From the NCBI GenBank assembly GCA_016179955.1, contig JACPCD010000038.1, forward strand, positions 1 to 36,381: a stretch of DNA of 36,381 nt. Direction: 5' to 3'. Made by a program: the position numbers and the translations under genes. Origin of the DNA: Candidatus Woesearchaeota archaeon. Its GTDB lineage: Archaea; Nanobdellota; Nanobdellia; Woesearchaeales; GW2011-AR9. Every line of letters starts with the position of its first letter. Position 1 is the stretch's first letter. Below, one piece after another: positions 1 through 36,381 of this stretch. The notes below the pieces were generated by a model. The model made no database searches. It had not been told where the DNA came from and was given only the letters and a program-made list of their open reading frames with translations.

Positions 1-129
1 GGGCGGAATTGACCTTATACCGTGACCGTTGGATCGAAATGACGCAGGCGTATCGCTAAGCACGTATTTTTTCTATTCTGAAATTTATCAGTTTTTCCTC
101 GCAAAATTTATAAATATTCCCCATTTTGC

Positions 130-156
130 ATAAAGTATATGGGGGATATACTTTAT
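130..156. promoter_or_regulatory. perfect 11-bp inverted repeat (ATAAAGTATAT-GGGGG-ATATACTTTAT), candidate operator or mRNA hairpin
   Basis: Read directly from the sequence. Lies between the TATA-like TTTATAAATA (~108-117) and the ATG at 157. Confidence 0.6.
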
Positions 157-642
157 ATGCCTAATGCTGTCATCCGCAGTAAACCAGAACAGGAGACGCT
201 GGAAAGATTTCTCGAGTGCTGTAAAGATGGTTCCATCAACAGTATGGACATCATGCTCTTAACGCTGGGCATTGATACTGATGCATCCCAACAGTATGAG
301 CAAGTCTTGGTTGTTCCCGTCTTCATTAATTACTATGGCGGTAAAGATAATCACTCCATTCATCGCCGTGAGAATGAGCCTTTTGGTACTCTCTGTTATT
401 CTAAAGATGATACTACATTAAGTAAACCACTATGGTGTTTTGGGAAACGGTCACCATATGAATTCTTACTGGAGAAAGGGAAGGAATATGCTGAGTACTG
501 CGCCAGTTGGTTTGAGCAGCCTGAATTTGAAGTTACGTTGTTTTCCTGCATCAATCCCCGGGTGAAGAGTAAAACGGACCGCTATACCGTAATCCGTGGT
601 GAATTGCAGAGAAAAGTGGCACGGCCACGTGCGCACGTTTAA
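157..642 (+). CDS. hypothetical protein
   Basis: ORF 139..642. The ATG at 157 directly follows an inverted repeat and is the more likely start. Confidence 0.55.
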   Translation: MPNAVIRSKPEQETLERFLECCKDGSINSMDIMLLTLGIDTDASQQYEQVLVVPVFINYYGGKDNHSIHRRENEPFGTLCYSKDDTTLSKPLWCFGKRSPYEFLLEKGKEYAEYCASWFEQPEFEVTLFSCINPRVKSKTDRYTVIRGELQRKVARPRAHV

Positions 643-679
643 CCACAACCTATTTAATCTCGCGGCGTTTATTCATTCT

Positions 680-1303
680 ATGTCCATTCGCTCTCAGAAA
701 GATTTGGAAATGGTCTTAAGCAAACTGCGTAATTTTGAGCAGCCTTCCTTCCAGTTAGAACAATATGCCACTCCCTCTGCCATTGCGGCAGAATGGATAT
801 GGAGTATGGCATTGCGGGGTGAAGTGGCCGGAAAGGTTATTGTAGATGCCGCTTCCGGTCCGGGTATTTTGGGTATTGGGCTACTGCTCCTGGGAGCTAC
901 GAAAATATTTTTCATTGACAAAGATGCCGGGGCCATGAGCATATGCATGAAGAATTATGAGCAGATTAAAAGAGAGTATGAAATTGGCGCTGCCGAATTT
1001 ATCATTGAAGATATTTCATTATTGGATGTGAGGGCAGATATCGTGGTGCAGAATCCGCCGTTCGGGACGAAAGACACGCATGCTGACAAACGATTTCTGG
1101 AAAAGGCCTTTGCGGTTGCGCCTATCGTGTACAGCATGCATAAATCTACAACCAAGACATTTGTGGAAGCTATTGCCCGAGATCATGGGTTTAGAATCAC
1201 CCACTACTGGGAATTTCAGTTTCCGATAAAAGCGGTTTTTAAATTCCATGAGAAACCGGTAGTTAAGATTGGGGCAGGGTTATGGCGGATGGAGAAAAGA
1301 TGA
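680..1303 (+). CDS. METTL5-like / archaeal N6-adenine RNA methyltransferase
   Basis: Rossmann motif VDAASGPGILGIG, catalytic NPPFGTK motif, and QLEQYATP N-terminus typical of this family. Confidence 0.85.
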   Translation: MSIRSQKDLEMVLSKLRNFEQPSFQLEQYATPSAIAAEWIWSMALRGEVAGKVIVDAASGPGILGIGLLLLGATKIFFIDKDAGAMSICMKNYEQIKREYEIGAAEFIIEDISLLDVRADIVVQNPPFGTKDTHADKRFLEKAFAVAPIVYSMHKSTTKTFVEAIARDHGFRITHYWEFQFPIKAVFKFHEKPVVKIGAGLWRMEKR

Positions 1304-1322
1304 GAGTTTCTAAGAGCATCTT

Positions 1323-1670
1323 TTATGCCGCAAGAGCTACTTCTTTTTTCTTAACCGTATGCTTCTGATGATCAAGCATCGCCTGCCGTATGAGCGCAGC
1401 TTCCAATTCCAGTATTTTCTGCGTCAGCAGGCTTTCAGTATTTAGGGTGTATAATCTGGTTTTCCCGAATTTACGGGTCACTTTAACAATTCCCCTTTCC
1501 TCCAGTTCCGACCAATAATTAAACAGCGAGGCTTTTGAAATTTCTGCTCCACGGGCGATATCTTTCTTGGTGAAGTCAAGTCCTTTATTCTCTACCAGAA
1601 AATCTAGGATGCAAAATAAAGGCATCTTTCCCGTTAGCCGTAATAAGAGTGAATCTTCCATCAACACCAT
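1323..1670 (-). CDS. winged-helix transcriptional regulator
   Basis: DFTKKDIARGAEISKASLFNYWSELEERGIVKVTRKFGKTRLYTLN resembles a wHTH domain. Confidence 0.7.
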   Translation of the reverse strand: MVLMEDSLLLRLTGKMPLFCILDFLVENKGLDFTKKDIARGAEISKASLFNYWSELEERGIVKVTRKFGKTRLYTLNTESLLTQKILELEAALIRQAMLDHQKHTVKKKEVALAA

Positions 1671-1723
1671 TTAAACCGAAAAGTATATAAATGTTTCCCT
1701 TCAAAGTCTATTTTTATAGACTT

Positions 1724-1996
1724 ATGGAATGGGCCGATAAAGAAATTAGAGGAAAAGTTTTACACAAACTTTCTCGTTTTGGAAAATTTCAGCATAGCCA
1801 TACTGCCATTGAGCATCTTCAAAAGGGATTCCCGCCGCATCTTGGTGGAAGAGTAAAAGAGAATATTCATGAACTCAAAAAAGAAGGGATCTTACTCTCG
1901 AAGCCAACAAATTATGGGGAGCAGGTGTCAATCAATGTAGAGATGACAGAGAAAGTGATGGAATATATTACTATTTTCTTAAAGCGTAAGGAATAA
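1724..1996 (+). CDS. conserved archaeal small protein, possible winged-helix fold
   Basis: ORF 1691..1996. TATA-like AAAAGTATATAA (1679-1690) makes the internal ATG at 1724 the likelier start. HTAIEHLQKGFPPHLGGRVKENIHELKKEGILLSKPTNYGEQVSIN pattern. Confidence 0.55.
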   Translation: MEWADKEIRGKVLHKLSRFGKFQHSHTAIEHLQKGFPPHLGGRVKENIHELKKEGILLSKPTNYGEQVSINVEMTEKVMEYITIFLKRKE

Positions 1997-2013
1997 GAGA
2001 ATAACAATTTCCT

Positions 2014-2754
2014 CTAACTTCCAAAATATGTTTCAATGCCCTTGGCAGTGAATCCTTGTCCAAAGACACTCGTAACCCATTCTTCCCTTGGAGCAAGTGT
2101 TAAGAGAATTTCGCGTACCTGCACGTCTTTTTCTGCGCTATGTTGGGGGTTGTACTTATGAAGAGTACTGTAAAAAACATTCTGCAGATAGACCTCATGA
2201 TCTACCTTCGTTTTTAAATCTGGAAGCAGCTTTTCTGCAAGAGTGGAATCAGCATACGCAATAGCCATATGGAGTTGCGCTTTGTATTGGTCTGGTTGCG
2301 CATCATATAACCGTTTCCATTGCTCGGAAGACAATCCTTTGCCAATTGTTCCCACTAGGTTGATCATAGGCCGATGCAACACTTCAGTATCAAATACCAT
2401 TTTCTCAACATACTCATATATGCTAGGAAGAGCAGGAGTGAGATCAAGGCTATGATACGTCGCCATTAAATTCATCTCATCGAGCAACTCGCGCTGTAGA
2501 TCGACGGTAAGCTGGGGATGGCGAGCAGGGAGCTGGCGGTACTCTTGCAGCATCCGTACACACGTCGGGGCAAATAATTCTTTCGTTCTTTCTTCCAAGT
2601 GTCGGTAGAGGTCTGACAGATCATACTCATCCCGGAAACAGAAATTAATAGATTTCCCTTCAACCTCAATTATTCCTTTCTGGGCAAGAAAATCAATAAT
2701 CGTTGCTTCTAGTCTTGATTCATCACGTATAGTTAATGGGGAGGAATTTACCAT
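2014..2754 (-). CDS. hypothetical protein
   Basis: 251-aa ORF. TATA-like element at ~2780 on the minus strand favours the ATG at 2754. Confidence 0.6.
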   Translation of the reverse strand: MVNSSPLTIRDESRLEATIIDFLAQKGIIEVEGKSINFCFRDEYDLSDLYRHLEERTKELFAPTCVRMLQEYRQLPARHPQLTVDLQRELLDEMNLMATYHSLDLTPALPSIYEYVEKMVFDTEVLHRPMINLVGTIGKGLSSEQWKRLYDAQPDQYKAQLHMAIAYADSTLAEKLLPDLKTKVDHEVYLQNVFYSTLHKYNPQHSAEKDVQVREILLTLAPREEWVTSVFGQGFTAKGIETYFGS

Positions 2755-2834
2755 GGGCTCCCATTTCATCCCAAAAAGTATATAAACTTTTATATCTTTT
2801 AGTTATATCCTGGTCGCGTGGATGATCTGCTGAG

Positions 2835-3041
2835 GTGAATACTATGTGTAAACTGAAAACGACATTATGGATTAACACCGTGCTTTTTTCATTGATGGCA
2901 CTGCTGCACTTATTGAGATTGCTACTGCAATGGCCGGCGCAAATCGGCTCTTGGACGGTTCCGGTATGGCTAAGCGGAGTGGGTGTGATTGTAGCAGGCG
3001 CATTAGTGTATTGTAACGCCAAGCATGTGGGTAAAGCTTAA
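2835..3041 (+). CDS. small two-TM membrane protein
   Basis: 68-aa ORF with two hydrophobic segments. Confidence 0.4.
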   Translation: MNTMCKLKTTLWINTVLFSLMALLHLLRLLLQWPAQIGSWTVPVWLSGVGVIVAGALVYCNAKHVGKA

Positions 3042-3154
3042 TAGAGTTAGCTTTCACAGCTCACTTATTAGTCTAGATGGCTAAGAGTTAATTGAACATC
3101 ACCCTACTCGCAAGTATTATAAAGTTCCAGCGCTTTCTGCGTTGCGGTGCATAG

Positions 3155-4387
3155 ATGGAACTCACACTTCTCAATCATTTGCTGGTGGCCCTAGCGTTGG
3201 GTGCCCTTATCGGACTGGAACGAGAATATGCCCGCTACAAGCAACGTGGACATACCTACGCTGGCATACGAACCTTTCCCTTAATCGCTCTCTTCGGTGC
3301 ACTGTCTGGATACTTTGGGGACGTTATTTCAGTGTGGATTCTCCTGCTGGGTCTGGTTGTCATCGGAATAGTCACCATTCTTGCCTACTATGCCGTGTCG
3401 GACAAGAAACATATTGGCGCCACCACCGAAGTTGCAGGCATGCTTACTTTTTTTATCGGGCTGTTAGCATACCGGGGAGAGCTGGGGTTAGCAACTATCT
3501 TAACCGTGGTCATCACGGTCATCCTCTACACCCGTTCCGTCCTGCACCATTTTGCGGCCAAGATCCATCAGAAAGAAATGAGTGCCACTATAACTTTTGC
3601 CGTAATCGCTTTTGTGGTCTTGCCTTTCCTTCCCAACGATAGTTATGGGCCCTATGGCATTTTCAATCCCTTTTTGATATGGCTGGTGGTTTTACTCGTT
3701 TCCGGCATCAGTTTTGCGGGGTATCTCTTGTTGAAATGGTTTGGCGAACGGGGCATTCTACTCTCGGGCCTGTTTGGGGGCTTAGTAAGCAGTACGGTAA
3801 CGACAGCTCATTTTGCCCAGCGCAGCCACAAGGAAGAGCATCGCTATCGCGCCCTCGCCTTAGGCGTATTGGCAGCGAATGCAGTCATGTTCTTCCGCAT
3901 GTTGATAGAAGTTTTTGTGATCAATCCGAGTTTGGGCGTCACGTTGGTTCTACCATTTACCGTGCTTATGGCCATCAATGCCCTCTTGGCCTATGTTTTA
4001 TGGACGCGCACCAAACAAACCAGTGGAAAACTGATGTTGGGGTCTCCGTTTACCTTATGGCCGGCATTGAAATTTGCACTATTCTTTACCATCATCTTAG
4101 GGGTAGTCAAGGGAGCTGAGGCTCTCTTTTCCCTGCAAGGAATCTACATCGTCAGCCTTGCGTCCGGACTTGCCAACGTTGATGCCATCACCATTTCCTT
4201 ATCACAGTTGGCTCAAAACGGGTCGGAACAGGTTGCCCGCAATGGTATATTGCTGGCAGCTCTTGCAGGCATGCTCACCAAAGGCGGCATCGTCTGGCTG
4301 CTGGGGGAAAAGAAATTTTCTTGGCTGGTGATTCAGCTGCTGCTGGTCATTATGGTGCTGGGGATGGTGGTGCTGTATTTTATGTGA
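3155..4387 (+). CDS. MgtC/SapB family (DUF4010-type) membrane protein
   Basis: N-terminal LLVALALGALIGLEREYARY...AGIRTFPLIALFGAL and many TM helices. Confidence 0.85.
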   Translation: MELTLLNHLLVALALGALIGLEREYARYKQRGHTYAGIRTFPLIALFGALSGYFGDVISVWILLLGLVVIGIVTILAYYAVSDKKHIGATTEVAGMLTFFIGLLAYRGELGLATILTVVITVILYTRSVLHHFAAKIHQKEMSATITFAVIAFVVLPFLPNDSYGPYGIFNPFLIWLVVLLVSGISFAGYLLLKWFGERGILLSGLFGGLVSSTVTTAHFAQRSHKEEHRYRALALGVLAANAVMFFRMLIEVFVINPSLGVTLVLPFTVLMAINALLAYVLWTRTKQTSGKLMLGSPFTLWPALKFALFFTIILGVVKGAEALFSLQGIYIVSLASGLANVDAITISLSQLAQNGSEQVARNGILLAALAGMLTKGGIVWLLGEKKFSWLVIQLLLVIMVLGMVVLYFM

Positions 4388-4393
4388 GGAACA

Positions 4394-4843
4394 CTAGTTT
4401 TGGTACCTAAATTTTGCTAGAAAATTATAAAATTCAGGAACTGATGCCCGTATTGCACGTTGGAAATCTGCTGTAAATCCATTTACATCAGTTTCATATC
4501 CCATAATTGTTGGAGTTATTCCTGCGTCTCTAAATTGTTGACCAATTCTAACCATATTTCTGATTACGTTTTCTACAATTACTGCTTCTTGTTCATCATA
4601 CCCTGGCAACCTCTTTAAATCTTCAGGATAAGTAACTACGTCAATTTTTGCTTTATATCCATCAAGAACAGCATACACTGTAGAAATATTTTCACGAAAT
4701 GATTCACCACGTAGATACCTCACCCTACTTTCTAATCTTAATTCGACATTAGATAAATTATTTCGTTGAACAATTCCAACAACAGCATCCACAGATTTAT
4801 TTCCAGGAACCTTAAGTCTCAATTGGTCAGCGATTCTCATTGT
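4394..4843 (-). CDS. hypothetical protein
   Basis: ORF 4394..4912. MRIADQLRLKV is the probable start. Noticeably AT-rich. Confidence 0.5.
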   Translation of the reverse strand, partial: TMRIADQLRLKVPGNKSVDAVVGIVQRNNLSNVELRLESRVRYLRGESFRENISTVYAVLDGYKAKIDVVTYPEDLKRLPGYDEQEAVIVENVIRNMVRIGQQFRDAGITPTIMGYETDVNGFTADFQRAIRASVPEFYNFLAKFRYQN

Positions 4844-5000
4844 AATGTTACAGAACCGCCACTTATTTATATAATTTACTACTAAAAAATAATCTAAAAA
4901 ATAACACCCCACTGATTTACTGGTATCTCCTCTAGAGTAACAAATATACCAACATTTATAAAGAACGAGGGTTCTGAATCCATAATTTAAGCCTAACCTA

Positions 5001-5633
5001 ATGAAAGACCCCCATGTGTTGTGGATTTATGGAAAAGAATTCCTCGATAGGAAACAGACTTGGAAGATAGCACAATCGTTCCCCGTCATGCCCACGATGC
5101 TGTACTGCCATATGGATAGAGATGATGAACAGGTAAAAGCAGAGAAAATCCCTCCAACTATACGTTTATCCCGGCCAACCCCGGAATCTTTGGAAGCTTT
5201 TTTCGCTGATGATAACACATTTAATGCCCTTACTAATGCGTACCTGTATTATGGCGGGGAAAATTCCGCAGGGTGGGATGTTAAAGTATTGATCTCACCC
5301 CACACCTGGATACAGCGGGAAATTGCTTTTGATCATTACGATTCATTTGAGCAGGAATTAATAGCCCGCGGATTACCTTGTTGGCCTCATTTAGCGGCAG
5401 TATTTTATAGAGGAAAGTCCTCCCCAACTGGAGCGGTTGAGGATACTTCAATCCATAGATTACATGAAAAGTTTCTGAGATATGGCAAGATTCTTACGGA
5501 GCAGATTATTCCACTCGGCCAGGAGAATAATTACCTCTTGGGGCTGAGGCATGGAGATGAGAGTGCCCCACTGTTAAGCAAGGATGATTTTGCAAAGATT
5601 CTGTTGCGTAACCAGCTTCTAAGAAACCTTTAA
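5001..5633 (+). CDS. hypothetical protein
   Basis: 210-aa ORF, good coding appearance, no recognised family. Confidence 0.55.
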   Translation: MKDPHVLWIYGKEFLDRKQTWKIAQSFPVMPTMLYCHMDRDDEQVKAEKIPPTIRLSRPTPESLEAFFADDNTFNALTNAYLYYGGENSAGWDVKVLISPHTWIQREIAFDHYDSFEQELIARGLPCWPHLAAVFYRGKSSPTGAVEDTSIHRLHEKFLRYGKILTEQIIPLGQENNYLLGLRHGDESAPLLSKDDFAKILLRNQLLRNL

Positions 5634-5657
5634 AAACATCTTTCCTTTTGCAGGGGT

Positions 5658-8474
5658 ATGACTCTCGATTGGGTTGCAATCCAGGAAAAATGGCAAAAAG
5701 CCTGGGCAAAGGCAGGATTGGGAAACGCAACACCCAGCAAAAATAAAGAAAAGTTCATGATCATCTTTGCCTATCCTGGCATTTCCGGGTATCCGCACGT
5801 GGGCCATATGCGGGGCTATTCGTATACCGATGCCATCGCCCGCTATGAACGGTTACAAGGCAAGGAAGTGCTCTTTCCCGTAGGAACTCATGCATCGGGC
5901 AACCAGGCAATTTCTTTTGCCATGAAAGTCCGGAACAAGGACCAGGAGTGGCTCGAGTACCTGCGCCGGAACGGCTGTCCGGAGAAGAAGCTGAAAGAGT
6001 TAACCACTCCCGAAAAAATTGTGGAGTATTTCAACACTGTCTTCGTGGAAGACTATTGGAAGAAATTTGGCTTCCTCTGCGATTGGGAGCGCTTTACCTG
6101 TACCATCTATCCTGACTACGAGAAATTTATCCAGTGGCAATTCAAAAAGCTGCAGGCAAAGAATTTATTGGTCCAGAAGCCATATTTTGCCACGGCCTGC
6201 GTGAATTGCGGTCCAGTCGCAGTGGACCCGAGTGAAACGGACATTTCCAAAGGCGGCAATGCCGAAAAGAATGAATATACTTTGTTGAAGTTTAAGCAGG
6301 GCAATGATTTTCTGGTCGCTGCGACGTTACGGCCAGAAACGATATACGGCCAGACAAATTTGTGGATAAATCCACGGGCACGCTATGTACGGGTCAACGT
6401 TGAAAAAGAACAGTGGATCATGAGCCGGGAAGCTGCAGAAAAATTGGGTTATCAAAAAGATGATGTAACGATCCAAGAAGATGTGGACAGCGCATCATTG
6501 ATTGGAAAAATGGTAGAGGCACCCGGCATTAACCGAAACATTCCTATCTTGCCTGCATCATTCTGCGATCCCAATGTTGGATCGGGCATCGTCACGAGTG
6601 TTCCTGGCGATGCGCCGTATGATTATGTTGCCTTGCGGCAATTGCAGCAGAATGAGAAAGAATGCCAGAAGTATGGGTTAGAACCACTTGCCATTAAAGA
6701 AATTAAACTTATTCCCATTATCCAATCCTCAGGCTTTGGCGACTTTCCGGCCCGGGAAATTGTGGAGAAGCTGCACATCAAGACTCTTGACGATCCTAAA
6801 CTCGGGGAAGCGACGGCAGACGTTTACAAAGCTGGATTCCATACTGGCGTGATGCGGGAGAACTGCGGCAAGTACGCGGGGAAAAGGGTGGAAGAAGCTA
6901 AAGAATTAGTGAAAGCAGAGCTGCTGCAGGAAGGTACAGCAGATATTTTCCATGACTTGAGTGAGGAAGTCATCTGCCGCTGTGGGGGAAAAGTCATTAT
7001 CAAACGTATTGACGACCAATGGTTTATCAAGTATTCTGATCCGGAACTTACGGAACGGAGCAAGGAACAAGCACGAGAGATGACGATTTTTCCACAAGAA
7101 TATGCCGAACACCTTCCGGCAGTCTTAGATTGGTTTAGCGATAGAGCCTGCGCTCGGTTAGGCAACTGGCTGGGAAGCAAGTTTCCGTTTGATCCGAAAT
7201 GGACCATTGAGCCCATCAGTGATTCGACGTTATATCCAGCATATTACATCGTTTCCAAGTTCGTTAACAATAAAATGTTGAGCGTACAAGATCTTACGGA
7301 AGAGTTTTTTGATTATGTGTTCCTGGGCCGCGGGCAGGGTACCAGAGAGTGGAAGAGTGTTCGTGAAGAATTCCAGTATTTCTATCCGCTGGACCTCAAT
7401 CTCGGAGGAAAAGAACATCAGACAGTGCATTTTCCGGTGTTCCTGATGAATCACGTCGCTATCCTACCTGAAGAGAAGTGGCCCCAAGGAATTTTCGTGA
7501 ACTGGTGGGTTACCGGGAAAGGAAATAAGATATCCAAGAGCAAAGGGGGCGCTGAACCTATACCCCAGGCAATGGCCAAGTATGGCGTCGATGCCATGCG
7601 ACTGTACTATGCTCATATTGGCAGCCCTCACGTTGACGTCGTCTGGGATGAAGAGACAGTCTTAAATTACAAGCTGGCGCTGGAGCGCATTCATTCCCTG
7701 GTGGAAGAGCTGCGAGAACGGAAAGAGCGCAAAAAACAGATTGATGAGTGGATTATCTCCCGGATGCATCAGCATCTGCGGAGCATCAATCACGCCATGG
7801 AACAGTACCAGCTGCGGGAACTGGCGTCCATTACTTATTTTACCATGTATGATGACGTGCGGTGGTATCTCCGCCGTGGAGGCGGTCATCAGAAAACCGG
7901 GGAGGATGTTCTTTCCCTCTGGCTGCGGCTGATGAATCCAATTACCCCTCATCTGAGCGAAGAACTGAATCAGTCAAAAGAATTAGTTTCCGCTTCATCC
8001 TGGCCGGAGCTTGACGAAAAACGTATTATCCTCTCGGCGGATGCCGGGGAAGATCTTATCCGGAAAACTGTGGGAGGAATGCGGAATGTTCTGCGGTTGT
8101 CTGCTTTAGAAAAGCCGAAACAGTTTACGGTGTTCATTGCCGAGCAATGGAAGTATGAATTGTTCACGATTCTTTCTAAAGAGCTGAAGGTAACTCATCA
8201 GATGGGGGAAATTATGCGGAAGGTGCTGGAAGTGGAAGAGCTGAAGATGAAAGGGAAAGAAATCGCGGCGATCGTGACTGCGGTGGTTAAGGATCCGGCC
8301 CGGCTGCCGTCATTGCTACTGTCTCAGGAGCAGGAGTTAGCGGTGATGAAAGATGCAGCAACCTTTCTGGAGCAGGAATTTGGGTGCAAGATTAAGGTGG
8401 CGTTGGCAGAAAAAAGCAAGCAGCCTAAAGCGCAAGCGGCGATGCCGGGGAAAGTAGGGGTGTTGGTGGAATGA
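5658..8474 (+). CDS. leuS: leucyl-tRNA synthetase, archaeal/eukaryotic type
   Basis: HVGHMRGYSYTDAIARYERLQGKEVLFPVGTHASGNQ (HIGH region), editing-domain sequence LRPETIYGQTNLW, GNKISKSKG (KMSKS), full length 938 aa. Confidence 0.95.
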   Translation: MTLDWVAIQEKWQKAWAKAGLGNATPSKNKEKFMIIFAYPGISGYPHVGHMRGYSYTDAIARYERLQGKEVLFPVGTHASGNQAISFAMKVRNKDQEWLEYLRRNGCPEKKLKELTTPEKIVEYFNTVFVEDYWKKFGFLCDWERFTCTIYPDYEKFIQWQFKKLQAKNLLVQKPYFATACVNCGPVAVDPSETDISKGGNAEKNEYTLLKFKQGNDFLVAATLRPETIYGQTNLWINPRARYVRVNVEKEQWIMSREAAEKLGYQKDDVTIQEDVDSASLIGKMVEAPGINRNIPILPASFCDPNVGSGIVTSVPGDAPYDYVALRQLQQNEKECQKYGLEPLAIKEIKLIPIIQSSGFGDFPAREIVEKLHIKTLDDPKLGEATADVYKAGFHTGVMRENCGKYAGKRVEEAKELVKAELLQEGTADIFHDLSEEVICRCGGKVIIKRIDDQWFIKYSDPELTERSKEQAREMTIFPQEYAEHLPAVLDWFSDRACARLGNWLGSKFPFDPKWTIEPISDSTLYPAYYIVSKFVNNKMLSVQDLTEEFFDYVFLGRGQGTREWKSVREEFQYFYPLDLNLGGKEHQTVHFPVFLMNHVAILPEEKWPQGIFVNWWVTGKGNKISKSKGGAEPIPQAMAKYGVDAMRLYYAHIGSPHVDVVWDEETVLNYKLALERIHSLVEELRERKERKKQIDEWIISRMHQHLRSINHAMEQYQLRELASITYFTMYDDVRWYLRRGGGHQKTGEDVLSLWLRLMNPITPHLSEELNQSKELVSASSWPELDEKRIILSADAGEDLIRKTVGGMRNVLRLSALEKPKQFTVFIAEQWKYELFTILSKELKVTHQMGEIMRKVLEVEELKMKGKEIAAIVTAVVKDPARLPSLLLSQEQELAVMKDAATFLEQEFGCKIKVALAEKSKQPKAQAAMPGKVGVLVE

Positions 8475-8519
8475 GAGAAATTCCAAAAGTTTATATATTC
8501 TTATGATATTCTTAAATGT

Positions 8520-9047
8520 ATGAACTGGACTAAACTCTTATATGTGCTGATTATTGTATTGTTGTATATCCCCATGGTGTTTCTGGGAGCGAATGTCTTT
8601 TTCTCCAAATATACTGGAACGAATGCGTATTACCATTACCCCGGGGGAGACTGTTACCAAAAATATCCCTATCCGCAGAATCCGGATGCCGTAACGGCAG
8701 CACAGCGAGTTGCCATTGATGAAAACCAGCGCCGCTGCCAGGAAGAATACCAGGCCGCTCAGGAAAAATGGGAATCAGAGAAACTTGCCTATGAAGGAAC
8801 CAAGTACGTGTTCATCGCTATCTTTAACCTGCTGATTTTATTACTCGCCTTATTCCTGCCACTGTTGCAGGATAGTGTGACTATGGGCTTGTTTTTAGGC
8901 AGCATTGGCGCTACCTTTGGGGCCACTATCCGTTTCTTTGACACGCGCAGCAAGATTGGATTTATTATTTTAGTGATTACGTTCTTTGCCATGCTCTATT
9001 TCATCAACCGCAAGAAAGAGTCGTTTGTGAGCTGGAAGAAGAAGTAA
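8520..9047 (+). CDS. membrane protein of unknown function
   Basis: Hydrophobic N-terminus plus further C-terminal hydrophobic segments around a hydrophilic central segment. Confidence 0.6.
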   Translation: MNWTKLLYVLIIVLLYIPMVFLGANVFFSKYTGTNAYYHYPGGDCYQKYPYPQNPDAVTAAQRVAIDENQRRCQEEYQAAQEKWESEKLAYEGTKYVFIAIFNLLILLLALFLPLLQDSVTMGLFLGSIGATFGATIRFFDTRSKIGFIILVITFFAMLYFINRKKESFVSWKKK

Positions 9048-9089
9048 GGGCTATAAGAAAAATCGTCTTTATCTCTATGTTTAATATTG

Positions 9090-9362
9090 TTAGGGTTGCC
9101 ACCCATACACATAATCGTGGTGGTCATAATAATAAATGACTACGCTTTTTCGTTCATGATCTACTTTGAAAATAAGGACAAAATGCTTATCTATATGCAC
9201 TCGGTTGAAGCCTTGCAGGGGTTTTCGTAAAAATTTATAACCGTACGGTTCTTCCCGAATATCTTGAATCTTCTTACCAAGAATCAGCAATCGTTGTGGG
9301 TTCTTTTTAGAAAGTTTCCTGAATATCCGGTCAGCTTTTTATTTAATCTCCAATCCATACAC
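9090..9362 (-). pseudogene. RelE/ParE-family toxin interrupted by an in-frame TAA
   Basis: Frame from GTG (9362) reads VYGLEIK*KADRIFRKLSKKNPQRLLILGKKIQDIREEPYGYKFLRKPLQGFNRVHIDKHFVLIFKVDHERKSVVIYYYDHHDYVYGWQP. Stop is at 9339-9341. Lies 13 bp after a DUF2683 antitoxin. Confidence 0.7.
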
Positions 9363-9375
9363 GTATCATCAGCTC

Positions 9376-9624
9376 CTAGGCAGAAGTTAACCCATACCTC
9401 TTTGCAAAATTGTCTATCTTTAGGGCCTTTTGTTTTTGTATCTCTTCCATCTTCTGTATAAACTCAGGCCTTAACTCCGGCTCATTCTCATATTCGATAT
9501 ATTCACCCACTATGAACTTAATGGCTTCGCTTTTATCTTTAAGTCCGAGTTTAGCTTTTACAATATCCAAGACCCGGTTCGTGTTGTCATCAAATTCAAC
9601 GAGTGCCTGCACCATATTAGTCAA
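9376..9624 (-). CDS. DUF2683 family protein, probable antitoxin
   Basis: MVQALVEFDDNTNRVLDIVKAKLGLKDKSEAIKFIVGEY... matches the archaeal DUF2683 pattern. Located directly upstream of the RelE-like frame. Confidence 0.75.
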   Translation of the reverse strand: MTNMVQALVEFDDNTNRVLDIVKAKLGLKDKSEAIKFIVGEYIEYENEPELRPEFIQKMEEIQKQKALKIDNFAKRYGLTSA

Positions 9625-9722
9625 CCTAATGTGGGGTTAGGAAGACTTATATTTAAGCTTTTCGGAAGATTAATTGAGGACAAAAAGAAGTGAGTCTGAG
9701 AAGAGCGACTGCAAGTAGTGCA

Positions 9723-10142
9723 TTACATTTTAATTTTAAATGCACCATACAAAAGTGCCCGGGGTTCAGCTACAAAAAAATAATATAGCGGATTTAGTTT
9801 TCCTTTATCAGAATCTTTTAAGAGATGATACAATTCATGTCTCACCGTTGCTCTCGTTGATGATGAATGAATTTTGTCCCCATCGCCAACCAGATGCAGA
9901 TCATACCTTTCCCCATTTTTTCGGGCACCAACGGTTTCACCGTCATATTTTGCATCAATTTTTAAGTGATTTAATCCTAATTTAGGTGCTTCTTCTTCAA
10001 CCATCTTTTCAAGTTCTTCTTGGGATCTTACTCGTGGACCAAAGTCATGAATACCATCTATCAACCATAAAGCTCCAATATAGCTTACACCACCAACAGC
10101 TACCCATTTCATTCCCTCCATGATATATTCAACTGGTTCCAT
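9723..10142 (-). CDS. small membrane-anchored zinc metallopeptidase-like protein (gluzincin-like)
   Basis: N-terminal hydrophobic segment. RATVRHELYHLL (HExxH) followed by AEPRA as possible third ligand. Confidence 0.55.
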   Translation of the reverse strand: MEPVEYIMEGMKWVAVGGVSYIGALWLIDGIHDFGPRVRSQEELEKMVEEEAPKLGLNHLKIDAKYDGETVGARKNGERYDLHLVGDGDKIHSSSTRATVRHELYHLLKDSDKGKLNPLYYFFVAEPRALLYGAFKIKM

Positions 10143-10150
10143 ATTTTATC

Positions 10151-11368
10151 TCACTTCTTCCTTAGCAAATCCTCAGCATCCCGCACGATTTGAAGCGGAT
10201 GATTGGCGGTGTCCATCAGTTCAATGACTTCTTCCGGTGTTTTCAACCCCTGAATGCCGGTGGTGGCTAAGAGCGTGGGGTCAATGAAATAAACGTCAAT
10301 AAAATCATCAGGCCGCTGATGAATGGCTTTGATATAACAATGATCATAGCCTCCAATCTGCTCCGTATCATACCCAAAAGTCCAGTTTTTGAATTTTTCA
10401 GGGTGCAGCGGCACCAGGTATTCCCGCAGGTACTGCAACGCTAATCCCGTATAATCAGTGCATTTGCCGCTGATACGCTCACCTTGCTGTCCCGAGAACA
10501 CTGCCCTGACAGCATCGTTGAGACTTGCATAATGCTGAATGATATTTCTGGCAAAATAACAGGATAAGACCACGCTTTCTCCAACGGAATAATCTTTAAG
10601 CTCTTTTCCCAACCGGTCAGTCAAGCCAGCATATTTTTGGTCGCGGGTAAGAATCTCCTGGGTGCGCTCATGAGCAAGTTGACGGAAATGTTTTTTAGAT
10701 CTGACGGTGAGTAGTTCCTGGAGGTCATGATAAGACGTCCCTTTCGTCTCTGATAGCAGAGATTGTCGTATTCGATGTTTTAATGATGCAGCTCCAGGGT
10801 CATCGGCGGAGAGTGCAGTGACTTTTTCTTCCAGAGAATCGGCAGCAAAATCCAGTAAATCTGTCGTTGGCCTGATGCGGGTCTGACTGGCAATCTCTAA
10901 GCCCGTCAGATATACTGCACGGACAGTCTGGAACGCTTGCAGTGCTTGGTTTTTCTCTTTACGGCTAATTTCAGGCAAGTCCAAGACATACTGCACTAGT
11001 CCGGGGTAATTTGCCAGGAAATCAAGGGAATCGAGGCGCAAAAATTTATCCCTATTACAACGATTTAAATCGGCTATCTGTGCAGCGCGTATTAATTGCT
11101 GGGCTGCTTTTTCCTGCGCTTTTTCATTACGATCGCTTCGGGAAGAATTCTTATACAAAAGTGCTTCCAGGAAAAAATTGACCGTGCCATTAGGGGAATA
11201 GAACCTAGAAGCAGCTATAGAATTATCAATCTGAATATTTCCATAGCGCTCGAAGAGAAGTTTGTTAACCTCTTTAAAATTCAAGCCAATCGGAAAGCCC
11301 AGGAATCCTTTCTTCAACTTATGGAAAATAGGGCTGCTCAATGGGAGGAATGAATCGCTGGAAACCAT
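10151..11368 (-). CDS. transglutaminase-like cysteine protease superfamily protein
   Basis: GKCTDYTGLALQYLREYL ... GGYDHCYIKAIHQ ... VYFIDPTLL fits a Cys-His-Asp triad. Start taken as the internal ATG at 11368 (ORF opens at 11476). Confidence 0.55.
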   Translation of the reverse strand: MVSSDSFLPLSSPIFHKLKKGFLGFPIGLNFKEVNKLLFERYGNIQIDNSIAASRFYSPNGTVNFFLEALLYKNSSRSDRNEKAQEKAAQQLIRAAQIADLNRCNRDKFLRLDSLDFLANYPGLVQYVLDLPEISRKEKNQALQAFQTVRAVYLTGLEIASQTRIRPTTDLLDFAADSLEEKVTALSADDPGAASLKHRIRQSLLSETKGTSYHDLQELLTVRSKKHFRQLAHERTQEILTRDQKYAGLTDRLGKELKDYSVGESVVLSCYFARNIIQHYASLNDAVRAVFSGQQGERISGKCTDYTGLALQYLREYLVPLHPEKFKNWTFGYDTEQIGGYDHCYIKAIHQRPDDFIDVYFIDPTLLATTGIQGLKTPEEVIELMDTANHPLQIVRDAEDLLRKK

Positions 11369-11660
11369 ATCGCTCGACGATTGCTGCTGCTTCTCGAGCG
11401 TCATCATCAACCATTGCAGTATCGACAGAAGTAAATAAATCATCAGGGGGAGGCAGCTGCTCCAAGGGAAGCTCAAAATGCCGAACTAACCGAGACGGCT
11501 CTTGCGGGGCGTGCTGGGCAGCATCTTCAGCAGTAACCACTCTTACCTCTAAGTTGGCCTGGCCCACTTCCAGACGTTCCACTCGCGTCTGTAGCTTATC
11601 TCTCGGAAGCAGCCAGCCAAACCAGCGACGAAAATATTCTTTCATAAAGCTCTTCTGCAA
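11319..11660 (-). CDS. hypothetical protein, overlaps the next gene out of frame
   Basis: 113-aa ORF with predicted coiled region RDKLQTRVERLEVGQANLEVRV. Overlaps the downstream ORF. Confidence 0.45.
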   Translation of the reverse strand: MQKSFMKEYFRRWFGWLLPRDKLQTRVERLEVGQANLEVRVVTAEDAAQHAPQEPSRLVRHFELPLEQLPPPDDLFTSVDTAMVDDDAREAAAIVERYGFQRFIPPIEQPYFP

Positions 11661-11752
11661 TGCGCTCTTTTTAAACTTTTCTATTGTTACTACTATATTA
11701 TAATTAAATGTCCATCACAAATCTATATAAACCGGCAGGATTTCAATAAGCT

Positions 11753-12208
11753 ATGAAACGAGTCCAACTGCGGGTGAAAGACTTTGCAGGTGAGATTGCG
11801 GGATATAACCTCACGCTGACCAAGAAAGACACCTTAGAGATGGTGGAGGAGGGAGAATTTAAAATAATTCTCCTGAATGGCATACCTGCTTTCTTTTATT
11901 ACCTAGACCAAGCCATTCCTACTTTAAAATTCCTCCAAACCAGAGACGTGTTGAAGAAAATAACCGTGGATATGGGCGCCATTAAGTTTATTGTCAATGG
12001 CGCCGATGTGATGCGGCCGGGCATTGTGGCAGTTGAGGAGCATATTCAGAAAGACGAGCCAGTAGTTATTATTGATGAGAAAAATAAGAAAGCGATTGCA
12101 GTGGGCGTAGCTCTTCTGGATGGAGCAGAGTTGCTGGCGTTGAAAACAGGGAAAGTAGTCAAAACCATTCATTATGTAGGCGATGCGCTCTGGAAAATAG
12201 AAGTGTAA
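11753..12208 (+). CDS. PUA-domain RNA-binding protein
   Basis: GADVMRPGIVAVEEHIQKDEPVVIIDEKNKKAIAVGVALLDGAELLALKTGKVVKTIHYVGDALWKIEV is a PUA signature. Confidence 0.85.
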   Translation: MKRVQLRVKDFAGEIAGYNLTLTKKDTLEMVEEGEFKIILLNGIPAFFYYLDQAIPTLKFLQTRDVLKKITVDMGAIKFIVNGADVMRPGIVAVEEHIQKDEPVVIIDEKNKKAIAVGVALLDGAELLALKTGKVVKTIHYVGDALWKIEV

Positions 12209-12209
12209 C

Positions 12210-12536
12210 ATGATATTTAACCGTACCCGGCAAACCGTTATTTCCAAGAACGAGAAAAAATGCACTTCCTGGTGGTCTCAGGTAATAGGACTGATGTTTC
12301 ATCGAAAACAGAACCTAGTGATGATTTTTCCCAGACCGAGGAAAGTCCGGCTGCATATGTTCTTTGTATTTTATCCTATTGACGTGCTGCTGCTGGATGA
12401 GAAGAATCGGATTGTAGAGATTAAACGGAATTTCAGGCCGTTTGCGTTCTGGAATTCCCGCCATCGGCCGCAGAAAGTTGTGGAAATGGCTTTTCCGGGA
12501 GAGTATGAAAAAAATGATGTGCTCAAATTTTATTAG
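12210..12536 (+). CDS. DUF192 family protein
   Basis: SQVIGLMFHRKQNLVMIF...MFFVFYPIDVLLLDEKNRIVEIKRNFRPF. Confidence 0.85.
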   Translation: MIFNRTRQTVISKNEKKCTSWWSQVIGLMFHRKQNLVMIFPRPRKVRLHMFFVFYPIDVLLLDEKNRIVEIKRNFRPFAFWNSRHRPQKVVEMAFPGEYEKNDVLKFY

Positions 12537-12578
12537 GTTTTGGTGGCAGCAAAGTGGGCACAAATCTCATTGAGGATT

Positions 12579-13844
12579 CTATAAGCATTTCTGGTTGACT
12601 ATAAAATCGGGCTGCGACCAGTAATCAATATACGTCTTAATTAGACACCCGACCCATTCTCTCCCATACGCTGCCGAGAATCCCCAATGTCCGCCATTGG
12701 CAGTTATTTCACCGCCAACATATCTATTCCCTCGCGCTGCTAATCTGAACCGGTGATAATGATGTGCCGGAACTACTTCATCATCATCCGCGTGGACCAC
12801 AAAAAGTGGGACTTGAATGTGTTGAGCAACGATATTGGCATCACTGAGCACAAGGTATTCTGAAATGTTTTGGGGCACAGTTGATACAATATGATCTTGA
12901 AGATAAGGTTCAAACCAGATTTTCATTCGGGCTTCGTTCCGGTATCTCGACGTCGAAATATATGCTTCATCTAATTGCCGGAATCCAATTCTTTTTTTTC
13001 CAGCACATATTCTCTGTTTCTCTATAAATTCATCAAATCCCCGCCAGAGCATATGAAAACCTTCTTGGTTAAGTTGGCCTTGAATATTAAAGAAGCGTGG
13101 GCCAAATGCACTTTCGGCTTCTGTATTCCGGAACGCATTTCCGGGCACATCCGTAAAGTCGGTTACGGTAGAAAAAGCAATTGCGGAATTTATTATTCCT
13201 TCGCCCCGATAGGCCGCGTGGATAACTCCCGTACCACCCATACTTATCCCCAGTAGATGGACGCTTGAGGGATGATATTTTTCTTTCATTATTCTAGCCA
13301 CTTCGACCAGAATGTATCCCTCTTCTATTCCGCCCCAGCCCAATGCCCCATTAAGGCAATAGAATGGCGCACTGCTGGGATGATCCAGCACCAGCATGTT
13401 ATAATCCTTCAACGGGGAGTCTTCAACCACCTGGAGGAAATTATAGACTGCATTAGCTCTGGTGTCCGAGAGGAATCCAAATGTCCCGATGAGCAGTGGA
13501 GTCGCCGGCTCCCCTGGTTTGTAGATGCCCTGGATTCTAGTTCCTTCGTCCAATGTGAATTCCAACGACAAATACCCGCGCAGATCTTCTGCTCCGGCCC
13601 GATGGAGGTTAGCTAGGCCGGTAGAAATATTATTATTGGTGGTAAATAGTGGTATATCCTGCTCTAATTTATCGGCAATAGAAAAAAAAGCGGTCTGAGT
13701 CCGTTGCGCTATATTGTTTTGGATACGCAGTTCTGGACTGCAGGCACCCGTCAGCATCGCCAGTAAGCCTGCCGTCCGTCCGCACTGAATAAGCTGTTCT
13801 AAATTCATAAATAACTGCCCAGGGAACAGAATAGTTAAAATCAT
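12579..13844 (-). CDS. alpha/beta hydrolase, possibly exported
   Basis: Nucleophile elbow LLGISMGGTG, late VVHADDDEVVPAHHYHRF and NGGHWGF. N-terminal MLTGAC resembles a weak lipobox. Confidence 0.75.
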   Translation of the reverse strand: MILTILFPGQLFMNLEQLIQCGRTAGLLAMLTGACSPELRIQNNIAQRTQTAFFSIADKLEQDIPLFTTNNNISTGLANLHRAGAEDLRGYLSLEFTLDEGTRIQGIYKPGEPATPLLIGTFGFLSDTRANAVYNFLQVVEDSPLKDYNMLVLDHPSSAPFYCLNGALGWGGIEEGYILVEVARIMKEKYHPSSVHLLGISMGGTGVIHAAYRGEGIINSAIAFSTVTDFTDVPGNAFRNTEAESAFGPRFFNIQGQLNQEGFHMLWRGFDEFIEKQRICAGKKRIGFRQLDEAYISTSRYRNEARMKIWFEPYLQDHIVSTVPQNISEYLVLSDANIVAQHIQVPLFVVHADDDEVVPAHHYHRFRLAARGNRYVGGEITANGGHWGFSAAYGREWVGCLIKTYIDYWSQPDFIVNQKCL

Positions 13845-13903
13845 CGCACTTAATTTTTAACAATTCCACAATTATTATAAATAAAAAGTGTTTTTAAGTA
13901 ATT

Positions 13904-14980
13904 ATGGGGGGACCGCAGATTAAATATTTGCAGGCCGTGGAAGGGTTCATCGGACAGTTTAATGAAGAGAGCAAACGGATGGAACTCGATATCATGGACC
14001 GCAAAATAATGTATTTGTTAAGCATCAATGCCCGTTTTGCCGAAAGCAGCATGACTAAAGCTTTAAAAATCTCTAAAGAAGTGGTGCATTACCGCCTGAA
14101 ACGGCTGCAGAAAGATGGCTTTTTGCATGGATTTATTACAGTTCTGGATGCCGAAAAGATGGGGCAGATAGTGCATACCATCAATCTGTCTCTCCACCCA
14201 TTTCATGAGCATAAGAGCATGATTAAGCAGCTGATAGGCGATGCCAGAATCATTAACCTCAAGCATTTTGATTCCCAGTTGGATCTGCAGTTCAGCGTGG
14301 CCACCAGTACTATCCACGAGTTTGCAGAATTTTTTGATTCTTTTCTAAAAGAACATCACCAACTTATCAAAGATTATTCTCATTCTACTTTGCTGGAAGA
14401 GCACTTCACGGGATTGAATTTCCTGCTGGAACCGGCAGAACGGCCGAAGATCCTGGAGAGGAAAGGTTCTAGCTTCCAGCATCTCTTCAGCGCGCGGAAG
14501 ATGCTTCCGGGAGCGGCAGCCGTAGATGCTAAAGATGTCGCTATTCTGGCCGAACTGAAGATTAACAGCCGAATGCCCATCTTGCAGCTGGCGCAAAAAG
14601 TCCACCTGGCAACCACGTCGGTTCAGGGCAGGATCAGCCGGATGATACAGCAAGGCATAATCAAGAATTTCATTCCCTATGCCAGCTTTTCATTCCTGGG
14701 CTATCAGTGGTATATGCTCTTTCTGCGGACCAAGAACCTGAATCAGGCTACTTTTTTCCAGTATCTTCATCAGCATCCGCAGACGGTGTGGGTGAGCAAG
14801 CGTCTGGGAAAATGGAATTATCAAGTGAGCATTTTTGCTCGGAATAACACCCAGTTTAACCAGGTAGTGCAGGATTTACAGCAGCACTTCCATGATTCCA
14901 TTATTAATTATGATTCAGCTACAGTCTACAAGCAATATAAATATGAGTCGCGGGTGGAAATAGGAACCAAAATACCATGA
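13904..14980 (+). CDS. duplicated Lrp/AsnC-family transcriptional regulator
   Basis: Two HTH-plus-RAM-like halves: MDRKIMYLLSINARFAESSMTKALKISKEVVHYRLKRLQ and DVAILAELKINSRMPILQLAQKVHLATTSVQGRISRM. Confidence 0.8.
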   Translation: MGGPQIKYLQAVEGFIGQFNEESKRMELDIMDRKIMYLLSINARFAESSMTKALKISKEVVHYRLKRLQKDGFLHGFITVLDAEKMGQIVHTINLSLHPFHEHKSMIKQLIGDARIINLKHFDSQLDLQFSVATSTIHEFAEFFDSFLKEHHQLIKDYSHSTLLEEHFTGLNFLLEPAERPKILERKGSSFQHLFSARKMLPGAAAVDAKDVAILAELKINSRMPILQLAQKVHLATTSVQGRISRMIQQGIIKNFIPYASFSFLGYQWYMLFLRTKNLNQATFFQYLHQHPQTVWVSKRLGKWNYQVSIFARNNTQFNQVVQDLQQHFHDSIINYDSATVYKQYKYESRVEIGTKIP

Positions 14981-17900
14981 CCGGAAAAAAATTAGAGTTA
15001 GAAAAGATACTGACTGAAATTGAAGAGAAAGAAAGTACTCTTCGTTTTCATGTGCATACCGATGACTGCCAGGAATTTTGCAACTACAATTGCAATTATG
15101 ATGATATCGAAAAAAATTATCCAGAGATTATCAGAGAATTGAAACATAATGGTTCAAATCTGGCAATCGAGTCGGGATTAATGAGCAAGGAAGCATTCTC
15201 CATCCATTGGATGGCGGAAAATTATGAGCGAGCGCTCCCCGTGGCACATCAGCTTGAAGATGTTGATGGCGAGATTGCCTGCCTGCGCAAGCTTAAACGA
15301 TATGAACCGGCACTTGATATTGCCCAGGAGCACGAGAAGCATAATTTGGCAGTTGATCTCTTATTGGATTTGGCACGGCGAGAAGAGGCAGTGGAGTATG
15401 CCAAAAACCATTCCTTGCCGGAGCAGGCCATAAACATCCTGTATAAGAGTGGAAAGTGCAACGAAGCAGTTGCATACGCTACCGCCGTTGGCGAATATGA
15501 GAAAGCGCTTGATCTGCTGGTGGAAGTGCATTTTTTTGACGAGGCCTTTCAGCACGGCAAGAAATATGATTGCCGGGAGTATGCCATCCGTAAAGTTGGC
15601 GCAGTAATTGATACAATTTTAGCGGACGCACAGCGGGAGATAGGTGAAGAAGAGGGAGCATATATGCGGGATGAGGATCATACCGCGGAGAAAGCAGAGC
15701 GGGCAATCAATAAAGTAACCCCCATCTATGAAATTATGGCAAAGTACACGCTGCAAAGCGTGAAGTACAAGGCGAAGATAGATGATTTGCAGAACAAGTT
15801 CTTTCCACCGAAGCCCCTCCCAGAACGTATTAAAGAATACGAGAATCTGGCGGCAAAGGAAACGTCATTTTGGTTTGCGGTTGCTGATCTGGAACTTTGC
15901 CAGGGAAATCTAGTGCGCTACCGCAAGATATGGAGGAAGAGCAAAGAACTTTTCCTTCAACGGGGCGATTCGCAGCGCGCAGAGGAAGCACAGAGTTACC
16001 TGGATAATCCCCGAGCAGCATATTTCCAATCCCAGCATGAACTTGATCCTAAGCTATACTCCGAAGATGCCCGGACCATTAATCAGTTCCTTAGCACTCT
16101 TCAGACAGCATATTTGTCCCGGCGTAAATCACCGGAAAAGTTTCCATCGTTAGAATCAATATTGAATTCCTGGACCATTGACGGCGCAGCTGAATTCTGT
16201 GAATATTTTGATAAGATGAGGTTCAATGACCCTCGGGAAAATAAAATTAGTTCTCCTCTACTTTCTGAAGCAGTTCGTAATTTATCCCCTGAGCAAAAGA
16301 TGGTAGACGCTTTCCAAACAGTGAAGGATACTAACGCGTTTGACTTTGTGCTGGAGCATCTACCGGTGCTTCTTAAAACCAACCTGGATGATATGACATA
16401 TGCAATTAGTGGAGACGATTTTGAAGCGAAAGTATTGGTACCGGGTTCCAATGGGATGGATGAGCAAGGGATATTTTTTCGCCTGGGGGAGATGTATGAT
16501 TATATTTTAGGCCACGAACGAGAAGAGCACCAATCTCCAGAAGAGCGGCCACTGTATCAAAAGCAAGGAGTAGCACTTCGCAACCTGCTCTTCGTGCCAG
16601 TTAAGAAGCTCACCCCGCAAAACATTTTCGATCCGATGACCGGGGGGCCGGAATTGTTTTGGAAAATATTTGAGTCTGCTTCTTTGGGATCCAAAATACC
16701 AGAAATGTTGCAGGACCTGGTGGAAAGCTATGACCAAAAACAAAGTGAATTTCTCCTGGATGAGCGCTTGCGGACTTTAATGGGCGATCTCAATCACTTT
16801 CCGTACGATACAAAAAAGCTATTCAAGGATTTATTTCATCGGGTGCATACCAATCCTTTGGAGCGGGATACGTTAGAACGGGCGCTGAACATCTATTACG
16901 AGATGAGACGGGCGCATGGGAAATCTCCCTTTGTGGATTATTCGTACATTTCTTGGGACAGTCCCTTTCACTTTCTGGGCCAGCTTCCTCAGGATGAGGA
17001 AGGAAAAAATAACCTAGCGATGGAAGTGATGAAAAACATTCGGACTATCCCTTCCTGCCGAATGGAGGTGGCTGCGGCAGTTCTTAACAAACCACTCCAT
17101 GATTTTTTTACTATTCCCTTCAGCTTGTTGGATACGAAAAAAGGGCCAGACGGCACCAGAAGCGAGACGAATACCAAGCCATCAGCAGAATTGATTTCAC
17201 AACTAGAAATACTTTTACCGCAATTCTATAAGGCGGCGCCGGATCTGCTGGATGATTTGCAACAGGCCTACCTCAAAATTGAAGCAGAGCATGGGGCGCC
17301 TGACCAAAAGTTCTGGTTTCTTCATACCGGCAATGGGGATGTTCTGGAGCATTATAAGCGCTTTGCGTCCGCTATCAATGCGGAACGAAGCTCTTTGTTT
17401 ATACCGGAACCAATGCAGAGGTATGTACTGGAAACCCAGCGCACTACCGGGCTAAAGCGGGGAATTCATGAAAAAATGCTGCGGGAGTTTGATGGCATTC
17501 GTTACCTGTTCAAGGAGATGTATGGCCCGGCCCAGGCGCAGGCGTTCAAAGAGCGGAAAAACTTCCGTGAAACAACTGTTCGTGAAATTGTGGATTTCTG
17601 GCGGGAAAAGCAGGCAAAGGTATTACCTCCCGAGGTGCTGGAGACCCTAGCTCACTTTAACTTTTACAAATTCTTTCATGGAACGCAGGATAAAGATAAC
17701 GCGGTGAAGACATATTTAGAAAAAGGGGGTGGGATAGAAGAACTAGAGTACCTCTTTGAAAATCAGGCTAATTTACTTTTGTCCCATATCCAGGATGTGG
17801 AATATTATGATATGGAACGGCGCAAGGCAAAACTAAGCGATGGATTTATCAACGCCATCAATCGGCTGAGGAATGGTCTGAGTTCAAGTTGGAGCTTTGA

Positions 17901-18723
17901 TGAGTTCAGAGTAGAATTCAATAAGAACAAGCTGGATGATTTCTTCAATAATGCGGCAGAATGTACCGGCAATCAGGGCAAGTATCAATGGCAGGGGTAT
18001 GGGCAAATGCAGGATCGGAACATAGGCATTATTGCCGCCAATATTTATGAATCCTATCGGCACAAATCAACCGTCGGCAAAGCGTTCCTTGCCCGATGTC
18101 AGGATAGTGGGGGAAAAGAATTGCTGTATGTTGATGGCGTCGTCATGCTGCAGGACATTGCGGACTTTTTAGCAGAGCCCACGAAAGAAGCACGCTGGAT
18201 GCCCATGTATACGAAAGCCATCTTACAAACTGCTCTGACGCATAAATTTGATGAGGTCGTGTTTAATGTTTCTCATAAATTGGCCCAGCGTTCGGTGTGG
18301 CAATATATTCGTCATTTAGCCGAATTAATTAGTTTGCAGGAAGGCCGTGATTTTCAATATCAAGAAGGCCTGATTGATGATAGTAGCAAGAATGGTGCCG
18401 TTAACACCAAAACCATGAGTGATGGTGGTTTTGAACTGACGGACAGGGTCGTTGAGCAGAATTATCATTACGTGGAAAAAATTGTGGATGCCGGATATAA
18501 CGGTGAGCATCTGTTAGAAGGATTTTGGATCAACCATTGGGACTGCACGCAAGTTACTGGAAAAGGCCCGCGGTTGCCAACCCTCGTTAAACCTGTTGAT
18601 CACCGGGAAGTGCCTCAAGTGAATGATGGCCGGGGGCATATCATCGGCTTCCGCTGGAAGACCGAGGAATTGGTAAAGCTGTTCCGAGAGAAGTACGGGA
18701 AAGAATATGCGCTTGCCAAATAG
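14977..18723 (+). CDS. 1248-aa protein of unknown function with N-terminal alpha-solenoid (TPR/COPI-like) region
   Basis: ATGA overlap with the upstream Lrp gene. Residues ~75-195 show repeated helical units. Cys-rich N-terminus HTDDCQEFCNYNCNYDD. Confidence 0.8.
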   Translation: MTGKKLELEKILTEIEEKESTLRFHVHTDDCQEFCNYNCNYDDIEKNYPEIIRELKHNGSNLAIESGLMSKEAFSIHWMAENYERALPVAHQLEDVDGEIACLRKLKRYEPALDIAQEHEKHNLAVDLLLDLARREEAVEYAKNHSLPEQAINILYKSGKCNEAVAYATAVGEYEKALDLLVEVHFFDEAFQHGKKYDCREYAIRKVGAVIDTILADAQREIGEEEGAYMRDEDHTAEKAERAINKVTPIYEIMAKYTLQSVKYKAKIDDLQNKFFPPKPLPERIKEYENLAAKETSFWFAVADLELCQGNLVRYRKIWRKSKELFLQRGDSQRAEEAQSYLDNPRAAYFQSQHELDPKLYSEDARTINQFLSTLQTAYLSRRKSPEKFPSLESILNSWTIDGAAEFCEYFDKMRFNDPRENKISSPLLSEAVRNLSPEQKMVDAFQTVKDTNAFDFVLEHLPVLLKTNLDDMTYAISGDDFEAKVLVPGSNGMDEQGIFFRLGEMYDYILGHEREEHQSPEERPLYQKQGVALRNLLFVPVKKLTPQNIFDPMTGGPELFWKIFESASLGSKIPEMLQDLVESYDQKQSEFLLDERLRTLMGDLNHFPYDTKKLFKDLFHRVHTNPLERDTLERALNIYYEMRRAHGKSPFVDYSYISWDSPFHFLGQLPQDEEGKNNLAMEVMKNIRTIPSCRMEVAAAVLNKPLHDFFTIPFSLLDTKKGPDGTRSETNTKPSAELISQLEILLPQFYKAAPDLLDDLQQAYLKIEAEHGAPDQKFWFLHTGNGDVLEHYKRFASAINAERSSLFIPEPMQRYVLETQRTTGLKRGIHEKMLREFDGIRYLFKEMYGPAQAQAFKERKNFRETTVREIVDFWREKQAKVLPPEVLETLAHFNFYKFFHGTQDKDNAVKTYLEKGGGIEELEYLFENQANLLLSHIQDVEYYDMERRKAKLSDGFINAINRLRNGLSSSWSFDEFRVEFNKNKLDDFFNNAAECTGNQGKYQWQGYGQMQDRNIGIIAANIYESYRHKSTVGKAFLARCQDSGGKELLYVDGVVMLQDIADFLAEPTKEARWMPMYTKAILQTALTHKFDEVVFNVSHKLAQRSVWQYIRHLAELISLQEGRDFQYQEGLIDDSSKNGAVNTKTMSDGGFELTDRVVEQNYHYVEKIVDAGYNGEHLLEGFWINHWDCTQVTGKGPRLPTLVKPVDHREVPQVNDGRGHIIGFRWKTEELVKLFREKYGKEYALAK

Positions 18724-18777
18724 GAACAAGTGAGATGGCGCATACCAACTTCTTAATTCTCTCTTCTTCTAAATTTT

Positions 18778-19049
18778 AGGGGCACACCCATCGGTCGAAC
18801 CAAACCTGCTCCATTGGTTTTACCCTGAAAGCTTCTCGGGCTTGCAACCCCCTGAACATGGAGATTACACGTTAAGGCTGCTTCCTTCCGGATCTGACCT
18901 GGTTCCGGGCAAGTCCATCCCATGGGACAAGCCGTCAGCAAAGGCATTCAGGACCAACAAAACGAAGTCGGCCCTTCCAAGGGTTTCGGCTCCGTGTGAA
19001 GTCCGTTCACGGTAACAACGCAGGACTAGCGCGCCAGCCTAGCTCTCCC
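18778..19049 (-). ncRNA. signal recognition particle RNA (7S/SRP RNA), ends approximate
   Basis: Minus strand contains CCAGGTCAGATCCGGAAGGAAGCAGCC, the universally conserved SRP helix 8 region, in a ~270-nt structured noncoding segment starting GGGAGAGCTAGG. Confidence 0.9.
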
Positions 19050-19199
19050 TATTTTCACTGATTTTAGTCTGAAGAGAAAGGCGGTATTTAAAGGTTATGT
19101 TGAAGTTCAGGATTGGCGGAGTATTTTCCAATGTAACTACTAAAAAAAGACAATTTTATGGCAACATTTATAAAGAAGTGAGCTTACCACATTAAAACC

Positions 19200-19952
19200 A
19201 TGTTCATTGTGCCAGAATATTTGAAAGATATAAAAGAGAATCCGGCCGAATCCGGCATATTAACTGACTTAGATGGAACTCTCACCGAGATTGCTCCGAC
19301 TCCCGGCCACGTCACTCTCGATGCCGAAACCCAGGAATTGCTGTGCCAGCTCGCCCAAAAATTCAAGATTTGTGGAATCGTTACCGGCAGATCCATTGCC
19401 GATGCCCGCAGAATTGTGGGATTAGATGAACTGATGTATGTCGGGAACCACGGATTAGAGCAATGGGATGCCGGAGAATACTCTTTAGCAGTTGACCCTC
19501 TGCCATACCGGGCTATTTTTGACAGAATAAAACCGGCTCTCATGGAAACGTTCGGTGCGGAAAATATTGAAGACAAAGGATTAGTTCTCGCGGTTCATTA
19601 CCGCCAGCATCCAGAACGAGAGCCAATGATTGAAGAGACCACCCGCAATTTCGCACAGCAGTATCATTTAAGTCGTTTCCACGGCAACAAGCTATGGGAA
19701 CTCCGGCCGAATACGGATCACAGCAAAGGGAGTGCCATCAAAGAAATAGCCCAGAAATATGCCTTAACGCAGGTGATGTATAGTGGCGATGACTATGCCG
19801 ATTATACTGCGTTTCAGGCGGTGAAGGCGTTACACGGCGTGGTGGTGATGGTGAACCACCAGGAATCGCCACCGGACTTGAAGAAAGAAGCAGATATAGC
19901 AGTGAATTCAGTCGGGGAGATGAAAGATATTTTTCATTATTTGGTGGGTTGA
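19200..19952 (+). CDS. otsB: trehalose-6-phosphate phosphatase (HAD family)
   Basis: SGILTDLDGTLTEIAPTPG, CGIVTGRS, YVGNHGLE, GDDYADYTAF motifs. Confidence 0.88.
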   Translation: MFIVPEYLKDIKENPAESGILTDLDGTLTEIAPTPGHVTLDAETQELLCQLAQKFKICGIVTGRSIADARRIVGLDELMYVGNHGLEQWDAGEYSLAVDPLPYRAIFDRIKPALMETFGAENIEDKGLVLAVHYRQHPEREPMIEETTRNFAQQYHLSRFHGNKLWELRPNTDHSKGSAIKEIAQKYALTQVMYSGDDYADYTAFQAVKALHGVVVMVNHQESPPDLKKEADIAVNSVGEMKDIFHYLVG

Positions 19953-20040
19953 TTTTTTAGTTATTCTTCGCACATTTCGGTAGAAAACAGGATGTTTAAG
20001 ATATAGTAAAGAAGCACGCATCCTAAGAGAACAACCCGAA

Positions 20041-20559
20041 TCACATAAATCTTTTTTGATATTCTTTAAGTAAGAGCATAGTTGTTTCCGTATACTTTTC
20101 TGGTTCTATCTGGATATTTTTTAATATTTCTTGGATATCCCTCCACAAGTAATTTTCAGATTCGTCCAGATCATTCTGAAAATCACCATTATAAACAACA
20201 CGATAAACCATGTTAAATTCAAAATCATCATCTGTTGATTTTTTTATTTTAAATAATTCTTCAAATCTGATTTTTTTAGGTAATTCTTGTTGGTGAAAAA
20301 GTTCTTCTTGTAATTCCCTTCTAGCCCCAGTAATATAATCTTCTCCAGAAGAGAGATGCCCCCCGGGGATACAAAATTTTCCTGGGTTTGATGTTTTGTT
20401 CATGCTTCTTTTTTGAATAATGGTTTTAGTGTAAGAATCATCCTCGAAAACAAGGATTGCTGCTCCTCGATGAAGCATCCCTTCACTGTGGCATCTTGAT
20501 TTTGATTCTTGGCCAATTATCTTGTCCCCTTCATCCACGACGTCTACAATTTCGTCCAT
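20041..20559 (-). CDS. NUDIX hydrolase
   Basis: Nudix box GGHLSSGEDYITGARRELQEEL. Layout similar to the IPP isomerase-like subfamily. Confidence 0.88.
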   Translation of the reverse strand: MDEIVDVVDEGDKIIGQESKSRCHSEGMLHRGAAILVFEDDSYTKTIIQKRSMNKTSNPGKFCIPGGHLSSGEDYITGARRELQEELFHQQELPKKIRFEELFKIKKSTDDDFEFNMVYRVVYNGDFQNDLDESENYLWRDIQEILKNIQIEPEKYTETTMLLLKEYQKRFM

Positions 20560-20630
20560 GGCTTGATTTAAGCAGTTTTATTTATAATATTTTGGTATGT
20601 TTTATATATATGAATAATTCTTAATGAGGT

Positions 20631-21341
20631 ATGAGGGCTAAAAAAATAAAAATAATGACTTTGAATATACATAATTACCATAATTTTACACTAAGAAGAC
20701 CAAGAATCATTGCCCTTTTCAAAAAATATAACCCTGATATAATTGCATTACAGGAGATAAGGGATGATGGGGCAAAAAATAAGCCAGGGATGGATCAAGC
20801 AAAACAATTAAATGAGAAATTGAATTTTAAGTATTTTAGATTCCTGCGAGTTAATAACCGGAACAAGGCCAAAGGCCTGGTTAATCTGCCGCCCTGTTAT
20901 GAAGGAATGGCTATTTTGTCTAAATTCCCTTTCTCGAGTCGCGAAATTACACTTAAGAAACACAAAGATGACACCTACTGCAGAAAAATTCTGATTGCAA
21001 ATATTAATACCGGGGTTCAAATAATTCCAGTATGGGTGGTACATTTTTCTAACAATGATTTATTTGCCCGTTTACACAGTGAGGAAACATTGAACCATGC
21101 ACAGTTAACTCAACCTATAATTCTTGGTGATTTTAACATCAAATATCCTTCGGATATCAAGAAGTTGGCGGAAAAGAACAATTATATTTCAAGTTCATAT
21201 TATAAATATGTCTCTTTTCCGGAAGATAATTGCAGTTATGATTACATATTCATTCCCGCACGATATTCTTTTTTACGCTTTAAATGTATCCCCCAAAAAG
21301 TATCTGATCATAAAGCTTTGTTTGCGGAAATTAATCTATAA
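20631..21341 (+). CDS. endonuclease/exonuclease/phosphatase (EEP) family protein
   Basis: MTLNIHNY, IIALQEIRD, ILGDFNI, YDYIFIP, VSDHKALFAEI motifs. Confidence 0.85.
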   Translation: MRAKKIKIMTLNIHNYHNFTLRRPRIIALFKKYNPDIIALQEIRDDGAKNKPGMDQAKQLNEKLNFKYFRFLRVNNRNKAKGLVNLPPCYEGMAILSKFPFSSREITLKKHKDDTYCRKILIANINTGVQIIPVWVVHFSNNDLFARLHSEETLNHAQLTQPIILGDFNIKYPSDIKKLAEKNNYISSSYYKYVSFPEDNCSYDYIFIPARYSFLRFKCIPQKVSDHKALFAEINL

Positions 21342-21910
21342 GCAGCTCGGGCCAGTTCTGCCGGTTCTCCGGTGGTATCAAAGGCAATACATTCATCACA
21401 ATGTTCTGCAAGATGGAGATATTTTGCCTGATCTCGTAAGGTTCCAGCAAGGTCATGCTGGCTCATATCGGGCCTATTTCTGCAGGTTAACCTATTCCTA
21501 ATCACTTCCGGTGGCGCAAACAAAATAAAAGTCAGATCTGCTTTTGGTATACCCCTCCTTTCGTTTTCAGCAATTATCTTGTACATTTCATCAAAAGACT
21601 CTGATTGCCAGACTGCACTGGTGTAATAACTCCTATCGAGTATGGCAAGATCCAAAAAATTTAACCGTGGATTGATGTGTTTTAAGTAAATAAAGGCCCT
21701 GGTTTCGGCAACAGTCGTAATTATTTCCTTTTTATTTGTCAAGACACCAGTTCTTATGTTATCTTTTATAACCTCAAATTCAGGGTATTCAGAATCTCTT
21801 ATGACCCCATATCTTCCAGTATATTTTGTCGCAATTTCTTTTAAAAAGAAATCAATCAAAGTTCCTTTACCACTGCCGTGAGCCCCTTCAAAGCAGATTA
21901 TTTTTGTCAT
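21308..21910 (-). CDS. P-loop nucleotide kinase, thymidylate-kinase-like
   Basis: Walker A FEGAHGSGKGTLI, LDRSYYTSAVWQ, and kinase-type lid region. Confidence 0.75.
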   Translation of the reverse strand: MTKIICFEGAHGSGKGTLIDFFLKEIATKYTGRYGVIRDSEYPEFEVIKDNIRTGVLTNKKEIITTVAETRAFIYLKHINPRLNFLDLAILDRSYYTSAVWQSESFDEMYKIIAENERRGIPKADLTFILFAPPEVIRNRLTCRNRPDMSQHDLAGTLRDQAKYLHLAEHCDECIAFDTTGEPAELARAAYRLISANKAL

Positions 21911-23280
21911 AATTTAAGTCTCCCGGCAAGTTCTAAGGCTGGTTTCTTAAACCTCTGTTCCGTTGAATCGTCATTGAGGATAAACTCCAGGGTGTCATTC
22001 TTTAAATTAGGATTTCTTGCTGCGATCTCTAAAAGATATTCATATCCCGGTGTAAGGCCTTTTCTTTTGATTATTGAATCAATAATGCTCCCGGAGACAT
22101 GGGGGCTAGATAAAAGCGAAGCGAGTACAATCCAGCTATCACCGCCCGATATCTTTTCGATGTAATCAGATGATTCTTCTGCACTTTGAGCGTTGAGATT
22201 CCATATTTTAGCAGTATTGATGACCTCATCATGCTCAAATTCTGAAGGTAACTCACAATTCTCCCGAGCCAATGCTTTTTTAAAGTAAGCATTCCAGCCT
22301 TCTGGTTTGGTTGTAGCAAAATACTGGCCAAGCCCTTCCCAAACTTTAGCTTTGGCAGAGATTACTTTTCGTCGTGATCTTTCAACAAGCCCCATTATAT
22401 CTTGATTATTTTTAAAAATGCTTGGTCTTTTTTTGCATATTTCCAATGATTTTTGGGGAGTTATTTTACCATCCATATCTCCGGGGGTTAGACGTATAAC
22501 TTCATCCCTAATAAAGGCCATTGAAGAAGAGTGTTTCATGATGTCTACAATGTCATCCTGAGATAATAATCGCTCTTCATATAAAATAGTAAGTCCCCGC
22601 TCCATCGCAGTAGTCTTCAAGTTGCCATCTATGCCTGCTTTTAATTGGGCGTACCACATGGGGAATAAGAAATCCCGTATCCCTCCGGCACAATATTTTA
22701 AGTTCAAGTGGCCGGGAGATGCTTTCTTGCCATAGTATTGGTCAAAATAGAAAAACTGAAAAATTAAATTTCGCGCAATAATGTCTTTATCGTATAATGA
22801 AATTCTCAAGGATTCAACACGTTTTCTAAATTCTGGATCCCCACAAATAAATTGTGCCTCCATAACCTGATTTGCTTCCGTTACAGAAGTGCTCATGTAG
22901 CGTTGAATATCATCCAACGTGCCCCAAACAGGTGTATCAATCTTGGTAAAATTAAAATCCTGTAACAATTCAACAAACTTATCCCTCAGTTTAAGTTCTT
23001 GGTTGGTATTTCCTGCCCTATATACTGCAACATCGGCATCAGATCCACCAAACATCTCTTTACGGGCTGGTGCGCCAAAAGAAAAAAGAGCAACCCCGGA
23101 AGGAGAATCCATGCCCAAAACCTCTCTGCTCGCTTCGGTTAATTTTGATTCAATGAGGGAATTATAAAAAACAGAATAATTAACACTAAACTCAAATGCC
23201 CTAAATAAATCGGGATATCCCTTAAAGAAAAGGTCTTTGCTATCTTCAACATGCCGCTGCCATTGTTGGGGATTGATCAT
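21907..23280 (-). CDS. GlnD-like nucleotidyltransferase with C-terminal repeat region
   Basis: FSFGAPARKEMFGGSDADVAVY (G-S-D-x-D NTase motif), LNLKYCAGGIRDF resembling GlnD NVKEGPGGLRDI. C-terminal LRV/HEAT-like units. 4-bp overlap with the kinase. Confidence 0.65.
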   Translation of the reverse strand: MINPQQWQRHVEDSKDLFFKGYPDLFRAFEFSVNYSVFYNSLIESKLTEASREVLGMDSPSGVALFSFGAPARKEMFGGSDADVAVYRAGNTNQELKLRDKFVELLQDFNFTKIDTPVWGTLDDIQRYMSTSVTEANQVMEAQFICGDPEFRKRVESLRISLYDKDIIARNLIFQFFYFDQYYGKKASPGHLNLKYCAGGIRDFLFPMWYAQLKAGIDGNLKTTAMERGLTILYEERLLSQDDIVDIMKHSSSMAFIRDEVIRLTPGDMDGKITPQKSLEICKKRPSIFKNNQDIMGLVERSRRKVISAKAKVWEGLGQYFATTKPEGWNAYFKKALARENCELPSEFEHDEVINTAKIWNLNAQSAEESSDYIEKISGGDSWIVLASLLSSPHVSGSIIDSIIKRKGLTPGYEYLLEIAARNPNLKNDTLEFILNDDSTEQRFKKPALELAGRLKL

Positions 23281-23386
23281 TTTAAATCAAAAACAGAGAT
23301 AATTTATAAATATTTAGTTATTTATTAGTAGTAATCATTTTAAGAAATGTATGGGGTTATAATTTGAGAAAATCTCCCGGGACTAT

Positions 23387-23659
23387 TCAGAGTTCCATCC
23401 TAAATTCCTTTCCCTGAACCTTAAACCCCAGCCCATGGTAGAACTTATGAACTTCCTCCTTGGAATCCCGGCCGGTGCAGATCAGTTTGTAACAGCCCTG
23501 CCGCTTCGCCTCTTGAATAGCTTCCCGGACAATTTTCTTCCCCAGCCCTTTCCCTCGAAAAGCTTCTTCCACCAAATAAGCATGCCCTATCTCTTTTCCC
23601 TGCTCCCGAAGAGAAATGCGCAGGCTGGTGGATGGAAGTGTTTGCCGGACAGTGATCAT
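23387..23659 (-). CDS. GNAT family N-acetyltransferase, apparently missing an internal segment
   Basis: EEAFRGKGLGKKIVREAIQEAKRQGCYKLICTGRDSKEEVHKFYHGLGF is a GNAT acetyl-CoA site. Confidence 0.8.
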   Translation of the reverse strand: MITVRQTLPSTSLRISLREQGKEIGHAYLVEEAFRGKGLGKKIVREAIQEAKRQGCYKLICTGRDSKEEVHKFYHGLGFKVQGKEFRMEL

Positions 23660-23784
23660 GCTATCGATGGAAAGGGGGGAATATAAATAATTTGTGTATT
23701 TTGTAGCCCTATTGAATCACGAAGAGTTCTCTAAAACAACAAATATTATAAATCTCCTTTCTTTTCCAGTTAAAAGGTGATAGT

Positions 23785-24063
23785 ATGAAGCTAACCATAG
23801 ATACCCAGCACGATTCGTATGAGGACATCAAGAAAGTCCTGCATATCCTCACTGCCATTATTGAGCACAAAGATAGTTCTGCTCCGGCAGAAAGCGGTGA
23901 TCAAGCCGTTGGTCAAGCCGTGGATACGACCAACCTGATGGATATGTTTTCTACTCCGACAGAAAAGCCCACGGCAGACAATCCCCCCAGCTTTAGCAGC
24001 TTCCTCAATCTGACCAAAAAAGAAGAGAAAAAAGAGCCCATTCCCAAGATTGAATTCTTTTGA
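23785..24063 (+). CDS. conserved archaeal small hypothetical protein
   Basis: MKLTIDTQHDSYEDIKKVLHILTAII start and PKIEFF end are typical of an archaeal family. Confidence 0.65.
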   Translation: MKLTIDTQHDSYEDIKKVLHILTAIIEHKDSSAPAESGDQAVGQAVDTTNLMDMFSTPTEKPTADNPPSFSSFLNLTKKEEKKEPIPKIEFF

Positions 24064-24189
24064 GTGTATGGTGGGTTATTCGAGAGAATAGTACGTCGTG
24101 ATTAAAAGATATTCTCCAATATATAGTTTTAGAAGTACACTTTAGAGTAGTTAAATTTATAAATATAGGGGTCTCAGGGACTGGTAACC

Positions 24190-24930
24190 ATGTTAACGCT
24201 ATCATTTCAAACCCTGGAAGATTACGTCACCCGGCGATTCTCCATCGTTGATGAGTTTAAGACCGTTGAAAAGGATTTAAGCGATCAACTGTCAGCACAA
24301 CGGGACTTTTCGACAGCAGGGCTTTTAGCGGCAGTGCCGTATGACTTTTCTTTACGCCACCATATTCTCAAGGAACTCTTGGCAGGGACGGAGTTATATC
24401 AAAATGGGAAAGGCCTCAAGGCATCAGCAGGTAAAGAAAAAGACATTTATTCCTTGAAGTTTACACTGGAATTTGCTCAACCAAAGGTAGAGGAAGCCCT
24501 CTCCCTCATGGAAGAGTTGTATCAGCAGCATCTCTCCGGGGATAAAAATGCCTGGCTGATGGCAATGGACCCTTCGCAATTAGAACTACGCAAGAGAGCG
24601 ACCATAGTGCCGGGACAGGGGATTTCAGCACTCCAGAAGACAGCTATCAGCGCCAGCGGTTTCTCCATGCAGGAACATTCCCAAAATTGTGATGCATTTC
24701 TTTCCCCTAACGGAATGGGTTCCATTCAGTCATACTGGGAAGAATATGCCCCTTATTTCCGTAGAGTTCGTATTCTTAGTTCGCAAGGAGCGGTTACATT
24801 GGCCTTGGTATCCAGCAGCCAGCCTACCGCTCAGCGGAACTATACGCTGGAGGTTAGGCTCAATGAGACTTCACGGCAGAATTTAGAAGGGGTTGCTCAA
24901 AAGGCGAGTGTTCTTATCGCTTCACCGTAA
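24190..24930 (+). CDS. hypothetical protein
   Basis: 246-aa ORF preceded by TATA-like TTTATAAATA (~24157). Confidence 0.55.
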   Translation: MLTLSFQTLEDYVTRRFSIVDEFKTVEKDLSDQLSAQRDFSTAGLLAAVPYDFSLRHHILKELLAGTELYQNGKGLKASAGKEKDIYSLKFTLEFAQPKVEEALSLMEELYQQHLSGDKNAWLMAMDPSQLELRKRATIVPGQGISALQKTAISASGFSMQEHSQNCDAFLSPNGMGSIQSYWEEYAPYFRRVRILSSQGAVTLALVSSSQPTAQRNYTLEVRLNETSRQNLEGVAQKASVLIASP

Positions 24931-25038
24931 TTATGACCAGTAGGTAAGTGGTTTTGGCATTGGAGTTAAGTGGATGAACCTACTCTCCATCAAAATTTTT
25001 ATAAACCTCCACGCACTTCTCCGGCTAAAAGAGGAAAG

Positions 25039-26689
25039 ATGAAAAATCTGGAACTGGCCAAGATCCTGAACACCATTGCCGATATTCTGGAACTCCAAGG
25101 CGTGCCCTGGAAACCTGCATGCTCGGGGAACGTTAGAAAGTATTCCGGGTGTGGGGAAGAATATCGCAGAGAAGATAGCAGAATTCGTGGAAAAAGGAAA
25201 ACTGAAATACTACGACGAGCTGAAGAAAAAAGTAGATATTGACATTGAAGAGCTTAATGCTATCCCTGGATTAGGGCCCAAGCGAATCAAATTGCTCTAT
25301 GAAAAACTCAAAATACGGAACCTTCACGATTTGGAGCGCGCCATCAAAGAACATAAAATCGAGGGATTAGTGGGTTTCGGAGAAGAAACGGTTAAGAACC
25401 TTACCAAGGGCTTACAGGTCGTCAAACAGCGTCCCCAGCGATTTCTGTATGCCCAGCTCCTACCCATCGTCAAGGCAGTCCTCAAAACCCTCCGCGACTC
25501 TCCGGCAGTTGAAAAAGCCGAGATTGCCGGTTCCTTCCGCCGGGGGAAAGAAACTATCGGCGATCTTGACTTCCTAGTTGTTTCCCGCCAGCCAGAAAAA
25601 GTAATGAAGATTTTTACTTCTCTTCCCGATATTAAACAAGTGCTGGCAAAAGGAACCACTAAAAGTTCTGTCGTGCTTTACAACAATCTACAGATGGATT
25701 TACGCGTCGTCAACCCCAAAGAGTTCGGTTCCGCGTTGCTCTATTTCATTGGCAGCAAGCAGCATAACGTGGAATTGCGGAAGCTCTGCCTGCAGCAAGG
25801 GTATACATTAAATGAATATGGCCTGTTTCATCTCCAAGGCAAGAAATGGGCTGCCGGGAAGACTGAAGAAGAGATTTACCGCAAAGTGGGATTGCAGTAT
25901 ATTGAACCTGAATTGCGGGAAAATATGGGTGAGTTAGAGGCTTCAAAAACGAAAAAACTGCCTCGCCTGCCCACGGTTAAAGATGTTCAAGGGGTTTTTC
26001 ACAACCACAGCACCTGGACGGATGGAGCAAACAGCTTGCTGGAGATGGCCCAGCGAGCGGAAGAATTAAAGTTTAAATTCATTTCATTCAACGATCATTT
26101 CGGCACTATTGGCATCACCAATCCGTTGACGGAAAAACGGCTGGGCAAATATTTAGCGGAAATTGAGAAAGTGCGCCAGAAAGTTTCCCTGCGGGTGTTT
26201 TCAGGAGTAGAGATTGATATCTTGAAAGACGGCACCTTGCCCTTGCCGGTAAAGAAGCTAAAAGAACTGGATGTAGTCGTTGCTTCTATCCATATGGCAC
26301 TTAAGATGCCGGAGAAGGAGATGACTAAAAGAGTATGTTCGGTGCTGGAAAAGTATCCCGTTAATATTCTGGGTCATCCGACAGATCGGTTGTTGAATGT
26401 TCGGGAACCGATTGCCTTGAACCTGGACACGGTCTTTGCCACTGCCAAAGAAAATAAAGTGTTTTTGGAAATCAATGCTCAGCCCCAGCGGATGGACTTG
26501 CAAGGTGAACCAGTAAAAGCGGGAAAAGACAAAGGCTGTCTTTTTGCTCTCAGTACGGATGCTCATTCTGTTGATGGTCTATCTCACTATCCGTTAGCGG
26601 TGATGATGGCCCGGCGGGGATGGTTAGAAACAAAAAATGTTCTGAATTGCTGGAGTTTGCCGAAAATAGAGAAGGCACTGCAGAAATAA
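25039..26689 (+). pseudogene. polX: DNA polymerase X with PHP domain, N-terminal domain frameshifted
   Basis: MKNLELAKILNTIADILELQGVPWKP in one frame (25039-). Another frame (ORF 25076..26689) carries ESIPGVGKNIAEKI, AGSFRRGKETIGDLDFLVV, and the PHP domain FHNHSTWTDG / GHPTDRL / STDAHS. Confidence 0.85.
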
Positions 26690-26719
26690 TAAGTTGCATA
26701 ACCGCCAACCAAATACAAA

Positions 26720-27835
26720 TTACGTTTTATCACTGTCTGAACATTCAGGATTATTGACGACATCCTCAGGATTATCGCACATCCCTTTCTTCCTCTTCCC
26801 TTCAGTATCATTTATTCCAACTCCAATGTAAACGTCTTGTTCTTCAATTGGTATCAGTTCAATACTCAGGCGACGCATTTCAAAAAAAGGTGGATTGTCC
26901 AAAAAGCTCGGGCCGCCCTCTTCAAATGTACAGGGATGTTCCAGACGATAGTTTTTTGAAATAATCATATCCTCGCGATGGTGCAATCCAGGTATGGCTG
27001 CTTCATATTCTGCGAACACTTCATCAGTCATATAATGAAAGACTGAATCCAGTTTCTTGAATGGTTCAGCATTTCCATTCTTAAACATAGGGGGAACGGC
27101 GAGAACGCCAACCCGTACTTGTGTCCCCTTGCCAACTCCGCCATAACGATCCAGGCTGTTAATATAACCAACCACATCACCCGCTTTCATCTCGTGTATC
27201 GGCGAATTTTGAAATTCTGGCAAGACATGAGTATGAGGAAAATTGATGCGCCACTGGTTAAATGGCCACCAGGGAACTCCTGATTTAGGAATCATGGTTA
27301 TTCCATCTGCCAGTGTATGCGGGGCGTCACTCAAAACATAACCATCAAAAGGGGCATAGATTTCTACTTGGTCTCTATCTACCCGCGGATCGGCCGTAAT
27401 ATAATGCTGCATGTTGCTTACCGGTTCGTCGCTCCACTGATCAACTGTTTGATGTCCAGCGCAGGCCCGATATTTACTCATTCTAAGAACATCAGAAAGG
27501 TCCATAAAATTATGCGTAATTAAAAAAACTTCGGGAGGATTAGCGGGAGCAAATTGACTAATGATTGAAATAAGTATCAGGAAAGATAGGGGGATGAAAA
27601 CAACCCAACGGAGGATTTTAAGTATTAACCTATGGTTGAGTAGAGATTGCGCAATGAAAGATGAGGCAAGGTACGCAGGAATCAGCACCAGCAGCCATAC
27701 TGCCCGTACCGTTTCCGGCTCGGTCAAAAGAACAAATACGAAAGAGGTCAGAAGAAACAGCAAGATGGTGATTCCTATTTTATCCACATTTGGCTTTAAT
27801 AGTTTGGCAGCATCCATCTTTGGCAATAGAATCAT
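26720..27835 (-). CDS. membrane protein with C-terminal M23/lipoyl-like beta-barrel domain
   Basis: Several N-terminal TM helices, then EIYAPFDGYVLSD...FPHTHVLPEF...HEMKAGDVVGYIN...RVGVLAV. Confidence 0.5.
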   Translation of the reverse strand: MILLPKMDAAKLLKPNVDKIGITILLFLLTSFVFVLLTEPETVRAVWLLVLIPAYLASSFIAQSLLNHRLILKILRWVVFIPLSFLILISIISQFAPANPPEVFLITHNFMDLSDVLRMSKYRACAGHQTVDQWSDEPVSNMQHYITADPRVDRDQVEIYAPFDGYVLSDAPHTLADGITMIPKSGVPWWPFNQWRINFPHTHVLPEFQNSPIHEMKAGDVVGYINSLDRYGGVGKGTQVRVGVLAVPPMFKNGNAEPFKKLDSVFHYMTDEVFAEYEAAIPGLHHREDMIISKNYRLEHPCTFEEGGPSFLDNPPFFEMRRLSIELIPIEEQDVYIGVGINDTEGKRKKGMCDNPEDVVNNPECSDSDKT

Positions 27836-27910
27836 TATAGATTAATATATAAGGTTTGTCGTAAATCAAGAAGCGCTCGCAGATGTAACTTACTCCATAT
27901 ATAGCTAAAC

Positions 27911-28159
27911 TTACTCTTCCGTGCTGGCCATGGTCTCTTCAAACTCCGTGGCACAGGCTTTTGAACAGAATTGATATTCCTCCCCGGCAATCTCTTTAGC
28001 CACTCTTTTCTCCTTCAATCGGGTTCCGCATTCGGCACATTCTTCCAGTTCCTCTTCCGTGGCATACCCTTTCAGGAACCCTTCTTCCGATGATTCTAAC
28101 GCTTCCTGCTCCACCATCTGCTCGTCAGTGGGATCGCCTTCGCCATCGCTGTAATCCAT
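27911..28159 (-). CDS. zinc-binding TRASH/YHS-like protein
   Basis: CAECGTRL ... EYQFCSKACATEFEETM. Confidence 0.65.
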   Translation of the reverse strand: MDYSDGEGDPTDEQMVEQEALESSEEGFLKGYATEEELEECAECGTRLKEKRVAKEIAGEEYQFCSKACATEFEETMASTEE

Positions 28160-28352
28160 AGTAGTTTTAGACTTTTAATGGTCTGTTTTTAAACTTTCTG
28201 TATATGCTTTATATGTATTGGAACGTCGAGGGAATAGGAGTTGAGAAAAATGATAAGGGGGTATTTGAGTACAAGATAATTATTCCAAAAAGACAAAATA
28301 TTTATAAAGAGGCTCCGGCAACGGGCTTCAAAGAGTAGATCGGAGGAATACC

Positions 28353-28721
28353 ATGGCACTTCGTCTCGCGACGTTTGTCAAGTACGATGTAAAAACACCG
28401 GAAGAACAACTCAACTTAGAGAAGAAAATACAATTACTGGGCCAGCATCTTGAACTTGTTGATCTGCCGTTGCGGACCCCTTTTCGCAATAGCGCAGGAG
28501 CCATTGCCCCGCAGTTTCTGGTGCGTACGATTGACCAGGAGAGTGTACTCATCGCGCCACTGGAAGGAAAGCTGCCACCATACCGGCTCTTGTCCCAAGA
28601 CAACGATGAGGCAACGAGAATGCTTAATGTCTACGACGGCCCGGGTTATGTGCACATCTCTCTTAAACCGTCTTTAGCTGAAGAAGACACCCATTATTAC
28701 TTATCCCGAACGCCACGATAA
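28353..28721 (+). CDS. hypothetical protein
   Basis: TATA-like ATTTATAAA (~28299) and Shine-Dalgarno-like GGAGGAATACCATG. Confidence 0.6.
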   Translation: MALRLATFVKYDVKTPEEQLNLEKKIQLLGQHLELVDLPLRTPFRNSAGAIAPQFLVRTIDQESVLIAPLEGKLPPYRLLSQDNDEATRMLNVYDGPGYVHISLKPSLAEEDTHYYLSRTPR

Positions 28722-28729
28722 TTTTCTCT

Positions 28730-29854
28730 TCACGCCGACAGCAGCCGCCGTACAATCTTATTGATGGAGCGCTCCCATGAGAACGAATGCGCCACCGTCT
28801 TGCGGGCATTTCTTCCTAACAGTTCCCGCATCTTCCTGTTGGCCATCAGTTTCTCAATCTTGAGAGCTAAAGTAGCAGCGCTATTCCGGGGGAAAAAGAC
28901 CCCGTTATAATCTTTGATGATGTAATTCTTGATAAACCCAACACGAGTAGCGATGACCGGCAACCCCGTGGCCATGGCTTCTAACGTTGCCAGAGACGTC
29001 GTTTCCGTCAGACTGGGCATTACAAAAAGGTCCATCGCTTGCAGATAATCCTGTACGTTATCTACAAATCCAGTGACTTTACAATGAGGAGTATCCCGGA
29101 AGGCATTACTTTGAATAGGATCACCATCACCCACCATCAACAGCACCGCCGAGCGCGTTCGTTTCAGCTTACGGAAGGCCTCCAGGAGCAGAGAGGTATT
29201 CTTTTCTTTCGATATTCTTCCCACGTAGCCAATGACAAAGTCCTGCTGGTCAAGATGCAGTTTCTTCTTGCATTCATGCTTATTCGCCGGAGGTGAAAAA
29301 AGTTCTATGTCGACCCCTAACCGCGCCACTGCCAACGGAGTTCGTACGCCACTCTGCACCAGATACTCCTTGAGTTCCTGATATGGAATAAGGACTTGAG
29401 TGCAGCGGTTGTAGAAAAAAACTGACAGTTTCTGGATGAGATACGTCAAGGGCTTCTTCAATATCGACCGGGCTGACTTTTCATACAGTTCCCAGGGAAG
29501 GACGTGCATGTAGAAAATGGCTTTCTTATGATATTTTCGGGCATAATAGACCGCCAGGAAACTAGCGAATGCAGGACCTTGGATGAACACGATGTCCGCG
29601 CCACGAACGGCCTGCTTGATTTTCCGCAGGTTGGAGAATGACAAAGCAATTGCAGGATAGCTCGGCAGTGGCGTCAATAGACGAGATGTCTCCAAATACG
29701 CCGCAGTTTTATGGTGGGGCTCGCCAAACTGTGGCACTAAGAGATTAATCGCAAAATGAGTCTTTGCCCGCTCTACAAATTCGTCGATGAAACGGACCGT
29801 TCCATCCACCTTGGGATGATACGTGTCCGAGACCAGCAGCAGTTTTGGTTTCAT
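28730..29854 (-). CDS. GT4-family glycosyltransferase
   Basis: VIGYVGRISKEKNTSLLLEAF, VMPSLTETTSLATLEAMATGLPVIATRVGF. Confidence 0.88.
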   Translation of the reverse strand: MKPKLLLVSDTYHPKVDGTVRFIDEFVERAKTHFAINLLVPQFGEPHHKTAAYLETSRLLTPLPSYPAIALSFSNLRKIKQAVRGADIVFIQGPAFASFLAVYYARKYHKKAIFYMHVLPWELYEKSARSILKKPLTYLIQKLSVFFYNRCTQVLIPYQELKEYLVQSGVRTPLAVARLGVDIELFSPPANKHECKKKLHLDQQDFVIGYVGRISKEKNTSLLLEAFRKLKRTRSAVLLMVGDGDPIQSNAFRDTPHCKVTGFVDNVQDYLQAMDLFVMPSLTETTSLATLEAMATGLPVIATRVGFIKNYIIKDYNGVFFPRNSAATLALKIEKLMANRKMRELLGRNARKTVAHSFSWERSINKIVRRLLSA

Positions 29855-30513
29855 AGTATCCTGAAAAAGTGTTCTCCAAACCGAGCTTTTATTTTTATCC
29901 CATCCTTGATGGCGCGGTAAAATAACAAAAAGACCGGGTAAATGATATGGATGCGTTGACTGGGAAACATCTTTAACGCCTTTAGCTTCGTGGAAAACGT
30001 CTTGGAAATATTGACATAAAATGCCGGCAACGTGGTCCGGAAAGAGACCGGATTCCAGACGGAATAAATATAGACTTCCGGCTTCCGGGGAAGCTGTTCA
30101 TACAGCAATCGGGTAATCTCGTGGACTGCCTTATGATCCGGATGGGGATCTTCCGGGCTGTGGGTGAAGATTTTAGTCGGTTTAGTCTTTTCCAGCAGGC
30201 GCAGCAGCAGCGCTTGAAGGTCTTTCCGTTCGTCATACTGCTGCCGGAACTTGAATTCCGTTAAATCGAGAAAGGTAGTTTTGCACCCTAAAACTTTGCT
30301 GGCATTAAAGGCTTCCTGTGCCCGCATCTTCTGAACCACGTGCTCTTTCAGCCAGGGATGAGATTTCTCGCCATACGAAAAGACGACGCAGTAGACTTTC
30401 TTTCCTTCCTGCGCATACCGGGCGATGGTGCCCCCAGCACCCAGCACGAAGTCATCGGAATGGGCGCTTAAGACCAGAATGCTTTCCGGCCTGCTCTTTC
30501 GATGCAATGTCAT
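29851..30513 (-). CDS. PIG-L/LmbE family deacetylase
   Basis: ILVLSAHSDDFVLGAGGTI and HSPEDPHPDHKAVHEI. 4-bp overlap with the GT4 gene. Confidence 0.88.
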   Translation of the reverse strand: MTLHRKSRPESILVLSAHSDDFVLGAGGTIARYAQEGKKVYCVVFSYGEKSHPWLKEHVVQKMRAQEAFNASKVLGCKTTFLDLTEFKFRQQYDERKDLQALLLRLLEKTKPTKIFTHSPEDPHPDHKAVHEITRLLYEQLPRKPEVYIYSVWNPVSFRTTLPAFYVNISKTFSTKLKALKMFPSQRIHIIYPVFLLFYRAIKDGIKIKARFGEHFFRIL

Positions 30514-30566
30514 ACCCTAAGGTATTTCGCCGGGGTTTAAGAAGGTTTTTGTTACGTACTACCACC

Positions 30567-31349
30567 TTACCCCTGCAGATTCATGGCATTGGTGGTCGTA
30601 CTTATCAGCTTGTTACTAGCATCATACAATTGAATGGTTATGTCAACACTGCTTAAATCTCCGGCTCCTCCAGGTGTACCGCCCTTGTACGAAAAGCCTT
30701 TGGGAACCGGAATAGTATATTGTAAGGTCTTTCCTGCTTTAATGGTCTGGCCAAAAATAATCCGCTTATCATAATCATCATACCCTTCCATGTTCATAAT
30801 AATATAAGATGATTTTACCGTTCCGTCTTCATTATTTTTAACCGTTAAGTCAAACGAAGTCACTTTTCCCCAGGTTTCCTTCCAGTCTTTTTTCACTGCA
30901 GTAAGGGCCAAGGCAACTTTATTATAAGTCGTTATGACATCGCCATCATCCGCTGCGGCTGCTCCCGTGGGAGTACTTGATGCAGGGGTGGTATTGGTGG
31001 TTGCCGGAACTGTAGCGTCTGTCGTTGGCTCTGCCGGAGCACTTTCAGATGCTGCAGGAGCAGTAGCTGTTGCGGGCTCTGTAGCATTTACTTCTTCTTC
31101 CCCATCACCGGCAAATAATCCCGTCACCCAGCCGGTGAAGCTGAAACTGCTCTTAGACTCAGAACTTTCCTCGGGAGCCTCGACCACAACTGCTTCCGTG
31201 GCCACGCTTTCTGGCATCGTCCAGCGACCCAGGTAAAATGCAAAGATGAGCAGGACAAAAAAGGAGGCTAACTTAAGAACTCGTTTGGGGCTGACTTTGA
31301 TGCGGATTTCCCGTTCTTCTTCCCAGCCATTGTTCTTCTTGTTCTCCAT
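30567..31349 (-). CDS. single-pass membrane protein with Ala/Thr/Pro-rich linker and beta-sandwich-like C-terminal domain
   Basis: N-terminal TM ASFFVLLIFAFYLG, low-complexity linker, FxLYD-like tail. Confidence 0.6.
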   Translation of the reverse strand: MENKKNNGWEEEREIRIKVSPKRVLKLASFFVLLIFAFYLGRWTMPESVATEAVVVEAPEESSESKSSFSFTGWVTGLFAGDGEEEVNATEPATATAPAASESAPAEPTTDATVPATTNTTPASSTPTGAAAADDGDVITTYNKVALALTAVKKDWKETWGKVTSFDLTVKNNEDGTVKSSYIIMNMEGYDDYDKRIIFGQTIKAGKTLQYTIPVPKGFSYKGGTPGGAGDLSSVDITIQLYDASNKLISTTTNAMNLQG

Positions 31350-31453
31350 AGGCCACTGAAAATAAGTTTTTATTTATAAACTTTTTTGTTTTGGCTTAGA
31401 GTGTGTTTAAATAGTAACATTTTTATAACTGCCCTGATATGGCTAACCAAAAT

Positions 31454-31653
31454 GGCGGTGTAGCTTAGCCTGGTTTATAGCGCCAGACTCATATAGATAT
31501 GAGTAATGAGGGGAAACCCAATGAAAAATATCTGGCGCAATCTGGAAGTCGCGTGTTCAAAAATAAGGGGCTTCGCCCCTTATCAACCCCAGACCCTGCG
31601 GGGAATATATCACCCTCGACCTGGGGGGAACATTGAAAATCACGCCACCGCCA
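31454..31653 (+). tRNA. tRNA with CAU anticodon (elongator Met or Ile2), with two predicted introns 31494-31539 and 31562-31639
   Basis: Spliced product GGCGGTG TA GCTTAGCCTGGTTTATAGC G CCAGA CTCATAA TCTGG AAGTC GCGTG TTCAAAT CACGC CACCGCC A gives acceptor, anticodon and T stems with full pairing. T-tract follows. Confidence 0.85.
31563..31605 (+). repeat. copy 1 of a short repeat: ATAAGGGGCTTCGCCCCTTATCAACCCCAGACCCTGCGGGGAA
   Basis: Inside the T-loop intron. Starts with a perfect 8-bp hairpin. Confidence 0.8.
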
Positions 31654-31674
31654 CTTTTTTATAAAGGTAAAACA

Positions 31675-32322
31675 ATGATAACCATCTACGGTATCGGTTC
31701 ACCGTACGCCGCCAGAGTACGCGCAGCGCTCATCTGGAAAGATCTGCCATTTGAACATGTCAATGTCGACCTCGGAAAAAAATCAGCAGAATTTTTGCGT
31801 TTGACCCCCATTGAAACCGTTCCGGTAGTCCAGGATGGAGATATTGTTCTGTGTGATAGTTTGCACGCTCTCGACTATTTTGATAGGCATTATCCGGCGA
31901 CGTACCAAATGTTAGGGGGCAATGAACGAGAAAGGGCTAGAGTTCTTACCGTCATGGAAGCGTGCAATAAAATTGCATCTTATTTTGGGCCACTCTATAT
32001 GGAGAATGCAAGCATAGCCGAACGGATGCAGAGGTCTGGAAAATCGTTCCGGGTCTTCCAATACTCTCCGGAGCAGAAGAAAGACTTGCAGGCGGAGATT
32101 TCGTATCGTTTAAATAGGATCAAAGAGTTCTATGGCTCTCAGCAGTTCTGTATTGGCCGATTTTCTGCAGCAGATGCGGCAGTGTTAGCGTTGTTGCGAA
32201 GCACCGTTTCATTTGGGATGGATATTGGGGCCTGGAAAGAGTGGCAGAATATGCTGTTACAGCAGGAGAAGATAGCCAGCATGTTTCCTTCGGAGAACGA
32301 GAAAGGTGTTCGGAGCATTTAA
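31675..32322 (+). CDS. glutathione S-transferase-like protein
   Basis: ITIYGIGSPYAARVRAALIWKDLPFEHVNVDL...TPIETVPVVQDGDIVLCDSLHALDYFD. ATG at 31675 is the likely start. Confidence 0.82.
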   Translation: MITIYGIGSPYAARVRAALIWKDLPFEHVNVDLGKKSAEFLRLTPIETVPVVQDGDIVLCDSLHALDYFDRHYPATYQMLGGNERERARVLTVMEACNKIASYFGPLYMENASIAERMQRSGKSFRVFQYSPEQKKDLQAEISYRLNRIKEFYGSQQFCIGRFSAADAAVLALLRSTVSFGMDIGAWKEWQNMLLQQEKIASMFPSENEKGVRSI

Positions 32323-32348
32323 TGGTCCACACATAAGTGGCTTTGTCC

Positions 32349-32391
32349 ATAAGTGGCCTTGCCCCTTATCAACCCCAAACCCTGCGGGAGG
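32349..32391 (+). repeat. copy 2: ATAAGTGGCCTTGCCCCTTATCAACCCCAAACCCTGCGGGAGG
   Basis: Close match to copy 1. An extra half unit ATAAGTGGCTTTGTCC precedes it at 32333. Confidence 0.8.
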
Positions 32392-32413
32392 GAAAAAGAG
32401 AGGGTTTCACCAT

Positions 32414-32441
32414 TTATCAACCCCAAGCCCTACGGGGAGAA
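32414..32441 (+). repeat. copy 3 (partial): TTATCAACCCCAAGCCCTACGGGGAGAA
   Basis: Close match to the second half of copies 1 and 2. Confidence 0.75.
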
Positions 32442-32460
32442 GTAATACGATAAATTTACC

Positions 32461-32595
32461 ATGGTCCATACTGCTTTACCGGGCGACAAATACAAATGCA
32501 CTAAATGCGGCTCTTCTCATGTTGACATTTATGAGTACAAAGGGAAGAAGGTGCAGGCGTGTCTGGATTGCGGGCATGAAAAAGAGATGGAGTAG
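32461..32595 (+). CDS. 44-aa zinc-ribbon protein
   Basis: MVHTALPGDKYKCTKCGSSHVDIYEYKGKKVQACLDCGHEKEME. Two CxxC knuckles. Not in the supplied ORF list because of length. Confidence 0.65.
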   Translation: MVHTALPGDKYKCTKCGSSHVDIYEYKGKKVQACLDCGHEKEME

Positions 32596-32697
32596 GTGCG
32601 GAGATTAATTGTAGTGTTTAATTCGTTACGGGGCTTTTTTTGATTAAAAATAAGTAAAAGTAAAAATTTTAAGATGGGCTTTGACACCTGAAGAATC

Positions 32698-33522
32698 TCA
32701 ATTCATTCCATTAGCAAAGGGTAATGGCTCTAACTTTTCTTTTGGAACTAACTTACCATTATTGAATATTTCATGTCCGTAAGCTTCAGTATAATAACTT
32801 CCGATGCTTCTTATTTTCCCATTAACAAATATTTTACCACCACGCGCATATTCACCGAGAGCATGTCCAGCAGTTCCATTAATGGTTACTCTTCCATCAC
32901 TTACCTCATAGCAGGATCTCCAACCACATTCTCCATCGAGTTGAACATCAGCCCCGCTATTTTGATATGCAAAAAATTTTCCAACATTACCGAGAACAAC
33001 CAATCTTCCATGCTTTAATCTACTACCAAGATGAGCAATAAGTAAATTATCTTGTTCGTATATATCGGAATTTTCCATTTTCCACGGGTAAGAAGTTTCT
33101 TTATCAAGACTCACGTAAAAGTCAGGCACGTGGACAATAGCATCATTCCTTGTATAAAGCATCATTTCATCGCTTTCATTCAAAGTACGAGCAATCATCA
33201 CCGAAAGAAATGTTCCATAATTACAAAATGTTTTAGACCCATATTTTGTAAACTCTCCAACTTTATCAAGCATTTCTTGGATTTCTTGAGGGCCATAAAG
33301 GGTATTATCTAGCAATCTGCCGGCAACTAAAAATGGAACTTCTGTCGTATCATGGTCCATAACTGCTAAATCCCTGCGAACTTCAGGATGAAAACCACCA
33401 CCTAATTCCAAAGCTTTTGCTATCAAATTTTGATTTCTACCATATTGTCCTGCTCTAAATGATGCCATCTGTTGCATATATTTATGAGCTTTTCCCACCA
33501 ATACCTCAATAGTTTTTTGCAT
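32698..33522 (-). CDS. GXGXG/GltB-alpha-like beta-helix protein
   Basis: GRVTINGTAGHALGEYARGGKIFVNGKI resembles GXGXG repeats of glutamate synthase and FwdC-type proteins. Confidence 0.5.
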   Translation of the reverse strand: MQKTIEVLVGKAHKYMQQMASFRAGQYGRNQNLIAKALELGGGFHPEVRRDLAVMDHDTTEVPFLVAGRLLDNTLYGPQEIQEMLDKVGEFTKYGSKTFCNYGTFLSVMIARTLNESDEMMLYTRNDAIVHVPDFYVSLDKETSYPWKMENSDIYEQDNLLIAHLGSRLKHGRLVVLGNVGKFFAYQNSGADVQLDGECGWRSCYEVSDGRVTINGTAGHALGEYARGGKIFVNGKIRSIGSYYTEAYGHEIFNNGKLVPKEKLEPLPFANGMN

Positions 33523-33727
33523 AGTGTGGAGTTAGAACCATTACTTTATAAAGATTTCTGTTTATTTACTACTATTTAGTTTATGCACTAAAAACCCCCA
33601 CCCGCTCACTCAAAATTTTTGCCTTTTGGAACATTGCATTAAAATCTCCTCCTCATTTCTTGGCAAAAACCAACTGCAGCATTGCAACAGAAATATTTAA
33701 ATAAACACTTCTTAGAAGCCATCATGC

Positions 33728-33811
33728 GCCACGGTGGCACAACCTGGTACTGCGCAAGCCTGGAAAGCTTGTTCCCGCAAGGGTGTCCCAGTTCAAATCT
33801 GGGCCGTGGCG
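33728..33811 (+). tRNA. tRNA-Ser (GGA)
   Basis: Acceptor GCCACGG/CCGTGGC, anticodon stem-loop CAAGC-CTGGAAA-GCTTG, long variable arm TTCCCGCAAGGGTG, T arm CCCAG-TTCAAAT-CTGGG, discriminator G, T-tract. Confidence 0.92.
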
Positions 33812-33824
33812 TCTTTTTTCCCCC

Positions 33825-33956
33825 ATGAACGACATCGACATCATCCCCAAAAAAGAATATAACGTTTCTTGCTGCAAATCCTATTGCACGCCCCGAGGAC
33901 GGTGCTACACCTGCCCGGAAGAAATATCGGAAAACGATCCTGACGAGGAACTATGA
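33825..33956 (+). CDS. 43-aa cysteine-rich small protein
   Basis: [47 protein letters not shown] overlap with the following xth start. Confidence 0.5.
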
Positions 33957-34748
33957 AGATCATCTCCTGGAACGTTAACGGAATAAGAGCAGTCCTCAAG
34001 AAAGGCTTTCATGAATTTGCCACCACAGAAAAGCCGGACATAATCTGCATCCAGGAAACGAAAGCTCATCCTTCACAGGTTGATAATCTTCTGGTTAACT
34101 ATCCATCCTTCACAGGTTGATAATCTTCTGGTTAACTATCCTCACCACGTCTGGAACTCCGCAGAAAAGCCAGGCTATGCTGGAACGGCTATTTTCAGCA
34201 TGATGAAACCTATTTCGGTGAGGTACGGCAAAGATACAGAAAGCCATCAAGGGGAAGGGCGCATCATCACCTTGGAATTCCCAAAGTATTACCTCACCAC
34301 AGTATACACCCCTAATTCCGGCCGGGAACTGGTACGGCTGGATTACCGCCGGCAGTGGGATCAACGATTCTTAACCTATTTAAAACAGCTGGAGCAGAAA
34401 AAACCAGTGATCGTCTGCGGTGACTTAAATGTCGCTCACACTCCCATGGACTTAGCCAACCCTAAAACCAATTACAATGTTACCGCCGGATATACCCAAA
34501 TAGAGATTGACGGCTTTGAGAATCTTATGAAAGCTGGCTTCGTGGATATATTCCGGGAATTCCATAAAGAGCCGGGGCATTATACTTTCTGGACGTATAT
34601 GATGAACGCGAGAGCCAAGAATATCGGCTGGCGCATAGATTACTTTTTAGTCTCCTCGGCCTTGAGATTAAAAGTGAAAGATTCTTTTATTCTGCCGCGG
34701 GTGCTGGGCTCAGATCATTGTCCCATTGGGATGGAATTGAACCCATGA
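33953..34748 (+). pseudogene. xth: exonuclease III / AP endonuclease, frameshifted by a 37-bp tandem duplication
   Basis: [22 protein letters not shown]...[12 protein letters not shown] in the first frame, then stop at 34118-34120. The rest (VVCGDLNVAHTPMDL, SDHCPIG) is in ORF 34080..34748. Confidence 0.88.
34067..34140 (+). repeat. perfect 2 x 37-bp tandem duplication
   Basis: CATCCTTCACAGGTTGATAATCTTCTGGTTAACTATC occurs at 34067-34103 and 34104-34140. Confidence 0.97.
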
Positions 34749-35908
34749 CTGAACCACGAAAACATTTTACTATCATCAATAAGAATGCCGGGGGCTATTC
34801 TCCCCGGGAATTAGGTAAATTGTATGACATTCTCCATGGTCAGCCCCACAAATTAACCGGCGAAATCATCGCCACTCCGGACTTAAGTTCATTAGAATAT
34901 CACCTGAAGCGGTATAAAGATTTTCACCCGGACATCTTAGGCATTGGCGGCGGGGATGGGACGGCCTCGCAAACGTTGACGCTGGTGCAAAACGTATGGG
35001 GTTCCTTACCGGAATACATCGCCCCCTATGCTTTAGGCACAATGAATAATTGGGCTATTCCTTTTGGTTTGAGTGATGGATTAATCGATAAAGTAAAGCA
35101 ACGAACCGGGGTTGGAGACACGAAAGCGGTGCAGTTAGCAAGGTACATCCAGCAGTCTGCAGAGCAAGGCACTGAAATGGCAACGCAGAAAATGGCGCTG
35201 CTGGACGTGAATGGCCGCCGTGGTTTTAATGTCGGCGTAGGATTAGTCTCCAAGCTGGTATGGTTGTATTATGGCAAAACTATTGATCAACACCGACGCT
35301 TGGAGGAAGAACTCTCAACGGCATCACCAGGAGACTATGAAAGCATCCTTGATGGAATTCTCGCCGAACGGAAGCCCTGGGATGGGTTAGTTGATCTCGT
35401 TGATCCAGCTGATGTGCTCCGCCGTTTGGGGACCGTGAATGCACTCAAGACTATCGCCCAGAGCATCAGTGGGATTGTCGTGGGACGGAAAAAAGAGCGG
35501 GAATTCTTTGCCGCACCGCTGGAGGCAGACTTCTATATTATGGACGCGGAAGGGAGAGAACGCAAACTGGAACTGCCTCCCGTCACCGGCATTTACATTG
35601 CGGCGTATGAAAAGTCAACTTTAGGATTACCTTTCTTAGCGGTGCAGCCCACGCCGGAAGCGAGGCAACAACCGGGGATGATGCAAGTCGTGATTACCCA
35701 TGCCAAACCCTTAGAGATAGTGCTGCAGATTCCTGCTTTATTTGCGGGGATGCATTTAGAAAATACCGCGTATTATCATACCTCGCAGCTGCGGATCGTG
35801 GGCAGGAAACCGATGGTGGCGGAAGTGGATGCAGATACCATCATGGGAAATGAATTGGTGGCTACCTATGATCAGACGCTTAAATTTGTGTCGATGAATG
35901 GGAGATAA
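34745..35908 (+). CDS. diacylglycerol-kinase catalytic domain / lipid kinase-like protein
   Basis: FTIINKNAGGYSPRE, ILGIGGGDGTASQTL, APYALGTMNNWA. 4-bp overlap with the xth stop. Confidence 0.8.
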   Translation: MTEPRKHFTIINKNAGGYSPRELGKLYDILHGQPHKLTGEIIATPDLSSLEYHLKRYKDFHPDILGIGGGDGTASQTLTLVQNVWGSLPEYIAPYALGTMNNWAIPFGLSDGLIDKVKQRTGVGDTKAVQLARYIQQSAEQGTEMATQKMALLDVNGRRGFNVGVGLVSKLVWLYYGKTIDQHRRLEEELSTASPGDYESILDGILAERKPWDGLVDLVDPADVLRRLGTVNALKTIAQSISGIVVGRKKEREFFAAPLEADFYIMDAEGRERKLELPPVTGIYIAAYEKSTLGLPFLAVQPTPEARQQPGMMQVVITHAKPLEIVLQIPALFAGMHLENTAYYHTSQLRIVGRKPMVAEVDADTIMGNELVATYDQTLKFVSMNGR

Positions 35909-35916
35909 GAAATGGA

Positions 35917-36381
35917 TTAGCCCATTCTTCCATTGATGAACTCTTCTTTCGACCTCGCCTGCAAATAAAAATTAGTCTGTTTCTGCTCGGCTAACGTCGC
36001 GTAAGGCACTGAACCATAATCATGCCCAGGATAAATGATGGTTGCATCGGGAAGTTCCAGTATCTTGAGATATAAAGAATTATACATGTCTTCGGGGTTC
36101 GCTCCTGCTAAATCGCATCGCCCGCAGCCGTCAATGAACAAAGTATCGGAGGTAAATAGTTTTCCTTCCACCAAGATGCAGATACAATCATAGATATGCC
36201 CCGGCGTGGCGATGACTTTAAGCTGATGCTTTCCAAGATACAAAGTCTCATTATCTTTTAATCTGATATCCACTTCCCGGTGGAAATGTTCTGATGCGGC
36301 CAGGGGGATTTTATGCTGCCGGTAATAATCATATCCGACTACATGGTCAAAATGGGAATGCATGATGACCGCAAAGCGCAA
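35917..36381 (-). CDS. metallo-beta-lactamase fold hydrolase (glyoxalase II-like), truncated by the window end
   Basis: HSHFDHVVGY, TPGHIYDCICIL, FTSDTLFIDGCGRCDL, IYPGHDYG. Confidence 0.9.
   Translation of the reverse strand: MRFAVIMHSHFDHVVGYDYYRQHKIPLAASEHFHREVDIRLKDNETLYLGKHQLKVIATPGHIYDCICILVEGKLFTSDTLFIDGCGRCDLAGANPEDMYNSLYLKILELPDATIIYPGHDYGSVPYATLAEQKQTNFYLQARSKEEFINGRMG

Follow-up and report, generated by a model that had tools for sequence, protein, structure and literature searches.

A tRNA(CAU) gene of a Woesearchaeota-type DPANN archaeon with predicted introns in the anticodon loop and in the T-loop, the latter carrying a dispersed hairpin element

The window (the whole stretch of DNA that was analysed, 36,381 nucleotides) carries at 31454–31653 on the forward strand what is very probably a working tRNA(CAU) gene, distinct from that of the initiator, of a Woesearchaeota-type DPANN archaeon. 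Comparison of sequences predicts two introns in this gene, one in the anticodon loop (31494–31539) and one in the T-loop at position 59/60 (31562–31639), the body of the latter corresponding to a hairpin element that is dispersed in the host genome. The preliminary description had proposed a tRNA(CAU) with two introns, one of them in the T-loop and enclosed by near-ideal bulge-helix-bulge (BHB) geometry, in a genome of DPANN/euryarchaeal-like appearance, and every coordinate of that proposal holds.

Exon 1 (31454–31493, +) comprises the 5' strand of the acceptor stem, the D-arm and the anticodon arm up to position 37; exon 2 (31540–31561, +) contains the 3' strand of the anticodon stem, the variable loop, the 5' strand of the T-stem and T54–A59; and exon 3 (31640–31653, +) supplies T60, the 3' strands of the T-stem and of the acceptor stem (GGCGGTG/CACCGCC) and A73 at 31653. 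Intron 1 (46 nt, +), of the canonical type, would separate positions 37 and 38, and intron 2 (78 nt, +), a non-canonical one, positions 59 and 60. A TATA-box-like sequence, TTTTTATAA, lies 26–34 nt 5' of the tRNA (31420–31428, +), and a T-run (31655–31660, +) is a likely transcription stop. When the three exons were spliced in silico, the resulting 76-nt molecule was recognised by ARAGORN as tRNA-Met(cat), in agreement with the earlier claim that the spliced tRNA folds. The unspliced gene in the raw window was missed both by ARAGORN and by Rfam at the gathering score, the only nearby tRNA that they called being a Ser tRNA; below the gathering score, Rfam gave it 17.8 bits (E = 0.38). No Rfam family was found for either intron (up to E = 1). 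The window also contains an archaeal SRP RNA gene (18778–19049, −).

Established tRNA identity rules provide the basis for telling the initiator from other tRNA(CAU) species. The tRNA encoded at 31454–31653 has a G1–C72 pair and a CCAGA/TCTGG anticodon stem, which speak against an initiator role; it would be elongator Met or Ile2. The initiator tRNA of the host genome, with A1–U72 and a GGG/CCC anticodon stem, is encoded by a separate gene (contig C33, around 8156). The end of another host contig (C27:47199–47259, locus L049) matches the window from 31610 onwards at ∼95% identity, the 3' exon of the tRNA being identical and the GST gene included; this copy is probably a strain variant within the metagenome-assembled genome (MAG).

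In the T-arm, GCGTG (31551–31555) pairs with CACGC (31641–31645) to form the T-stem, on top of which the exon strand UUCA (positions 54–57; 31556–31559, +) and the intron strand UGAA (31634–31637, +) form a central helix of 4 bp between two 3-nt bulges at the exon–intron junctions, AAA (31560–31562) and AAU (31638–31640). Pair probabilities computed with RNAfold for the precursor that retains the T-loop intron are 0.85–0.94 in the central helix and ∼0.97 in the T-stem, and covariation in relatives (see below) involves the same helix. The inner helix (h') across the intron consists of two A-U pairs, as weak as had been described, and there is, instead, a 9-bp hairpin whose start directly follows the 5' bulge. 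In the mechanism that we envisage, T54–R57 of the precursor would pair with a YGAA near the 3' end of the intron to build the BHB atop the T-stem, EndA would cleave each 3-nt bulge between its second and third bases, and the exons would be joined by RtcB. The predicted junction, 31561/31640, reads GCGTGTTCAAA followed by TCACGC.

Orthologs of this tRNA(CAU), kept in ∼20 genera mostly of the same family, bear out these junctions. In two genera (G007 and G023) the T-arm and the acceptor strand are intronless, reading GCGTGTTCAAATCACGCCACCGCCA, and in a third (G056) the anticodon arm is intronless, reading GCGCCAGACTCATAATCTGG; each sequence is identical to the predicted splice product. Filled and empty T-loops are thus seen between genera, the comparison being one at the level of genus and not of strain. 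In five other genera (G011, G022, G031, G040 and G044) unrelated introns interrupt the T-loop of the ortholog, and for this reason the site appears to have gained and lost introns repeatedly. The ortholog in G040 has C in place of T54 and a G at the opposite intron base (CTCA..TGAG), a compensatory pair.

The anticodon intron (31494–31539) is conserved and structured within the family: ∼18 genera keep the motif TTGAGC-RATGAGGC..GCCRATGA together with a stem that displays compensatory changes, and the intron resembles an RNA of the C/D or k-turn type. A copy of the anticodon-stem strand is present at its 3' end in the window and in the orthologs of G007 and G040. Reading the window's sequence by eye, we saw no obvious canonical BHB at this intron, because the 5' exon stem pairs with the copy inside the intron.

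The T-loop intron of tRNA(CAU) is one of many in the host genome. The pattern GTTCRA(31-91)YGAAADTC had 19 matches there and four in a reversed control, which, together with the identity of the intronless orthologs to the splice products, argues against chance. A tighter GG..CC pattern had 157 matches (a checked sum) in 51 genomes of the family compared with 26 (summed by hand) in the control; in 30 genomes outside the order and within the class the excess was small (22 vs 10 in the control, both hand sums). Among ∼32 tRNA genes found in the host genome, ∼18 have T-loop introns and ∼14 do not, a count that comes from targeted searches and from stretches of the genome and is a lower bound in a MAG that is 81% complete. 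With anticodons read by eye, the affected tRNAs are Arg (TCG, GCG, CCT and TCT), Thr (TGT and GGT), Ala (TGC, CGC and GGC), Asn, Val GAC, Gly, Cys, Leu CAG, Ile GAT and CAU, plus two without assigned identity. The cleanest case is Ala(TGC), which has a single intron, in the T-loop, and whose spliced form is a perfect 72-nt tRNA. By eye, three of the host loci (L050, L056 and L058, on contigs C5, C25 and C31) have apparent D-loop introns besides those in the T-loop, and some of them also an anticodon intron, which makes two or three introns per gene. One further candidate, L015, was discarded, because a downstream duplicate of the tRNA 3' end had produced the match.

BHB splicing requires that base 57 pair with the intron base that faces it. 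Throughout the order, A57 faces T in 50 cases and C in two, and G57 faces C in 17 and T in six (Fisher p = 4.7e-10). In the host genome alone this pairing is obeyed by seven loci with A57 (broken by none) and by seven with G57 (broken by one; p = 0.0014). When 30 loci were checked in full, the A-T or G-C rule held in all 17 with a fully paired T-stem and was broken in six of the 13 matches with a broken T-stem. Target-site duplication alone was rejected as an explanation of the TTCGA..CGAA likeness, since tRNAs with TTCAA carry the complement TGAA and no repeat.

These data bear on whether the T-loop insert might be a palindromic repeat that landed in the tRNA(CAU) gene and broke it. The insert is indeed a dispersed repeat, found also outside tRNAs, but the compensatory R57–Y pairing, the intact exons and stems and the constant geometry of the junctions make a pseudogene highly improbable. 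The same condition affects at least 16 different tRNAs, apparent sole copies among them, and T-loop introns occur order-wide; with ∼18 such genes in the host genome, too many would have to be dead for all of them to be pseudogenes. We therefore regard the gene as a working, intron-containing one.

One element is common to 14 T-loop introns of the host genome: a hairpin that adjoins the 5' bulge, followed by UUAUCAACC. In the tRNA(CAU) gene, repeat counts and alignment place it at 31563–31590 (+), with the hairpin strands ATAAGGGGC and GCCCCTTAT and then CAACCCC; a second small hairpin, CCC-TGC-GGG, read from the sequence and the alignment, follows at 31594–31602 (+). Where introns contain the element, its hairpin follows the 3-nt 5' bulge without a gap and probably takes the place of the inner helix. 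TAAG-N9-CCYTTATCAAYC occurs in 22 exact copies in the host genome and in none in the reversed control. Thirteen of these copies are in T-loops (a close variant occupies a fourteenth, that of Thr TGT). Another, at the end of a contig, duplicates one of the T-loop copies, and yet another, flanked by GGG-CTCA and TGAG-AG-A-CCC, belongs to the anticodon intron of the initiator tRNA. Introns that share the element thus occur in unrelated tRNA genes of one genome, 14 in the T-loop and one in the anticodon loop. The initiator gene (C33, ∼8156–8330, L180) has a further insertion adjoining the T-stem, near position 53/54. The remaining copies lie downstream of tRNAs (three on C18, others on C42 and C25) or have no tRNA nearby; C18:1–300 and C42:10815 were singled out as regions on contigs with such downstream copies. 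Tandem pairs in intergenic DNA with no tRNA nearby are found at C31:5597 in the host genome and, with one of the two copies degenerate, at 32349–32438 (+) in the window. Copies outside T-loops in related genomes, among them those of families f6 and f10, are for the most part oriented antisense to a tRNA and flanked by direct repeats of its 3' end. G366, a genome from a different order of the class, carries four T-loop introns of the element type, near-identical apart from the central-helix base, which follows R57.

There are several ways to account for this distribution. The element might not be mobile at all, being instead a conserved RNA motif selected for a function in splicing or in the excised, possibly circular, intron. 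Its TAAGG...CCTTATCAACC core is near-invariant across genera, in other families and in another order of the class, and the second hairpin, which varies, is mostly retained; yet only four of the order's 362 genomes contain the element with the stringent T-loop pattern, the host has further T-loop introns that lack it, and it occurs also outside tRNAs and in antisense arrays, and on balance we consider a purely functional motif unlikely, if worth keeping in mind. Alternatively, the introns might have been left by tRNA-targeting integrases that used the T-loop and the tRNA 3' end as attachment sites, the element representing the end of a plasmid or virus. Such an origin would suit the antisense copies that are flanked by direct repeats of the tRNA 3' end and has a precedent in Caldiarchaeum, where intron gain is linked to integration (PMC3293823). 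It seems improbable, however, in view of units of only tens of bp, sense T-loop copies that lack a duplication, the lack of an integrase in the short stretches read and the lack of any match in viral contigs in two exact-pattern scans of IMG/VR; a viral origin of the element accordingly found nothing in its favour in those scans.

For the T-loop intron of tRNA(CAU), our preferred reading is that its body is one copy of the dispersed element, spread by transposition or recombination as we infer. A broader scheme may be suggested, tentatively and with real reservations: a hairpin element of tens of bp may use the palindromic B-box as its target and so move from one tRNA gene to another in this DPANN class. 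A sense copy would yield a splice-ready T-loop or anticodon intron, equipped with an inner helix of its own and processed by an alpha-only EndA that has no loop, and an antisense copy would give rise to arrays of duplicated tRNA 3' ends. Movement of this kind, if real, would represent tRNA intron gain that is still in progress.

The host genome encodes one alpha-type EndA, a full-length match to the Methanocaldococcus jannaschii enzyme (1A79) with the Tyr-His-Lys triad, and the alignment places the N- and C-terminal domains in a single subunit, as in the alpha4 type. Relative to 1A79, neither this protein nor the EndA of 12 relatives from other genera has a CSL/ASL insertion, unlike the Sulfolobus-type chain 2cv8, which has ∼10 extra residues at that site. 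No second EndA subunit was detected in the host genome, and nearly all relatives have a single strong PF01974 match each. The suggestion in the preliminary description that a T-loop intron points to a broad-specificity endonuclease thus finds no support in a single alpha-type EndA without the Crenarchaea- or ARMAN-specific loop. In the literature, non-canonical introns are associated with loop-bearing enzymes of the (alpha-beta)2 or epsilon2 type (PMC6379350; PMC4033280; PMC12397907), and alpha4 EndA is described as narrow in specificity (PMC6379350; PMC4033280); therefore, cleavage of the T-loop by the host EndA is not certain. Either the BHB geometry in the T-loop would suffice for an alpha4-like enzyme or the host EndA would be broader than thought.

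An RtcB gene is also present. In this gene, 30 nt that include in-frame stop(s) are inserted between H and W of the MPDGH/WGYGFPIG motif; the insertion occupies one and the same place in three genera (L183, G000:C23:38693–40039; L204 in G011; L210 in G013) and is lacking in other relatives. Read by eye as an in-frame BHB intron, it has a GGTC/GACC central helix, 3-nt bulges ATT and AGT and an inner helix that differs among the three genera, yet is paired in each; a frame-breaking BHB candidate from an automatic scan was wrong, and the in-frame one was preferred. The rtcB mRNA itself thus seems to need splicing and ligation.

Among the open-access journal papers searched, we found none on T-loop or other non-canonical tRNA introns in Woesearchaeota or DPANN archaea. 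Relative to the literature searched, what is new is the abundance of T-loop introns in the order, the shared element and the type of endonuclease; the 59/60 position itself is known. These findings add a large DPANN order to the archaea with a heavy load of non-canonical tRNA introns and challenge the view that a broad-specificity loop in the endonuclease is required for such introns. Many of these tRNAs are missed by ARAGORN and Rfam, so reports of 'missing tRNAs' and estimates of DPANN completeness may be biased. The shared hairpin element points to overlooked, possibly mobile, tRNA introns that are abundant in this lineage and, with the antisense arrays, offers a concrete system for the study of the origin and spread of tRNA introns.

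Non-canonical introns at 59/60 are known from Crenarchaeota and Nanoarchaeota (PMC4090602), and those newly found with tRNAscan-SE 2.0 were mostly from Crenarchaeota and Thaumarchaeota (PMC8450103). The introns described here resemble the former in position, in BHB geometry and in the presence of several introns per gene, and differ from them in belonging to Woesearchaeota-type DPANN archaea with a loop-less alpha-type EndA and in the occurrence of one hairpin element in most T-loop introns. The transposition of introns described for tRNAs of Thermoproteales (Fujishima et al., 2010, as cited in PMC4090602 and PMC4033280) is similar in that like introns in different tRNAs imply spread, whereas the element described here is also present outside introns, in antisense copies that lie 3' of tRNAs and are bracketed by duplicates of the tRNA 3' end. 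The gain of an intron in tRNA-Thr of Caldiarchaeum (PMC3293823) likewise links a disrupted tRNA to duplicates of tRNA fragments and to integration at tRNA genes, but the insertion there was larger and had a putative recombinase gene; the units that we describe measure tens of bp and are often tandem, and no enzyme gene was seen with them. Finally, the host EndA is collinear with the alpha4 enzyme of M. jannaschii (1A79) over the whole structured part, shares its catalytic residues and like it has no CSL/ASL, but is distinguished by an extra charged N-terminal extension and by its residence in a genome rich in non-canonical introns.

Follow-up and report, generated by a model that had tools for sequence, protein, structure and literature searches.

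A probably mobile two-hairpin DNA element of Woesearchaeales that also occurs as a putative intron in the T-loop of tRNA genes

A short two-hairpin repeat carried in the T-loop of an archaeal tRNA gene is probably a non-autonomous mobile DNA element of the order Woesearchaeales that targets tRNA genes and, once tolerated there, went on to spread as a spliceable intron. Copy number, positions, base pairing, and the existence of both empty and occupied sites form the basis of this reading. The window, that is the whole stretch of DNA analysed (36,381 nt), is contig C26 of G000, a 954-kb Woesearchaeota MAG that is 81% complete and has an archaeal SRP RNA.

The intron-bearing tRNA gene and its surroundings

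Features of the window that bear on the repeat are as follows.

31454..31653, forward strand: tRNA gene with a T-loop intron and one or more anticodon-region introns; the anticodon is probably CAT, uncertain
31562..31639, forward strand: T-loop intron of 78 nt at position 59/60, between T-loop nucleotides 59 and 60
31556-31559, forward strand: TTCA predicted by the minimum-free-energy fold to pair with TGAA near the intron 3' end, as the bulge-helix-bulge of the intron
31563..31591, forward strand: core of the putative mobile element, hairpin 1 (ATAAGGGG-CTTCG-CCCCTTAT) followed by CAACCCC
31587..31604, forward strand: hairpin 2 of the element (CCCC...GGGG), from an alignment of eight T-loop introns
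31608..31631, forward strand: degenerate second half-copy within the intron (TATCACCCTCGACCTGGGGGG), resembling TTATCAACCCCAGACCCTGCGGGG
31675..32322, forward strand: glutathione S-transferase (GST)-like gene (PF13417, E = 1.6e-17)
32332..32347, forward strand: truncated element start (CATAAGTGGCTTTGTC), fourth copy in the window, repeat family D2
32349..32391, forward strand: intergenic element copy, 90% identical to the intron copy; lacking from the homologous interval of contig C27
32397..32441, forward strand: second intergenic copy, with hairpin 1 decayed and CAACCCC and hairpin 2 retained; missing from C27

The host of the intron copy at 31563-31602 is a real tRNA gene. Once the intron is excised, the acceptor strands (GGCGGTG/CACCGCC) and the T-stem (GCGTG/CACGC) pair, and the T-loop reads TTCAAAT. 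ARAGORN made no call on the gene in place and Rfam gave no match, presumably because of the T-loop intron. A covariance-model match of 71 bits covers the T-arm and intron (31551-31645), which fold as a stem, a helix of 4-5 bp, and a 3-nt bulge (z = -3.0 relative to shuffles). In the window's own fold, CCCC pairs with a later GGGG run and not with its hairpin 2 partner. Composite introns with a second element copy were also found at C37 and C38.

The first-pass annotation had described the intron as containing a perfect 8-bp hairpin and as sharing its sequence with repeats on the far side of a GST-like gene, all of which was borne out. Three copies of the repeat were recovered, at 31563-31602 (reference), 32349-32388 (90% identical), and 32397-32436 (75%), with the GST-like gene separating the first from the other two. 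The partial copy previously placed at 32414-32441 is real, but is the better half of the third copy. A 91%-identical counterpart of window positions 31610-32600, comprising the tRNA 3' end, GST, and the next small gene, lies at C27:46400-47259 and lacks both intergenic copies. The GST frames of C26 and C27 both appear to be open. The C27 segment may be a paralogue or may come from another strain, and its contig ends just beyond the T-loop repeat.

Copies across the genome and the order

A genome-wide search recovered more than 20 further copies in G000, most within other tRNA genes. A region search returned 22 places, and the element core had 22 occurrences in the 954 kb (reversed-pattern control, 0). 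The pattern TTATCAACCCCARRCCCTRCGGG, allowing up to three mismatches, gave 12 matches against none for the reversed control, and most of these, inspected singly, occupy the equivalent position in other tRNA genes; a covariance model (R1) built on the T-arm plus intron gave 26 matches. The repeat in G000 is not a product of chance. At least 14 tRNA genes of the genome carry the element in the T-loop, all exactly at 59/60 (C5:7022, C5:53939, C20:7527, C25, C26, C28, C30, C31:6661, C32, C34, C38:8443, C39, C42:13753, and one gene split by a contig end between C37 and C38). At C33:8203, the same core lies inside an anticodon 37/38 intron with a CTCA:TGAG helix and flanks unlike those of the T-loop copies, and the orthologous tRNA of G027 (L123) has a 37/38 intron that lacks the element.

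In the G000 lineage T-loop introns are common, and tRNAs are hidden from ARAGORN by them. Three, of 26-43 nt and free of the element (C20:19075, C34:5989, C23:27943), sit in tRNA-Ala(TGC), tRNA-Tyr(GTA), and a third tRNA, and their existence counts against the mobile-element reading. At C25:6771-6943, a sense tandem copy starts exactly at the intron start, such that intron, 3' exon, and flank are repeated downstream of the complete tRNA.

The T-loop copies read have the bulge-helix-bulge of archaeal tRNA introns, formed by the T-stem, a TTCR:YGAA helix, and 3-nt bulges (TTCG:CGAA or TTCA:TGAA). Position 57 covaries with its intron partner (A57-T in 8/8; G57-C in 12/14 and G-U in 2/14; Fisher p = 1.4e-4), a test that is circular for script-located introns, for which pairing was a search requirement, and much less circular for those found through the element and T-stem/acceptor pairing. 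After excision of the element from T-loop carriers, ARAGORN called Gly-GCC, Asn-GTT, Cys-GCA, Leu-CAG, and Thr-TGT, and restored tRNAs overall included Gly, Asn, Cys, Leu, Thr, Val, and Tyr; the calls for C26 (Ala) and C30 (Leu) depend on uncertain anticodon-region introns, and the remaining carriers, most with further introns, were uncalled or doubtfully called. C28, C32, and C37 rest on T-stem and acceptor pairing because the excision script picked the wrong frame. G000 also encodes a splicing endonuclease (PF01974 at C2:1363, E = 7.7e-30). These data suggest that the T-loop copies are excisable tRNA introns, which would be spliced in the cell.

Across the order, the core (ATAAGGG-N6-CCCTTATCAACC) was found in 39 of 353 genomes and 30 of 220 genera, with the reversed control matching once in each of three genomes, and in 17 of the 49 family genomes (control 0 in all 49). 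Neither this distribution nor the further copies within G000 matched the outcomes that the first-pass annotation had held against mobility. All genomes are MAGs or other assemblies; core-bearing relatives are labelled Woesearchaeota, Nanoarchaeota, or archaeon, in addition to two Altiarchaeota whose core-bearing contigs (L091, L099) may be misbinned. The element measures ~40-110 bp and consists of hairpin 1 (ATAAGGG-N6-CCCTTAT), CAACCC, and hairpin 2. Its CAACC is nearly invariant, and hairpin pair 8, both positions of which were left free in the search pattern, takes all four Watson-Crick forms (G-C, C-G, T-A, and A-T). Copies confined to a local duplication are ruled out by this genome-wide and order-wide occurrence, as is an assembly artefact, the element being common to independent MAGs.

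Among 103 distinct copies, 19 are in T-loops, 54 have a significant flanking direct repeat (a test that ignores tRNA identity, which was read by eye at the loci inspected), 26 have neither, including some decayed cases and the repeats of G299/G300, and 4 are too near contig ends. The commonest context in relatives is a tRNA-end fragment, ~5 nt (often CAC or CGC), the element, a short spacer, and a complete tRNA. Fragment and complete tRNA are co-oriented, with the element antisense at tRNA 3' ends; 5'-end versions also occur (L184, L188, L199; L214 is similar). Truncation of the fragments falls at the T-loop, V-arm, D-loop, or anticodon arm, and the ATAAG end of the element abuts that point. 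The resulting direct repeats vary from ~16 to ~80 nt and are unlike an ordinary target-site duplication, and at L120 and L130 fragment and complete gene belong to different tRNAs; both points count against the mobile-element reading. Tandem arrays of tRNA-end fragment plus element, in units of ~65-86 bp, are present in G000 (C18:1-300), G002 (C33:1596-1752), and G070 (C185:3744). CRC precedes ATAAG in roughly half of the copies outside introns and is missing from T-loop copies, hence the path between the two forms was not seen, a further point against the mobile-element reading. At five loci (L102/L113, L088/L106, L120, L075/L130, and L221), a T-loop intron persists in the fragment but not in the complete gene next to it; the reverse was never seen.

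Empty and occupied sites support the mobile-element reading. In addition to C27, which is empty relative to C26, tRNA-Val(TAC) has an uninterrupted T-loop in G000 but an occupied one in G029 and G067, and that of tRNA-Asn(GTT) is occupied in G000 and intact, with the element downstream, in G005 and G027; in G069, where the element is also downstream, the T-arm of tRNA-Asn(GTT) holds an unrelated insert. A MITE family of ~140-240 bp in G299/G300 (L182-L200), which has GTATTTGTTTAGCT as inverted repeats and apparent target duplications of 8 bp, likewise occurs with and without the element inside. Some T-loop copies are old and inherited, as is that of tRNA-Thr(TGT), which G000 and G030 share.

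A possible route from element to intron

Under the mobile-element reading, the element would land in a tRNA gene and come to lie with the complete tRNA to one side and a truncated direct repeat of that tRNA's end to the other. In G000 it would also enter T-loops, in sense orientation at 59/60, where the T-loop TTCR would pair with YGAA near the 3' end of the element to give the central helix of a bulge-helix-bulge; because this helix would allow the tRNA splicing endonuclease to remove it, the element would be tolerated. From there, the intron form would have reached at least 14 tRNA genes and a single 37/38 site. The spreading intron that the first-pass annotation had offered as the alternative to a mobile element also holds within G000, so the two can be taken as stages of one story. 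We infer that a site-specific recombinase moves the element in trans, and that the near-palindromic TTCGAA makes the T-loop a ready-made proto-bulge-helix-bulge: the motif being self-complementary, an insertion that duplicates the T-loop would already have TTCG and CGAA on opposite sides. Taken as a whole, a new minimal (~40-110 bp), gene-less integrative element of DPANN archaea, which lands in tRNA genes through a recombinase acting in trans and becomes a spliceable T-loop intron in some lineages, with the near-palindromic T-loop supplying half of the splicing motif, is a tentative proposal that stands at somewhat under even chances.

A survey of Y1_Tnp, integrase, and RVT_1 across the family yielded no mover, which counts against the mobile-element reading. 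Integrases are present in 48 of the 49 family genomes and, being near-universal, are uninformative on element presence. RVT_1 was found in 11/17 element-positive and 6/32 negative family genomes (p = 0.004, uncorrected and ignoring kinship). The three reverse transcriptases of G000 (C28:26789, C22:4681, and C38:14262; L222-L224) each have an Rfam RT-16 match and a likely variable protein, and are apparently diversity-generating retroelements, three in one 954-kb genome; the RVT_1 excess was therefore not counted and a reverse transcriptase was rejected as the mover. No transposase was seen beside the G299/G300 copies among ORFs judged by eye, and no related autonomous transposon at the copies read (G000 being 81% complete).

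Several other explanations were weighed against the mobile-element reading. The repeat could be an attachment-site arm left by larger integrative elements (plasmids or viruses) for which tRNA genes had served as attB and which have since been deleted, the complete tRNA and fragment then representing attL and attR. Direct repeats of this kind are the hallmark of tRNA-targeting integrases (PMC3293823, PMC9897764), and the five intron-in-fragment loci, none reversed, look as though an intronless 3' half had come in with the integrated side. At L120 and L130, however, the fragment comes from another tRNA than the complete gene, which an incoming intronless tRNA end does not explain; the interval is always tiny, with the element and a short spacer but no integrase between tRNA and fragment, and no larger gene-bearing version was found at the loci read; viral contigs, phages, and plasmids gave no match, by which a virus or plasmid carrier was rejected; and T-loop introns and MITE copies are left unaccounted for. 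We regard this explanation as unlikely, though with a real share of the probability. Intron-first spread, in which an ordinary T-loop intron moved between tRNA genes by reverse splicing or T-arm gene conversion, a route put forward for Thermoproteales, and the intergenic copies are escapees, would account for the shared position 59/60 and lineage-specific similarity of the 14 genes and for the tRNA-Thr(TGT) intron common to G000 and G030, and PMC4090602 and PMC4033280 document intron transposition in Thermoproteales. It is nonetheless improbable, given that most other genomes have the core outside introns, antisense, by duplicated tRNA ends or in MITEs, and that the anticodon (37/38) copy has different flanks.

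A REP-like palindrome moved by an IS200/IS605-type Y1 transposase would share the hairpin with a conserved 3' foot, the dispersal, and the missing fixed target duplication, and Y1_Tnp is found in 9/17 element-positive against 8/32 negative family genomes, but at p = 0.06, uncorrected and ignoring kinship. Y1_Tnp was not found in the other 8 of the 17, a figure to which MAG incompleteness lends some doubt, including the element-rich G002, G013, and G036 with several copies each, while the Y1 genes of G000 (C5:17158 and C31:15549) lie kilobases away from any copy. With so weak an association, a Y1 transposase was rejected as the mover, and this origin has a low probability. Covariation in hairpin 1 and the nearly invariant CAACC would also be expected of a conserved functional RNA (a motif for processing, stability, or regulation) associated with tRNA genes, yet a DNA hairpin recognised by a recombinase would show the same covariation, and the element occurs in both orientations to tRNAs, patchily (39/353 genomes), in tandem arrays, and with some coding-gene neighbours, making a functional RNA very improbable.

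Relation to known systems and implications

Introns at tRNA position 59/60 are already known, according to PMC4090602 and PMC4033280, which also cite a 2010 study of large-scale tRNA intron transposition in Thermoproteales by a mechanism described there as unknown. As in Thermoproteales, near-identical bulge-helix-bulge introns lie at non-canonical positions in many tRNA genes of one lineage, highly similar introns being shared by 14 unrelated tRNA genes of G000. Unlike in Thermoproteales, the host here belongs to another phylum, and the sequence of the intron is found in addition as a DNA element dispersed outside tRNA genes and next to tRNA ends that are duplicated. An origin of tRNA introns from mobile elements has been proposed before (PMC3293823). 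Under the Caldiarchaeum subterraneum model (Sugahara et al. 2012, PMC3293823), as here, a fragment and a complete tRNA form direct repeats and intron status differs between the two sides; the insertion there is 1.8 kb and bears a recombinase, whereas here it is a gene-less hairpin and the complete gene is intronless in five cases. Direct repeats of tRNA ends and truncation at tRNA loops are shared with SSV-type and pNOB8-type elements, but at the loci read neither integrase nor cargo lies between the repeats, intervals are far below 1 kb, and tandem arrays are frequent. The MITE-like character suggested at the outset applies loosely: the element is short, non-coding, multi-copy, and polymorphic in its insertion, but has no separated terminal inverted repeats of its own (hairpins are internal and the ends differ), no target duplication of short, fixed length, and no transposase known for it, and in G299/G300 it is itself nested in true MITEs. 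The dispersed palindrome with a conserved foot recalls REP/RAYT and IS200-IS605 hairpins, from which the tRNA association and the inconsistent presence of a Y1 transposase set it apart.

In the open-access literature searched, we found no report of the element or of Woesearchaeota T-loop introns. What is new here is a tRNA intron that exists as a DNA element outside of tRNA genes as well. Work on the element additionally reveals tRNA genes missed by standard finders. The means by which archaea acquire tRNA introns at non-canonical positions has been an open question since similar introns were seen in many Thermoproteales tRNAs (PMC4090602); now that one sequence can be traced within one order in both an intergenic or tRNA-flanking form and a spliceable intron form, and empty sites exist, it can be tested directly. 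The element illustrates one path by which new tRNA introns may come about and, if the mobile-element reading is true, would represent a DNA-level origin route for non-canonical tRNA introns.
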